Assembly: GCA_002869145.1 (NCBI GenBank)
Contig: PKTM01000027.1
Coordinates: 1 to 60,332 of the forward strand
From: Denitrovibrio sp.
Lineage (GTDB): Bacteria > Chrysiogenota > Deferribacteres > Deferribacterales > Geovibrionaceae
DNA length: 60,332 nt
Direction of reading: 5' to 3'
How positions within the stretch are numbered: the stretch's first letter is position 1; every line of letters starts with the position of its first letter. This document shows positions 1 through 60,332 of the stretch, one piece after another. The translations under genes and the position numbers were made by a program. The notes under the pieces were generated by a model that saw only the letters and a program-made list of their open reading frames with translations, did not search any database and was not told where the DNA came from.

Positions 1-101
1 ATTTTATACCCGAAAGTACATCAAGGTACACTCCCCTTCGATGTTTCTCAATTCTTCCTACTATTACTCACAACTAGAAATTTAAACGAAAGAACGTTCG
101 C

Positions 102-236
102 GTCATCATGAGCTGACTTACTCAGCGTAAGAATCTCAAAACCATTGTTAATTATATCATCTGGTCACTGTGACTATAAGCCTCTGCCAGTCATCAGTCA
201 GGAGATGCTTACTTCGCTGTCGCTCCTCAGCATGAC
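102..236. repeat. 135-bp imperfect inverted-repeat element, copy 1
   Basis: The element begins GTCATCATGAG and ends CTCAGCATGAC, so its termini are inverted repeats of each other with mismatches over about 35 bases (the GTAAG...ATCTC block appears in both arms). Near the middle is the palindrome GTCACTGTGAC at 164-174. A second element of exactly the same length, with the same end type and the same central palindrome, lies at 54078-54212. It carries no reading frame I trust and could be a non-autonomous mobile repeat or an intergenic structured-RNA repeat. The rest of 1-309 shows nothing I can support. Confidence 0.6.
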
Positions 237-309
237 AAAGTAATAAAATGTGCAAAAATGTATCTTTCTTTTAATACCAATTAGATGTAAAGTGCTTAAA
301 GAGGTTTAT

Positions 310-501
310 ATGTTTTATCATCACAACAAAGACAAACAATTGCATAGGTTTAGCTGTACAAATTGCGATGCCGTTGTTTTAGTTGATTTCAGCAGGGTTA
401 GCAAAAATTTCGTTGCAAGGTGCAGGAATTGCGGAGCAGAATACCCGTTTAGCGAGTCAGACAGACGGCTTGTGCGTAAACAGAAAAAACATATAAAATA
501 A
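310..501 (+). CDS. small zinc-ribbon protein (63 aa)
   Basis: This small protein has two CxxC knuckles (CTNC near residue 14 and CRNC near residue 37) spaced as in a zinc ribbon, and a Lys/Arg-rich tail. Its function is unknown; a nucleic-acid or protein-binding role is only an inference from the fold. I start it at 310 because AAAGAGG lies just upstream of that ATG. An in-frame ATG at 250 would add 20 residues that do not resemble the rest. It stands alone ahead of the diguanylate cyclase gene, in the same direction. Confidence 0.6.
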   Translation: MFYHHNKDKQLHRFSCTNCDAVVLVDFSRVSKNFVARCRNCGAEYPFSESDRRLVRKQKKHIK

Positions 502-677
502 TCAATTTAGTAAATATTGCAGGATAATCATACTTTAAAGGTTTTTTCTATTATTATTTTATCGCTATGTCTCATAATTAACATTATAGTTTATCAAATT
601 AATTAATCTAAAAAGCTATTTCATGTGGTAATATCATATAAGTAATTTATTATTTTCTTCACAGGAGACAAATTCTT

Positions 678-1856
678 ATGCAAGAGGAATTATCTGACTC
701 TCCAAAAGACCAACCCGATAAATCTAATCCTATTTCTGAGCGTGTTTATCTGGAGAGAGTTCGCCTTTTTTTCGGAAATGCAGTGGGCAATATGACAGGT
801 TTTTTGATTGGCGGTATATTTATAGCCATTGTGTTGAATTTATCTGAGGTTCGCATAGACCATATAAAAATCTGGCTAATTACGATACTTATATTAGTTC
901 TTGGTGTTGCGTTCGTTGAATATTTATTCAAAAAAACGACACTAACTATTGATAATGCTAAAAAATGGGTAATGGTAAGGGGTTCTTCAGGTGTAGCAAT
1001 AGCCTCTATGTATGGCATATCCCCTTTTCTTTTTCAAGCTAACTCCACTGTTGTTCCAGCGATGTTCCTTTTTATTGTATTTTCAGCGGTAATAGCAATT
1101 GCGTCCACAGGATACTCAATAATGCCTGCATATTATATAGTTTTAAATTGTGTAATTATGGTTCCTTTAACGATCTATTTCATCTCAAAATCAGGCGATA
1201 TGTATAATGTACTTACTTTTACTGCGATATTATGGCAATTGTTCATTCTTAAAAAGGCATGGAGAGTTTCTAAGATATCTATTGAGGCTATCACTCTTAA
1301 TGAGAAATTAAAGGACGAGGTGACGCATCACCTTGAAACTAAAAAAGAACTTCAGCGTATGGCAACACATGACTCTCTGACAGGGCTACCTAACCGCAGA
1401 TTACTAAATGATCTTATGGAGCACGAGTTAAGCAGGTCTTTGAGGTATAATGGATGTTTTGCTGTAATTTTTATAGATCTTGATAATTTTAAAATGGTCA
1501 ATGATACTTATGGACACAATGTTGGTGATAAACTTTTACAGAAAGTAGCTTCGCTGTTGAAATCGCAGACGAGAGAATCAGATATTATAGCTCGTATGGG
1601 CGGCGATGAATTTGTCATAGTTTATTCAGATATAAAAGAAGATATAACAGAGGCCAGAACACTGTCAAACAGACTTTTAGATGTTTTGAAGCACCCTATA
1701 GAGCTTGAAGGTGGCTTAAAAGTTAAGGCAGGAATTTCCATAGGTATTGCTCTTTACCCTAATAACGGGAGCAATATTACACAATTACTAAATGCTGCTG
1801 ACGATGCTATGTATCGCGTGAAGTCTTCTGGTAAGAATAATATAGGTTTTGCATAG
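678..1856 (+). CDS. membrane diguanylate cyclase (GGDEF)
   Basis: The N-terminal 200 residues are hydrophobic with about six membrane segments, followed by a short coiled linker (THHLETKKELQRM) and a GGDEF domain (about residues 225-392). The domain starts with the expected HDSLTGLPNRR and has an intact GGDEF active site. The inhibitory I-site RESD sits five residues before it, so the enzyme is predicted to make c-di-GMP from two GTP with product feedback. The membrane part matches no sensor I can name, so the input signal is unknown. A clear AGGAGA ribosome site precedes the start. Confidence 0.9.
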   Translation: MQEELSDSPKDQPDKSNPISERVYLERVRLFFGNAVGNMTGFLIGGIFIAIVLNLSEVRIDHIKIWLITILILVLGVAFVEYLFKKTTLTIDNAKKWVMVRGSSGVAIASMYGISPFLFQANSTVVPAMFLFIVFSAVIAIASTGYSIMPAYYIVLNCVIMVPLTIYFISKSGDMYNVLTFTAILWQLFILKKAWRVSKISIEAITLNEKLKDEVTHHLETKKELQRMATHDSLTGLPNRRLLNDLMEHELSRSLRYNGCFAVIFIDLDNFKMVNDTYGHNVGDKLLQKVASLLKSQTRESDIIARMGGDEFVIVYSDIKEDITEARTLSNRLLDVLKHPIELEGGLKVKAGISIGIALYPNNGSNITQLLNAADDAMYRVKSSGKNNIGFA

Positions 1857-1931
1857 AATCAAAGTATTTACTTAATAAGATAATAGATGACTTCTTATTA
1901 TGCATAACTTATATTTATTGAGAGGTAATTA

Positions 1932-2192
1932 ATGAAGAAAATTATATTAATAATATCACTTATACTTTCTATCACTGTTTTTGCTAATGCAGGCGAAAAA
2001 TCTGAAAAAGCCGGAGAAGTTGTAGGTGAAGCGGCGAAAGATACTAAAGAAGCCACCATACTTATTATCGATGCCACTAAAAAAGGTGCGAAAAAAACTG
2101 GTAAATTTCTTAAAGAGGTCTTTGAAGATACTAAAGAGAGTGCATCAGATTTCAAAGACGGCGTTAAAGAGGGATATAAAAAGGAAGATTAG
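1932..2192 (+). CDS. small exported amphipathic helical protein (86 aa)
   Basis: It has a signal peptide (MKKIILIISLILSITVFANA, cleavage expected after ANA) followed by about 66 highly charged residues. These contain KxxKE/DTKE-type repeats predicted to form amphipathic helix, similar in style to LEA or YtxH-like stress proteins. I do not recognise the family. GAGAGG precedes the start. The stop codon overlaps the stop of the convergent Fe-S protein gene. An antisense frame covers most of it, but the signal peptide and ribosome site favour this strand. Confidence 0.6.
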   Translation: MKKIILIISLILSITVFANAGEKSEKAGEVVGEAAKDTKEATILIIDATKKGAKKTGKFLKEVFEDTKESASDFKDGVKEGYKKED

Positions 2193-3043
2193 ATCCTCTT
2201 TACTGGATTCTGTTTTTCGCATGGGATTTTGACCTGACAAAGCCCGCATGGTGTCTGCATTTCGCCAAGAATTTCTTTAGCGTACGGCGCAGTAACACCC
2301 CTTATATAGTCATGGCAGATCTGTTTGTCATGCCCTTCTGCGGAGATGGCTCCAACCGGGCATCTTTTGATGCAGGCTCCGCATGTCCCTTTTGCATAAT
2401 AAAGACAGTTGTCGGTGTGGTTTTCAAATATTCTTTCATCGGGTGTAATATGAGCATCAATTACAACTGAGCCGATACGTATTGCTTTCCCTTTTTCGGT
2501 AATAAAGCCGTCTGACAGTCCGAAAGTGCCAAGACCTGCAGCATATGCAGTATGACGTTCTGACCAGTTGGATGCATACCCGTAAGCGGTTGATTGCCTA
2601 TAGCCGAATTCCTCTCTGACGGCAGGAGCAACTGCCTTTATCCCTAAGCTTATGAACTTGCTCTGTAACTGCTCTCGCAGAATCATATTAAAATGCTCTC
2701 CATAGTGTCTGGAGTGTATCCATCTGGATGAGGGGAGTTCAGTTTCTTTTCGCTGATCTATAAGGGTTGTATCTGTCTGCGGTAGAATCCAGACGATGAC
2801 GCTGAGGTTGTTTTCGTTAAACGTATCATTAGGATATGCTAGTTTTATTGCGTCTTTAGGTGTCCAGTAAAAATCTCCTATGAGGCTTTTGTAGATGTTA
2901 AAAAGCGGGTCTGCTCCGCTTGCAAAGCCAACAACAGCAGTCTCCCATGCTTTTTCATTAAATGCTTTCAGAGTGTTATCCGGCGAATTTTCTATTAATT
3001 CATTAATATGATTAATAGCGGTGCTTTTTAAATCGTTAGTCAT
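2189..3043 (-). CDS. QueG-like 4Fe-4S protein
   Basis: The C-terminal third holds a ferredoxin-like pair of clusters: a CxxCxxxCP motif in GTCGACIKRCPVGAI, then further cysteines in QICHDY and TPCGLCQVKIPC. The N-terminal part resembles the cobalamin-binding region of epoxyqueuosine reductase-like proteins. At 284 residues it is shorter than true QueG, so queuosine synthesis should not be assumed. It overlaps the end of the TetR gene by 8 bases and is probably co-transcribed with and controlled by it. The substrate is unknown. Confidence 0.7.
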   Translation of the reverse strand: MTNDLKSTAINHINELIENSPDNTLKAFNEKAWETAVVGFASGADPLFNIYKSLIGDFYWTPKDAIKLAYPNDTFNENNLSVIVWILPQTDTTLIDQRKETELPSSRWIHSRHYGEHFNMILREQLQSKFISLGIKAVAPAVREEFGYRQSTAYGYASNWSERHTAYAAGLGTFGLSDGFITEKGKAIRIGSVVIDAHITPDERIFENHTDNCLYYAKGTCGACIKRCPVGAISAEGHDKQICHDYIRGVTAPYAKEILGEMQTPCGLCQVKIPCEKQNPVKRI

Positions 3044-3596
3044 TCTTAGCCTCTGAAAGAAGTTTTTGAGTTATAGAAATGCCTCTATCTATAGGCCAAA
3101 AGTCTCTATAGTTTTTAACAGAGATATTTGCACCTTCGTAAATGACATACAACATTTCAGCAAGCATTTCATTGTTTTGGTATTCTGATAGTTCATTTTT
3201 GATAAGATCAAGAAGTCTGCTCTTATGCTTTGTCACCACCAGCCTTATAGCGTTTTCGTGTTCATTTATCTCAGAAGCTATGTTTAAGAAATGGCAACCA
3301 TTGAAGTCGTTGGCAATAGCATTTTGACGAATGTTTTCGAATAAGTTGCAGATACGCTCCACTGGATTTTCTCCAGTTGTAATGAACTGTTTCTGTCTCT
3401 GGTTTGCTGTTATGTGTTTGTCTTCGAGGTAGGCGACACACAGAGCTTCTTTAGATGGGAAATATTGATAGAAACTGGCTTTGGCCACTTCTGCCTCTTT
3501 GATTATCTGGTTTATCCCTGTGGCTCTGTAGCCCTGTTCATAAAATAGTTTTTCGGCTGTTTGCATCAGCCTCTCTTTGACAGGAGTTTTGCTCAT
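3036..3596 (-). CDS. TetR/AcrR-family transcriptional regulator
   Basis: Residues 1-55 form a typical TetR helix-turn-helix region (KERLMQTAEKLFYEQGYRATGINQI, then VAKASFYQYFPSKEAL). The ligand-binding C-terminal domain is variable, as is usual. It is the first gene of a two-gene unit with the Fe-S protein downstream (8-base overlap). A 16-base palindrome lies only 13 bases before the start codon, which suggests autoregulation of the pair. The inducer is unknown. Confidence 0.88.
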   Translation of the reverse strand: MSKTPVKERLMQTAEKLFYEQGYRATGINQIIKEAEVAKASFYQYFPSKEALCVAYLEDKHITANQRQKQFITTGENPVERICNLFENIRQNAIANDFNGCHFLNIASEINEHENAIRLVVTKHKSRLLDLIKNELSEYQNNEMLAEMLYVIYEGANISVKNYRDFWPIDRGISITQKLLSEAKND

Positions 3597-3608
3597 ATGA
3601 TGATTATA

Positions 3609-3624
3609 GACAGACTGGTCTGTC
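3609..3624. promoter_or_regulatory. probable TetR operator palindrome
   Basis: GACAGACTGGTCTGTC is a perfect inverted repeat (7-base arms, 2-base spacer) immediately upstream of the TetR gene start. GACNGTC-type palindromes are typical of TetR/AcrR operators. Binding by the adjacent regulator is inferred from position. Confidence 0.65.
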
Positions 3625-3674
3625 TGTCAAGGAATATTTTTATATTACGCTTATGTATGCAGAAAACAAGTGGA

Positions 3675-5036
3675 TTATCTAAAGTTGAATACTCTGTAAA
3701 TCCCTTCTCTCTCTTCTGCTTTCAAGTCGTTTGTCTTGGTTCTGCTTCTGCTCAGGCATGTACCATTTTCCAGATAGTTGATAGCATTTTGAAGCATTCT
3801 TTCGTTTGGATCGCCAAGTTGGTGTTCAAGGTCATCGGTGTCATCACAGTCCACTGGAACACCACTATAATATTCGCCGTATCCTGCGGAGTTGTATGTT
3901 TGGAATGATATTGGAACCAGATAGTTTGAGCAAAAAGGAAAAGAGTACATTCCTGCTGGTTTGCCGTATGTGTCTGAACCAATCAAGTAAGTGGAGATAT
4001 AGGGTTGAAGTCCGGTTATTAGCAGTTCACTGGATGAAGCAGTTTTATCTGAGACAAGAAACACTACTTTGTCTACTGCAAGGTCATAAGATGGAGCAGT
4101 TAAAGCTACCGCTCTGTTCCATGAGCTGTATCTGGTATTGTGTATGTAATAATATAATATCTCATATGCTAATGAAGAGCCGGCCACAGCACTGGCAATA
4201 TATCTGGCGGCGGATGTCTGACCTCCACCGTTATATCGCAGGTCTATAACCAGTTCTTTTACTCCGTTATCTCTGAATGCTGTAAAGGCTGCACTCAGGT
4301 CTGAGGTGTAGTTGCTGTTAAAGTGCAAATAAAGCAGATATCCGATTTTTTCACCGTTACTATTATTAGTGAATATATCGTAGGCAGGCACGGAGTCAGC
4401 TGTATATGTGTCTTTAGTTAGACTTACTGTCCCTGTATTGTTATTGTTGTCAATATAGGTTAGCCCTACATTATAGCCCAATTCGTTTGGCCCGAATGCA
4501 TCATCCCAACTGCTGTTTTGTATTATGTCGGTCGCAGAATACCCGTTAATGTTGGTTAGTTCATAGCCTCTTTCTAAAGATGCATTATCCGCAGGTGAGC
4601 CAGGGTAAACAAATGTAAGGAAGATTTCATTGTTAAGAGCAGAATATGCGTATTTGAAACCCATTCCGATATTATCCCCGCTGTAGTAAGCGTTGTAGTC
4701 CGCCTGAGAAATGACGTAACTCCATTTATCTGCAGAATACTTAAGGGCGTTTAAAAGCTCAGTATTTGAAGAATAACTGGTAGGTGAAAGTGATGGTGTA
4801 TTACTGCTCCAAAGATAAACATCATGCATTGCAGTATAAATAAATTCTCTCTGAGCAGTTTCTGTGCATTCGCTGGTGTCTGGGGTGTATGCAAGAAAAC
4901 CTATAGGACCTACATCTGCAGAATCATCTGTACTTGCTGCATTTCCGCCGCCTCCACCGCCGCCGCAGGAAACTGTTAAAAGTAATATTATTGCAATTGT
5001 GAAAAGTTTGATTTGTGAGAATTTATTTGTTTTCAT
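3675..5036 (-). CDS. S41-family peptidase lipoprotein
   Basis: The N-terminus is a lipoprotein signal with lipobox LTVSC followed by a run of seven glycines, which probably tethers the enzyme to the outer membrane. A PDZ-like stretch (GSPADNASLERGYEL) precedes the tail-specific protease core. In that core, LVIDLRYNGGGQT and TASSSELLITG (nucleophile Ser) and TYGKP (catalytic Lys) match the C-terminal-processing peptidase dyad. I chose the MKTNKF start; an in-frame ATG 18 bases upstream is possible and neither has a good ribosome site. The substrate is unknown, and it is distinct from the CtpA-type enzyme at 17750-19000. Confidence 0.85.
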   Translation of the reverse strand: MKTNKFSQIKLFTIAIILLLTVSCGGGGGGGNAASTDDSADVGPIGFLAYTPDTSECTETAQREFIYTAMHDVYLWSSNTPSLSPTSYSSNTELLNALKYSADKWSYVISQADYNAYYSGDNIGMGFKYAYSALNNEIFLTFVYPGSPADNASLERGYELTNINGYSATDIIQNSSWDDAFGPNELGYNVGLTYIDNNNNTGTVSLTKDTYTADSVPAYDIFTNNSNGEKIGYLLYLHFNSNYTSDLSAAFTAFRDNGVKELVIDLRYNGGGQTSAARYIASAVAGSSLAYEILYYYIHNTRYSSWNRAVALTAPSYDLAVDKVVFLVSDKTASSSELLITGLQPYISTYLIGSDTYGKPAGMYSFPFCSNYLVPISFQTYNSAGYGEYYSGVPVDCDDTDDLEHQLGDPNERMLQNAINYLENGTCLSRSRTKTNDLKAEEREGIYRVFNFR

Positions 5037-5139
5037 AAGCTTATTATATAACATTTATTAAAAAATTTATGATGAAATTGAAATAAAGCCAATTTTGCAT
5101 TAAAATAAATAAGTACTATTATTTTTAAGGGTTTAACAA

Positions 5140-6051
5140 ATGAATATTTCAATTGACCAGGCCATTACAATTTTCAATCATCTTGAAGAAACTATTGTAT
5201 TTTTTTCTCCAGATGGTGACTATCTCTCAGTATGCGGTTCTGATGTCTGTGTGAAAGAAGCAGATTTCGCAGGAAAAAATATTAGCGACGTAATAACTTC
5301 CGAAACGGCATCCTTGTTTAAAGCGAAAATAACCGAATCCCTAAAAAAGAATGAGGTTATTAGTTTTGAGTATCAAGTCTCAGATATACTTAACTTTGGT
5401 TTAAATAATGAAGAAAATTCAGGGAATGAACGTCACTTCAGAGTAAGGGTAATCCCTTGCGCTGGTGATATGCCTTTTGTTGTATGGGTTGTATATGACA
5501 TAAGTCAATTGAGAAATATAGAGCAGCGTATTAATAATAATGACATGGAAGAGCCAGTGACAGGTGTTTATAACCGAAGGTTCTTATTCAAAGAACTGAA
5601 TAATTTCTTTCAGCGTTTCCAGCGCGGCAGTAATGGTTATTCTGTTATTATAATAAACATTTATCCTAACGAAAAGTTCAGCGAAAGTTTTGCATACGAG
5701 GTCAATGACAAAATAGTGACCAATTTCATAGCTCTTATTAAAAATACTCTCAGAAGCACAGACATTTTCGCAAGTGCAGGTAACGATGATTTTATCGTTT
5801 TACTCCCCGACACCCCTTCTAAAGGCGCAGAGCTTATGGCAGGCAGGCTTCGCCTGTCTATTGAGAGCCACATTTTCGAAATAGAAGCTGACCAGATATG
5901 TATAACAGCTAGTTTTGGCTGCAGCGAGGTATCTTCTGATGACTCCAGCTATGACAATGTCATTAACAGAGCTGAGATAGCTCTTTATCAGGCAAAGCAT
6001 GAGGGTGGCAATGTTGTGAACAGGCTTGACAATAAAAACTGGAAAAAGTAA
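5140..6051 (+). CDS. PAS domain protein with degenerate GGDEF
   Basis: A PAS-like domain occupies about residues 5-130 (LEETIVFFSPDGDYLSVCG at the start, VVWVVYDISQLR at the end). A GGDEF-fold domain fills the rest, beginning with EPVTGVYNRR. The active-site motif is GNDDF instead of GGDEF, which should abolish or weaken cyclase activity. The I-site RSTD five residues upstream is intact, so it may bind c-di-GMP and act as a receptor. It lies 105 bases ahead of pabA in the same direction. Confidence 0.8.
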   Translation: MNISIDQAITIFNHLEETIVFFSPDGDYLSVCGSDVCVKEADFAGKNISDVITSETASLFKAKITESLKKNEVISFEYQVSDILNFGLNNEENSGNERHFRVRVIPCAGDMPFVVWVVYDISQLRNIEQRINNNDMEEPVTGVYNRRFLFKELNNFFQRFQRGSNGYSVIIINIYPNEKFSESFAYEVNDKIVTNFIALIKNTLRSTDIFASAGNDDFIVLLPDTPSKGAELMAGRLRLSIESHIFEIEADQICITASFGCSEVSSDDSSYDNVINRAEIALYQAKHEGGNVVNRLDNKNWKK

Positions 6052-6156
6052 CCAGAAAACATATAAAAAGTAGGATACTGCAATCTATTTGCCCAACAAC
6101 ACTTCCGGATAAGCAAAATATTGTCTTTTCAATTTTAAAGGTGTAAAACATCGATT

Positions 6157-6690
6157 ATGAAGCTTCTGCTAATAGATAATAATGACAGTTTTACATATAA
6201 CCTTTACCACCTCATAATCCGCAACACGGGTTTTGACACCTGTGTGCTTCCATACGATAAACTTCCTATGTGTGACAACTTAGAATATGACGCTTTTGTT
6301 ATATCTCCAGGACCAGGTCATCCATCGGAATACATCTATTATTCTGAAATATTTAACACCGGCAAGCCTGTTTTTGGTGTTTGCCTGGGGATGCAGATAA
6401 TTAATTTGCATTTTGCAGGTGAGGTTACACGACTTGAGGGCTGCAGGCATGGCGTTACTCTTCCCGCAGAGTACAACAAAGAGTTTATAGATGTAGCGGT
6501 TTATAATTCGCTTTACTGCTCTTTGGTTCCTGATGTTTTTGAAATAATTTCTAAAAGTGTTAATGTACCTATGTGGATAAAACACAAGGAGCAACCCATT
6601 GCAGGCGTTCAGTTTCACCCAGAATCTTTCCTTACAAAAAATGGCGGCAGGATATTAACAGATGCATTCAGCAGTATTGGAATCATTTGA
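6157..6690 (+). CDS. pabA: aminodeoxychorismate synthase glutaminase component
   Basis: This is a class I glutamine amidotransferase of the PabA/TrpG family (177 residues, slightly short). It has the opening LLIDNNDSFTYNL, the oxyanion region SPGPGHP, the nucleophile elbow GVCLGMQ and the catalytic HPE in GVQFHPESF. It supplies ammonia to PabB for 4-amino-4-deoxychorismate in folate synthesis. The role is assigned to pabA rather than trpG from the pabB and pabC genes that follow with overlaps. The stop is a TGA inside the start of pabB, showing TGA works as a terminator here. Confidence 0.88.
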   Translation: MKLLLIDNNDSFTYNLYHLIIRNTGFDTCVLPYDKLPMCDNLEYDAFVISPGPGHPSEYIYYSEIFNTGKPVFGVCLGMQIINLHFAGEVTRLEGCRHGVTLPAEYNKEFIDVAVYNSLYCSLVPDVFEIISKSVNVPMWIKHKEQPIAGVQFHPESFLTKNGGRILTDAFSSIGII

Positions 6691-7903
6691 AAAAAAGGAC
6701 TTTCTGAATTTTGTCAGGGCAGTTTCAGGGATATGGGAAACAGATGCTCTCTTCTCTGGCGCAGGCTACACTGGGGAAAATGTCTCTGTCTGCTATATCT
6801 TGCCAATAAGCAGTTATGCTGTGACAGGCAGGGAGAGTGTTAGCGGACTGAGAAGATTTATTAACTCGGATGATAAAGAAACTTACGGTTTTTTAGCTTA
6901 TGATTTAGGTCTGTCTCTGAAAGATGTGCACACAGACAAAAAGCTAATGACTGACCCCGGGCTTTTTAAAAAATACGCTGCATATGCAAGACACTGTGGG
7001 CAAAGGCTTACTATAGAGTCGGATTGTCCTGTCATTCTGGAAAAAGCACTTATAGCTTACGAAACATACAGCCCAACGCCACCAAACATGTCAGCAGCAG
7101 ATGTTAAATGCAACATGACTCGTCAGGATTATGTTGGAAAGGTAAAAGAAGTCATTGAGTACATCCGTGATGGTCATACATATCAGCTTAATCTCTCCAT
7201 GATGTTTGAGGCAGAAACTTATGAAAAACCATATGACATCTGGGCGCATACAGCAGAAATGAATCCCGCTCCTTTTTATGCACTATTTAAATTTAACGAG
7301 GGTCACATATTATCGACCTCACCCGAAAGGTTCATAAAAGTTTCTGACAGAAAGGTGCTTTCTCAACCGATAAAAGGTACGCTGCGCTTTAAAGAATATT
7401 ATCCTGAGCTGGAACAAAAGCTTACAGAATCTGTTAAAGAGAGCGCTGAGCTTTCTATGATCGTTGATCTCATCAGAAACGACATCTCCGAGACCTGTGA
7501 GGTTGGCAGTGTAGAGGTTTTGGAACATAAATCTGTGATGTGTGTTGATGATCTGCTTCAGATGTACAGCAGTGTTTGTGGTACTCTTAAAGACGGTAAA
7601 GATGTTCTTGACCTGCTTTTTTCAGCCTTCCCCGGAGGGTCTGTTACAGGCTGCCCGAAAAAGCGATCAATGGAGCTTATAGATTCACTGGAGCCGCACT
7701 CAAGAGGTGTTTACTGTTGAAGTATAGTGAGGGTGCTGGACATGGACAACATGGACTCATCTGTTGCTATAAGAACCGGAGTACTCAAAAACAACACATT
7801 CAGTTTTTACGCTGGAAGCGGAATAGTTGCTGATTCTGTACCGGAAAACGAATATGAAGAATCCGTCAGCAAGGCGGACAAATTTTTAAGGTTGTTCAGA
7901 TGA
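6662..7903 (+). pseudogene. pabB: aminodeoxychorismate synthase component I, interrupted by an in-frame TGA
   Basis: This chorismate-binding enzyme has the PIKGT motif, where Lys is diagnostic for aminodeoxychorismate rather than anthranilate synthase, plus MIVDLIRNDIS and FPGGSVTGCPK. An in-frame TGA at 7718-7720 falls directly after RGVYC, where the family has RGVYCGSIG. After it the same frame runs 60 more codons with the conserved AIRTG, AGSGIVADS and EYEE elements. That frame ends at 7903 in an ATGA overlap with pabC, so the original gene spans 413 codons plus stop. The simplest change is GGA (Gly353) to TGA. It overlaps pabA by 29 bases. True decay, sequence error or readthrough cannot be told apart here. 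Confidence 0.85.
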
Positions 7904-8598
7904 AAGTATTTTACAAAGACAAGTACACCAGTGAGCTGCTTTATGACCCTTCAAGCATTAGTTTCAGGTATGGTGCAGGGGTTTTCGAGACACTTCTTTA
8001 TGATGGGAAAGAAATTCAGCATCTTGATAAACATCTCGATAGGCTGAATGCATCAACCCGTTTTTTTGGTTATGAGACATACAGTTTTAACTACAGAGAA
8101 GTAATATTCAAACTGATAAGCGAAAATCTGCTTACAGATCTGCCGGCGAAGGTCAATATCTGTCATGTTATGGAAAAGTTTGATGAATATTACATTTTTA
8201 TATCCGCAGTCGCCTATAATGCGCCCCTGCAAAGCAAGGTCTTGAGATTATGCACTTACCCAAACCATCACGACACATACATGAGCAGACATAAAACAAT
8301 GAACTATATGCATTTTCTTATGGCGAAAAAATATGCCGAAAAAAATGGGTGTGACGATGCTTTGCTTTTAGACAGTAACAAAAATGTACTGGAAACTTCC
8401 ACATCTGCAATAGTTTTGTTTGATGGCGAAGATTACTTTGTTCCAGAAAATGAAAATATTCTTCCAAGTATCGCAAGAGATGTCTTCTCACAAAAGCATA
8501 GAATAAGGCGCAAAAATATAAAACTGTACAGTCTGAAGGACTATGAGATTTTCGTAATGAACTCCCTGATGGGTGTCAGAAAAGCAGAAATTATATAA
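7900..8598 (+). CDS. pabC: aminodeoxychorismate lyase (class IV PLP enzyme)
   Basis: This is a fold-type IV PLP enzyme (232 residues) with the family opening SFRYGAGVFETLLYDG and a candidate PLP lysine in RHKTMNYM. It converts 4-amino-4-deoxychorismate to 4-aminobenzoate and pyruvate. Position supports PabC over a branched-chain or D-amino-acid aminotransferase: its ATG overlaps the reconstructed pabB stop (ATGA), so the three pab genes form one translationally coupled operon. Confidence 0.82.
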   Translation: MKVFYKDKYTSELLYDPSSISFRYGAGVFETLLYDGKEIQHLDKHLDRLNASTRFFGYETYSFNYREVIFKLISENLLTDLPAKVNICHVMEKFDEYYIFISAVAYNAPLQSKVLRLCTYPNHHDTYMSRHKTMNYMHFLMAKKYAEKNGCDDALLLDSNKNVLETSTSAIVLFDGEDYFVPENENILPSIARDVFSQKHRIRRKNIKLYSLKDYEIFVMNSLMGVRKAEII

Positions 8599-8692
8599 AG
8601 CCAGAGTTAGCAATAAAAACTAAAATATCTTGTACAACTCATAAAATCCGGTAGAATATCATCCGGACTTTTAATATTCCAGCAGGTGATTC

Positions 8693-10813
8693 ATGAAGGA
8701 AAAACTATACTCTCAGTTCAGTTTCAACAGAAATCATATAGACAATGTACTCGGTCTTCATATGGAGGGAAACACCGTCCCTTTCATAGCCAGATACCGT
8801 AAAGAGATGACGGGAAACATGGATGCCGAAGACATTCGTGACCTCATTGAACGTTACGAATATCTGGAAAATCTGGAAAAGAGGAAAGATGATGTCATTA
8901 AGTCTATTGAAGAGCGGGGGAAGCTTACCGAAGAGCTGAAAAAAGCAATTCTGAAGGCTGAAACCATGAAAGAGGTGGAAGATCTATATGCACCTTATAA
9001 ATCAAAGAAGAAGACTAAAGCTGACATTGCCCGTGAAGCAGGACTTGAGCCTTTGGCTCTTTACATTAAAACCAATTCTGATCTGACAAACCTTAACGTG
9101 GAAGCTGAAAAATATATATGCGAAGCAGTGCCGGATGCAGAGACAGCTATAAGCATGGCGTCCGATATTATCACTGAGGAGACAGGTCACGATGCAGAGA
9201 TAAAGGCGAGACTAAGAGAGCTTTACGAACTGCATGGTGAGCTGGTTGCCCTTCAAAAGACCGACAGCAAAGAACGTAACCCTTATGAAGATTATTACGA
9301 TTTCCGTCAGAAAATGTCCGCAGTCCCTCCACACAGAGTGCTTGCAATGTTTCGTGGCGAGCGTGAAAAGATACTTAAGCTTAAAATAGATATAGACGAA
9401 GAAATCTGTTTGAATGCTATAGCAAATATCTGTTTTGAAAAAGGGATGACTGACAATAATATAACTAAGAAATGCATGAGAAGTGCGCTTAAGAAAATGC
9501 TGGAACTCTCCCTTGAGCTGGAATTTAGAGGCGAGCTTAAAGAGAAAGGTGAGATAAAGGCAATATCAGTTTTCGCTGAAAATCTTAAAAATCTCCTGCT
9601 TACTCCAACAGTGCGCAACAGAGTTATTATGGGGATAGACCCCGCATATCGTACTGGGTGCAAGTATGCTGTGGTGGACACAACCGGAGCGCTGCTTGAC
9701 CATGGGGTAATGTATCCTACAAAGCCGCAGGAAGATTTTCACTCAAGCCGCAAAATACTGCTTGAAACTGTTCGTAAAAACGGTGTAAACGCCATAGCCA
9801 TTGGCAATGGTACAGCAAGCCGTGAGACAGAGGAGTTTGTTGCACGTATCATCTCCGAAGACGAGCTAGACATTCACTACACAATAGTCAGCGAGGCAGG
9901 AGCGAGTGTTTATTCCGCAGGCCCTGTAGCAAAAAAAGAATTTCCTGAACTGGATGTATCTATAAGAGGGGCCATCTCTATAGCAAGAAGGGTTTTAGAT
10001 CCGCTTGCTGAACTGGTAAAAATTGAGCCGAAGTCGATAGGCGTTGGCATGTATCAGCATGATGTAGCTGTGAAAAAACTAGAGAAATCTCTTACTGATG
10101 TTGTGGAGGATGTGGTGAATAATGTAGGGGTAAACCTCAACACAGCAAGCCCGTCACTCCTTTCATACGTTTCAGGACTGAGCGAAAATCTAGCAGAAAA
10201 GATAGTAAGCCACCGTAAATCCATAGGAAGGTTTAAAAGCCGGAAAGAGCTGCTTAAAGTGGACGGAGTAGGCGAGCTGACATTTAAGCAGTCTGCGGGC
10301 TTTTTGAAGGTATATGACGGCAAAGAGAAGCTGGACAGTATGTTTATTCACCCGGAGAGCTACGAAGCTGTGTATGCCTTTTTAGAAGCTGTGAACCTAT
10401 CAAGCGATAAGTGTGAGATGGTGAAACTGGCTGTTAAAGATAAAAATGTGAAATCTCTGGCCGACAGGCTGGGTATAGGTGAGTACACCATCAATGATAT
10501 TATAGATAACCTTGAAAAACCAGACAGAGACATAAGAGACGATGTGGATGCGGTTGTTTTCAAGCAGGGTGTGGTCTCTCTGGAAAGCCTGAAAGAGGGA
10601 GATATACTCACTGGGAAGATAAGCAACGTGGTTGATTTTGGAGCATTTGTGGATGTGGGGCTTAAGAATGACGGGCTGGTTCACATTTCCCAGCTTGCCG
10701 ACAGGTTTGTAAGTGACCCGGCTGATATCGTGAAGGTGGGACAAACAGTGAAAACAAAAGTTATCGGCATAGATAGGGAGCGAGGAAGACTTTCGCTCTC
10801 CATGAGGGTTTAG
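8693..10813 (+). CDS. tex: Tex-family RNA-binding transcription accessory protein
   Basis: At 706 residues this has the full Tex layout: an N-terminal helical domain (IPFIARYRKE-type segment near residue 30), a YqgF-like RNase H-fold domain (VIMGIDPAYRTGCKYAVVD), helix-hairpin-helix repeats (SENLAEKIVSHRKSIGRFKSRKEL) and a C-terminal S1 domain (GDILTGKISNVVDFGAFVDVG). Tex is a cytoplasmic nucleic-acid-binding protein linked to transcription and RNA turnover. AGCAGGTGATTC precedes the ATG. The ATP-grasp gene starts one base after its stop. Confidence 0.95.
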   Translation: MKEKLYSQFSFNRNHIDNVLGLHMEGNTVPFIARYRKEMTGNMDAEDIRDLIERYEYLENLEKRKDDVIKSIEERGKLTEELKKAILKAETMKEVEDLYAPYKSKKKTKADIAREAGLEPLALYIKTNSDLTNLNVEAEKYICEAVPDAETAISMASDIITEETGHDAEIKARLRELYELHGELVALQKTDSKERNPYEDYYDFRQKMSAVPPHRVLAMFRGEREKILKLKIDIDEEICLNAIANICFEKGMTDNNITKKCMRSALKKMLELSLELEFRGELKEKGEIKAISVFAENLKNLLLTPTVRNRVIMGIDPAYRTGCKYAVVDTTGALLDHGVMYPTKPQEDFHSSRKILLETVRKNGVNAIAIGNGTASRETEEFVARIISEDELDIHYTIVSEAGASVYSAGPVAKKEFPELDVSIRGAISIARRVLDPLAELVKIEPKSIGVGMYQHDVAVKKLEKSLTDVVEDVVNNVGVNLNTASPSLLSYVSGLSENLAEKIVSHRKSIGRFKSRKELLKVDGVGELTFKQSAGFLKVYDGKEKLDSMFIHPESYEAVYAFLEAVNLSSDKCEMVKLAVKDKNVKSLADRLGIGEYTINDIIDNLEKPDRDIRDDVDAVVFKQGVVSLESLKEGDILTGKISNVVDFGAFVDVGLKNDGLVHISQLADRFVSDPADIVKVGQTVKTKVIGIDRERGRLSLSMRV

Positions 10814-10814
10814 A

Positions 10815-11975
10815 ATGTTTATCTTTGATGAGCCTTTTGTATCTGATGTGCTTTTTGATACTGTTGTCAGAAACAACTACCCTGTGCTTAATAACGAATA
10901 TGCCAGAAACCTGCCAAATTCAGAGAGTCTGAATCTTTTGTCAGACGAGAGGTTTATAGAGTGTTTTCAGCAGAAGCCCCTGATATATACTAATTCTGAA
11001 AATGCAATCACATGGATAAATAAAAACCTGATGTTTTCAGACATCATAGAGCGAATCGAGATGTTTAAAAACAAAGTGAAATTTCGAGATCTATTGTCCG
11101 GGATGTACCCCGATTTTTACTATAAAGAGGTTCTCTTCGAAGAGATAGAAAAGCTCAAGCTGAATGATTTGCAATTTCCTTTCATCATAAAGCCTGCAGT
11201 AGGTTTCTTTTCTCTCGGTGTTTACTATGTTGAGGATGCTGGTGAATGGAAGACTATTCGTGGTGAGCTTATTGCAGATGTTGCCCGCATAAAAACCTAC
11301 TACCCTGCGGATGTTTTAGATTCATCCGGTTTTATTATAGAGCAGGTAATAGAGGGTGTGGAGTATGCTGTAGATGGCTATTACAATTCATCTGGTGAGC
11401 CTGTTGTTCTGAATGTTCTCAAGCACGATTTCGCAGGTGCGGCCGATGTGTCCGACAGAGTATATATGACTTCTGTGGAGATAGTAAAAGAGGTTGAAGG
11501 CAAAGTGCTGAAATTTCTAGATTCACTCTCCAGACTGTCAGTGGTAAAAAACTTTCCCTTTCATCTGGAAATCAGGATAGATGATAAAGGAAAAATGATC
11601 CCTATAGAGATGAACCCTATGCGTTTTGCCGGATGGTGCTGTACTGATGTCTCTGTGTATGCTTACGGATTCAGCACATATGAGTATTTTATGCAGTCCA
11701 GAAAACCTGAATGGAAAAAGATAGAACAGAATACAAGTGGCGTAACAGCTATGTGTGTAATAGAAAAAGGTGCGCACATAAACGACAGTACATTGAAAGG
11801 CTTCGACTATGAAAAACTTAAAAGTAAGTTTAAAAATGTTCTTGCACTTCGCGAGACAGACTATAAAAAATACGGTGTTTTTGCTTTTATGTTTCTGAAA
11901 GTAGATTCAGAAAATAGTGATGAGCTGAAGTACATTCTTAATTCCGACCTTACTGAATTCTTAATAACTGACTAA
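10815..11975 (+). CDS. ATP-grasp family protein, substrate unknown
   Basis: An ATP-grasp core is recognisable: LQFPFIIKPAVGFFSLGVYYV (ATP-binding Lys), GFIIEQVIEGVEYAVDGYY (Glu pair and sensor) and FHLEIRID...MIPIEMNPMRFAG (Mg-binding E and N). Such enzymes join a carboxylate to an amine or thiol through an acyl phosphate. I cannot name the substrates. The extreme N-terminus (FDEPFVSDVLFDTV) does not resemble D-Ala ligase or biotin carboxylase. It begins one base after the tex stop, so it is probably co-expressed with it. Confidence 0.75.
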   Translation: MFIFDEPFVSDVLFDTVVRNNYPVLNNEYARNLPNSESLNLLSDERFIECFQQKPLIYTNSENAITWINKNLMFSDIIERIEMFKNKVKFRDLLSGMYPDFYYKEVLFEEIEKLKLNDLQFPFIIKPAVGFFSLGVYYVEDAGEWKTIRGELIADVARIKTYYPADVLDSSGFIIEQVIEGVEYAVDGYYNSSGEPVVLNVLKHDFAGAADVSDRVYMTSVEIVKEVEGKVLKFLDSLSRLSVVKNFPFHLEIRIDDKGKMIPIEMNPMRFAGWCCTDVSVYAYGFSTYEYFMQSRKPEWKKIEQNTSGVTAMCVIEKGAHINDSTLKGFDYEKLKSKFKNVLALRETDYKKYGVFAFMFLKVDSENSDELKYILNSDLTEFLITD

Positions 11976-12036
11976 AAACCTCTTATTCCCTTGTATTTAT
12001 AACCTTATGTGTTAATTTTGTTGTATGGGGGTGAAC

Positions 12037-13386
12037 ATGACTCATTATGATGTAATTTGCATAGGTACTGGCGGAGCTGGCAACACTGCGGCTTTCCGAC
12101 TGGCTTCTGCGGGAAAAAAAGTTCTGATATGCGACTACAAGCAGTTCGGCGGAACATGTGCAATATCAGGGTGTGACCCTAAAAAGGTTATGATAACTGC
12201 TGCTGAGTTTGCAGATTTTAACAGACGACTCTGTTCTAAAAATATTGCAGATGAAAGACTGAAGCTTTCCTGGGCTGATATGATGGCTAATAAAAGACAG
12301 TTCACAACAAGCCATTCAGAAAAACTTATCTATAAATATAACAAGACAGGTATCGACTATGTTGAGGGGAAAGCATCTTTTACAGGTGAGGATTCTCTGA
12401 AGGTCGGTGATAAAGAATATACATTTGATCAGGCTCTTATCGCTACAGGTTCTAAACCGCTTACACTTCCTTTTGACGGCTTTAAATATGTGTGCGACAA
12501 CGAATGCTTTCTGGATTTAGACAGCCTGCCAGAGCGAGTGCTTTTCATAGGCGGCGGGTATATCTCTGTGGAGTTTGCAAATATTGCTAATGCTTTTGGG
12601 GCAGAGACCACTATAGTTCAGATTGACGACAGGCTTGTTCCGAGCTTTGATGAAGACATCGTTGAGGTTATGACAGAATCACTTGTGGAGAGTGGTGTGA
12701 AAATAATGACTGGTGCCAGAGTATACTGCATAGAAAAAAATTCAGATGCATATGTGGTTACTATTGAAACTGCTAGCGGCAAAGTCTCTGTTGATGTTGA
12801 TATGGTGGTACACGGTGCAGGCCGTGTGGCAAATCTGGATGGACTCAATGTTGATGCTGCAAGAGTAGAGGCCGCCAGAGGCGGGATAACAGTTAACGAT
12901 TATCTGCAAACTACTAATCCTAAAATTTATGCTGCCGGTGACTGCACAGCTACCAAAGGCTATCTGCTTTCGCCTGTTGCATTTATGGAGGGATATATCG
13001 CCGCTTCCAACATTTTAGATGGAAATAGCAAAAAACCTGACTATACAAATACAGGCACTGTAATGTTTAACGTTCCTTCGCTATCTGCGGTGGGTTATAC
13101 AGAATCTATGGCAAAGGCCGCTGGACTGGATTATCGTGTGAATTTTCAGCGCACTGACCACTGGTTTACATCATTTCGGGTGATAGAAAAATTTTCTGCT
13201 TATAAAGTGCTGATAGAGAAAGAGAGCAATAAGATTCTCGGCGCACATATGATAGGTCCTCATTCGGAAGATATTATTAATATGTTTGTGATAGCTATGA
13301 ACAAAGGGCTGACCACGGGAGATATGAAAAAGATGATATATGCTTACCCCACAGCTACTTCAGATGTAATTCATATGCTGGATTAA
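12037..13386 (+). CDS. pyridine nucleotide-disulfide oxidoreductase
   Basis: This is a flavoprotein disulfide reductase of about 449 residues. It has the FAD-binding GTGGAGNTAAFRLA near the N-terminus, a redox-active pair CAISGC with CxxxxC spacing in GGTCAISGCDPKK, and an NAD(P)-binding GGGYISVEFAN. A second FAD motif (IYAAGDCT) and a dimerisation domain ending YAYPTATSDVIHML follow. The last segment has Tyr-Pro where glutathione and lipoamide reductases usually have His-Pro, so their assignment is not safe. I prefer the start at 12037, preceded by GGGGGTG. The substrate is unknown. Confidence 0.85.
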   Translation: MTHYDVICIGTGGAGNTAAFRLASAGKKVLICDYKQFGGTCAISGCDPKKVMITAAEFADFNRRLCSKNIADERLKLSWADMMANKRQFTTSHSEKLIYKYNKTGIDYVEGKASFTGEDSLKVGDKEYTFDQALIATGSKPLTLPFDGFKYVCDNECFLDLDSLPERVLFIGGGYISVEFANIANAFGAETTIVQIDDRLVPSFDEDIVEVMTESLVESGVKIMTGARVYCIEKNSDAYVVTIETASGKVSVDVDMVVHGAGRVANLDGLNVDAARVEAARGGITVNDYLQTTNPKIYAAGDCTATKGYLLSPVAFMEGYIAASNILDGNSKKPDYTNTGTVMFNVPSLSAVGYTESMAKAAGLDYRVNFQRTDHWFTSFRVIEKFSAYKVLIEKESNKILGAHMIGPHSEDIINMFVIAMNKGLTTGDMKKMIYAYPTATSDVIHMLD

Positions 13387-13400
13387 AAAGATGCCGTTTT

Positions 13401-14378
13401 CTAATTTTTGCAGCTCTTAAGTTTGTAATTATGAATTTCTTCACGGAGAAGAGCCAGTAGTATTGATATAATTAGTCCAGCGAAAGCAACTGCAATAATA
13501 GTGTTGAAGGATTTCGGACTGCTTTTATCGCTAGGTGCTATAATGTCTCCGATTACTTCTGTATTCTTGTAGCTGTGAGCCTGGGTTTGAAAGTTAATAT
13601 AATTTAGTCTTTCGTTTAATTGCGATAGCTGTACCATCTCAATACTGTTTTTCTGGCTTTCAAAAGTTTCCAACGAGTCTTTGAGCCTTATTATCATGTC
13701 AGCAAGATATCTTTGCTCGTTAATTTGCAGAGCAGCCAGACTAGGGTTTTTTGTTTTTATCTCTTTTAGATTCTTCTGCATATTCATAAAGTTTTCTTCA
13801 TAAACTGCTATGTTTTCGGTGTATCTTTTGATTTTTTCATTAAGAGCAGGAATCGTTTTAGTCTTTAATAATTCTATATTCCCTTCGATTTGTTCTTTTT
13901 GAGACATTTTTATTTTGTAGATGTCTTCAAGAATTCTTGCATGCTTAGTTTGCACATACTCTATAACTTTTTTTAGCTCTTTTATTGCAAGTTCACGTGA
14001 TAGGCCTTGAGCTTTGATAGCAAATATATTTTTTTGATTTTTTACAGGATTAATATCTTCAATCCATGCTTGCTGCTTTGCATCAACTTTTTGGAGGTCT
14101 ATGTAAATAATGCTGAGTTCTTTTACTATTTCATTTGGGGTGACAAAATTCTCAGTTTCAATTAAGCTGCTATTGCTTTTGTCCTGATAACCACCAATAC
14201 GAATAAAAGCCTTTGCATTGTATATTTTTGGGGTTAAGGCCATGTATACTACACCAATAGCTATAAAGCCGAAGGTTATTATCAGAATCAGCGTGCTATT
14301 CTTTTTAATTTTACAAAATATATCGAAAAGTGTTATTTCATCATTTATTGGTTCATTCGCAGTATTATCTTTTTTCAT
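13401..14378 (-). CDS. Wzz/polysaccharide chain-length determinant-like protein
   Basis: Two membrane helices near the ends (about residues 30-50 and 292-312) flank a long periplasmic region rich in coiled coil (EGNIELLKTKTIPALNEKIKRY). This is the layout of polysaccharide co-polymerases such as Wzz. ITLFDIFCKIKKNSTLILII at the start and SPKSFNTIIAVAFAGLIISILLA before the last helix are typical. No glycosyltransferase or Wzx/Wzy gene is nearby, so it is an orphan. GAGGAG precedes the ATG. The 256 bases upstream hold nothing I recognise. Confidence 0.75.
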   Translation of the reverse strand: MKKDNTANEPINDEITLFDIFCKIKKNSTLILIITFGFIAIGVVYMALTPKIYNAKAFIRIGGYQDKSNSSLIETENFVTPNEIVKELSIIYIDLQKVDAKQQAWIEDINPVKNQKNIFAIKAQGLSRELAIKELKKVIEYVQTKHARILEDIYKIKMSQKEQIEGNIELLKTKTIPALNEKIKRYTENIAVYEENFMNMQKNLKEIKTKNPSLAALQINEQRYLADMIIRLKDSLETFESQKNSIEMVQLSQLNERLNYINFQTQAHSYKNTEVIGDIIAPSDKSSPKSFNTIIAVAFAGLIISILLALLREEIHNYKLKSCKN

Positions 14379-14634
14379 TTATTTCTCCTCTTAAACTGCA
14401 AACAGCATTTATACATAATTAACAATTATTATCAATATTATTATTACATTATTTTAAACTGAGATAATTTAAAATATTTAACATGAAATTGAATAAGAGC
14501 ATTATGGCTTATTTAAGCAATATGGATTATGTTAGCTGTAATATGTATATTTAGATATTTATATTAAAAAGCAATATATGTCAAACTTATAAATCAGCGT
14601 AATAAAAAAATACAAAACCTAGTAAATTTAAGCA

Positions 14635-15615
14635 TTACAGTTTGTAAAAATAGTAGTCAAGTAATGAAAACATCTCCTTTTCTGTGGCGCACATATACAG
14701 TCTGTTTCTAAGAGCAGCCGCATCAGGCATCCCTTTCAAAAACCACACAATATATTTTTTAACCATCTCCAGATAGAACATCTCACCCTTGTACACTTTT
14801 TCATGTTTTACAAGTTCTTTTATAAGCTCATAAAGCTTGTCACTTGTCATAAACTCAGATGGATCCTGTCTATTGTTCAGGCTTTCAAAAATCCAAGGCT
14901 GTTTCATCATTCCACGGCCTATCATAACTCCATCAACACCTGTGGCGATCATTTTATCCAGAGAATCAACATCAAAGACATTTCCGTTCCCTATTATGGG
15001 AAGCTTTGCGTTTGACTTTGCATCTGCTATAAGCTCGTAGTCTACCTCTCCGGTAAACATCTCTGTTTTAGTTCTGCCATGCAGCGTTACCGCCTCTGCA
15101 CCCTCTTCATAGGCTATTTTAATAAGCTCATTATAGTTAAGGTTTTTCCTGTCCCATCCAAGACGAATCTTTATGGTGAGAGGGACATCCCCAAGTGCTT
15201 TTTTGCTTACACGTATGATCTCTGCAGAATTTTTCGGGTCAAGCATCATGGCGCATCCGCTGCCTGATTTAATAACCTTTTTCACAGGGCATCCCATATT
15301 TATGTCTACAAACTCGGCGTGTATGTATTCCTGAACCACATCTATGGCCTCTTTATAAGCCTCAGGCTTGCTGCAGAAAAGCTGTACGCCTATGGGGTGG
15401 TCTTCATCTGTGATGCTTAAATAGCTGAGTGTTCGGTCTGCTTTGCGTCTTATCCCTTCCACGCTCACCATCTCGGTGTAAATTAGCCCGTTGAAAAATT
15501 TACGCATAAGTCTGCGAAACGGTGGGTTGGTAACGCCTGCAAGAGGCGCTGCTACGAATTTATTTTTTTCCAGTATTTTTAATATTTTATTTGTTGATGT
15601 GCTGCATTCTGTCAT
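14635..15615 (-). CDS. dus: tRNA-dihydrouridine synthase
   Basis: This FMN enzyme reduces uridine to dihydrouridine in tRNA. It shows APLAGVTNPPFRRL at the N-terminus, the catalytic cysteine in NMGCPVKKV, the phosphate-binding KIRLGWD and LHGRTKTEMFTG, and IGNGNV plus GVMIGRGMM toward the end. The order resembles DusB. I start it at MTECSTST (15615), which has GGAAG upstream and overlaps tsaD by 29 bases; a start at 15678 would add 21 residues unlike the family. It is the last gene of the ftsEX-to-dus run. Confidence 0.92.
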   Translation of the reverse strand: MTECSTSTNKILKILEKNKFVAAPLAGVTNPPFRRLMRKFFNGLIYTEMVSVEGIRRKADRTLSYLSITDEDHPIGVQLFCSKPEAYKEAIDVVQEYIHAEFVDINMGCPVKKVIKSGSGCAMMLDPKNSAEIIRVSKKALGDVPLTIKIRLGWDRKNLNYNELIKIAYEEGAEAVTLHGRTKTEMFTGEVDYELIADAKSNAKLPIIGNGNVFDVDSLDKMIATGVDGVMIGRGMMKQPWIFESLNNRQDPSEFMTSDKLYELIKELVKHEKVYKGEMFYLEMVKKYIVWFLKGMPDAAALRNRLYMCATEKEMFSLLDYYFYKL

Positions 15616-16570
15616 GTGCTGTTTCTTCCAGTGAGGCAAATATTCTGCGTCCGAAAAACTTGTGTGCAGTGAAGGCAATCATGTCGCCGTTGTCAGTACA
15701 GAGCCTTGGCGAGGGGAAGTATACCTCAACCCCTTTTTTCTCCATGAAGGTCTTTCTGATAAATCCGTTGCAGGCCACGCCGCCTGCCACCACTATTTTG
15801 TTGCGTCCATGAGCCTTTGCCTGACGGACAGTTTTCAAAAGCAATGTTTCTGCAATTGTTTTTTGAAATGATGCTGCGATGTCTGCATCTGTTTCTGTTT
15901 TTTCATTTATCTTGTTCAAAACCGATGTTTTCAGCCCGCTGAATGAAAAATCCGGTCTGTTTTTTATAGCTATAGGGAAACTGATCTTATTTATGTCGCC
16001 ATTTTTGGCTAGAGATTCTATTGCAGGCCCACCGGGATAACCAAGCCCAAGCATCTTTGCTACCTTGTCGAAGCATTCCCCTGCTGCATCGTCTATGGTC
16101 TTTGCCAGCAAGTCAAAATTATATGCTTCGTCAACATCATAAATATGAGAGTGACCTCCAGAGATAATAAGTGCCAGATAAGGCGGTTTCAAATCCTGAT
16201 GCTGAAGCTCAGCAGCCATTATGTGTGCTGACAAGTGATTAACAGGTATCACAGGTATTTTAAGCGAGTAGCCTAGTGCCTTTGCAAAGGACACTCCTAC
16301 GAAAAGCGCACCTATCAGACCGGGCGCATTGGTCACGCCTATTGCATCTAAGTCTTTTGGTTTTATGTCAGCCTTTTCCATGCACTGTTCGAAAAGGGAT
16401 TCAATCTTAAGAATATGGTTTCTGGATGCTACTTCCGGCACAACACCACCGAACCTGCTGTGGAGTTCCGCTTGTGAGCTTGTGAAAGATGCAAGTATGG
16501 ATTTTTTTTCGGAATCATATACAGCAAGGGATGTTTCGTCACAGGATGATTCTATACCTAGTATTATCAC
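15587..16570 (-). CDS. tsaD: tRNA N6-threonylcarbamoyladenosine synthase subunit TsaD
   Basis: A full-length (327 residues) Kae1/TsaD protein with GIESSCDETS at the start, the iron-binding histidines in VNHLSAH, SGGHSHIY, and the DAAGECFDKVAKMLGLGYPGGP block. With TsaB and TsaE it transfers the threonylcarbamoyl group to A37 of ANN-reading tRNAs. The enzyme that makes the activated intermediate (TsaC/Sua5 type) is at 46705-47310. Its ATG overlaps the stop of the upstream deacetylase gene by 4 bases. Confidence 0.96.
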   Translation of the reverse strand: MIILGIESSCDETSLAVYDSEKKSILASFTSSQAELHSRFGGVVPEVASRNHILKIESLFEQCMEKADIKPKDLDAIGVTNAPGLIGALFVGVSFAKALGYSLKIPVIPVNHLSAHIMAAELQHQDLKPPYLALIISGGHSHIYDVDEAYNFDLLAKTIDDAAGECFDKVAKMLGLGYPGGPAIESLAKNGDINKISFPIAIKNRPDFSFSGLKTSVLNKINEKTETDADIAASFQKTIAETLLLKTVRQAKAHGRNKIVVAGGVACNGFIRKTFMEKKGVEVYFPSPRLCTDNGDMIAFTAHKFFGRRIFASLEETAHDRMQHINK

Positions 16571-17760
16571 TTTTGCGCCAGCTCCGTTGCAGGGACCAGA
16601 TTATATCCAGCCTTAACCAGCTCCGGCATAATTTTCTCCAGAGCATCCACTGTGCTGTCCCGCAGATGACCTATCATAATTACAGAACCGTCGTTTCTCG
16701 CTATCTCTGTCCCTTCGATTATTTTGGAGCGAATATAGCTGTAATCAGGCTCATTGTCTATAAATTTACGGTTCATACCGCACTTGTATCCTGCTTTTTT
16801 ACACTCGTCGAACGCTACTGTGCCCTGGGCTGTATAGCTGTCTACAAAAGTGTCCGTATATTTTCGCATATGCTTAAATACCTGCTTCATCTTTTCACTG
16901 CTTTGTGTGAGGGCAGAACCCATATGGTTGTTGAAACCGTCTATTCTGCCGATATTTTCCACGTTGCTGGTGAGTGATGCGGATATTAAAGAGTCAGGCA
17001 TATTCAGAAGGATAGCTCCTTTGCCCGGGTCTGTTTCAGGGTATGACACAGGCTGCATAGGCTGATGCAGGAAAACCTTTTTATTGTTGTCACGAGCTAT
17101 CTGAGCTGTGACTTTCGCATGATCAGTGTATGGGATTACAGCCATTGTTACAGGGTAGGGGAGTGCTGCAAGTCTTTTAGCCAAAGCAATATTATAACCG
17201 CAGTCATCTATAAGAAAAGCGATGCTGTTCGGCTTAACTTTTTCTAGGATGACAGGGTCAATAAACTCAATGAAGAGTTTCACTTTATTGTTGGAGGCAA
17301 TAATGTTCTCTTCGTCATTTACCGCCATTCCAATTTCGGTGAGCTTCTAAGAAAGTGTCTGCTTCAGCTCAATGGTCTCGACATGAAAAGGATCAATGGT
17401 AAGTTTTATCTCGGCATTGCTGTCTGATTCTACCTGCGTATTATCTTTTATACTGTTTTTGTCCAGCCCGTAAGAAAATAGTGACAGATAAACAGCGTCC
17501 AGTACATGTTCAGTGTCAGCGACCGTTATCTCTTGTGCGGGATTAAGTATATCTGATGGTTTGTCAGCGTAGATTTCGTCGCCCCTGATAACCTTCATGA
17601 AACCTATCGCCAGAAGTATAACAGTAAGAACCGCCAATCCGCCCGCAATGAGAAGACCAGTAATCTTTGGTTCTTTCTTTACGCTTTTTGTTGGCTTAGG
17701 GGTTGAAGTGGTTATGGGTGTTCTTACCCTTTTACCGTCTCCATTCTTTTTATTTAGCAT
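16567..17760 (-). pseudogene. divergent polysaccharide deacetylase (YibQ-like), interrupted by an in-frame TAG
   Basis: The N-terminal 137 codons encode a Lys-rich tail, one membrane anchor (about residues 33-53) and a periplasmic stretch ending KQTLS. A TAG at 17347-17349 interrupts the frame. The same frame continues as KLTEIGMAVND and then a complete divergent polysaccharide deacetylase domain (SIAFLIDDCGYN, MAVIPYTDHA, FLHQPMQP, GSVIMIGHLRDSTVDAL). Without the stop the protein would be 397 residues, a normal layout for this family. Its ends overlap ctpA (11 bases) and tsaD (4 bases), as expected for one gene. GAG (Glu) to TAG is the simplest change, but the family residue is not conserved enough to prove it. 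Confidence 0.82.
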
Positions 17761-19000
17761 CCGCTAGTATTTCCTTCATTTTATCCACAGCAGCTTTAAG
17801 CTGATTATCTTTTTCAAGGTCAACCTTTGCCTCTGTCATGCTTACAGGTTTATCATCGTCTTGTGTATCTTCTTCTTCAGTCTTCTCTTTGATTTTTTCT
17901 AAATCTAGTTTCACAGCTATGTCTGGTTCTATACCTATATCGTGAATGGAGCGTCCGTTTGTAGTGAAGTATTTAGCTGTGGTTAGCTTTATGGCAGAAT
18001 CGTCTAGCAATGGTATTATTGTTTGAACGGAGGCTTTGCCATATGTTTTCTCACCCATTATGGTGGCTCTCTGGTAATCCTGAAGAGCACCTGTGAGGAT
18101 CTCTGAGGCTGATGCGCTGCCTTCATTAACAAGAACTATAATAGGCTTTTCCACCTCTTTCATGGAGAAAATACGTGATTTATAATCGTGTCTGGTCTGC
18201 TGTCTGTCCATGGTATATACCACTATCTGATTAGACGGAAGGAAAATACTTGAAACGTTTATAGCTTCAGAAAGAAGCCCACCAGGATTATTCCTTACAT
18301 CTATGATATAGCTGTCAGCACCATTAGCATTTAGCTCTTCAAGTGTTTCGGCAACTGACTCTGAAAGGTTATTTGTAAACTGTACAAGCCTTACATAGCC
18401 AATATTGCCTATCATGGCACTCTTAACTGAACTTATCTTTATAATGTCTCTTGTGATAGTAACATCAAAAGGCTTTGTTTCTTCGCCTCTGTGTATCGTT
18501 ATCGTTACGTCAGTGTTTGGCTTGCCTCTCAGCTGTTTAACGGCATCGTGAAGAGTTATGCCTGCGGTCGATTCCCCTTCAATCTTTATTATCTGGTCGC
18601 CGGCTTTTATCCCTTTACGGTATGCAGGTGTGTCCTCCAGAGGGGCAATAACTGTAAGTATCTTTTCTCTGAGACCTATGGTGATGCCAAGTCCGCCGAA
18701 TTCGCCCTGAGTCTCCTCACGGAACTCCTTCAGTGTGTCCGGGTCAAGGAATGAGGAGTGAGGATCAAGTTCGTTCAGCATCCCTTTTATGGCCCCATAT
18801 ATCATTGTCTTACTTTCTACATCTTCGACATAGTTTGTCTCTATAAGATGCATGACCTGTGTAAATGTATCTAGGTTTTTATATTTCTCATCCTTTGCAG
18901 CGTAGACATTCTGTGTTTTGACCAGTATGGCACTTGTTAGAATAAGTGCTACTGTAAGTATTCCGAGCAGTATTGGTGTCAGTCTGAATCTAAGTTTCAT
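17750..19000 (-). CDS. C-terminal processing peptidase (S41, CtpA type)
   Basis: This periplasmic serine protease has an N-terminal membrane anchor, a PDZ domain (GGLGITIGLREKILTVIAPLEDTPAYRKG region) and an S41 core. The core has VRNNPGGLLSEA, the nucleophile in GSASASEILTG and the catalytic lysine in EKTYGKASVQT. The C-terminal 40 residues are acidic and charged. Enzymes of this class often trim cell-wall hydrolases or lipoproteins; placement directly after envC suggests a role in controlling cell-wall hydrolysis. AGGAGCG precedes the ATG and it follows envC by 16 bases. Confidence 0.93.
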   Translation of the reverse strand: MKLRFRLTPILLGILTVALILTSAILVKTQNVYAAKDEKYKNLDTFTQVMHLIETNYVEDVESKTMIYGAIKGMLNELDPHSSFLDPDTLKEFREETQGEFGGLGITIGLREKILTVIAPLEDTPAYRKGIKAGDQIIKIEGESTAGITLHDAVKQLRGKPNTDVTITIHRGEETKPFDVTITRDIIKISSVKSAMIGNIGYVRLVQFTNNLSESVAETLEELNANGADSYIIDVRNNPGGLLSEAINVSSIFLPSNQIVVYTMDRQQTRHDYKSRIFSMKEVEKPIIVLVNEGSASASEILTGALQDYQRATIMGEKTYGKASVQTIIPLLDDSAIKLTTAKYFTTNGRSIHDIGIEPDIAVKLDLEKIKEKTEEEDTQDDDKPVSMTEAKVDLEKDNQLKAAVDKMKEILADAK

Positions 19001-19016
19001 TTAACGCTCCTGTATA

Positions 19017-20177
19017 TTATGAAGAGAGCCAGCCCAAAGGGTCGACTGCCTTGTCGTGTATACGAATTTCAAAGTAAAGATAAGGTGTATTTGTCCCTTG
19101 GTCAATATCTATTGTACCCAAAATCTCACCAGCATGGACTTTCTGGTCTTTTGTTACAATAATTTCGTCCAGATTAGCGTATAAGCTGTAGTATCCGCCG
19201 AAATGCTCTACTATAACAAACCACCCAAGCCCCCATGCAGTGTCAGTGTGTAATATCACACCATCATAGACACTTGCAACCTTGGTTTCGTTTGGTTTAA
19301 TCTTTATCCCTTTTTTATGAACCACGCCCTTGAATCCATCAATTTTCTTAGTTCCGAATTTTTCTATTATTTTGCCGTTGATAGGCCACATCAGACTGTT
19401 CGTATTATCTGAGAAGTCTTTTTCAAGCCCATCAAATCTGCGTTTTATATTTTTTGTTTGCTGAGTTTTTTTTAACTCTTTTATTTTTTCTTCCATTTCG
19501 TCCTGCTTATTTTTAAGCAGTGCAACATATTCCTTCTGTATCTTTTCATCTTCTGCAGCAATTTTGTGCAGTTGCTTTATTAGTGTCTTTTTGTTTGAGT
19601 ACTCTTTAACAGATTCTTTTTTCTCTTTAAGTGCCTGCTCCTGCTCTTTTTTGCTGGCTGACAGGTTTTCTTTTATATTTTGCAGTTTTATTTTATTCTC
19701 TGACAATTCCTGTACCATTTCAAATAGCTTTGTATTCACTCTGGATATTATCTGAAGTCCGGCTGTCAGCTCTGTCAGTTCATCTGAGAGTATCAGAGCC
19801 TCAAGAAGGTCTGTTTCACCAGCACCCGCCAGGTAAAAATTTGCAGATCTTATCTTTTCTTTTAATTCGGTTTGTCTGTTTGAGTATTCCTGCTGTTTGA
19901 AAACAAGTGTGCCAATCTCTTTATTTGTTTTGACAAGCTTAGCTTCCAGTTTCTTGGTTATACCCTTATGCAGCTTCAGCTCCATCTCAGCTTTTTTTAG
20001 CTGGTTCGCAGTTTTTACTTTTTCGTTTTTCAGAGTCTGGATAATCTCTGACTCCTGCTGTATCATATTTTTTACCTTTGAAAGGTACTGATCAGATCGT
20101 ATTATTTCGTCTGAGATATCTCCGGCAGAAGCAGAAACAGAAATTGTTATTATAAGCAGAATTGTTTTAAGCTTCAT
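19017..20177 (-). CDS. envC: EnvC-like murein hydrolase activator
   Basis: A signal peptide is followed by about 220 residues of coiled coil (ELTAGLQIISR... and KKEQEQALKEKKESVKEY) and a C-terminal LytM/M23 domain. In that domain the metal-binding residues are lost: YANL stands where active enzymes have YAHL, and LYFEIR where they have LHFEIR. This is the pattern of EnvC-type activators, which do not cut peptidoglycan but switch on amidases when driven by FtsEX. Its start overlaps ftsX by 11 bases. Confidence 0.9.
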   Translation of the reverse strand: MKLKTILLIITISVSASAGDISDEIIRSDQYLSKVKNMIQQESEIIQTLKNEKVKTANQLKKAEMELKLHKGITKKLEAKLVKTNKEIGTLVFKQQEYSNRQTELKEKIRSANFYLAGAGETDLLEALILSDELTELTAGLQIISRVNTKLFEMVQELSENKIKLQNIKENLSASKKEQEQALKEKKESVKEYSNKKTLIKQLHKIAAEDEKIQKEYVALLKNKQDEMEEKIKELKKTQQTKNIKRRFDGLEKDFSDNTNSLMWPINGKIIEKFGTKKIDGFKGVVHKKGIKIKPNETKVASVYDGVILHTDTAWGLGWFVIVEHFGGYYSLYANLDEIIVTKDQKVHAGEILGTIDIDQGTNTPYLYFEIRIHDKAVDPLGWLSS

Positions 20178-21054
20178 TGATACTTTTAAGCCTTATCAAA
20201 AATGAGTAAACACATATAAAAGCGGATGTAACAGCTGTAGCTGTCAGCAAAAGATAAAAGAAACCATAAAGTGGCATTGGTGGAGTGAACAGAAAGAAGT
20301 ATGAATCACGCAAAAGGTACTTTTCTACACCCAACACGAAAAGATGGTTCGCAAGCATCGCAAGAAGATATGAGAAAGCGGCCTCCAGTACTGCAGCAAA
20401 CATGTACGGAATGATAACAAATGATTTTGTTGCACCCACCAGTTTGTATATCATTATTTTCTTCTGAGTCCTATACAGATTGAGCCTTATGGTGTTAAAT
20501 ATTACAACAGCAACAGAAATTCCTGTGAGAATAGAGATGAATAACATAAAGATGAAAGATGTGTATTTTACTTTGCTCAGTTTTTCTCCGACACGCTTGC
20601 CGTATTCCACGGTGCGAACTCCGCCCACTTTTTCGACCTCTTTTGCAACTTCAAAGACCAAACCATCCTGTGCTGCGTAATCCGCCATTGTCATCTCTAT
20701 AAATTCAGGGAAAAGTTCCACTGGAAGTTTTTCTATGTTTTTTGCCCCCGGCACTAGCTTCATAACCCTGTCTTTTGCTGCTTGTTTGTCGAACAGTTTA
20801 AAGCTTACTGGCATCTGAAGTTTAGAAAGCCTGTTTAACATATCGCTGTGTTCGACACCTTCCTCTATGAAGATACTGATTGTTTTTATATCGGTGAGCT
20901 TATCTATAGCTTTGGTTGCTGAATAATTTACTGAAAACACTGCAAGATAAAAGAAGATCAGTGTGGTTATTGTAAAGACTGAGAGCATGTTTCCGCGAAT
21001 GTTATCAAAAAAGATTATTAGCCCTTTTGAAAAGGTGTGTGTGAACTTATCCAA
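20167..21054 (-). CDS. ftsX: cell-division ABC transporter permease FtsX
   Basis: The protein has one N-terminal membrane helix, a periplasmic loop of roughly 130 residues (from NYSATKAIDKL) and three helices at the C-terminus, the FtsX topology. With FtsE it transmits ATP hydrolysis to EnvC in the periplasm. I prefer the TTG start at 21054, which overlaps the ftsE stop and has AAGGA nine bases upstream. ATGs at 21084 and 21150 lack a ribosome site and would overlap ftsE more. Confidence 0.9.
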   Translation of the reverse strand: MDKFTHTFSKGLIIFFDNIRGNMLSVFTITTLIFFYLAVFSVNYSATKAIDKLTDIKTISIFIEEGVEHSDMLNRLSKLQMPVSFKLFDKQAAKDRVMKLVPGAKNIEKLPVELFPEFIEMTMADYAAQDGLVFEVAKEVEKVGGVRTVEYGKRVGEKLSKVKYTSFIFMLFISILTGISVAVVIFNTIRLNLYRTQKKIMIYKLVGATKSFVIIPYMFAAVLEAAFSYLLAMLANHLFVLGVEKYLLRDSYFFLFTPPMPLYGFFYLLLTATAVTSAFICVYSFLIRLKSINEA

Positions 21055-21742
21055 CGCTCTGATTCCTTTTCCCACCGCTGTCATAAGTGACCATGCCGTG
21101 ATCCAGATGAATGACACGTCCAGGATATTCTTTGATAATGCGCTGGTCATGAGTGGCTATAAGGGTTGTAGAGCCTTTGGAAGACTTTCTGAGTATAATA
21201 TCCATAACTTTGTCAGCGTTTTTAGAGTCCAGATTTCCTGTAGGCTCATCTGCAAGTATGAGCATAGGCTCGTTGATAAGGGCTCTTGCAAGTGCGACAC
21301 GCTGTTTTTCGCCGCCTGAAAGTTTTTTTACGGGAAAGTCTCTGTGGGTAAAAATATCAAGCTGTTTGAGCAGTGAGTATATGCGTTCTTGTATAAGATT
21401 TTTCTGCAGATAGAATATCTCGAGCGGCAGCATAAGGTTTTCATAGACGGTTTTGTCTTCCAAAAGTTTTAAATCCTGAAACACCACGCCTATTTCTCTG
21501 CGCAGGTAGGCTATCCCTTTGCTCCTAAGGTGGCTTATTATCCTATTATCAAAACGGACAATGCCTCTGGATGGCGCAAGATCACCGTATAATAACCTCA
21601 GAAGGCTGGTTTTACCTGCACCGCTATGACCTGTTATGTAAACTATTTCACCACTATTTATATGTACATCAATGCCTTTCAGACCTACGTTTCCGTCGTC
21701 GTAGACTACGTCAACCTTGTGCATTTCTATCATTAAGATCAT
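21047..21742 (-). CDS. ftsE: cell-division ABC transporter ATPase FtsE
   Basis: This ATP-binding cassette protein has Walker A GHSGAGKTS, signature LSGGEKQRVALARAL, Walker B LILADEPTG and the switch His in IATHDQ. The last 15 residues are short and polar, as in FtsE. The start at 21742 makes an ATGA overlap with the upstream transporter. An ATG at 21733 is nearly as good, with AGGGG ten bases before it. It heads the ftsE-ftsX-envC-ctpA wall-hydrolysis block. Confidence 0.94.
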   Translation of the reverse strand: MILMIEMHKVDVVYDDGNVGLKGIDVHINSGEIVYITGHSGAGKTSLLRLLYGDLAPSRGIVRFDNRIISHLRSKGIAYLRREIGVVFQDLKLLEDKTVYENLMLPLEIFYLQKNLIQERIYSLLKQLDIFTHRDFPVKKLSGGEKQRVALARALINEPMLILADEPTGNLDSKNADKVMDIILRKSSKGSTTLIATHDQRIIKEYPGRVIHLDHGMVTYDSGGKRNQSVG

Positions 21743-22644
21743 ACCCCTAAGAGAAAGTAATACCATATAGGGAGAGTTATAAAAGATATAGGGATACCTA
21801 TCCCCATCATCATTGTTGCCAGATCCTTGTCCAAATCATACTGCATGGCTATTATGCCTGCTGTAATCATAGGCCCCATAGCGGCTTCAAAAATGGTAAC
21901 CTGAATCTCTATTCCTGATGTTTGTAATACTATTACATATAAAAAATAAATTAAAGCGGGAACAAGTAATAATTTAAAAAAAAGTCCAATGCTGAGTTTG
22001 CTGAGAAGCCTGTCGGTCATGGCAAATTTGAGCTGATATCCCACAGAGACCATGGCAAGAGGTGTTATGGTGGCTCCAAGCCCCTTCATCATACCGATAC
22101 TCCAGTCTGGTATAGGTACTGCTCTAAATGCCAGACCGAGCATTACTGCCTGAAAAGGCGGGAAAGTAAGTATCTTTTTAGCAAGAGCTCCGGCTGAAAC
22201 AGTTCCTGATGAGTGCATTGTTGCTATCATTATTCCTAGTGTGGAAAGCACAAGGAAACTGCCGGGCTGGTCGCATAGAATGCCTATCCCTAAATACTCC
22301 GGCCCATAGTATGCTGATATCATTGGGAGCCCTACAAAAGAGGTGTTTCCCAGTCCGCCTACCAAAATAAGACATCCAGTTGTCTCTTGGGATATATTCA
22401 TAATTCTCTGTGCTGTTTTAAAAAAGATTATGGCAACTATGAATCCTATCCACGGCATTACAACAGGGTATATCAGTTTTGTACTGAAAGGCATTTCGTG
22501 AAGAAAAAGAAAAGTTATGGCAGGCAGAGAAAGATTTATTATGAAACTGTTAAGAACGGCAGGTGTTTGTTCAGGGAGTCTGCAAGTCTTTCTGGCGACA
22601 AAACCAGCCACAAAACATAAAATTAGTAATGCCAGATTATCCAT
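21739..22644 (-). CDS. AEC-family transporter (auxin efflux carrier type)
   Basis: About ten hydrophobic segments in two halves and the family-typical GGLGNTSFVGLPMISAYYG and PLAMVSVGYQL match the AEC/bile-acid-fold permeases, which export or import organic acids. The substrate cannot be read from the sequence. It is the first gene of the minus-strand run and overlaps ftsE by 4 bases, which ties it to the operon although its job seems unrelated. The start at MDNLALL is my choice; ATGs 15 bases further out are possible. Confidence 0.88.
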   Translation of the reverse strand: MDNLALLILCFVAGFVARKTCRLPEQTPAVLNSFIINLSLPAITFLFLHEMPFSTKLIYPVVMPWIGFIVAIIFFKTAQRIMNISQETTGCLILVGGLGNTSFVGLPMISAYYGPEYLGIGILCDQPGSFLVLSTLGIMIATMHSSGTVSAGALAKKILTFPPFQAVMLGLAFRAVPIPDWSIGMMKGLGATITPLAMVSVGYQLKFAMTDRLLSKLSIGLFFKLLLVPALIYFLYVIVLQTSGIEIQVTIFEAAMGPMITAGIIAMQYDLDKDLATMMMGIGIPISFITLPIWYYFLLGV

Positions 22645-22703
22645 TAGGCATAGTATCATAAAGGCTTATTTAAAGTAAGAAGTAATTAGCTTGTGAGCAG
22701 TTG

Positions 22704-23246
22704 TCAGATGGAATTTAATATCATTTTGATGGTTGGGAGCATGTCGCCTTGAAAATTGGTACTCTCATGACTGCCTTTTTCATATGTATAAATATTGGAT
22801 CCGAATTTGTCTGCCTTTTCAATGACTTTTGCAGCACTTATAACCTCGTCATCCATATTCATCAAGATATGAATATGAGGCGAAGTTGTCCCTGCGGGCT
22901 CCTCTTTAATAAGTTTTAACTCTGACTGTTTAATAAAAGAAAGCTTCTCCGGGTATTCTTTATGGAGGCTTTGTATTCTCTCATCCAGATAGAGTGAAGG
23001 GTTGACAGATATTGAAGGTTTACTGGTACTCAGTGAAAGATAAAAAGCAAAATACCCTCCGAATGAAGAGCCGAAGAGCAGATCAAAATTCATAACATAC
23101 TGCTTAATGTGAGACGGGTTGAATTTCTTATAATCAAAGACTGTGCAATCAGCAAGCTCCTGCAGATGAATAAGCTTGCAGCTCTTTGAGATATCGTAAG
23201 TTTTATCAACAATTGATGCCAGTCCAGGCATGTACAGTATTTTCAT
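22704..23246 (-). CDS. YqiA/UPF0227-like alpha/beta hydrolase
   Basis: The 180-residue protein begins with MKILYMPGLAS and has the nucleophile elbow GSSFGGYFA, followed by a SVNPSLYLDERI segment and a late acidic and histidine pair (MNMDDEV, KGSHES). This is the layout of the small YqiA/YcfP esterase-like family. Its substrate is unknown. It lies 59 bases upstream of the AEC transporter gene, same strand. Confidence 0.65.
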   Translation of the reverse strand: MKILYMPGLASIVDKTYDISKSCKLIHLQELADCTVFDYKKFNPSHIKQYVMNFDLLFGSSFGGYFAFYLSLSTSKPSISVNPSLYLDERIQSLHKEYPEKLSFIKQSELKLIKEEPAGTTSPHIHILMNMDDEVISAAKVIEKADKFGSNIYTYEKGSHESTNFQGDMLPTIKMILNSI

Positions 23247-23401
23247 GAGATATATTATCATTTAAGCAATCATTTGTATAACAAATAATTATTATAAATG
23301 ATTTTAAATAAATATTTTTAATATATATTAGCCATTGCATATATGTTGCAATATAATATAAATGATATCAGATGAGTTATAGTTGGTAAGAGGATAGAAC
23401 A

Positions 23402-24364
23402 ATGCAAGTTATAGAAACAAGCAGGATGCAGTATTTCCCAGTAACACTTTTCTCTACAGTTATGGGTATGGCTGGGCTTGGTATAGCTTTTGACAGATAT
23501 GACCATCTGGCAGGGGCAGACATCGGTGTAGGAAAGTATATAATATATGCTGTCTTTTTGTGGTTCTGCTTTTTGTCAGTTATCTACATTATCAAGTTTT
23601 TTCGTTATCCAGAAGATGTACGCCAAGAGTTTAACCACCCGGTAAAGATCAATTTTTTTCCATCTGTGTCAATATCTATGCTGCTTTTATCAATAGGTTT
23701 CTCCAGTTATGCCCCAAAGCTTGCAACAGTCCTATGCTACTCTGGTGCCGGTCTTCAGATAATATTCACGTATATTGTTATTAATATTTGGTTTTTCAAA
23801 GATATGAAATTACAGACAATAAACCCAGCTTGGTTTATACCTGTGGTGGGCACTATACTTGTCCCCGTTGCAGGGAAAGGTATTTTGCATGACGATATAT
23901 TATGGTTTTTCTTCAGTATAGGTATTGTGCTTTGGCCAATACTCTACACCCTTATAAAATACAGACTGATATTTCATGAGCCCTTGCCTGCCAAGTTTAT
24001 GCCGACTAAGTTCATTTTTATTGCACCCCCTGCTATAGGCTTTGTTTCTTATTTCAAGCTTACAGGAGGTCTTGATCCATTTGGTAAGATACTCTATTTT
24101 TTTGCTCTTTTTACCACAATAATGCTTTTTACCATGATAAAGAGATTCTATGCTGTCCCATATTTTGTTTCGTGGTGGGCGTACACCTTCCCATTGGATG
24201 CTATAACTATTGCAACTGCGGTAATGTATCATCTTACAGGTAATCCGTTTTATAAGTATCTTGCAGGATTTTTTCTAGTGACGGCAACTCTAGTGATAAT
24301 AAGCGTTTTGCTATTCACTATTTTGAACGCACTTAAAAAGAATATATGTATTCCTGAATCTTAG
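23402..24364 (+). CDS. SLAC1/TehA-family anion channel or dicarboxylate carrier
   Basis: Ten hydrophobic helices and the typical opening MQYFPVTLFSTVMGMAGLGIAF and FVSWWAYTFPLDAI place this in the tellurite-resistance/dicarboxylate transporter (TDT) family, which includes SLAC1 channels. Its real substrate is unknown; tellurite resistance should not be assumed. AAGAGGATAGAAC precedes the ATG. It converges with the next membrane protein gene, overlapping it by 4 bases. Confidence 0.88.
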   Translation: MQVIETSRMQYFPVTLFSTVMGMAGLGIAFDRYDHLAGADIGVGKYIIYAVFLWFCFLSVIYIIKFFRYPEDVRQEFNHPVKINFFPSVSISMLLLSIGFSSYAPKLATVLCYSGAGLQIIFTYIVINIWFFKDMKLQTINPAWFIPVVGTILVPVAGKGILHDDILWFFFSIGIVLWPILYTLIKYRLIFHEPLPAKFMPTKFIFIAPPAIGFVSYFKLTGGLDPFGKILYFFALFTTIMLFTMIKRFYAVPYFVSWWAYTFPLDAITIATAVMYHLTGNPFYKYLAGFFLVTATLVIISVLLFTILNALKKNICIPES

Positions 24365-24975
24365 GGGCGTAAAGATTTAATGTATTTGATTAATCTTCGC
24401 ATTGCTGATGAAAGGTATATAATAAGCGGAACAAGCAAAAGTGCAGCGTCGCTTAATACTGTAAATGTTTTTTCTGCGGGTTCTCCGAATTCGCTGTATT
24501 TATCTATAGTTACTGGGTTCATGTGTGCTGTCAAAGGGATAGTGCGGTAAAGCAGTGCGCCCACAGGGCCGAAGAGAAAGCTGAATACTATAACAGGTAA
24601 AGCGTAGTTCATGTAATTTATAGCAATGTTGCTGTCGCTTTTAGATTTAGTGAATCGAGGGTTTATTAACCAGTAGATGACCAGTGTAGAGAATGTGAAA
24701 TACCATAAGATCCCAGCGTTTTTTATAAAGTAGAAGAGTAGGGCGGAAACACCGAAAACAAATGCCAGATTCAGTGATAACGCTATTACACCTTCTTTGA
24801 ATGAACCTTCACGGTATACTGACTTTTCGCTGTAGCTTATGAAACTGGCAATGAGTCTGTCAGGGTGCATTCTGAAGTCATGCCCGCCGAAATACCAGCT
24901 AAGCACCACAGCAAGTATAAGTGATAAGATGTTCGCACAAATCAAACTTCCGGTAAAAAACAAAATATCCTCCAC
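24361..24975 (-). CDS. membrane protein of unknown function
   Basis: The 204-residue protein has about five hydrophobic segments (residues 8-28, 62-82, 86-104, 127-147 and 176-194) and a positively charged end. I recognise no family. The GTG start at 24975 lacks an upstream ribosome site. A TTG four codons later has GGAGG five bases ahead and may be the true start. It is divergent from rmuC and convergent with the SLAC1-type gene. Confidence 0.55.
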   Translation of the reverse strand: MEDILFFTGSLICANILSLILAVVLSWYFGGHDFRMHPDRLIASFISYSEKSVYREGSFKEGVIALSLNLAFVFGVSALLFYFIKNAGILWYFTFSTLVIYWLINPRFTKSKSDSNIAINYMNYALPVIVFSFLFGPVGALLYRTIPLTAHMNPVTIDKYSEFGEPAEKTFTVLSDAALLLVPLIIYLSSAMRRLIKYIKSLRP

Positions 24976-25060
24976 AGTGTTTTAAAGATTCTAACAGAGT
25001 TATGGTGACTGATACAGTCATTTATGTTAAAAATTATTATTACTACAAAAGGTATGATAA

Positions 25061-26197
25061 ATGAAAGAGATATTTCCGTTCGTAACATTTCTGGCTGGGC
25101 TTGTGCTTGGGGCATTTGGGGTATTTATGCTCAGCTTTGGAGCTAAAAAGAGCAGAGAAAAAGAGATAGAAAGGCTGACAGACATCATGAGAGGTTCTTT
25201 TGCGGAGCTGTCATCCGCCAGTCTGTCAAAAAACACTGACGAATTTCTCAAGCTGGCAGGTGAGGTCATGAACGCCCGCACAAAAGCTAATTCTGCAGAG
25301 ATGGAAAGCAAGAAGGAGCTTATAGATGCTCAGCTTGTAACCATGAAGGGAGAGTTGGAACGTGTTCATAAGCTTATGACAGGTATGGAGAAAGAGCGTG
25401 AAGCCAGATTCAGCGAGATCGCACAGCAGATAAAGAGTACAGCTTATCAAACTGAAAGACTCACTGATGTGGCAATAGATCTTAATAAGGCACTCTCTTC
25501 CACGGCTGAAAGAGGTCGCTGGGGGGAGAGGATGGCACTTGATATCATCCGTGCTACCGGGATGAAAGAGAAAATTAATTATGATCTCCAGAAAACAATG
25601 GAAAACGGCAGTCGCCCTGATTTTACTTTTTACCTCCCCAAAGGCTTCTGTGTTAATATGGACGTGAAGTTTCCGCTGGACAGTTATCTAAAATATTGTG
25701 CCTCTGAGAGCGGTGAGCAAGAGGCTCATCTGAAGAATTTTCTTCGAGATGTAAGGCAGAAGATAAAAGAGGTCACATCCAGAGGATACATAGACCAGCA
25801 GGAGAACACCCTTGATGTTATGCTCCTTTTCATACCAAACGAAAGTGTTTACGAGTTTATATACGAAAAAGATCCGGGGATAATGGATGCGGCTCTTGGC
25901 AACAGTGTGGTTCTTACTTCACCTCTTTCGCTTTATGCTGTTCTTGCCGTCATAAGGCAATCTGTGGAGAATTTTGCTTTCGAGAGTACATCCGGTGAGA
26001 TGCTGAAACTTTTTGGTAAGTTTTACAAACAGTGGGATATGTTTATAGCAAAGCTTGAGACTATGGGTAAAAAACTGGAAGAAGAACAGAAGGCATATGA
26101 TGAACTTACCTCCACCAGAAGAAATATGCTGGAAAGACCGCTTGAGAAAATTGAGGCGCTTCGAAATGAAAAAGGGATAGAAATTGATAATAAATAG
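25061..26197 (+). CDS. rmuC: RmuC-family DNA recombination protein
   Basis: An N-terminal membrane anchor (TFLAGLVLGAFGVFMLSF) is followed by about 110 residues of coiled coil and then the RmuC nuclease-like domain. That domain has RGRWGERMALDII, the acidic/lysine pair in RPDFTF...NMDVKFPLDSY, and MLLFIPNESVYEF. RmuC limits inversions at short repeats; its enzymatic activity is inferred from the fold. AAGGT lies ahead of the ATG. Confidence 0.92.
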   Translation: MKEIFPFVTFLAGLVLGAFGVFMLSFGAKKSREKEIERLTDIMRGSFAELSSASLSKNTDEFLKLAGEVMNARTKANSAEMESKKELIDAQLVTMKGELERVHKLMTGMEKEREARFSEIAQQIKSTAYQTERLTDVAIDLNKALSSTAERGRWGERMALDIIRATGMKEKINYDLQKTMENGSRPDFTFYLPKGFCVNMDVKFPLDSYLKYCASESGEQEAHLKNFLRDVRQKIKEVTSRGYIDQQENTLDVMLLFIPNESVYEFIYEKDPGIMDAALGNSVVLTSPLSLYAVLAVIRQSVENFAFESTSGEMLKLFGKFYKQWDMFIAKLETMGKKLEEEQKAYDELTSTRRNMLERPLEKIEALRNEKGIEIDNK

Positions 26198-26219
26198 AAA
26201 TGATTAAATAGTATGGTTA

Positions 26220-27089
26220 TTATGAATCTACTTCTTTTTTTAACTTTTTAGCCTCAGTGGAGAATATCTCATTAAGTGAATTCAGCACCTCTGTTTTCTT
26301 TTCAGAGGGAATATTGGAATTTTCAAAGATGTCTTTTATGCACATTTCGACTTCGCTCTGAACTTCTGATATTGACAGTGTGCTCTTTTTGAGCATTTCC
26401 ACGAGTTGCTTATTGCTTTCCCTTAGGGCCTCGTTCTTCTTTTTCAATTCAGAACCAATATTAAAGTCGCCAGTGTTCTTTGCATCTGTCAGTTGTTTTT
26501 CAATATTTTTATAAGATTCAGCAAGAGTTGCGAGATTTTGCCTTACTGTTTGTATTTCCGAATCTTTCTTTTTAAGCTGGTTGGAAACTGCATCAAACTG
26601 ATTGTATGCTTCTTTCGCCTGCTCCTCAAGGATGATTATCTCTTCTTTCTGGCGTTTATTGATAACAGAGAATTTTCTTTTTTCGTTGTCAAACTCTGCA
26701 ACAAGTTTATCGAGGAGTATGCTGTTCATATCACCGTTTGCATTTTCAGTATCCGGTGAATCATCGCATGCATTAGAAGATAATGTTATGAGGCTGAGCA
26801 CAAAACCATTCAGCACTGTGCCTGTTCCAGGATCATTCAAAAAAAGCGTATGTCCGTCGCCAAGCCGGAAAATATGAAGTACAGATTTTTCTCCGCCGCT
26901 TGAGATAGTTTTACTGAAAGTGTATCTGTCATTAAGGACTTTTTGCAGATGCTGAGGGAACTTGATCTGTTTGACCTGACCGTTTTTTATTGATAAAAAC
27001 TGCATGTCTTTGTCAGAAAAAATATACAGCTGATGATCAAAAAAATTACTGAAATCGATAATCGATTTAATAGTTCCGCTATACTGCAT
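26220..27089 (-). CDS. coiled-coil protein of unknown function
   Basis: The first 105 residues look like a compact beta-rich domain (MQYSGTIKSIIDFSNFFDHQLYIFSDKD...). From about residue 120 to 235 the protein is a continuous Lys/Glu/Gln-rich coiled coil (EFDNEKRKFSVINKRQKEE...), followed by a short helical tail. There is no signal peptide or membrane segment, so it is probably cytoplasmic. I do not recognise the family. It is convergent with rmuC, 22 bases away. Confidence 0.6.
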   Translation of the reverse strand: MQYSGTIKSIIDFSNFFDHQLYIFSDKDMQFLSIKNGQVKQIKFPQHLQKVLNDRYTFSKTISSGGEKSVLHIFRLGDGHTLFLNDPGTGTVLNGFVLSLITLSSNACDDSPDTENANGDMNSILLDKLVAEFDNEKRKFSVINKRQKEEIIILEEQAKEAYNQFDAVSNQLKKKDSEIQTVRQNLATLAESYKNIEKQLTDAKNTGDFNIGSELKKKNEALRESNKQLVEMLKKSTLSISEVQSEVEMCIKDIFENSNIPSEKKTEVLNSLNEIFSTEAKKLKKEVDS

Positions 27090-27186
27090 AATTCACCGTA
27101 TTAATATTCATAAGATGTTGTGTGTTTGAAAAATATTTTACTGATAGTGTGCGCTTTAGTCTACATAAATATATATAAAAATAAGT

Positions 27187-27218
27187 GCCGAATAATCGGC
27201 TTAGTGCTAATAAGCACT
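27187..27218. other. pair of adjacent small hairpins
   Basis: Two short perfect stems lie back to back: GCCGA-ATAA-TCGGC at 27187-27200 and AGTGCT-AATA-AGCACT at 27203-27218. On the minus strand the second-read hairpin is followed by ACTTATTTTTAT. This sits between the GH10 gene and the coiled-coil gene, both on the minus strand, so it could be a transcription terminator of the GH10 gene or a leader structure of the next gene. Confidence 0.4.
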
Positions 27219-27295
27219 GACTTCCGCCTCTGCGTAACGTTGGGAAAGCCTATGAAAATCCACCTATATTGTTGCTGTAAAGTAATATTTTGTCT

Positions 27296-28453
27296 TTATA
27301 CTCTGTGCCTGCTGCTATTTCCTGCCAGTATCTCCAAAATTACATCATAAACATCTTTAGTCTGCATGTTTTCGTCAATAAGAAGAGGCCAATCCTCACT
27401 TTGTGCCAGCCAGCTTGCATAGCCTGTATTCATAAACGAGAGATGATCAGCAAGCCCCCAAAGGCTAACCGATTTGCACTCTGGTGTGTCAATGCAAAGC
27501 TGATAGATATTTTTATAGAAATCTTCCTGTATCTGCTCTTTGGAAATGTTCTGGCCTGAAAGATTATCATTTATTCTGATATCCAGCTCCGTAAACGCCA
27601 GTTCAATTCCCAAATCAGCATAATCTGCAAAATCTAACCGGATATCATTAATATCTTCTTCATACTGGTCAATAGAGAAGTGCCCCTGAAAGCCTATTCC
27701 GTCTATTCGTATATCTCTGCTAATAAGGTCATTTACAACGCCAACCAGAGTTGTCTTTCTGCTCTTGTTCCAGTTGGATGAGCCTATGCATCCGTAGTCA
27801 TTTATGTACAGTTTTGCGCTGCTGCTGACAGCGCCCGCCCATTGAAAAGCTTTTGCAATATAGTCGCTGCCCAGCTTCTGAAGGAAAAATGTGTTTCTCA
27901 GTTCTGTAGGGCTGTCGTTAGAGACAGCCTCGTTTATGACGTTCCACTCAGTATAAACATCAGGATAGTTTGTGATGTAGTGGTTCATCACTGTAGTTAC
28001 ATAGCCCTGAACCAGACTTTCTACCTCTGCATCAGAGTAAGAACCAGCTGAAAGCCATTCAGGAATGGTGGAGTGCCAAATCAGGTGGGTAACCCTGACT
28101 GCTATATTGTTAGCTCTGGCATAATCGAATGCAGCATCTGGGCGGGAAAAATCTATAGTATTTTCGTCTTTCCATATCTCTTCCATAGAGATGGAATATT
28201 CTAGCGACATCATGTTGAAGTGTCTGGCAAGTTCTGTACGGTATGTTGCAGAATTATCATTATGCTGCATATAACCATCGTTGTATAGTGAACCGACAAA
28301 TATGTTTGATTTAGTCTCTGCTGCGTCTCTGAGTGTATCATATATTATTACTGGTGAAGGTTGATCAGTATTTTGGGATGAAGAACTGCTTCCACCGCCT
28401 CCGCAAGAAGAAAGAAACATTGCTACCACTAGAAGAATAATTCTGAGATACAT
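27296..28453 (-). CDS. GH10 endo-1,4-beta-xylanase-like lipoprotein
   Basis: A lipoprotein signal ending in LSSC is followed by a Gly/Ser linker and a family 10 glycoside hydrolase barrel. The acid/base Glu is in YTEWNVINEAVSND and the nucleophile Glu in LAFTELDIRI. GIGFQGHFS and LWGLADHLSF also match the family. It should cut xylan-like polymers at the cell surface. The start at 28453 has GAGGTG eight bases upstream; longer in-frame starts would bury the signal peptide. No other carbohydrate genes are nearby. Confidence 0.9.
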   Translation of the reverse strand: MYLRIILLVVAMFLSSCGGGGSSSSSQNTDQPSPVIIYDTLRDAAETKSNIFVGSLYNDGYMQHNDNSATYRTELARHFNMMSLEYSISMEEIWKDENTIDFSRPDAAFDYARANNIAVRVTHLIWHSTIPEWLSAGSYSDAEVESLVQGYVTTVMNHYITNYPDVYTEWNVINEAVSNDSPTELRNTFFLQKLGSDYIAKAFQWAGAVSSSAKLYINDYGCIGSSNWNKSRKTTLVGVVNDLISRDIRIDGIGFQGHFSIDQYEEDINDIRLDFADYADLGIELAFTELDIRINDNLSGQNISKEQIQEDFYKNIYQLCIDTPECKSVSLWGLADHLSFMNTGYASWLAQSEDWPLLIDENMQTKDVYDVILEILAGNSSRHRV

Positions 28454-28567
28454 AAAACACCTCAATAAAATAATAATCATTAATTTTGAACCATGAGAGT
28501 GTTTAGTGCAATATTTATTTAGAATAATGGAATTTATAAGGGTAAACTTTTTTAGGAAATAACGAGT

Positions 28568-28597
28568 AAAAAAAAGGGGAACCGAAGTTCCCCTTTT
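28568..28597 (-). terminator. intrinsic terminator after citrate synthase
   Basis: The perfect 11-base stem AAAAGGGGAAC / GTTCCCCTTTT (28572-28582 with 28587-28597) has a four-base loop. Read on the minus strand it is followed by a run of T. It lies between the citrate synthase stop and the GH10 gene on the same strand. Confidence 0.85.
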
Positions 28598-28682
28598 AAG
28601 TTTCATATAAGCCGCCATAAACAAATATTTGCTCAGGCAAAGCGGTACATTAAAAACTCATGTTTGAGTTTTTATCGTATAT

Positions 28683-29993
28683 TTACTTGATACCTGCAAC
28701 TTCTTCAAGCATAGCAGTTGTAACAGATTTAGGACGCTCGATTGCGTAACCGAGAGCTCTGTCCCAAGTGATGTTAGCAAGAACACCAAGCGCTCTACCG
28801 ATACCGAAGAGAACTGTGTAGTATTCGTACTGAGTAACACCATAGTACCACTGGATAACACCAGACTGAGCGTCAACGTTTGGCCATGGGTTTTTAGCTT
28901 TACCATGCTCAAGAAGAACGCCAGGGGCTACTTCAAAGATCATAGCAACAAGCTTGAACAGTGGGTAGTCTTTAAGACCTTCTGTTGCAAGGCAGAACTC
29001 ACGCTGTGAAGTGTAGCGTGGGTCAGTCTTACGAAGAACTGCGTGACCGTAACCAGGTATAACCTGACCGCTGTTAAGTGTGTCCCAAAGAGCTTTTTCA
29101 AGACCTTCTTTTGTTGGAACCTCGCCGCCGAGCTTAACAAGGAAGTTTTGTGTCCAGCGAAGAACTTCTTCGTTTGCAAGACCGTGAAGAGGACCGGCAA
29201 GTCCGTTGATACCAGCGGAAAGTGCATAGTAAGCATCGGAAAGAGCTGAAGCTACAAGGTGTGTAGCGTGAGCTGAAACGTTTCCTGATTCGTGGTCAGA
29301 GTGAAGGATGAAGTACATTCTTGCAACATCCATGTAGTCTTTGCTCTGGCCGAGCATGTGTGCGAAGTTTCCACCAAAGTCAAGTGATGGATCAGCAGGA
29401 ATATGGATATCATTCTTGTATTTCATTCTGTATATGTAAGCACCAATACGGCCGAGTTTAGCCATAAGTGCGTTACAGTCAGCGTACATATCTTCCCAGC
29501 ATGTCATTTTGTTGAATTTACCTTCTGAGTAGTTTTTAGCGAAGATAGATTCACGCTGCATGATGAGGATAGCTGTAGAGAACATTGTCATAGGGTGAGT
29601 GTCTCTAGGCATTGTTCTGAGTACGTCAAAAACATACTGAGGAACTTCAGCGAGCGCTTTCCACTCTTCAACAACTTCGAGTGTCTGAGCTTCTGTAGGA
29701 ACGTCACCTGTAAGAAGGAGATACCAGAACCCCTCTACGTAAGGATATTCTGAACCAGGAACCTTTGGGAGAGCTGCAAATGTCTCAGGTATAGTCATTC
29801 CGCGAAAACGGATACCTTCCATAGGGTCAAGGTAAGATATGTCTGTTACAAGAGATTTAATACCTCTACCACCACCGATTGTCTGAGAAATGGTGTATTC
29901 ACCAACTTTTACGTCACCGTGCTCTTTTAAAAGTTTTGTCGTCCTAGGACGGTGAGCGTCAATTTTTTCCTTAAGTACTTCTTTAAGTCCCAT
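28683..29993 (-). CDS. gltA: citrate synthase, eukaryotic (mitochondrial-like) type
   Basis: At 436 residues this enzyme resembles mitochondrial citrate synthases more than the usual bacterial forms: GGGRGIKSLVTDISYLDPMEGIRFRGMTIPE, YFILHSDHESGNVSAHATHLVASALSD with the catalytic His, LAGPLHGLANEEVL, PGYGHAVLRKTDPRY and the late catalytic Asp in FEVAPG-VL / NVDAQSG. It condenses acetyl-CoA and oxaloacetate in the TCA cycle. Such eukaryotic-like enzymes are known in Geobacteraceae. AGGAGG precedes the ATG, and an intrinsic terminator follows the gene. Confidence 0.92.
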   Translation of the reverse strand: MGLKEVLKEKIDAHRPRTTKLLKEHGDVKVGEYTISQTIGGGRGIKSLVTDISYLDPMEGIRFRGMTIPETFAALPKVPGSEYPYVEGFWYLLLTGDVPTEAQTLEVVEEWKALAEVPQYVFDVLRTMPRDTHPMTMFSTAILIMQRESIFAKNYSEGKFNKMTCWEDMYADCNALMAKLGRIGAYIYRMKYKNDIHIPADPSLDFGGNFAHMLGQSKDYMDVARMYFILHSDHESGNVSAHATHLVASALSDAYYALSAGINGLAGPLHGLANEEVLRWTQNFLVKLGGEVPTKEGLEKALWDTLNSGQVIPGYGHAVLRKTDPRYTSQREFCLATEGLKDYPLFKLVAMIFEVAPGVLLEHGKAKNPWPNVDAQSGVIQWYYGVTQYEYYTVLFGIGRALGVLANITWDRALGYAIERPKSVTTAMLEEVAGIK

Positions 29994-30030
29994 TGAAGTG
30001 CCTCCTCAATTTTTATAGTCGTATATTTTA

Positions 30031-30100
30031 AACACTGTTTATTTTTTATCACCTTTACAGTGTTGTGTCAACTAGGAAATTGTATACTGTGTGCACTATG
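30031..30100. promoter_or_regulatory. candidate regulator-binding region upstream of citrate synthase
   Basis: The 8-base perfect inverted repeat AACACTGT (30031-30038) / ACAGTGTT (30057-30064) is followed by TGTATACTGTGTGCAC at 30081-30096. The ACAGTGT and TATACWGT words recur in front of the tandem GntR genes at 37941-37963. No other structure is obvious in the 285 bases between the citrate synthase and EamA genes. Confidence 0.4.
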
Positions 30101-30278
30101 GTTAAGAAAACAAACAATTATAAAACGTAAATATATTCTTAAATTAAAATTATCTGACAGTAATTTATGCTTGACGAAGCTAGGATGAAAATGAGATAAT
30201 TATTAATAGTAAAACATAAAAAGACGTTATTTCATATAAGTGCGTACTTGATACCGAGTGTTTTATTTTAGGGTGCAA

Positions 30279-31118
30279 ATGACAGGTTTTTTATTAATTA
30301 TTTTTAGTGCACTTTCCCACTCTTTGTGGAATATGCTGCTTAAAAAATCAGAAAACAAATATGCATTTAATTTTTTCATGCATCTAGTTAATATTTCATT
30401 TTTCACGATACTTTATCCTCTTATCTTTCGGGAATATATGTTTTTTGACCTGAAGGTAGTTTTAAGCGCATTTTTAGCAGCTCTTTTTTTCACCGGTTAT
30501 CACCTGGCTGTTTCTACTTCTTACCGGTTTGCGGATGTCTCTTTGGTCTACCCCATTACGACCTCATCACCCTTTTTTATTTTGATATGGGCAGTGCTTT
30601 TTCTTCAGGAAGACCTTACTCGTGTTGGTGTTGCTGGTATTGTAGTAACAGTTTTCGGAACTATCATCCTTAACAAGATAAAAGGCGAGGCTATTAAGCT
30701 GAACAAAGGTGTTTTATATGCTTTTCTTGCAGCTTTTTTGTATTCTTTCGGCGCATTAGTAGATAAGAAGGGTGTGTCTCAAGGGAATTTTATATTATAT
30801 GTATACAGCATGTCGTTTTTTATGACATCGTTTCTTTATATATTTTCCAGACGCAGCGGAGAGCTAAAATATGAAAATGTAAGGAAAGATGCAAAATGGG
30901 TAATCCTTGCAGGGGTGATAGTTTTTGCCTCCTTTACATCCTACAGATATGGACTTACTATGGTAGAACTTTCCTATGCGACAGCGCTAAGACAGGTAAA
31001 TGTGCTTTTCGGAGCTTTTTTCGGGCTTATGCTTTTTAGTGAAAAACTCACTATTAACAAGTTGTTAGGTACTCTGATAGTTATGGCAGGTGTCATTCTG
31101 ATAAGAATTGGCATGTAA
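30279..31118 (+). CDS. EamA-family (DMT) transporter
   Basis: Ten hydrophobic helices in two EamA repeats: the first covers about residues 1-135 and the second begins LNKGVLYAFLAAFLYSFGALVDKKG. The end (YATALRQVNVLFGAFFGLMLFSEKL then LLGTLIVMAGVILIRIG) is typical of drug/metabolite transporters. The substrate is unknown. The start at 30279 has AGGGTG upstream; an in-frame ATG at 30258 is less likely. Confidence 0.88.
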   Translation: MTGFLLIIFSALSHSLWNMLLKKSENKYAFNFFMHLVNISFFTILYPLIFREYMFFDLKVVLSAFLAALFFTGYHLAVSTSYRFADVSLVYPITTSSPFFILIWAVLFLQEDLTRVGVAGIVVTVFGTIILNKIKGEAIKLNKGVLYAFLAAFLYSFGALVDKKGVSQGNFILYVYSMSFFMTSFLYIFSRRSGELKYENVRKDAKWVILAGVIVFASFTSYRYGLTMVELSYATALRQVNVLFGAFFGLMLFSEKLTINKLLGTLIVMAGVILIRIGM

Positions 31119-31268
31119 GTTGTTATAGATTAGTCAGGTAGTGGAATAACCACGCCGACCGAGACGGAGCTCAATGGGTGCCGGCATGGAAGCCGGCTTC
31201 CTTATATGATATTAAGTGTGCTTTTCTGTTAAGGGAATCAAAGTAAGAGATGTTTGAAATTGCCTATT

Positions 31269-32510
31269 TTACCTATTCTCATCATTGACAAATTCAAGAT
31301 ATTTAACACAGTTTTTTCCACTGTTTTTTGCTTCATACATAGCAGTATCGGCCACCTGTAGAAGTCTTTCAGGAGACACAGGGTTCCCCTCCGCAGAGAG
31401 TGTGGTGACTCCTAAGCTTACAGTGACAATCTTGTGCGGCTTTGAAAACTTATGTTCAATTGATTTGTTCTCTATGTTTTTCCTGATTTTTTCTGCCAGA
31501 TGCTCAGCGCCTGAAGGTTTTGTGTTGGGCAGAATTATTATAAACTCTTCACCGCCAAAACGGGCACAGAAATCTGCTGGTCTGTTTAGTGTATTCTTTA
31601 TAGTTTGCGCAACATTTTTAAGGCACTTATCTCCCTTTATGTGTCCATAATTATCATTATACGATTTAAAATTATCTATATCGCACATTATAATTGAGAT
31701 ATTTTCTTTCTCTCTTATGCATCTTTTAAGCTCTTTGTCAAAATATATAGTGAAAGCCTGTCTGTTCGGGATATCAGTCAAAGTGTCATAAAGCGCTTGT
31801 CTTTTCAGCTCTTTGTATGCAGATTCAACCTTGCCACCTGCTAAGAAAATTCCAATCAGACCTATGACACCTATAAGAGTATGCCCTGTCAGAAGAGGTA
31901 TAGGGATATTCATTTGAAATGGGAATGTTACGCTTATCCCCCCTCTGATATCTCCTACCTCATATCCCTGATTTTGGTGACATTTCAGACAAGCCTCAGT
32001 TGTTTCAAGGGGTGCCATATAAAAAAAGTTTCCTTCGTCTTCCCCTTTTGTAATGAACATCCCTTTTTCCGTAACGCCATTTTCAAAATCTTTCAGGATT
32101 TCGGCCTCCAGTTCAGTGGGCTTGTTTGCCGGTCTGATGGGATTTAGGCTTGTCAGATGGAATCTGATACCCTCTTTTTCAAAGGATATCTCTGATATTT
32201 CTCTGGTCATATAAGCTGGGTTCATCATTGTGAGGGCTAGCTCATCGTTTATGATGAGGTCTCTGTTGTGGACTTTCAAATACTCATTTGGTTTTGTTTT
32301 ATCTGTGACAACTACATAGACTGTATGACGTGCGTTCCACTCTCGGGACATAAGCACCATGTTAAAAAAGCTTCTGGCGGTGGAGAGGGCTGTTTGCTGG
32401 CGATCTTGGTTTAGGTTGACATAGTTCCAGAAGAAAGAACCGGTAAGTAAAACGAGCCATATGCCCCCAATAAGAATTGTTATTTGCTTAACCTTCATAT
32501 AGCTTTTCAT
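31269..32510 (-). CDS. diguanylate cyclase with periplasmic c-type heme (Tll0287/DUF3365-like) sensor
   Basis: The N-terminus has a membrane helix, then about 170 periplasmic residues of Tll0287/DUF3365 type containing one c-type heme motif, CLKCH. A second membrane helix follows near residue 210 (LLTGHTLIGVIGLIGIFLAGG) and a GGDEF domain completes the protein. The active site is GGEEF and the I-site RPAD is five residues upstream, so it is predicted to make c-di-GMP with feedback. A redox or gas signal sensed by the heme is likely from the family, but not shown here. Confidence 0.88.
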   Translation of the reverse strand: MKSYMKVKQITILIGGIWLVLLTGSFFWNYVNLNQDRQQTALSTARSFFNMVLMSREWNARHTVYVVVTDKTKPNEYLKVHNRDLIINDELALTMMNPAYMTREISEISFEKEGIRFHLTSLNPIRPANKPTELEAEILKDFENGVTEKGMFITKGEDEGNFFYMAPLETTEACLKCHQNQGYEVGDIRGGISVTFPFQMNIPIPLLTGHTLIGVIGLIGIFLAGGKVESAYKELKRQALYDTLTDIPNRQAFTIYFDKELKRCIREKENISIIMCDIDNFKSYNDNYGHIKGDKCLKNVAQTIKNTLNRPADFCARFGGEEFIIILPNTKPSGAEHLAEKIRKNIENKSIEHKFSKPHKIVTVSLGVTTLSAEGNPVSPERLLQVADTAMYEAKNSGKNCVKYLEFVNDENR

Positions 32511-32568
32511 CTACATAATAATACCATAGATTTTTGATTTTTCCATTCAATGCCTGAAACTTGGGGCT

Positions 32569-33249
32569 TTAAGGTTTAAAAGTTATCTCTGCGCAGACAG
32601 GCAGATGGTCTGAGTATTTTTTTATATCAGCTCTTCGGTCTGCTTTAATGTCTGCAACGACATCTTTTACTCTTATTTGGTCTATGGCAAAAATCGGAAA
32701 ATAAGATGGGTAGGAGCGAACTCTTTTTGCTTTTCCTGCTGTTTCATCCAGTATCTTTGATGCTTTAGAAGGGAACCACTCGTTGCTGTCGCACATAAGC
32801 ACTGTGGGAGTTTTGATTGTTTTGTAAATATCACAAATCATTTTAGCCTGCTCAGCTCTCTCCTTTTTTTTCAGTCCAAGGTGTGTGGCTAGGATAGTTA
32901 TTTCGCCGTGTTCTGTTTCTATGAGTGCCTCTATGACACCTCTTTGTTCTCTGCTGTTTATAGAGATGTCATGCAGTATAGTCTTTTTAGGAAGCGGCTT
33001 TGTGAGCAGAACATTGCCGTAGCTCGCATCCCCTTTGAACATTGTTTTGCCAAAAGTGGCATGCATCCCGCAGCAGTCTTCTATGAAACTGTGAGCTTCG
33101 TTAATGTTGTCTGCGGGGGCTGGAATAATAACTTCCTGCAAAGCAACAGCATAGGCAGGAGTATCTTTTATAAAATGAAGCACTCTGGAATAATCTTTTA
33201 CTCCGTCCGTACCCTCCCAGCTGTGTACGTTATAAGACATAAAAAGCAT
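32569..33249 (-). CDS. endonuclease/exonuclease/phosphatase-family protein
   Basis: The fold is shown by MSYNVHSWEGTDG at the start, VALQEVI (metal-binding Glu), ILATHLGL, VLMCDSNEW and the final SDHLPVCAEI (Asp-His). Members cut DNA, nucleotides or phosphoinositide-like lipids. The start at 33249 follows GAGGAATAAT, which contains the stop of the phospholipase D gene one base away. This tight coupling suggests action on a phospholipid-derived or other phosphodiester substrate related to that enzyme, which is inference. Confidence 0.85.
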   Translation of the reverse strand: MLFMSYNVHSWEGTDGVKDYSRVLHFIKDTPAYAVALQEVIIPAPADNINEAHSFIEDCCGMHATFGKTMFKGDASYGNVLLTKPLPKKTILHDISINSREQRGVIEALIETEHGEITILATHLGLKKKERAEQAKMICDIYKTIKTPTVLMCDSNEWFPSKASKILDETAGKAKRVRSYPSYFPIFAIDQIRVKDVVADIKADRRADIKKYSDHLPVCAEITFKP

Positions 33250-33250
33250 A

Positions 33251-35356
33251 TTATTCCTCTGCTGCTCCTTTTTGACTAAGTCTTTTAGTGATGTAATAGC
33301 CTGTAACAAAAAAGAATATCACAACTGCGGCAAGTATTAGCATGTTCTCTACTGTAGGATCGAATAGTGATTTTATCAGCCTGTCTGTAACAGCTGTTAC
33401 TGCTATTATCCCCGGTGTCATCCCTATCAGTGATCCGATGAAAAACTTTTTCATACCTATTTGAAGTGCGCCTGCCACAGCGTTCACAATAGTAAAAGGC
33501 GCAACAGGGACAAGCCTTAAAAGAGCTATCGTGATGTATCCTTGTCCTGATATTACTTTTTTTATCTTTGCAGATCGTTTTCCCAGAAGCCTGTCCATTG
33601 ATTTTCTGCCTGCTGCCTGACCCACATGATATATTAAAGTCGCACTCAACAGGCTTGATGTCATAGATATAAAGAACGCCTCTACAGGTGAATAAAATGC
33701 CGCAGTCGCAGACACAAGGGCTGTTAAAGGGAAAAGGATTGACCCAAGCAGTGTGAATCCGCAAATGACAATTAAAACTGATGCTGGATGCGCCTGAACA
33801 CTTTGTATAATTGCGAGTATAGACTGTCGGTCAGCTATCTCGGAAAGGGGGGTATACTTCCAAGCTAATCCTAGGGCAATAACCGCAGTAAGAAGCATAA
33901 AGGCTCTGAAATATTTAATAACATTAAAAAAATGTCCATCACTATCCTTCGGCTCTGCCAGCTGGTCAAATTCTCTGTCTATCAGTGCTGGTTTTTCAGG
34001 GTCAATGTATGAGCTGTATGGTACGATTTTTTCGGCGATATTTCTAATATTGTTAGGGATAAGCTCCAGTCTCTTCCCTTCAGTGCTGTGTTTTTCAACA
34101 GTTTCAAAAAGGGAACCTGTCTCTGCCATTGTTTTTGAAACGGTATCGATATCAGTTCCAAGGTGTTCTGCAAGCAGGTCATACAAATAGTGTTCAATGC
34201 TTTTTTCAATTTTTTCATCACCACTTGCCTGCAGCAATATGTTTGCCTCTGTGTCGAAGCCCATGCTTCTGTTACTCAGATTTGCTGAGCCCATAAACAG
34301 ATGAGTGTTGTCTGCTATAATCTGCTTGGCGTGAATATTTATAAACCCGACACCTTCTGCACCAGTGTGTGGTCTGCAAAATCTTAGCTTGTTGTATTTA
34401 TCAGCTTGTATAAGTTCTTGTATATAATACGAACGAATATTTACCATAGTGGATTCTTCCAGCCATCCAGGACTGTTCAAAGGGAGAATCATAAGAATTT
34501 CGGGGCAATCCTTATCATTTATCCGCTCTTTAACACTTTGATATATCGCTTTGGATGTAAAATACTGGTTTTCTATATAAATATATTTTTCAGCATTAGC
34601 TATTATCTTTAAATATGCGTTTTCAATTTCCCGCGCTTCATTCATTAGCTTATAAGATGGCTGCGTGCGAAAAATACCGATTTCTGCGTCTTTTACAAGA
34701 TGCTTTATGTTCTTTGGCCATGGATCTGAGTTTGTTTGAGGCTTTGGAAGTTCTTCTCCTGTAGCGTGACGCCACCTGTTTCTGAACAGTTCTGAAAAAC
34801 AGAGAGCCGCTTCAGAATCCACTGCAAACATAACGTCATGATAAGGAGTGTAGTTGGAATTCATAGGGTCAATTCTTTCTGGGTGGTGTTCCAGATGTTC
34901 TCTGGTGTCCCATCTGCTGTTTGAAAGATCCATCCCGCCGCAAAAAGCAATGCTGTCATCTGCTATTAGAATTTTCTGATGATGGGAAGCTCCGAGCGGA
35001 TGTTCGCTGTCCAGGAAAAATCTGATATTTTTAGGAGTTGTCACATTCCATTTAAGCCCCATCAGTTTTTCCCTTTCCAGAGCATAGAGAATTGCAAAAT
35101 CCCATGAGAGTATATATATGCGGAGGTTAGGGTTATTTTTACAGCTTCTGATGAGCAGTTCTGACAGTGTGACATCTTCTTTGCCTCTTTTCAGTCGTAT
35201 CCTGCTGTCGATGTCCCATGCAGCCAGAAAAACGGTCTCCTTGGCGTTCTTTATAGTGTCTGCCACTGCAGAATAATAGTTTTCACCATCAATAACTGGA
35301 GCGAGTCTTTTTGTTTTGGCTGTTTTCCAAGCGAGTGAATAAATGTTATCATTCAT
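33251..35356 (-). CDS. phospholipase D-family enzyme fused to a VTT/DedA membrane domain
   Basis: Residues 1-480 form a phospholipase D-like enzyme with two HKD motifs: HHQKILIADD in the first half and HAKQIIADN (followed by GSANLSNRS) in the second. From about residue 490 there are membrane helices and a VTT (SNARE-associated/DedA-type) domain, including GSILFPLTALVSATAAFYSP and RLVPVAPFTIVNAVAGA. The fusion suggests phospholipid headgroup exchange or hydrolysis coupled to a lipid scramblase-like module. It is followed by the EEP-family gene with one base between them. Confidence 0.9.
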   Translation of the reverse strand: MNDNIYSLAWKTAKTKRLAPVIDGENYYSAVADTIKNAKETVFLAAWDIDSRIRLKRGKEDVTLSELLIRSCKNNPNLRIYILSWDFAILYALEREKLMGLKWNVTTPKNIRFFLDSEHPLGASHHQKILIADDSIAFCGGMDLSNSRWDTREHLEHHPERIDPMNSNYTPYHDVMFAVDSEAALCFSELFRNRWRHATGEELPKPQTNSDPWPKNIKHLVKDAEIGIFRTQPSYKLMNEAREIENAYLKIIANAEKYIYIENQYFTSKAIYQSVKERINDKDCPEILMILPLNSPGWLEESTMVNIRSYYIQELIQADKYNKLRFCRPHTGAEGVGFINIHAKQIIADNTHLFMGSANLSNRSMGFDTEANILLQASGDEKIEKSIEHYLYDLLAEHLGTDIDTVSKTMAETGSLFETVEKHSTEGKRLELIPNNIRNIAEKIVPYSSYIDPEKPALIDREFDQLAEPKDSDGHFFNVIKYFRAFMLLTAVIALGLAWKYTPLSEIADRQSILAIIQSVQAHPASVLIVICGFTLLGSILFPLTALVSATAAFYSPVEAFFISMTSSLLSATLIYHVGQAAGRKSMDRLLGKRSAKIKKVISGQGYITIALLRLVPVAPFTIVNAVAGALQIGMKKFFIGSLIGMTPGIIAVTAVTDRLIKSLFDPTVENMLILAAVVIFFFVTGYYITKRLSQKGAAEE

Positions 35357-35526
35357 TTAAATATTATAAGAGATTATCTGATTATTATCAAGAGATGCCG
35401 AAGATGTTAGCAGGCAAATGAAGTGGCTAATAGTTTCAGACAGTAATGAAAAAAATTTAAAAATGGGCGTAAAAGATTTTTCCATATATAGCTATATGGA
35501 TGAATGAGAAGCAGTTCAGTTAAATA

Positions 35527-35739
35527 TCAAAGGCTTGAAAGAAGCACTTTTTCACCTTGTATCCCTTCTACTTTAAAAGGGGGTTCTTCAGAAGTGACTA
35601 TTATCACATATTTGCCGTTTTCGTTTTTAATATTCTCAATACGGCCTTTGATGTGAAAGTATTTTTTTCTTTTACCTTCTGCATCTTTGTCTCTTTCAGT
35701 TCTAAATGGTCCAACTGGGGGTATCATATTTATTTCCAT
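35527..35739 (-). CDS. small protein of unknown function (70 aa)
   Basis: A strong AGGAGG ribosome site lies just before the ATG. The product is charged (FRTERDKDAEGKRKKYFH) and ends with hydrophobic beta-strand-like segments (KYVIIVTSEEPPFKVEG). There is no signal peptide or membrane helix and I recognise no family. The short gene is credible because of the ribosome site and coding-like codon use. Confidence 0.5.
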   Translation of the reverse strand: MEINMIPPVGPFRTERDKDAEGKRKKYFHIKGRIENIKNENGKYVIIVTSEEPPFKVEGIQGEKVLLSSL

Positions 35740-35833
35740 GACATCCTCCTATACCTTATAGTATAGTTAAAATCGTAAAAAATGCATGTAACTTGAGGAA
35801 TAAGGGGTGTGAAAAATTACAGAGGTGAATTAT

Positions 35834-36220
35834 TTATTCATTATTAATTTTATCGTTCTCTAATTTTGTGTAAAATTCGTCTAGAAATGTGTGGTCAAGG
35901 AGGCCGCAAGCCTCCCTTTGAAATTTAAACTCATCTATATATTTGTTTTTAAGTTCAGCCAGTTTTTTAACGGTCTTTTCTGTGCGCATAAGTTTGCTTT
36001 CTACTCTTTCAGTAAGTTCGTTCTGCCGTTTTTTTCTTGCCCAGCCGTGCTTTATAACAGGCTTATCTTTAAGTCTTTTTAAGATTTTATTCAAACGTTT
36101 TTTTAAGGCAAGCTTTCTGAGATACATCTCTTCGGCCAATTCCACTCTTTTACCATATTTATAAAGAGTACCAGCCTTCATCTCTTTAAGGTCTTGTTCT
36201 AGATAATTAAGTTCTATCAT
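35834..36220 (-). CDS. basic coiled-coil protein of unknown function
   Basis: The 128-residue product is almost entirely helical, rich in Lys, Arg and Glu (RVELAEEMYLRKLALKKRLN, VESKLMRTEKTVKKLAELKN), with no signal peptide. I recognise no family. It lies 46 bases after the interrupted BioD-like ATPase gene on the same strand and may be co-transcribed with it. Confidence 0.5.
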   Translation of the reverse strand: MIELNYLEQDLKEMKAGTLYKYGKRVELAEEMYLRKLALKKRLNKILKRLKDKPVIKHGWARKKRQNELTERVESKLMRTEKTVKKLAELKNKYIDEFKFQREACGLLDHTFLDEFYTKLENDKINNE

Positions 36221-36266
36221 GCTTTATATTACTATTTTTAGGCATTTGCCACCAGTTTCGTATTGT

Positions 36267-37361
36267 TCAAAACAGAGGGTCTATCTTTTTAAATATCTGA
36301 GTATTCTCCACTGTGGTCTGGATGTGGTTTATCTTTTCGATATCCAGGGCTGAGATTTTTGAGACGTCCTCTGAAAGAGTTAGAAAGATGTTTTTTGTGG
36401 TATCTGTTGCTCGCATATATGGGATATTGCAGTTGTCGAGAATTTGTCTTGTTACATTAGAAAGCGGCGAAATACCCGCTATTACCATTCCTGCAATTTT
36501 CTCGCGATACTCAGGTACGTCATGGTAGAGTGAAGAGAGAGTCACGATCAGTTCATCTCTGGAGCTTGTTACCACTACCAGAGAAGAGGTCTGCAGCAGA
36601 TCTACAACACGCTGGGCTGATGCCGCCCCAAGCTGTATAGCGTGAACTATTCTGTTTGCGTCATCCTGGTTACCGTAAAGCGGCAGCTTCAGCAGTTTTG
36701 ATATATGGTTCAAAGTAGGGTTGGCTAGGATTGGCGAGTAGTTTAAACCTCCTAACACTTCAAACTTTTCATTTTTGAATGCTTTATCAAGGTATTTAAG
36801 GGTATTTTCCCGCTTAGCTGCTATCAGTTTGTTTATAAGTATCATCCTTACATCTGCACCTTCACTTTTGTATAGGGCGAGGTTCAGATACACAGAATCA
36901 ACAACATTTCCAATGCCGCCTCCGGCTATCATAAGCACAGGAGCATCAACCATCTTTGCTACTCTGGCGTTACTCATCCCTATAACAGAGCCCACGCCGC
37001 TGTGTCATGCTCCCTCTATGATAAGGAAGTCGCATTTCTTCTCCATTGCTTCTATAGCACTCAACATCTTGTCTTCTAAGCTTTTCAGCGTTATCTTTCC
37101 GTCGAGAACTTCTCTGGTTGTGCTTGGGTAAAGAGTGACCGGTGACATATGATCGAGATCATCGTCAAGATTATAAACCTCTGCCATAAGAGCGGCATCC
37201 ATGTCCATGTCTCTCCCTTTGTATTTTGATAGTTTAGGCCCTATAGGTTTTATAAAGCCGACTCTTTTATATTTTTTTAAAGCACAGTACATAAGAGAAA
37301 GGCTTGTTGTTGTTTTTCCGCTATGCTGGCCTGTGGCTGCTACAAAAATTTTCTTAGTCAT
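36267..37361 (-). pseudogene. BioD-like/DRTGG-domain P-loop ATPase, interrupted by an in-frame TGA
   Basis: The first part has a P-loop AATGQHSGKTTTS and a BioD/cobyrinic-synthase-like core up to DFLIIEGA. A TGA at 37005-37007 follows, and the same frame resumes with HSGVGSVIGMSNARVAKM. The family motif is EGTGHAGVGS, so the stop replaces the conserved Gly before His (GGA to TGA is the simplest change). The C-terminal half contains a DRTGG-like domain (residues about 210-320). Reconstructed length is 364 residues, normal for this family, whose members resemble the N-terminal part of phosphotransacetylase. The exact reaction is unknown. Confidence 0.82.
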
Positions 37362-37478
37362 TTTATTACCCTGTTATTTTTGATTACTGTATTATTACAC
37401 CTCTTTTGAATTTACAGCAATACCTCTATTGCTATAAATATACTTGTAAAATCCTATCTTATGTATGATTATACTTTC

Positions 37479-37819
37479 GAAAGAAGGCCATTCGGTCGCC
37501 GGTGCGAAAGCACGGGAGGAAAGTCCGGACACCGCAGGGCAGGGTGACTGATAACATCAGCCTGGTGCGAACCAGGGAAAGTGCCACAGAAAACAGACCG
37601 CCCGAAAGGGTAAGGGTGAAACGGTGGTGTAAGAGACCCCCGCTGACGCTGGCAACAGCGCAGGCATGGCAAACCCCATCCGGTGCAATGCCAAATAGGC
37701 AGGTTTACTAAAGCGGCCCGCTTTTTATAACCTGCGGGTAGGCAGCTCGAGCTGCGGAGCAATCCGCCGCCTAGATAAATGACCGATTAAAACAGAATCC
37801 GGCTTAACGGCCTTCTTTC
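37479..37819 (+). ncRNA. rnpB: RNase P RNA (bacterial class A)
   Basis: The P1 helix is formed by GAAAGAAGGCC (37479-37489) and GGCCTTCTTTC (37809-37819). The universal core is present: GGAGGAAAGTCCGGAC near 37515, ACAGAAAACAGACCGCC near 37585, GGTAAGGGTGAAACGG, and AGACCCCCG in the middle. The 3' half has GAATCCGGCTTA before P1 closes. The RNA removes 5' leaders from tRNA precursors. A TATGAT box at 37464 is a possible -10, and TTTTCTATCTT follows the 3' end. Confidence 0.96.
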
Positions 37820-37940
37820 TTTTCTATCTTGAAATACATAAAGTCTGAAATGTATTAAAATTATAAAATTATTTGATTATGTCATATATGTATTAATAGC
37901 AATTGACTATGGGATGAAAAAAAGTTATATTTCTTGAAAA

Positions 37941-37963
37941 TGTATACAGTATACAGTGTACTG
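37941..37963. promoter_or_regulatory. candidate GntR operator
   Basis: This 23-base segment consists of overlapping palindromic words: GTATAC is repeated at a 7-base step, followed by ACAGTGTAC. It lies 41 bases before the first GntR gene. GntR/FCD regulators often bind TNGTNNNACNA-like palindromes and control their own genes, so autoregulation is inferred from position. Related words occur upstream of citrate synthase. Confidence 0.5.
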
Positions 37964-38004
37964 AAATTCATAAAGTTTCTCTTTTAATAATAAGAGGTTT
38001 ATTT

Positions 38005-38673
38005 GTGAGCCAGGAAGTGTTTATAGAGAGTAAGCCGCTCAGAGAAAAGATAGCGGATAAGATACGTACAGATATAATAAAGGGTGTTTATAAAAACGGT
38101 GAAAGGCTTGTTGAACCCAAACTGGCCAAAAATTTAGGTATATCCAGAACTCCCATCAGAGAAGCCTTGAGACAGCTCGAAAGCGAAGGCTTTATAGAAA
38201 TTGTTCCAAGACGCGGCGCTATTGTAAAAGAACTCACAATAAAAGATATTGATGACCTTTATGCTATCAAAGCAAATCTGGAAGGTCTCGCCGCCAGACA
38301 GGCTGTTCTTAAGATCACAGAAGAGCAGATAGAGATACTAATAAATATCAACAAAAAATTCAGAGATATTGCTGAGAAAAATCCGCACCTTACCGATGAG
38401 TATCTTAAAGACAATATCGATTTCCATAATATCTTCATCGCAGCTTCTGATAACGAAAAGCTTGTCGGTATTCTTGATGGTCTTGCTAAAAACTTTCAAA
38501 GGCTAAAGTCTATGCTGGTTTCTGATGCCGGCAGGGCTGCAACAGCTGTTGTTGAACATAAAAAAATCATTGATGCTTTTGTTTCGAAAAGTCCTGACCT
38601 CGCAGAAAAATCTGTGAGAGACCATATTATAAGCAGCTGGGCATATTTGAAAGACAGGATTAAAAGTAACTGA
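38005..38673 (+). CDS. GntR-family regulator, FCD subfamily (first of tandem pair)
   Basis: Residues 10-75 form the winged helix: LREKIADKIRTDIIKGVYKNGERL, then LGISRTPIREALRQLE and FIEIVPRRGAIV. The C-terminal FCD ligand domain includes the metal-type NIDFHNIFIAAS. FCD regulators usually sense organic acids. It starts with GTG, preceded by AAGAGG. The second copy follows 11 bases later and is closely similar through the DNA-binding domain, so the pair looks like a tandem duplication. Confidence 0.9.
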   Translation: MSQEVFIESKPLREKIADKIRTDIIKGVYKNGERLVEPKLAKNLGISRTPIREALRQLESEGFIEIVPRRGAIVKELTIKDIDDLYAIKANLEGLAARQAVLKITEEQIEILININKKFRDIAEKNPHLTDEYLKDNIDFHNIFIAASDNEKLVGILDGLAKNFQRLKSMLVSDAGRAATAVVEHKKIIDAFVSKSPDLAEKSVRDHIISSWAYLKDRIKSN

Positions 38674-38684
38674 GGTGGAGTTAA

Positions 38685-39359
38685 ATGGCTGGTAAAGACA
38701 TAAATATAGATAACACCCCCCTAAGCGAGAAAATAGCGCAGACTATTCGCAGCAACATAATAAAAGGGGTGATTAAGCCGGGCGAAAGACTAGTGGAGCC
38801 AAAGCTCTCCGAAATGCTTGGCATCTCCAGAACCCCCATCAGAGAAGCTTTAAGACTTCTTGAAATGGAAGGTTTTATAGAGATAATACCAAGGCGCGGT
38901 GCTATAGTTACTACCCTCACCAGAAAAGATATTGATGATATTTTTATCATTAAAATGAGTCTGGAGCCACTTGCCTCTAAGCTGGCTGTCAGCTATCTGG
39001 ATAAAAGCGATATCGATAGAATGAAAGAACTGGCCGCTAAAATGGAGGCAGGTTCCGCAAAAGGTGTTACTCAGCTCATTAACTGGAACTATGATTTTCA
39101 CAATATTTTTATTTATAAATGCAATAATGAAAGGCTCATCAAAATGCTTGAAGGACTTCAGCAGCAGTTTAAGCGTGCAACAGTTTATTCTTTCACCACA
39201 GAGGGCAGAACCAGAAAGGTTAACGAAGAGCACACTCAGCTTATTACTGCATTTGAAAAGAATGACGAAAAGAGTGTGGAAAAAATCGTCGAAACTCACG
39301 TTTACAATGGCTGGCAATTTATTCGAACTAAATTCGAAGAAGTATTAACAGAGATTTAA
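38685..39359 (+). CDS. GntR-family regulator, FCD subfamily (second of tandem pair)
   Basis: The winged helix (LSEKIAQTIRSNIIKGVIKPGERL, LGISRTPIREALRLLE, FIEIIPRRGAIV) is almost the same as in the preceding gene. The FCD part (NYDFHNIFIYKC) is more diverged, so the two may share operators but sense different ligands or form heterodimers. GAGGTGG precedes the ATG. The pair is probably one transcript. The effector is unknown. Confidence 0.9.
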   Translation: MAGKDINIDNTPLSEKIAQTIRSNIIKGVIKPGERLVEPKLSEMLGISRTPIREALRLLEMEGFIEIIPRRGAIVTTLTRKDIDDIFIIKMSLEPLASKLAVSYLDKSDIDRMKELAAKMEAGSAKGVTQLINWNYDFHNIFIYKCNNERLIKMLEGLQQQFKRATVYSFTTEGRTRKVNEEHTQLITAFEKNDEKSVEKIVETHVYNGWQFIRTKFEEVLTEI

Positions 39360-39444
39360 TTCGCTTTTACTTCTTTTATTATTTATGATATATTTTATTC
39401 ATATACACGTATAGTTTTTATTAAAGTATATAAGCCTGGTGGTT

Positions 39445-40653
39445 ATGAAAAAAGTATTAACAAAAGATCTCTCTATTGGGGACAAAATCCTTAAATTTGA
39501 CAGAAGCTGGATGGAAACTGACTTCCTGAAGCATAAGTTTATTATCAAAGATCAAGCCACAATAGATAGAATTAAAAGAAATGATATACAATATGTATAT
39601 GTAGACGCACAGTCCAGCGAAGAGAAAAAGGTTGAAAAGATATATGGTGGCGAGCCTGAAGAGATTATAGAAGAGGCTGCAGAGCTAAATGAAAACAACC
39701 TGATTGATCTGGACGATTTTAACTCCACCACCGAAATATATAAAGAATCCATTAAAATAGTCAAAAGTGTTCTGGAAGACATAAGAGGCGGCAAACTTTT
39801 TAACACCGGTGCGGTGAAAAATGTCGCAGAAAATATCACAGAATTGACAATGAGAAATAAAGGCGTCTTAGCAAGTGTTACAAAACTCCGGCAGCACGAT
39901 GATTACACTTTTCAGCACTCTATGAATGTCAGCATTTATTCTGCAAGCTTAGCAGCTCATCTCGGTCTTAAAGAACCGGAGATCGAACGCATAGCCAGTG
40001 CAGGTTTACTGCACGATGTGGGAAAGATGCTCGTACCAACAGATGTTTTAAACAAACCCGGAAAACTTACAGATGATGAATTTTCTATAATGAAAAACCA
40101 TGTTCAGCTTGGCTACGATTTCCTTAAAAAACAAGGATTACCACAAGACATGCTTAGACTGCCTTATGAGCATCATGAAAGATTTGACGGCTCTGGCTAT
40201 CCAAGAGGGCTTGTTGATAAAGATATCAGCATAGAGGGTAAGATAGGCGCTGTGGTGGATATATATGACGCTATCACAAGCGATAGGGTATACCACAAAG
40301 GGATGGAACCGCCTTCGGCCTTGAAGCTCATGTTCAAATGGGCTGATTCTCATATAAATAAAAAAGTTTTCGAGTTTTTTATCATGAATATTGGTATTTA
40401 CCCTGTAGGTTCGCTTGTTTTGATGAGCACTAACGAGCTTGCAGTGGTGGGTAAAACAAATCTTAACAAGCCGACAGCACCTGTTGTTCTTGTTTTTATG
40501 AACAAAAAAGGACAAAGGCTTCCTTTTAAAGCGGTAAATCTTGCAAAAAGTTCAGTTAACGATCAAAAGATTATCGGACCAGTGAATCCGGAAAAGATTG
40601 ATATACCTGACGAAATTTATACTTATATTGATAATATGAACAAGGCAGAGTAA
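39445..40653 (+). CDS. HD-GYP cyclic-di-GMP phosphodiesterase
   Basis: An N-terminal DUF3391-like region (MKKVLTKDLSIGDKILKFDRSW) is followed by an HD-GYP domain with HDVGKMLVP (HD), the later HERFDGSGYPRGL (GYP) and DIYDAITSDRVYHKGM. It should degrade c-di-GMP in the cytoplasm. The ATG at 39445 is preferred over the GTG two codons earlier. It opposes the GGDEF enzymes found in this window. A stem-loop with a T-run follows at 40790-40817. Confidence 0.92.
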   Translation: MKKVLTKDLSIGDKILKFDRSWMETDFLKHKFIIKDQATIDRIKRNDIQYVYVDAQSSEEKKVEKIYGGEPEEIIEEAAELNENNLIDLDDFNSTTEIYKESIKIVKSVLEDIRGGKLFNTGAVKNVAENITELTMRNKGVLASVTKLRQHDDYTFQHSMNVSIYSASLAAHLGLKEPEIERIASAGLLHDVGKMLVPTDVLNKPGKLTDDEFSIMKNHVQLGYDFLKKQGLPQDMLRLPYEHHERFDGSGYPRGLVDKDISIEGKIGAVVDIYDAITSDRVYHKGMEPPSALKLMFKWADSHINKKVFEFFIMNIGIYPVGSLVLMSTNELAVVGKTNLNKPTAPVVLVFMNKKGQRLPFKAVNLAKSSVNDQKIIGPVNPEKIDIPDEIYTYIDNMNKAE

Positions 40654-40789
40654 TTATTCACATTTTTTCTGATTAATAGTTGAACTATTTGCCTAGCAGA
40701 TTATCTTAATTATACAGATAAAATAATTCGTTGGACAATGAGTCCTTTTTAAATATCCCCTGTAGGTTTTAAAGATGGATAATTGGGAG

Positions 40790-40817
40790 AGGCAGGTTTT
40801 AAAAAGCCTGCCTTTTT
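40790..40817 (+). terminator. intrinsic terminator after the HD-GYP gene
   Basis: AGGCAGG (40790-40796) pairs with CCTGCCT (40807-40813), followed by TTTT. It lies between the convergent HD-GYP and cysS genes and should serve the plus-strand transcript. Confidence 0.75.
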
Positions 40818-40827
40818 CTATTTATGG

Positions 40828-42267
40828 TTAGAAATTTCTTATTTTAACAGCTCTGAAGATGGTTCCGTCTACAGTATCCAAAAGTTCCACACCTTGCTCT
40901 TTCAGCTCTTGGCGAATACTGTCTGCCTTTTCAAAGTCTTTCTCTCTCTTTGCTTCTGCTCTCGCCTGTATCTTTTTGTTAAGCTCCTCTTCGGTTATTG
41001 ACAGGTTCGCTTTGAACCACTGAACAGGAGTGTATTTTATTATGCCTAGCACATTGTTGATTATCTCAAAGACCTCTTTCACAGCTTCTTGCAGTACAGG
41101 GAAACCAATCTTATTTGGCTTACTGGAAAGCAGTCTGTTTGTCTCTCTGATTACCTCAAACATAGCTGCGAGTGCTATAGGTGTGTTAAAATCATCATCC
41201 ATAGCAGCATCAAATTTTTCTTTGAAAGCATCAAACATCTTTTTCGCATCTTCGCTGACATCCAGCCCTTTTTTACCAGCCTGAAACCTGTTAATTTCAT
41301 CCAGCATTGTGTAAATCCTGTTCAAAGACTGCTCTGCTTCCAACAGATGATCCTGAGAAAAATCTAAAGCACTTCTGTAGTGAGTGGTCATAAGAAAATA
41401 TCTTACTATCTCTGCGTCAAACTCTTTCAGAACATCCCTTATAGTAAAAAAGTTTCCAAGTGATTTTGACATCTTTTCCTGATTTATGTTTACAAATCCG
41501 TTGTGAATCCAGTATTTAGAAAACATACACCCGCATGCTGCCTCAGACTGAGCTATCTCATTCTCGTGATGCGGGAAAACGAGGTCTTTCCCACCGCCGT
41601 GAATGTCAAAAGGGAGCCCAAGAAGGTCTTCGCTCATAACACTGCACTCAATATGCCAGCCCGGTCTGCCTGAACCCCATGGGCTTTCCCAGCTTGGCTC
41701 ACCCGGCTTTGAAGCTTTCCACAAAACAAAGTCATATGGATTTTCTTTATTGTCATTAACCTCTATTCTAGCTCCTGCCATCATGTCTTCTAGCTTTCTA
41801 TGTGAAAGTTTTCCATACTCTTTAAACTCAGCCACACGGTAATAAACATCACCGCCTGATTCATAGGCAAAACCTTTTTCGATGAGATTTTGGCACATTT
41901 CTATCATCTGTTTGATGTAGTCAGTGGCTTTAGGTGTGAGGTCAGGGTGCAGAATATTAAGGGCATCCATATCAGCATCATGTTCTGCAATAAATTTTGC
42001 TGTGAGTTCGCGCCAGTCTATTTCAGCCTCTGCACTTCTCTTTATAATCTTGTCGTCAATATCGGTGTAATTTTTAACGAAAGTAACATCATATCCTTTA
42101 TATAAAAGATATCTTCGAATAACATCAAAGACACCGGAGCTTCTTGCATGCCCTATGTGACAGTAATCGTATACTGTAACGCCGCAGACATACATTCGAA
42201 CCTTTTTTTCTGCTAAAGGAATGAAATCTTCTTTAGTATTAGTAATTGTATTAAAGACTTTAAGCAT
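40828..42267 (-). CDS. cysS: cysteinyl-tRNA synthetase
   Basis: This class I synthetase (479 residues, normal length) has the zinc-binding YVCGVTVYDYCHIGHARS (HIGH), the conserved WHIECSVMS and HHENEIAQSEA, and the KMSKS loop EKMSKSLGNFFTIRD. The C-terminal anticodon-binding part is complete. It charges tRNA-Cys. It lies 3 bases downstream of the orphan ABC ATPase gene on the same strand. Confidence 0.97.
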   Translation of the reverse strand: MLKVFNTITNTKEDFIPLAEKKVRMYVCGVTVYDYCHIGHARSSGVFDVIRRYLLYKGYDVTFVKNYTDIDDKIIKRSAEAEIDWRELTAKFIAEHDADMDALNILHPDLTPKATDYIKQMIEMCQNLIEKGFAYESGGDVYYRVAEFKEYGKLSHRKLEDMMAGARIEVNDNKENPYDFVLWKASKPGEPSWESPWGSGRPGWHIECSVMSEDLLGLPFDIHGGGKDLVFPHHENEIAQSEAACGCMFSKYWIHNGFVNINQEKMSKSLGNFFTIRDVLKEFDAEIVRYFLMTTHYRSALDFSQDHLLEAEQSLNRIYTMLDEINRFQAGKKGLDVSEDAKKMFDAFKEKFDAAMDDDFNTPIALAAMFEVIRETNRLLSSKPNKIGFPVLQEAVKEVFEIINNVLGIIKYTPVQWFKANLSITEEELNKKIQARAEAKREKDFEKADSIRQELKEQGVELLDTVDGTIFRAVKIRNF

Positions 42268-42270
42268 TTA

Positions 42271-43047
42271 TCACCCGCCAGAAGCTGTTAAAAGCTTTCT
42301 AGTATAATCGTTTTCCGGACTGTTCAGCACTTTTTCCACTGTTCCGTATTCAACCATTTCGCCATTATGCATAACGATGACATCATCACAGAGGAATGAG
42401 ACAACAGCTAAGTCATGGGATATTAGAATAAAAGTTACTCCGTTTTCAAGTTTTAATTTTTTCATAAGGTTCAAAATCTGCGCCTGAACGGATACATCAA
42501 GGGAGCTCACAGGTTCGTCAGCAATAATTATCTCTGGTTCTAAAAGCAGCGCTCTGGCCATGGATATACGTTGTCTCTGCCCACCTGAGAATTCGTGAGG
42601 GTATCTGTCTAGATAGGCCCTGTCCAGCCCTACCATCTCCATGTACTTTCCGCATATCTCTCTCGCATCCCCCTTAATACCGTGAACCTTCAGTGCATCT
42701 TTCATAGCAGAAAATATTGTAAGTTTTGGGTTAAGGCTTAGGTAGGGATCCTGAAAGACAACCTGAACATTTCGTCTGTAGTTCATGTAGTTATCTCCGA
42801 GCGAGTTTATATCTTCACCATGAAAAAGAATTTTTCCGGAATCAGGCTTTATTATGTCGGAAATAATTTTGGCGAGAGTGGTTTTTCCGCTGCCGGATTC
42901 TCCCACAACACCAAGTGAGCGGCCTTTCACTATCTCCAGTGAAATGTCAGATGCTGCCTTTACTATAGTAGAAGAGCCCTTGAAGATTCCTTCAAAGGCT
43001 CTATATTCTTTTGTGATTTTTTCAAGTTTTAGTATTGTTTTGTTCAT
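42271..43047 (-). CDS. oligopeptide-type ABC transporter ATPase (orphan)
   Basis: A complete ATP-binding cassette is present: Walker A GESGSGKTT, Q-loop VVFQDPYLSLNP, signature FSGGQRQRISMARAL, Walker B IIIADEPVSSLD and switch LISHDLAV. The PYLSLNP and DVSVQAQILNLM segments are characteristic of DppF/OppF-type ATPases. No permease or binding-protein gene is adjacent, so its partner must lie elsewhere. It sits between a chemoreceptor gene and cysS, tightly spaced with both. Confidence 0.9.
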   Translation of the reverse strand: MNKTILKLEKITKEYRAFEGIFKGSSTIVKAASDISLEIVKGRSLGVVGESGSGKTTLAKIISDIIKPDSGKILFHGEDINSLGDNYMNYRRNVQVVFQDPYLSLNPKLTIFSAMKDALKVHGIKGDAREICGKYMEMVGLDRAYLDRYPHEFSGGQRQRISMARALLLEPEIIIADEPVSSLDVSVQAQILNLMKKLKLENGVTFILISHDLAVVSFLCDDVIVMHNGEMVEYGTVEKVLNSPENDYTRKLLTASGG

Positions 43048-43050
43048 CTT

Positions 43051-45066
43051 TTAAGATTGAAAGTGAGACACCTTGTCTTGAAGTTCGTGTGACAGTTCTG
43101 CTAGCTTAACAGAGAACTCTCTTACTTCGTCAACAATCACCTTACTCTCTTCCGAAGCTTCGCTTACATTTGTAACAGTAAGTGTGATGTTTGAGATTGC
43201 CTCGCTCTGTTGTTCTATAATGCTTAGGATAGGTTCCACAGTGTTGGCAGCCTGCTCCATCTGTTTAACGACCATTTCGAAGTTTTCGCCCACTGCCGTT
43301 ATTGATCTTGAGCTTTCTTCTACTTCATCAATGCCGTCATGAACTATCTTAACAACACCTTGGACATTTGTCTGTATAGAACTGACCATATTTGAAATTT
43401 CAGAAGTAGATGTAGATGTCTTTTCAGCCAGTTTTCTAACCTCATCCGCAACAACAGCAAATCCGCGTCCAGCTTCTCCTGCTCTGGCAGCTTCAATGGC
43501 AGCGTTTAGTGCAAGAAGGTTTGTCTGCTCTGCTATATCAACAATAATGCCTATGATATTTGATATGCCCTGACTTGCAGTTTTAAGTTCTTCAAGGCTG
43601 TCGGAAACACCTGAGAGGTTGTTCGCTACATTGCTGACCTGACCTATAGACTGCTGAAGACCAGAGTTCCCGGATATAACCATCTCTTTTGCTTCCTGAA
43701 CTTCTTTTACTCCCACCTGCACACTCTCTATGATGTTTTGTGTTGATGATGAAAGCTCTTCTGCTGCAGAGGCTGCTGAAGCCATTTCAGCGTTTGTATT
43801 GTTCAGGTTGTCATGCATCTTGTTCATTAGCATTGTGGACTGGTCACTTGTATTACTCAGGTAGTCAGTGCTGTCTTTTATGTTGCCAACAAGCTCACAC
43901 AGTGACTGCTTCATCTGGTTTATGGAGTTTGTAAGCTCACCGAATTCATCATTTGAGTTGTGCATAAGCTGACCGCATGTCAGGTTGCCGTCTTTAATAC
44001 TTTCGGCAACATTCATGATGCTTGTGAGTGGTTTAGTGATTTTTCTAGCTGAGAAAAGCCCAATAGTCACAGCCATTATCACTACAAAAACAAGAACTAC
44101 AAGTGTGGTTGTATTTGTTTTTGCAGATATGGAGTTGATGGTTTTAATCCCTTGGCTCATATTTTCTTTAGCATTTTGCGTAAGCACTTTGAGCTCTTTT
44201 TCTGTATCTATTACATCCTTTTCCAGTTCGTTTATCTGCTTTGCCATTTTCTGTTCCAGCTCAAGTGTCTTAAGCCTTATTGTCTGAAGATTCGCAGATT
44301 CGTCTACCATCTGAGCATTTACTTCAAGGAGACTATTAAGTCTCTTTATGACTTCTTCGTTGTTAAGCTTCACTACAAAATCTTTTTTATACTGACCGCC
44401 TTCAATGAGTGTTTTTGTTTTTTCTGTGAGTGCTTCTGCATAGTTTACAAGCGTAAAAACACCATCTTCAGCATCAATTGCATCTCTTGCATTAACTATC
44501 TCAGAGATGTATATCTTTATCTCAAGAGGGTCTTCCATCATCTTTTCAAGAAAATTCAAAGTATTTTTATATCTGTCTCCAAACTTTTCAAGGGCAAGTT
44601 TACTGACAAATATCAATCCTTTCTGTTTTCTGAAAAGTGAGTCCATATCGTCAAAAAGAATAAGCATTTCGTTATAGGTTTCTATATAGTCCTGTTTTGT
44701 GGCAAGAAAAACATCAGTTTCATCTTTAAAGTGTTTCGTTCTGGTAGAAAAAGTCTGAAACTCCTCTTTGTCAGGTTTACGTTCAAGAGACTTGTATATG
44801 TTTGCAAAACTCTCTTCTGTTTGTTTCTTAAATGTCTTTATCTCTTGTACGCTTTTGCTTGATCTTGCGCTCTTCAAATTGATAACGATATTTTTAAACT
44901 CATTATTTACAGAATTTGCAATTTCTCTATCTGCTAGCATATCAAGCATGACATTGTTTATAAAACCTGTCACTTTCTTGTTGGAAACTATAAAAGTAGC
45001 AGACAATAAGATTATGAATACGGTAACGAGTAAGTAAGAAGTGATTAGTTTGATTTTAATGCTCAT
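43051..45066 (-). CDS. methyl-accepting chemotaxis protein
   Basis: This receptor has a first membrane helix ([21 protein letters not shown]), a long helical periplasmic sensor of about 290 residues, a second helix ([22 protein letters not shown]), a HAMP domain, and a signalling domain. The hairpin tip is [49 protein letters not shown]. It controls the CheA kinase in response to an unknown ligand. The start is the ATG at 45066; a TTG three codons upstream is less likely. No che genes are nearby. Confidence 0.94.
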
Positions 45067-45201
45067 ATTAAGCAACCCCGAATAAATGTGATTTACAAAG
45101 ATAATATACTAAATTATACTACATGTCACTTTCAAAAAACAATAAAAACAGAATATTATTATAAATTGTTTTTAACATATATAAACATTTAAAGGGTTTA
45201 C

Positions 45202-45672
45202 ATGGTAATTTTAGAAGAATTTAAAAAACTTTGCGATTTTTACAGAAAGAGATATAAAAATCAGTCCGCTTTCAGGTCTTTAAAGATGGTTAAAAACGCT
45301 AACGGCGAAAAAGAACCCGTTTTTTATATAGGTGTACCCTGAATGATGGTTGCCCTTGCATTTTCATTTGTTCTTATTGCAACTATATACGTTCTTTCAC
45401 TCCCTTTTATGTGGTATGTTTGGCTGCCTTATATCATATTTCTGATTTTTCTGTTCCGCATAGCTATGAAATATGACAAAGCCAGACAAATAAGGTATAT
45501 GGTTTTTTACCTGTTGGAGTCAGGGCGGAAAATGCTTATGAAAGCAGAGGAAAGCGATTATCCGCAAGAAGAGCAGGAGTGTATTGCAAAGGCAGAATAG
45601 TTGCTTGAAAAAGCCAATACATGGGTGGATGAGCCTGCTCTTAAAGCACAGCTTGAAGCTCTGCGCAAATAG
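45202..45672 (+). pseudogene. small membrane protein, interrupted by in-frame TGA and TAG
   Basis: AAAGGG precedes an ATG at 45202 that opens a frame of 46 codons (ending YIGVP) before a TGA at 45340-45342. The frame continues with 85 codons containing two membrane helices (VALAFSFVLIATIYVLSL and MWYVWLPYIIFLIFLF) to a TAG at 45598-45600. It then runs 23 more codons (LLEKANTWVDEPALKAQLEALRK) to a TAG at 45670-45672. One uninterrupted 156-codon product with a membrane hairpin and a charged helical tail is the natural reading. AKAE-E-LLEKA, with GAG to TAG, would restore a smooth amphipathic helix. I do not recognise the family. Confidence 0.6.
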
Positions 45673-45751
45673 TACAGTATTTGTCTTAATCAATATTGAA
45701 AACAATACAACCGTTATGTTACTTTAAGCTTAGATTAATGTAGGTATTTTT

Positions 45752-46195
45752 ATGATTAAAAAACTGATGAAAAAATCCGGTATCAAAACGCATATCAAAA
45801 GGAAATTTCCCAGAGGGCCTCATAGCGTTAAAATGTGTGCAACAGTTTTGACTGATTATAAGCCTGGTACAAAATCGCTAAAATACGCAGACTGCTTCTC
45901 TATAAGAACCTATGATGTAAGCAGAAGTGGGATGTGTATCAGTCACCCCGACAGGCTTCTCGCTGGAAAATATATTGTACTCAACTCTAAAAATAACCTC
46001 AAAAAAGTTGAATGCATAAACTGTGCAATGGTTGGGATAGTAAGTCCTGACTTTACAAACAAGGCTATAATTGCAAAGGTTATATGGGCTACAGAAAACA
46101 GATGCGGACTGCAGTTTGTGGATATTGGCGAAGGTGATATGCGCAAACTTGACAAGATATCTAAAACTTCATTTGCCGAAATTAAGTCCAAATAA
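45752..46195 (+). CDS. PilZ-domain protein
   Basis: The 147-residue protein has the two c-di-GMP-binding elements of PilZ: RKFPR (RxxxR) near residue 18 and DVSRSG (DxSxxG) near residue 53. A beta-barrel follows, ending VIWATENRCGLQFVDI. It is therefore a likely cytoplasmic c-di-GMP receptor. Its output partner is unknown. A bidirectional terminator follows. Confidence 0.75.
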   Translation: MIKKLMKKSGIKTHIKRKFPRGPHSVKMCATVLTDYKPGTKSLKYADCFSIRTYDVSRSGMCISHPDRLLAGKYIVLNSKNNLKKVECINCAMVGIVSPDFTNKAIIAKVIWATENRCGLQFVDIGEGDMRKLDKISKTSFAEIKSK

Positions 46196-46214
46196 ACAGT
46201 AATTAGAAAAATAA

Positions 46215-46250
46215 ACATAAAAAAACCCGCTCATCTGAGCGGGTTTTGTT
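46215..46250. terminator. bidirectional intrinsic terminator
   Basis: AACCCGCTC (46224-46232) pairs with GAGCGGGTT (46237-46245). There is an A-run on the left and a T-rich run on the right, so it can stop both the PilZ transcript and the convergent cytochrome transcript. Confidence 0.85.
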
Positions 46251-46267
46251 TTTTAATTACCTAGTGC

Positions 46268-46630
46268 TTACTCGTGGCATGTTTTGCAGGACTTGCCTTT
46301 AGGAACTTTCTTCTCTTTGTGGCATTTCCAGCATAATTCATCATGAACATCGTTCTTTGTTCCGCCCTTTTTAAGTTCGCCAGATGCAACCATTGCTTTA
46401 GGGTCGAATGTTTTTCCACCAGATACAAGCGCTCCGCCTTCAGCTGTTGCATGACAGTCAGTACATGTGTTATTTTGCTGATGTTTAGCGTGGTCGAAAA
46501 TAACAGGTGACTTCTTTGTTTCAAGTCCCCATTTCTCTGCGAGGTTAATAGTCTCAGGGCCTTTATCTGCTGCTATAGCAACAAGAGCCATTGAGAATAC
46601 GATAAGCATTATCACTGCTAATTTTTTCAT
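46268..46630 (-). CDS. periplasmic triheme cytochrome c (c7/c3 type)
   Basis: A signal peptide ending VAIAA precedes a mature domain of about 100 residues with three CxxCH motifs (CTDCH, CWKCH, CKTCH) and extra histidines (FDHAKHQQ, DVHDEL) that can be axial ligands. This is the class III/c7 layout, as in the PpcA group of metal-reducing bacteria. It probably shuttles electrons in the periplasm. AGGAG precedes the ATG, and a terminator follows the stop. Confidence 0.9.
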   Translation of the reverse strand: MKKLAVIMLIVFSMALVAIAADKGPETINLAEKWGLETKKSPVIFDHAKHQQNNTCTDCHATAEGGALVSGGKTFDPKAMVASGELKKGGTKNDVHDELCWKCHKEKKVPKGKSCKTCHE

Positions 46631-46704
46631 AAATAAACTCCTCTTATTAGGTTTTTATGATTTTAAACTCTCGCAAAGCCTCTGTCAATGGTTTAACTCT
46701 TATT

Positions 46705-47310
46705 TTAGTCTAATATTCTATCAATATTGGTGATAAGAGTTGATTTTCTTAAAATTTTAAATTTTGATGAACTAATGTCAATTAATGCTGAAGAGGAATC
46801 TGCTATATGTTTATCATATATATAGAAATCCACATGCTTCTGAAACATTTCTGTGATGGTTTTGAAGTTATTTTCATAAGGTTTGCCTGAAAGGTTTGCA
46901 CTGGTGGCACTGATAGGTCCGGTGCTTTGTATCATTTCACACAGCCATTTTTTGTCAGGCATACGAACTGCTATGGTTCCATCAAGTGTGTAAAGTTCCG
47001 GCAGCCAGCTTTTAGCCTTAAGTATAAGAGTCACAGGCGCAGGCCAAAGTTTTTCTATCAGTCTTGTCTGTTCAGCATTTTCGACAATAGCAATATCTTC
47101 AAGCTGACTTATACAGGACACAAGCACTGGGAATGGCTTGTTTTGTTCACGGCCTTTAATTTCGAATATCTTTTCGTTGGCAGAGGTGTCTGCTATAGGG
47201 GCGCCTATTCCGTATATGGTGTCTGTCGGGAAAATAACGGGCTCCGATTTTTCCAGAGCCCTTTTGAAAATATCTTTTGCGTTATTAAGGTTAGCTTTCG
47301 CTATAAGCAT
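46705..47310 (-). CDS. tsaC: threonylcarbamoyl-AMP synthase (Sua5/YrdC family)
   Basis: The protein has the family motif EPVIFPTDTIYGIGAP, the KGREQNKPFPVLVS segment and the SATSANLSGKP loop. It forms threonylcarbamoyl-AMP from threonine, bicarbonate and ATP for t6A in tRNA, feeding TsaD (encoded at 15587-16570). At 201 residues it lacks the extra Sua5 domain, so it is the short TsaC form. It starts within the purE stop (TAATG). Confidence 0.93.
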   Translation of the reverse strand: MLIAKANLNNAKDIFKRALEKSEPVIFPTDTIYGIGAPIADTSANEKIFEIKGREQNKPFPVLVSCISQLEDIAIVENAEQTRLIEKLWPAPVTLILKAKSWLPELYTLDGTIAVRMPDKKWLCEMIQSTGPISATSANLSGKPYENNFKTITEMFQKHVDFYIYDKHIADSSSALIDISSSKFKILRKSTLITNIDRILD

Positions 47311-47804
47311 TAAAGCATTTCCTGAACAGCTTCGTTATCTTTATAAACTTTCTCTTTCATAGTGTCACGGTAGGTTATAAGCTTTTCGTAAATTGCTTTG
47401 TCGCTTCTTCCTATTATCTGTGCAGCAAAGATTCCGGCGTTTTTGGCTCCGGCTTTACCTATAGCCATAGTGGCAACGGGGATACCGCCGGGCATCTGTA
47501 CCATAGCATAAAGTGCGTCTATGCCGTTCATGCTTGTAGCGGATATCGGTACAGCGATAACAGGCACATTAGTTTCGCTTGCGATAACTCCTGCAAGGTG
47601 TGCAGCAGCTCCGGCGAGTGCAATAATTGCTACAAGACCGCGCTCATGGGCAGTTTTTGACCATTCGCCTGTTCTCTCAGGTGTTCTGTGTGCAGATGAC
47701 ACTATAACCTCATACTCAATCCCGAATTCCTTTAAAACGTCAATGGCAGACTGTGCAATGTCAAAGTCAGACTTGCTGCCCATAATGATTCCTACTTTGT
47801 TCAT
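47310..47804 (-). CDS. purE: N5-carboxyaminoimidazole ribonucleotide mutase
   Basis: This class I PurE of 164 residues opens IIMGSKSDFDIAQSA and has the conserved VSSAHRTPERT and IALAGAAAHLAGVIASET motifs. It converts N5-CAIR to CAIR in purine synthesis. It overlaps purD by 4 bases (ATGA) and tsaC by 1 base. The gene is intact, unlike its upstream neighbours purD and purH. Confidence 0.96.
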   Translation of the reverse strand: MNKVGIIMGSKSDFDIAQSAIDVLKEFGIEYEVIVSSAHRTPERTGEWSKTAHERGLVAIIALAGAAAHLAGVIASETNVPVIAVPISATSMNGIDALYAMVQMPGGIPVATMAIGKAGAKNAGIFAAQIIGRSDKAIYEKLITYRDTMKEKVYKDNEAVQEML

Positions 47805-49087
47805 TTTTTCAACCTCTTAAGTGCTTTTGCGCCAATATCATTACGATAGTGGACATCTTTCCACTCTATTTTTTTAACCGCTTCATAAGCGAGTTTTATT
47901 GTGTCAGCAAGTCCTTCACCACAGGCAGTAACGCCGAGCACACGACCGCCGGTATTCACAGTTTTACCGTCTACTGTTTCTGTCCCTGCGTGGAAAACTT
48001 TAACACCTTACAGTTTATCAGCTTCTGCTATACCTTTTATTTCATATCCTTTTTTGTAAGATTTCGGATATCCGCCGGATGCCATCACAACACACACAGT
48101 GGGGTTTTCGTTCCATTCTATCTCAACCTTATCCAATGTCTGGTCTACACATGCGAAAAAAACAGGCACTATGTCAGATTTCAGTCTGGACAAAACAGGC
48201 TGTGTCTCAGGGTCGCCGAAACGAGCGTTGAACTCAAGCACCTTTGTACCGTTTTTTGTAACCATGAGCCCTGCGTATATAATCCCTTTGAAAGTGATCC
48301 CTTTGTCAGCCATTGCTTTGATAAGCGGGTAGGCTATCTTCTCTGTGGCAAAATCGAACAGCTCGTCTGTTACAACAGGGGCAGGGGAGTAAGCTCCCAT
48401 TCCGCCTGTGTTCGGGCCTTTGTCATCGTCGTAAACAGGTTTATGGTCTTGGGATGAAACCATAGGCAGAACTGTTATGCCGTCTGTGAATGCAAGGTAT
48501 GATGCTTCCTCGCCATCGAGAAATTCTTCGACAACAACTTTACTTCCCGCCTCGCCGAATGCGTTATCAACAAAAATCTCTTCAAGTGCGCCAATAGCTT
48601 CTTCGACAGTTCTGGCAACTGTAACACCTTTACCAGCGGCTAATCCGTCCGCCTTAACAACAATAGGTGCGCCCTGCTTATTAACATAGTCCTTAGCAGA
48701 TTCTAGGTCAGTAAATTCTCCGTAAGCAGCAGTAGGAATTCCTGCATCTATCATAATCTCTTTAGCGAAGGCTTTGCTGGCCTCAAGCTGTGCAGCATCC
48801 GCATTAGGTCCGAAAGCTCTTAAACCCTCGGCTGTGAAAGCATCGACAACGCCCATAGCAAGCGGATCTTCCGGCCCAACAACAGTAAGGTCAATCTTTT
48901 CTCGCTTAGCAAATTCCAATAATCTATCAATATCTGTGGCCTTAATGTCCACGTTGACTGTTTTATCTTCGAGGTCTGTGCCGCCGTTACCAGGTGCGGC
49001 ATATATTTTCGCTACCAGAGGTGACTGTGCAATTTTCCAGCAAAGTGCGTGTTCACGTCCTCAGCCTCCGACTACAAGTATTTTCAT
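47801..49087 (-). pseudogene. purD: phosphoribosylamine-glycine ligase, interrupted by in-frame TGA and TAA
   Basis: The frame starts MKILVVGG at 49087 and meets a TGA at codon 9 (49061-49063), followed by GREHALCWKIAQSP; the family reads GGGGREHAL, so a Gly codon is replaced. It continues with the ATP-grasp core (VVVKADGLAAGKGV, EASYLAFTDG, NTGGMGAYSP, FKGIIYAGLM, FNARFGDPETQ) to a TAA at 48008-48010. After that, GVKVFHAGTETVDGK and a normal C-terminus run to 47801, making an ATGA overlap with purE. Full length is 428 codons, normal for PurD. Both stops are explained by G-to-T changes (GGA, GAA). As written the gene could not make PurD. Confidence 0.88.
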
Positions 49088-49108
49088 AATCTATATCCTC
49101 CATACAAT

Positions 49109-49218
49109 GGCTTACATGGATGTAAGCCCAATTTGCAGTTCATCTGCAAATTGAGAGAGAGGGCAAAAGCTTCTTTTGCCCGATCGTATGCAAAAGTTTC
49201 ACGGATGATAACTTTTGC
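49109..49218. other. array of four consecutive hairpins between purH and purD
   Basis: Four perfect stems lie end to end in the 141-base gap. They are GGCTTACAT/ATGTAAGCC (49109-49128), CAATTTGCAG/CTGCAAATTG (49129-49153), GGGCAAAAG/CTTTTGCCC (49161-49181) and GCAAAAGTT/AACTTTTGC (49190-49218). Each arm is 9-10 bases without mismatch. The third and fourth share the GCAAAAG word. Read in the operon direction the last hairpin ends about 21 bases before the purD start. They may set the purH/purD mRNA ratio or be a repeat-type structured element. Confidence 0.75.
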
Positions 49219-49228
49219 AAAAATTTTA

Positions 49229-50773
49229 TCAGTGTTTGAAGTGTCTCACACCGGTGAAGACCATAGCTATTCCGTGCTCGTTTGCAGCGGTGATAACTTC
49301 CTCATCTCTAATGGAGCCTCCCGGTGATATTATAGCTGTGATTCCTCTTTCAGCCGCCTCGTCTATGCTGTCTCTGAAAGGGAAAAAAGCGTCAGATGCC
49401 ATAACGGTTCCTTTCAGCTCTGATTTCGCCTTTGAAGCAGCTATCTTTGATGAATCCACACGGCTCATCTGACCTGCACCCACGCCTATTGTTCTGTCTT
49501 GGGTACAGTAAACTATGGCGTTTGACTTAACATGCTTAGCAACAACCCAAGCGAAATCCATAGCCTTGTATTCAGTATCAGTAGGTTTTCTGTCCGTAGG
49601 AACTTTGAGTGCTCTGATATCTTCTATTTCATGAAGGTCTCTGTCCTGAAGGAGTATCCCTCCAGTCACATTTTTAACATCCAGTTCGTTGTCACGTCCG
49701 CCTGTAATATCGCCAAGCTCTATAAGGCGCAGATTTTTCTTAGCCTCAAGGATTGCAATAGCCTCTTTCGAAAACGATGGAGCAAGAACTACTTCGAGGA
49801 AAATATTTGCAAGCTTGTCAGCCAGAGCAGCATCAACCTCACGGTTCACACCCACAATACCTCCGAAAGCTGAAACAGGATCGCACTCCAGCGCTTTATC
49901 GTATGCTTCCACAACAGAATCGCCAATTGCGCAACCGCAAGGGTTTGTATGTTTTATGATAGCCACCGCAGGATGCTTGAACTCTTTTATAAGCTCAAGT
50001 GTGGCGTGGATATCTACTATGTTGTTAAATGAAAGTTCTTTACCCTGAAGCTGTTTGCCTGTTGAAACGGAAGCTTCTTTCACCAGAGGCTGAACATAGA
50101 ACGCTGAATCCTGATGTGGGTTTTCGCCGTATCTCATCATCTGCTTCTTGCGTGCAGGGATGGCTATCTCCTCAGGAAATTTAACGCCGAGTTTCTGGTT
50201 GAAGTAGTTAGCGATAATAGAATCGTAAACACCTGTGTGGGAGTAAGCTTTTCTTGCCAGATCTATACGGGTATCAAGTTCTGTTCCGCCATTATCCATC
50301 TCAGAAAGTACCCTGCTGAAATCATCATTATCAACAATAACAGTTACGAACTTGTGGTTTTTCGCTGCTGAGCGGATCATGGAAGGACCGCCTATATCAA
50401 TGTTTTACACAACTTCATCATGCTCTGCGCCTTTTGCAACAGTAGCTTCGAAAGGGTAGAGGTTTACAACAACCATGTCGATATCTTCGAGATCGTGCTC
50501 TTTCATGGTTGTCTGATGTTTTTCGTTATCGCGGATGTTCAAGATGCCGCCATGTACTTTCGGGTGGAGAGTTTTCACTCTGCCGTCAAGCATTTCAGGA
50601 AATCCTGTGAACTCAGAGATCTCTACAATCTCAACACCGCTTTCTGCGAGAAGTTTTGCTGTTCCGCCGGTGGAGATTATCTTTACGCCGTGTTTTTTCA
50701 GACCCTTTGCAAATTCAACGATACCGCTCTTATCAGAAACACTGATCAAAGCAGCTTTAGGCATTACTTTCAT
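49229..50773 (-). pseudogene. purH: bifunctional AICAR transformylase/IMP cyclohydrolase, interrupted by an in-frame TAA
   Basis: The N-terminal IMP cyclohydrolase part ([49 protein letters not shown]) runs to a TAA at 50405-50407. The same frame resumes NIDIGGPSMIRSAAKNHK, which the family has as ENIDIGGP. So a conserved Glu codon is replaced (GAA to TAA). The transformylase domain (RYGENPHQDSAFY, KHTNPCGCAIG, SDAFFPFRDSID, SPGGSIRDEEVI) is complete. Full length is 514 codons, normal for PurH. GAGGA precedes the ATG, which overlaps lspA by 17 bases. Confidence 0.88.
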
Positions 50774-51245
50774 TATTAGTCCTCTTGTTTAATATTATAT
50801 AATCTAGAAACAGCAGCCCTATACCCACAGATATAGCCATATCTGCCACATTGAAGGCAGGCCACTGGTATTGTTTGATGTAGAAGTGGAGAAAATCCAC
50901 AACTTTTCCCATATAAACCCTGTCTATGAAGTTGCCCACAGCTCCAGATAATATGAGTGTATAAGAGACAAGACGTATTTTCATCTCTTTCTCTTTAATC
51001 ATAAGGTAGGTTACTGCCAGTATCGCCACTGCTGTTACCACAACAAAGAAAAGCTGACGGTAAGACTCATTCAGAGTGGCGAGCATACCGAACGCCGCAC
51101 CCGGATTAAGAACGTATGTGATACTGAAAAAACCGTCTATAACAGGGCGCATTTCATAAAGTTCGAAATTGTTCTTTATGTACACCTTTGTTAGCTGGTC
51201 AAGTGCTACTATAATAGCTGCTGATGCTAAAAGAATTCTTTTCAT
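50757..51245 (-). CDS. lspA: lipoprotein signal peptidase
   Basis: Signal peptidase II of 162 residues with four membrane helices. The catalytic aspartates are in [15 protein letters not shown] and [11 protein letters not shown], and DQLTKVYIK is near the start. It cleaves prolipoproteins such as the S41 and GH10 lipoproteins of this window. It starts within the ileS stop (TAATG), the usual ileS-lspA pairing. Confidence 0.96.
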
Positions 51246-54040
51246 TAGGCCAGAGCCTCATCGCAGCGGGTGCATATACCGTCTGTCTTTTTGCCGACAG
51301 TAGGAGATTTTGTCCAGCATCTTTCGCATTTAGCGTTTGATGAAGGTGTTACCTTAACCTTTATCTTGCCGTCTTCTGATGTGTGGCAGTCGGTCATCTG
51401 CGCAGGATCAGCAAGCACTATCTCAGAAACTATAAAGATTCTTTCGATACCTTCATCAGCCACCAGAGCTTTTGCTGTCTCTGCATCCACACCGACTATG
51501 ATGTCAGCGTCAAGGGGGTGACCTATGGTCTTCTCGGCTCTTGCCACTTCCAGAGCTTTTGTAGCTACTTTGCGAACCTCAAGAATCTTCTGCCATTTTT
51601 TAAAGTTAGCTTCATCTGAGTACTGTTGAACAGGTGCGAACATCTCTTCAAAAATAGTATCTTTTTTGCCTTTATATGCAGGGATATACTCGTATATTTC
51701 ATCTGCTGTGAACGATAGGACAGGAGCCATCAATACACTCATCTCTTTGACCAGTGTGAAAAGCACAGTCTGTGCCGAGCGTCTCTCTCTGCTGTCAGAC
51801 TTATATGCGTACAGCCTGTCCTTCAGGATATCCAGATAGAAGGATGAAAGGTCACTGATACAGAAGTTTATGAATGTATGATAGAAAGTGTGGAACTGGT
51901 ATTTATCATATGCTTCATAAATACGTTTTTTCACCTGCTGCCATCTCATAAGAGCATATCTGTCGAGATCGAGCATATCTTCGAAGGCCACCATATCTGC
52001 ATCAGGGTTAAAATCTGCAATGTTGCCGAGCAGATATCTGGCTGTGTTTCTTATTTTACGGTATGACTCCGTAAGTCTCTGGATGATGTCCTGAGAGATA
52101 CTGACGTCTTCTGAATAATCCTCTGCGGAAACCCACAGTCTGAGAATCTCAGCACCGAATTTGTTAATTATATCTTTGGGATCAACAGTGTTGCCGAGTG
52201 ATTTGGACATTTTACGTCCTTTACCATCCATGGCAAAACCGTGTGTAAGTACTTCTTTGTAAGGAGCGATGCCTCTTGAACCCACGCACTCCAGGATAGA
52301 AGAGTGGAACCAGCCTCTGTGCTGGTCAGAACCTTCAAGGTACATGTTTGCCGGCCAGCTTAGTTCTTCCCGAACCTCCAGAACGGCAGCGTGTGATGTG
52401 CCTGAGTCAAACCAAACATCAAGTATGTCTGTCTCTTTGGAGAATCTTGTTCCTCCGCATTTACAAGCAGTTCCTTCAGTTATGAAGTCCTCATTTGGTC
52501 TGTCAAACCATGCATCAGCGCCGTCCTGCTCGAAGGCTTTCACTACATTCGACTGAATCTCTTTATTCGTAACAACCTCTCCGCAGTCCTCACAGAGAAA
52601 TACTGCGATAGGTACACCCCAGACTCTCTGTCTGGAGATACACCAGTCCGGTCTGTTCTCCATCATGGATGTGATTCTGTTTTCACCCCATGCAGGTGTC
52701 CAGCTTACTTTCTTTATCTCTTCCAGCACTTTTTTGCGGAGGTCATTTTTCTCCATGCTTATAAACCACTGAGGCGTGGCACGGTATATTACCGGCTTTT
52801 TACATCTCCAGCAGTGTGGGTATGAGTGGTTTATTTCGCCGGTGGAGAGCAGTGAGCCTGTTTCATCCATCATCTCTACTATCATAGGGTTAGCCTTGTT
52901 TATGTGCTCTCCGCCATAGATTTCGACACTTGGTCTGTATACACCTCTGTCATCCACAGGGTTATACACTTCCAGTCCGTATTGTTTGCCTACCTCGTAG
53001 TCTTCCTGACCGTGACCTGGAGCAGTGTGTACAAGTCCCGTACCAGCTTCCAGTGTTACGTGGTCGCCGAGTATACCGAGAGATGTGCGGTCGTAGAATG
53101 CATGTTTGAACTCTACACGCTCAAGCTCAGTACCTTTGAAAACTTTTACGCTCTCTGCTTCGTGAATGTGAAACTCTTCCTTCATCTTTTCAGTGAGGTC
53201 AGTTGCCACAATAATATATTCACCTCTCTCAAGGTTTTTGTTGCATGTATCTGTTACTTTTAAAATGGTGTACTCAAGCTCTGCGTTTGCGGCTATACCT
53301 AGGTTCGCAGGGAGTGTCCAGGGTGTTGTTGTCCATATAACAGCAGATAAGCTATCTGTTTCAGACAGTCCGAACTTGCCCTTGAACTCATCTTTCATAG
53401 GAAACTTTACAAATACTGAGTGAGAAGTGTGGTTATCATACTCCACCTCTGCCTCTGCAAGTGCTGTTACACAGCTGGCGCACCAATAAACAGGTTTCAG
53501 ACCTTTATAAACTCCGCCGTTATCAAAAAAGCGGTAAAGCTCTTCCAGTGTTTTCGCCTCATATTTGTAGTCCATAGTGATATATGGGTTGTACCAGTCT
53601 CCAAAACCGCCCAATCGGATGAAGCCCTGTCTCTGTACGTCTATGAACTTATCAGCATATTTTCTGCACTCTTTACGGATGTCAGACTTGGACATTTCTG
53701 CTTTTTTCTTGCCGATTTTCTTGTCCACCTGATGCTCGATAGGCAGTCCGTGGCAGTCCCATCCGGGGATGTATGGAGTGTAAAAGCCTTCGAAAGCTTT
53801 AATTTTAATAATGATGTCTTTCAGAGTTTTGTTCATGGCGTGTCCGATGTGGATTTCGCCGTTTGCATAAGGAGGTCCGTCGTGGAGAATGTATGGGTTG
53901 TTTTTATCACGTGCATCTAGCATCTTCTGATAAACATTCATCTCGTCCCATTTCTTGATTCTCTCTGGTTCTTTTGTGCTGAGACTGGCTTTCATAGGAA
54001 AGGCTGTCTGCGGCAGGTTAAGGGTATCTTTATAATCCAT
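51245..54040 (-). CDS. ileS: isoleucyl-tRNA synthetase
   Basis: This class I synthetase of 931 residues has the HIGH motif in GEIHIGHAMNK, the editing domain (WTTTPWTLPANLGIA), DVWFDSGTSH, KMSKS in RKMSKSLGN and a C-terminal zinc knuckle (CERCW and CTRC). The length and zinc site match the eubacterial type. It heads the ileS-lspA-purH-purD-purE-tsaC run. AGGAGAC lies just before the ATG. I see no T-box leader upstream. Confidence 0.97.
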   Translation of the reverse strand: MDYKDTLNLPQTAFPMKASLSTKEPERIKKWDEMNVYQKMLDARDKNNPYILHDGPPYANGEIHIGHAMNKTLKDIIIKIKAFEGFYTPYIPGWDCHGLPIEHQVDKKIGKKKAEMSKSDIRKECRKYADKFIDVQRQGFIRLGGFGDWYNPYITMDYKYEAKTLEELYRFFDNGGVYKGLKPVYWCASCVTALAEAEVEYDNHTSHSVFVKFPMKDEFKGKFGLSETDSLSAVIWTTTPWTLPANLGIAANAELEYTILKVTDTCNKNLERGEYIIVATDLTEKMKEEFHIHEAESVKVFKGTELERVEFKHAFYDRTSLGILGDHVTLEAGTGLVHTAPGHGQEDYEVGKQYGLEVYNPVDDRGVYRPSVEIYGGEHINKANPMIVEMMDETGSLLSTGEINHSYPHCWRCKKPVIYRATPQWFISMEKNDLRKKVLEEIKKVSWTPAWGENRITSMMENRPDWCISRQRVWGVPIAVFLCEDCGEVVTNKEIQSNVVKAFEQDGADAWFDRPNEDFITEGTACKCGGTRFSKETDILDVWFDSGTSHAAVLEVREELSWPANMYLEGSDQHRGWFHSSILECVGSRGIAPYKEVLTHGFAMDGKGRKMSKSLGNTVDPKDIINKFGAEILRLWVSAEDYSEDVSISQDIIQRLTESYRKIRNTARYLLGNIADFNPDADMVAFEDMLDLDRYALMRWQQVKKRIYEAYDKYQFHTFYHTFINFCISDLSSFYLDILKDRLYAYKSDSRERRSAQTVLFTLVKEMSVLMAPVLSFTADEIYEYIPAYKGKKDTIFEEMFAPVQQYSDEANFKKWQKILEVRKVATKALEVARAEKTIGHPLDADIIVGVDAETAKALVADEGIERIFIVSEIVLADPAQMTDCHTSEDGKIKVKVTPSSNAKCERCWTKSPTVGKKTDGICTRCDEALA

Positions 54041-54077
54041 TTATTGTCTCCTGAAAAACATTTAACTACAATTTTCA

Positions 54078-54212
54078 GTCATCATGAGGAGTGTAACGAC
54101 GTAATGATCTCAGGGCTTCGATTCGCAAAATGCTTTAGTCACAGTGACTGTAAAAGCCTTGCCTAATATTCTCCTGAGGTTCTTACGGCTTCTTTTGAAG
54201 CCTCAGAATGAC
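54078..54212. repeat. 135-bp imperfect inverted-repeat element, copy 2
   Basis: It begins GTCATCATGAGGAGTG and ends CCTCAGAATGAC, so the arms are inverted repeats with mismatches. The palindrome GTCACAGTGAC lies at 54138-54148, 60 bases from the left end (62 in copy 1). Its length equals that of the copy at 102-236. It fills part of the divergent gap between ileS and the MHS transporter gene. Confidence 0.6.
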
Positions 54213-54493
54213 AATCATATTTTTGCACGCACCAATAGCGCACAAATCCAGAACGGAATAATTAGCACCAAATGGTTATTTTTTCAAGTGTAAGGATGAG
54301 TATGTCAGAAAATAATCAGACATTTATATATCACAAATTTAAGTAAGACTGCAGAAAGAGAGTTGGTGTAACACTAAAATGGGATACGATCTCTCAGTTT
54401 ATTAGACTCTTGAGTTATAATAAATGTAGAAAAATTAATTAAATTCATATTCACCCCGTTGCTATATTAGTTTGCATTCTTATCATATTTAGT
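54213..54493. other. non-coding remainder of the ileS/MHS divergent gap
   Basis: This AT-rich stretch has no frame, RNA fold or terminator that I can support. It must hold the promoter of the MHS transporter gene, for which no ribosome site is obvious. Confidence 0.5.
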
Positions 54494-55783
54494 ATGAACA
54501 CATTAAATCCTAAAAATATGATAAGTAAAAGGCACACAGCTTTACTGGCTGGATTCATCGGAAATGTTATAGAGTGGTACGATTTTGCCCTGTACGGCTA
54601 TATGGCCAGCATCATTGCTCAGTTATTTTTTCCAAACGAAAATCAGACTGCTTCGCTACTGGCAACGTACGGAGTTTTTGCAGCAGGTTTTATCATGCGG
54701 CCTTTAGGCTCTGCTTTGTACGGCTGGATAGGCGACACAGCCGGCAGAAGCAAAGCTATGATGATTTCTGTTGTAACTATGTCTATGCCGACAATTCTGA
54801 TAGGAGTTCTGCCCACTTTTGATGCGATAGGAGTTTTTGCTCCGGTAGCTCTGATTGCTATCAGGCTCTTGCAGGGATTGTCAGTTGGTGGAGAGTTTAC
54901 GAGCTCTGTGGTATATATGGTGGAGACAGCCGATACTGATAGGCGTGGGATCTCCGGCAGCTGGGCAAACACTGGCAGTATGTTTGGTATGCTGCTTGGC
55001 TCAGGTGTAGCAGCTTTGCTCACTTCTATTTTGTCTCATGACGCAGTTATAAGCTGGGGTTGGCGTTTGCCATTCCTGTTTGGCGGAGTATTGGGCATAA
55101 CAGCGATATTTTTGCGTAGGAATCTTCCTAAATCTGAGCATTTTCAGAAGCACCACAATGAAAGAAGCGATACATCTCCTCTTGTAGAGGCTTTTACCGA
55201 AAATAAAAAAGAGATGCTGCAGGCAACAGCCATTGCATCCAGTTACGGTGTATTATTCTACATCCCTCTGGTATATTTGCCTACATGGCTAAATAATGAG
55301 TTTGATGTTCCTCTAAGTCAGGCCATGACAGTAAACACATTTGCAACAGCTTTTCTGCTACTCCTGATACCGATGGCTGGCAAAATTAGCGATAAGTATA
55401 TCAGGAGAACCCACTTTATCGCTTTAGCAATGTTTGTTTCAGCAATAGTCAGCTGGCCTGCTTACTATTTTCTGGCTGACAAAGGACTGGTTGGTGTAAT
55501 AAGTTTGAATCTGATTTTTATAGTTATTATATCAATAATGCTCGGCTCTGCTCCTGCAACTTTCGTGGAGCTGTTCCCTAGCAGAGACAGGCTATCCGGC
55601 TACTCGGTAGCATACAATATGGGATTGGGAGTTGTTGGCGGAGCAACACCAATGCTTTCTACATGGCTTATAGAAAAAACAGGCATCATAACAGCTCCTG
55701 CAATTTTCTTATCGGTAATGTCTGTGATGGCTTTCGCTGTGGCGCTGGCTATAAAAGACAGAAGCAGAGAGAAGCTTCAATGA
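54494..55783 (+). CDS. MHS-family (metabolite:H+ symporter) MFS transporter
   Basis: Twelve hydrophobic helices and the family opening FIGNVIEWYDFALYGYMA, then GFIMRPLGSALYGWIGDTAGR and RLLQGLSVGGEFTSSVVYMVE. These are hallmarks of the metabolite:H+ symporter group (ProP, ShiA, KgtP). The substrate could be a compatible solute or organic acid and is not readable here. The first ATG has no clear ribosome site; an ATG nine codons in is an alternative. Confidence 0.9.
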   Translation: MNTLNPKNMISKRHTALLAGFIGNVIEWYDFALYGYMASIIAQLFFPNENQTASLLATYGVFAAGFIMRPLGSALYGWIGDTAGRSKAMMISVVTMSMPTILIGVLPTFDAIGVFAPVALIAIRLLQGLSVGGEFTSSVVYMVETADTDRRGISGSWANTGSMFGMLLGSGVAALLTSILSHDAVISWGWRLPFLFGGVLGITAIFLRRNLPKSEHFQKHHNERSDTSPLVEAFTENKKEMLQATAIASSYGVLFYIPLVYLPTWLNNEFDVPLSQAMTVNTFATAFLLLLIPMAGKISDKYIRRTHFIALAMFVSAIVSWPAYYFLADKGLVGVISLNLIFIVIISIMLGSAPATFVELFPSRDRLSGYSVAYNMGLGVVGGATPMLSTWLIEKTGIITAPAIFLSVMSVMAFAVALAIKDRSREKLQ

Positions 55784-55938
55784 TATTAATAAAATAACGG
55801 CTGCCCGTTATTGCCTCTTAGCTGTGATGACAATATGTTATTAATTGGAATATTCATGTTAAACTGAACAAAATTTTATATTGTTGTTCTTAATGATGTA
55901 AGTATATATAATACAGAACCAAAAATTTGGAGGAATAC

Positions 55939-56775
55939 ATGAAAAAGTTGATGATGCTTGTTGTTTTTACCGTCCTTACATTTACCGGAGCCTTTGCAGA
56001 AGACATAGACGCAAAGGTTGAAAAAGGTATGAAGAAATTTTTTGCAGAAAATAATATCGGACTCGAAGTTGATATAGATGTAATAAAGAAACTGGAAGAG
56101 CCTAAAGGGCTTTATTTTATTCGTATGACACTGAGTGAAAAGGCTACAGGACGCTCCCAGGAGCAGCTTGTGTTTACTGACGGCAAATATCTTATGCCTG
56201 AAATACTTACTATTGAAGGTAATACAAGTATAAAGGACATCCTTACATTTGAAGCAGCAGAGAAGGTCGATCTCGATCTTTCAAAACTTACATTAGTGAA
56301 AGGCAGCAAGGATGCCAAACACGTTATTGTTACTGTTAGTGATTTTCAGTGCCCATACTGTAAGCGTGCACATGCATTTCTTCAAAGTGAGATCAAAAAA
56401 AGAGGACTTGATGTTGCAGAGTATATGATGCATCTTCCACTTGGCTTCCACGAAAAGGCGAAACTTTATGCTTCAATCTTAGAAGTTGGTTTGGATATGG
56501 GTATAAATTTTTCTGATGAGCTTTATGCCACAGACGAAAAAACTGACAAGATGTCTGATGAGGCGATTATTGATATTTTTGCTAAAAAGACAAATGATCC
56601 GAAAAAATTCAAAGAACTTCTGAAAAACCCATCTATTCTAGGCAAGATAAATGCACAGGCGAAGATGGCAGGCGATCTTGGCATCACAGGCACGCCTCAG
56701 ATATACTTCGACGGCAAACCTGTGGGCGGATTTAAGCAGAGCATGTATATTCTTGCTCTTGATAGTATGAAGTAG
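55939..56775 (+). CDS. DsbC-like periplasmic thiol-disulfide protein
   Basis: A signal peptide (MKKLMMLVVFTVLTFTGAFA) is followed by about 80 residues of an N-terminal domain and a thioredoxin fold with active site CPYC in SDFQCPYCKRAH and a cis-proline in TGTPQIYFDGKP. The inserted helical part after MMHLPLGFHEKAK matches the DsbA/DsbC group. It may isomerise or reduce disulfides, for example in cytochrome maturation, which is inference. GGAGGAATAC precedes the ATG at 55939. Confidence 0.85.
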   Translation: MKKLMMLVVFTVLTFTGAFAEDIDAKVEKGMKKFFAENNIGLEVDIDVIKKLEEPKGLYFIRMTLSEKATGRSQEQLVFTDGKYLMPEILTIEGNTSIKDILTFEAAEKVDLDLSKLTLVKGSKDAKHVIVTVSDFQCPYCKRAHAFLQSEIKKRGLDVAEYMMHLPLGFHEKAKLYASILEVGLDMGINFSDELYATDEKTDKMSDEAIIDIFAKKTNDPKKFKELLKNPSILGKINAQAKMAGDLGITGTPQIYFDGKPVGGFKQSMYILALDSMK

Positions 56776-56889
56776 TGCACACCTGATAACAGTGTAAAAT
56801 AGTTCACTCTTGATATAGTAGGGAACTATAGTTATGATAATAAACTAATGGACTACAGTTTATGGAAAACTTATTAGGCAGGTGATAAA

Positions 56890-57846
56890 ATGTCGATGAC
56901 AACACTAGATTTTGAAGCTCCTATACTGGAGATAGAAAGCCGTATAGATGAGATAAAAAACGTTTCAGGACTTGGAGCAGGCGAGATAGATGCTGAATTA
57001 AAAAGCCTCGAAGACAAGCTGACCAAGCTGAAAGCAAACATATATAAAAAGCTGACTCCGCCTCAGAAGGTTTTGGTTGCCAGACACCCAAACAGACCAT
57101 ATACCCTCGACTACATAAACAGTATTTTTACTGATTTTGTGGAACTGCATGGTGACAGACTGTACAGGGACGATCCTGCCATTATCTGCGGAACAGCAAA
57201 GCTGAACGGTGACCCTGTGCTTGTTATGGGACACCAGAAAGGGCGCAACACCAAAGAGAACATTCACAGAAACTTTGGCATGGCAAACCCTGAAGGATAC
57301 CGTAAAGCTCAGCGAATGTTCAAGATGGCCGAAACTTTTAACAGACCTATTGTCACTTTTGTAGACACACCGGGAGCATACCCCGGGATAGGAGCGGAAG
57401 AGCGCGGTCAGGCAGAAGCGATAGCCAAATCCCTTATGGTTATGGCTGAGTTAACTGTTCCTATGGTGACTATCATCACAGGTGAAGGCGGTTCCGGCGG
57501 TGCGCTTGGTATTGCCATGGGCAACCGTGTAGCAATGCTCGAACACTCTATATATGCTGTAATAAGTCCTGAAGGCTGTGCTTCCATCCTGTGGAAAGAC
57601 CCTGCATATGCAGGGAAGGCAGCGGAGGCTCTTAAGCTGACAGCGCAGGATCTTAAAGAGCAGAAGATTATTGATGAGATAATCAGCGAACCTGCGGGTG
57701 GTGCTCACAGAGATTACGACCTGATATCTTCACGTGTGAAGGATTTCATTTTACGAGCACTCTCTGATCTTAAAAAGATGGACAGGGAAAAGATCTTTGA
57801 AGACAGATATCAGAAATTCCGTGCAATGGGTGTTTTTGCAGAATAA
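56890..57846 (+). CDS. accA: acetyl-CoA carboxylase carboxyltransferase alpha subunit
   Basis: The complete 318-residue AccA has an N-terminal coiled region, then ARHPNRPYTLDYI, the MGHQKGRNTKENI block, VTFVDTPGAYPGIGAEERGQAEAIA and TGEGGSGGALGIAMGNRVAMLEHSIYAVISPEGCASILW. With AccD it transfers CO2 from biotin to acetyl-CoA in fatty acid synthesis. AGGTGATAAA precedes the ATG. mutL begins three bases after its stop. Confidence 0.97.
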   Translation: MSMTTLDFEAPILEIESRIDEIKNVSGLGAGEIDAELKSLEDKLTKLKANIYKKLTPPQKVLVARHPNRPYTLDYINSIFTDFVELHGDRLYRDDPAIICGTAKLNGDPVLVMGHQKGRNTKENIHRNFGMANPEGYRKAQRMFKMAETFNRPIVTFVDTPGAYPGIGAEERGQAEAIAKSLMVMAELTVPMVTIITGEGGSGGALGIAMGNRVAMLEHSIYAVISPEGCASILWKDPAYAGKAAEALKLTAQDLKEQKIIDEIISEPAGGAHRDYDLISSRVKDFILRALSDLKKMDREKIFEDRYQKFRAMGVFAE

Positions 57847-57849
57847 ATT

Positions 57850-59577
57850 ATGAACGAAATTTTCAGACTTGGCGAAGATGTAGCCAACATGGTGGCCGCC
57901 GGCGAAGTCGTCGAGCGGCCTTTTAATGTTGTGAAAGAGTTGGTGGAAAACTCCGCAGATGCTGGTGCTGACCGCATAAGCATTGTTGTGGAGAACGGCG
58001 GGGTAGGGATGGTTCGTGTCTCTGACAACGGACACGGAATACTCCCTGATGACCTCCCTGTTGCTGTTCAGAGGTTTGCCACTAGCAAGATAAAAACGGC
58101 GGATGATGTCTACAACGTCCGCACATTCGGTTTTCGTGGTGAAGCGCTTGCCGCTATATCATCTGTTTCAGACTTTTCCATAAGATCATGCAGAAAAGGT
58201 CAAAATGGGGCGGAAATCCGCATAAAAAACGGCGGTAAAGCTGTCATTTTGCCTGCACCAGAGGTTGAAGGAACCACCGTAGAGGTGCGTTCACTCTTTT
58301 CAAATGTCCCTGCCAGATTAAAGTTTTTTAAAAGTTTTTCAGCAGAAGAGCGTGAGATAGGGAAATTCGTCCGCGCTTTCAGTATCATAAACCCTCACAT
58401 AGCTGTTGAGCTTGAGATAAACGGTAAAAAATATTTCACAGCTACAGCAGGGATGGATATGACCGCAAGAGCTGTTCAGGTTTTCAAAGAGAAAGAGATA
58501 GTTTATGGCGAAAACCAGTATGAGGAGATGAGTATCCGTCTGGTTACATCACTCCCCACAGTTCAGAGATATCGCAAAGATATGATTATCGTTGGCGTGA
58601 ACGGCAGAGTGGTTAAGGATCCTTCCATAACTCAGGCTGTTGTTACCGCTTATCACAGTGTGATACCGGACGGTAGATTTCCAGCCGCCGCTGTGTCGCT
58701 CTTTATAGACCCTGAAAAGGTGGATGTGAATGTGCATCCTGCAAAGACCACAGTGAAGCTGATGGAATCAAGAGATATTTTTAGTTTTGTACACCACAGT
58801 ATAAAAAACACACTTGATGATGCCGGTCATAATGAGAATGACCAAATGACAGGCAGCGATAAATTTACCCCTGCATCTTACAGCAGCGAACCAACAGGTC
58901 AGTATGACCATAATTTTGCATCGGTAAGCTATGACATAGTCCGTGAGATGGAAGTAGCTGAGTATACTCATGGCAATGAGGCTTCCATTGTAAATGTTTC
59001 TGACACTGAGGAAAAAGAAGGTATGCTCAGGGTTGTGGGGCAGCTTTTCAACACTGTAATAGTTTGTGAAAAAGGTAATGAGGCTCTCTTCATAGACCAG
59101 CATGTGGCGCATGAAAGGGTGCTTTACGAGAGGTTTGTCCGGGATATGTCACTGAATGTTTCTAGCATTATCCTTTATGAACCAGTTTTAATAAATGTAT
59201 CAGAAGAAGAGATAGCTGTTTCTGAAGATTCCAAAGAAGTCTTTGAGCAGTTTGGTTACGAGATAGAGTCTTTCGGCGGTGAGTCGCTGAAAGTCAGCAG
59301 AGTGCCCACTGACGTGCTTAAACGTGATATTGAGGCACAGGTTAAAGGGATACTTGCAGACCTTATTGAGCACCGTAAGGACACAGGTGTGGATTACAGA
59401 GCCCTTGTTATGAGCTGCAAATCCGCTGTTAAAGCAGGCGAAAGGCTTGAGATGCACGAAATGCGAAAGCTTGTGTCTGATCTTTTCAGCACAGACAACC
59501 CATACACATGCCCCCACGGCAGACCAATTGTTTTTAAACAGCCAGAAGATTTTTTTCTGAGGAAGTTCGGACGATGA
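57850..59577 (+). CDS. mutL: DNA mismatch repair protein MutL (endonuclease type)
   Basis: The GHKL ATPase is shown by ELVENSADAGADRI, DNGHGI and TFGFRGEALAAISSV. The C-terminal domain has DQHVAHERVLYE (the DQHAx2Ex4E endonuclease motif), SCKSAVKAGERLE and CPHGRPI. MutL of this type nicks the strand itself, which fits bacteria without MutH. At 575 residues it is normal length. Its TGA stop overlaps the miaA start (ATGA). Confidence 0.95.
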   Translation: MNEIFRLGEDVANMVAAGEVVERPFNVVKELVENSADAGADRISIVVENGGVGMVRVSDNGHGILPDDLPVAVQRFATSKIKTADDVYNVRTFGFRGEALAAISSVSDFSIRSCRKGQNGAEIRIKNGGKAVILPAPEVEGTTVEVRSLFSNVPARLKFFKSFSAEEREIGKFVRAFSIINPHIAVELEINGKKYFTATAGMDMTARAVQVFKEKEIVYGENQYEEMSIRLVTSLPTVQRYRKDMIIVGVNGRVVKDPSITQAVVTAYHSVIPDGRFPAAAVSLFIDPEKVDVNVHPAKTTVKLMESRDIFSFVHHSIKNTLDDAGHNENDQMTGSDKFTPASYSSEPTGQYDHNFASVSYDIVREMEVAEYTHGNEASIVNVSDTEEKEGMLRVVGQLFNTVIVCEKGNEALFIDQHVAHERVLYERFVRDMSLNVSSIILYEPVLINVSEEEIAVSEDSKEVFEQFGYEIESFGGESLKVSRVPTDVLKRDIEAQVKGILADLIEHRKDTGVDYRALVMSCKSAVKAGERLEMHEMRKLVSDLFSTDNPYTCPHGRPIVFKQPEDFFLRKFGR

Positions 59578-60332
59578 GAATACCTGTAATAACAGGCCCA
59601 ACAGCGGCTGGCAAAACTGCTGTGGTGCTTTCTTTCGCAGAAAAACATAATATTGAAATAGTAAGCGCTGATGCTTATCAGGTTTACAAATACATGAACA
59701 TAGGCACCGCAAAACCCGATGCTGATGAGCTTTCAAAGGCTCCCCATCACCTCATAGACATATACACTCCCGACATGACATATTCTGCGGGTGCTTTTTT
59801 CGAACAGGCAGAACAGTGTATAAAAGAGATAATCGAGCGTGGGAATATCCCTGTTGTGGCAGGCGGAACGGGGCTTTACGTGCAAACCCTTCAAAAAGGT
59901 ATATTCGCCGCACCCCAAAGAGACGAAACACTGCGGAGTGAACTGGAAGCGGAGCTGGAAAAACTTGGCTGTGAAGCACTTTATAACAGACTTTTTGATA
60001 TTGATCCAAAATTTGCAGAGAATATAAAACCGACCGATCCCACCAGAATACTGCGAGGGCTGGAGATCAATAGCCAGCTTGGTATGAATGTTGGTGAAGC
60101 TCAGCAAAGATATCACCGTGAACCTTGTTTTGAATACGACATTTACGTTCTTACAGAAGATAGACAAAAAATATACGACAGGATAAATAAGCGGGTGGAT
60201 GTTATGTTTGCCTCCGGATGGGAAGAAGAGGTCAAAACCCTTTTAAAGATGGGATATGACGAGACAATGGACTCTTTTAAAGCGCTTGGCTACAGAGATA
60301 TCGCTGCATGTGTTAAAGAGGGGCGAAGCTCA
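59574..60332 (+). CDS. miaA: tRNA dimethylallyltransferase, 3' truncated by the window
   Basis: The frame starts RIPVITGPTAAGKTAVVL (P-loop) at 59574 and has SADAYQVYKYMNIGTAKP, HHLIDIY and VVAGGTGLYVQTL, all MiaA hallmarks. The 253 codons present have no internal stop and run off the right edge, so roughly the last 50-60 codons are missing. MiaA adds a dimethylallyl group to A37 of UNN-reading tRNAs. It overlaps mutL by 4 bases, the common mutL-miaA pairing. Confidence 0.95.
   Translation, partial: MRIPVITGPTAAGKTAVVLSFAEKHNIEIVSADAYQVYKYMNIGTAKPDADELSKAPHHLIDIYTPDMTYSAGAFFEQAEQCIKEIIERGNIPVVAGGTGLYVQTLQKGIFAAPQRDETLRSELEAELEKLGCEALYNRLFDIDPKFAENIKPTDPTRILRGLEINSQLGMNVGEAQQRYHREPCFEYDIYVLTEDRQKIYDRINKRVDVMFASGWEEEVKTLLKMGYDETMDSFKALGYRDIAACVKEGRSS

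Follow-up and report, generated by a model that had tools for sequence, protein, structure and literature searches.

REP and BIME sequences are short, dispersed hairpin units, often arrayed, that favor convergent or tandem gaps and are seldom found in divergent gaps, and REP units have a conserved stem sequence with a GTAG-type foot. The sponge RNAs CsrB/CsrC and RsmX/Y/Z carry several hairpins with GGA loops and are encoded by one or two genes, and the RsmE consensus is A/UCANGGANGU/A. For CsrA itself, PMC7652899 gives a SELEX consensus, RUACARGGAUGU, in which the GGA is usually found within a six-base loop closed by AC-GU pairing, states that most selected ligands have four or fewer contiguous pairs, gives the CsrB repeats as CAGGA(U/A/C)G, and describes two CsrA sites in the B. 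subtilis hag leader, one of them over the Shine-Dalgarno sequence. In PMC3791407, RsmN bound an AAGGAU hexaloop, a five-base GGA loop was about twofold weaker, and binding to a four-base GGA loop was weak.

The hairpin array between purH and purD analyzed here is like REP/BIME in consisting of short hairpin units that recur in arrays, and like the sponge RNAs in its GGA-loop hairpins, two at this locus and more in other arrays. It is unlike the sponge RNAs in being a dispersed repeat with longer stems and no Rfam match, in having no terminator-like site in the purH-purD gap, and in residing in genomes that carry fliW. The array is almost certainly one copy of a dispersed repeat. With a probability of about 0.5, we read this repeat as a mobile, REP-like element whose RNA would be able to bind CsrA; we infer both the binding and the mobility.

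The hairpin array in the purH-purD gap

Within the window, by which we mean the whole 60,332-nt stretch of DNA analyzed, purH (49229-50773) and purD (47801-49087) both lie on the minus strand, with the end of purH at 49229 and the start of purD at 49087. The 141-nt gap between them (49088-49228) is mostly filled by the element. The original prediction had placed four mismatch-free stems of 9-10 bp here, between purH and purD, and both the location and the stems are as described, except that the last stem reaches 49219, one base past 49218. On the plus strand, hairpin A (49109-49128) has a perfect stem of 9 bp and a loop of 2, with the tip CATGGATG at 49115-49122 and GGA at 49118-49120. Two middle hairpins without GGA follow, the first (49129-49153) with 10 perfect base pairs and a loop of 5, and the second, of the form GGGC...GCCC (49161-49181), with 9 perfect base pairs and a loop of 3. 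Hairpin B (49189-49219) has 10 perfect base pairs and a loop of 11, the tip CACGGATG at 49200-49207 with GGA at 49203-49205, and a one-base 3′ bulge at 49209. This four-hairpin array at 49109-49219 is beyond chance: nine such perfect hairpins occur in the window, four of them inside the array, whereas in ten simulated windows from a first-order Markov model the count was 1 to 7 per 60 kb, with at most one in any stretch of 110 nt. As RNA, the 119-nt hairpin block folds at -51 kcal/mol on the plus strand and -49 kcal/mol on the minus strand (z scores of -7.7 and -8.6).

In one of its options, the original prediction had the expression of purH and purD kept apart by an RNA-processing or ribosome-shielding element. 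A cis-acting RNA element working locally, through processing, stabilization or shielding, to uncouple purD from purH would be in keeping with the strong stems predicted for the mRNA strand, which end upstream of the purD Shine-Dalgarno sequence, itself located between hairpin A and purD. We consider such an element very unlikely, because the repeat is genome-wide, in-frame stops break both purH and purD in this assembly, and comparison of the gap among relatives, which the original prediction had proposed as a check, found no conservation. Neither same-genus genome carries the array in its orthologous gap. The source genome (2.88 Mb) shares its genus with G001, where the gap is 26 nt; in G002 the gap is 96 nt of unrelated sequence. 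In five g4 genomes the gap is 69-267 nt with other repeats, in G004 it is 307 nt with two A-type hairpins, in G003 and G005 an A-type hairpin lies downstream of purH, and in G006 purH and purD are nearly contiguous by coordinates. The A-type hairpin in the gap of G003, G004 and G005 has the opposite orientation, with its GGA strand being the operon sense strand, whereas in the source genome the GGA strand is antisense to the purH-purD operon; since it is antisense, local pur control is not indicated. We read the gap as a permissive place that probably tolerates inserts, and not as a conserved regulatory site.

The hairpins had also been described as something other than ordinary terminators, and indeed a scan of the purH-purD gap found no terminator-like sites. 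We rejected a terminator or attenuator of purD on this ground and because the array is not kept at the orthologous gap. An Rfam riboswitch or small RNA identity was likewise rejected, since there were no relevant Rfam matches across the window and 8 loci carrying element copies. For the purH-purD copy only, two weak promoter-like sites were found in 48900-49500, compared with 0.7 expected.

Both genes are otherwise intact; their interruptions in this assembly are an in-frame TAA in purH (50405-50407; GAA in 9/9 relatives) and, in purD, a TGA at 49061-49063, where relatives have Gly, and a TAA at 48008-48010, where relatives mostly have Glu. A pabB-like gene, otherwise intact, has an in-frame TGA at 7718-7720. 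By reading, all three genes belong to purine or folate synthesis, and each stop could come from a single G-to-T change at the first codon base. The stops may reflect true loss of the genes or errors in the assembly. We rejected a G>T mutator as their source: among 125 changes specific to the source genome at sites constant in relatives, 45 were C>T and 5 were G>T. Elsewhere in the window, a reading frame at 45199-45675 has relatives in at least five genomes and contains three in-frame stops, with no Pfam matches when read through them. An AAA_26/DRTGG protein at 36267-36995 matches the AAA_26 profile at positions 118-198 only, and its N-terminal part therefore seems to be missing or interrupted. 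An RNase P RNA of class A lies at 37480-37822.

Copies of the element and their constant loops

The stem word GCAAAAG, singled out in the original prediction, is truly common to two of the hairpins, but a genome search for GCAAAAG-N2-20-CTTTTGC found only three places, two of them in this array, and the word was rejected as a dispersed unit; the conserved part is the loop tips. A 29-nt match on contig 14 sits, by our reading, in a long open frame and was taken as chance. The other option offered, a dispersed repeat cluster, has been borne out, with the architecture and loops recurring at many loci in 11 of the 12 family genomes. A survey of perfect-hairpin clusters in 458 kb of the source genome and 320 kb of relatives identified one locus in G006 with the identical four-hairpin order and other stems, and this comparison gave a common tip, CANGGATG, for hairpins A and B. 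The element runs from a 5′ hairpin A through one or more middle hairpins to hairpin B at the 3′ end, in which a single base bulges out on the 3′ side. The tips of A and B are CANGGANG or CAGGANG, exposed on one strand, and between copies the stems vary and covary while the GGA tip is constant. A close homologue of the purH-purD copy, on contig 10 of G002 (locus L165), has a mean column identity of 84%. There, the stems of hairpin A and of the first middle hairpin differ yet remain paired, the latter being fully re-paired, and the second middle hairpin, which sits at the same place in the G002 and G006 homologues, has one mismatch.

To follow the element across genomes we used R1, a covariance model of hairpin B built from 8 hairpins; its pair counts are circular because these were found as hairpins around CANGGATG. 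At E<=0.1, R1 matched in 11/12 family genomes, with 6 matches in the source genome, 0 in G001, 1 in G002, 42 in G003, 21 in G004, 9 in G007, 7 in G008, 4 in G009, 1 in G010 and 6 in G011, and with at least 81 in G005 and at least 120 in G006, two counts that may be low as 150 candidates were scored per genome. Across the phylum, 12/50 genomes matched at E<=0.01, namely the 11 family members and 1/38 others (E 0.0087). As far as tested, then, the element is confined to the family that includes Denitrovibrio acetiphilus. With E<=1, seven matches are obtained in the source genome, and one of these lies, by our reading of the genes, between pta and ackA. By eye, a further degenerate copy is seen in its guaB-guaA gap (L116, 18548-18638), and the guaB-guaA gap of G007 also has the element (L180, around 1501-1531), by reading in the opposite orientation. 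In G006, the copy-richest genome, one copy (G006:C1 1683873-1684362) shares the strand of csrA and lies about 300 nt downstream of it. A literature search of titles and abstract starts found no description of such a repeat.

To avoid circularity in assessing the loops, we picked hairpins in G003-G005 by flanking words and ignored the loop. At 42 loci, mostly chosen around R1 matches, GGA was present in 99/102 B loops (72/75 distinct arm-loop forms) and in 59/77 A loops, TCC never occurred, and the 102 B hairpins comprised 57 distinct arms. The tip consensus of these hairpins was C A N G G A N G, that is CANGGANG; a second class, CAGGANG, does without the first N. Most B loops had one additional 3′-side base of free identity, the bulge. 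The same procedure on 400 kb of contiguous G005 sequence, not chosen by hairpins, found GGA in 26/27 B loops (12/13 distinct B forms) and 23/34 A loops, with TCC in none, and four control words gave no hairpins at 189 sites.

Replication template switching keeps palindromes paired while their sequence drifts. An old, neutral remnant kept palindromic in this way, with no protein reading its tips, would thus have covarying stems without selection. It would leave unexplained why 12 of the 13 distinct B forms in the unselected 400 kb share the constant GGA, as well as a bulge that is kept near the tip while its base identity is free, and we regard it as improbable.

Probable insertion and genomic context

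At loci chosen around R1 matches, direct duplications flank 18/141 clusters compared with 13/705 control placements, and about half of the 18 were judged by eye to be other dispersed repeats or parts of the element. Clear examples measure 57 nt at L109 in the source genome (copy at 4224-4484), 44 nt at L165 in G002 (1447-1694), 17 nt at L174 in G009 (1474-1691), 40 and 40 nt in G003, and 28 and 31 nt in G005; duplication-flanked copies at L230, L232 and L251 lie at about 6301-6492, 6334-6619 and 2278-2475, respectively. Some duplications are exact. In 6/18, what is duplicated is the 3′ end of the neighboring gene, and the block finishes within 3 nt of the stop codon (offsets of 0, 0, +1, -1, +1 and -3, with a seventh at +4); among the long duplications at L109, L165, L174, L230, L232 and L251, most terminate at that codon. 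At L230 and L251 the duplicated codons differ only synonymously by our reading, at L165 the block is a gene start, and at L109 the orthologous gene in G002 has a single copy of the duplicated end and no element there. A MITE of a DDE transposon was rejected, as the duplications range from 17 to 57 nt and do not have a fixed short length.

The placed clusters favor convergent gaps (62/140, compared with 170/1104 background gaps) over divergent ones (16/140, compared with 210/1104), in counts made with simple ORF rules at loci chosen around R1 matches, where some ORFs in GC-rich arrays are spurious. Counted in the same way, the GGA strand in tandem gaps is sense in 37 cases, antisense in 22 and mixed in 3, with sense against antisense being 3 to 10 in G006 and 31 to 10 in G003-G005. 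In counts of the same kind, GGA is kept in antisense copies (B 19/20, A 15/16) as in sense copies (B 37/38, A 29/41), which argues against a role through the neighboring mRNA and for a constraint on the element itself, as RNA or as DNA.

With its dispersed, intergenic, palindromic units in many copies, found in 11/12 family genomes, the element is REP-like, and it is probably mobile. It differs from REP/BIME in that its stems are free, differing between copies, while its loop is constant, and the conserved stem of REP/RAYT systems is lacking. The Y1 transposase PF01797 occurs once each in the source genome, G001, G002 and G007 and is absent from the copy-rich G003-G006, and a RAYT-driven REP was therefore rejected.

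The main rival of CsrA binding is a role of the constant tip at the DNA level. The element would be a selfish DNA repeat whose tips and bulge are read on single-stranded DNA by some mobility protein, and its likeness to CsrA sites would be a coincidence. The retention of GGA whatever the direction of the neighbors, the constant one-base bulge in B, the flank duplications, a copy number of 0 to at least 120 between relatives, and the excess in convergent gaps and deficit in divergent ones, a pattern shared with other intergenic repeats, all fit this account. However, no Y1 transposase is present where copies are richest, the variable loop positions coincide with those of CsrA ligands, down to the optional base that precedes GGA, and the loops equal the hairpin of the family's flagellin leaders. 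We consider this explanation possible, and less probable than CsrA binding.

CsrA as a candidate reader of the tips

Both csrA and fliW are present in 12/12 family genomes, and the source-genome CsrA keeps L4 and R44, counted on the protein. Both loop classes of the element fit CsrA-type ligands as described in PMC7652899 and PMC3791407. At the motif level, CATGGATG and CACGGATG each present an ANGGAN or AGGAN loop closed by C-G. The family's own flagellin leaders have the same tip: a CA(N)GGANG hairpin with a stem of 4 bp or more is found in 25/28 of them compared with 7/387 other leaders, and A(N)GGA lies close to the Shine-Dalgarno sequence in 28/28, the flagellin set being 30 loci among the 58 matches listed, two without a readable start, with orthologues that are not independent. 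From this difference, the CANGGANG hairpins are very probably CsrA sites of the family. At the flagellin loci (L274-L303), the CANGGANG hairpin and the A(N)GGA at the Shine-Dalgarno sequence make up a two-site CsrA leader layout. Each leader hairpin is a short, solitary structure tied to one gene, whereas the element is multi-hairpin and dispersed.

The constant tip would most likely mean that CsrA binds the element RNA, with odds close to even. Several observations count against it. The element stems are 7-12 bp, whereas the SELEX ligands mostly have at most four contiguous pairs, and a four-base GGA loop was bound weakly in PMC3791407. The constant bulge of B is no known CsrA requirement, and G001 has csrA and fliW yet no element copy. 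In addition, GGA retention in antisense copies does not suit a role through the neighboring mRNA, and the orientation in tandem gaps differs between genomes.

Under the CsrA reading, the element would be mobile and non-autonomous and would have inserted into the purH-purD gap of the source lineage. Where its GGA strand is transcribed, the tips would be bound by CsrA, and the copies together might serve as dispersed CsrA decoys or as a CsrA handle on the RNA that carries them. At purH-purD itself, the element would give the pur mRNA stable stems alone, with no site for CsrA, and purH and purD would be affected incidentally if at all.

Taken further, and tentatively because we think it doubtful, a mobile repeat whose sole constant part is a CsrA recognition hairpin could place a dispersed RNA decoy load on CsrA, inserting at gene ends and duplicating the last or first codons so that the genes stay intact. 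If true, this load would range among relatives from no copies to more than 100. In bacteria that have FliW, CsrA is thought to be controlled through the FliW protein. PMC4682653 states that further work is needed on whether such bacteria have RNA antagonists of CsrA as well, and the many CsrA-type hairpins of this family, with their natural variation in copy number, would allow a direct test of RNA antagonism in FliW-bearing bacteria. The element would be a repeat in which the protein-binding loop, and not the stems, is the constant part, and it would illustrate how a mobile element could spread a regulator's binding site through a genome.
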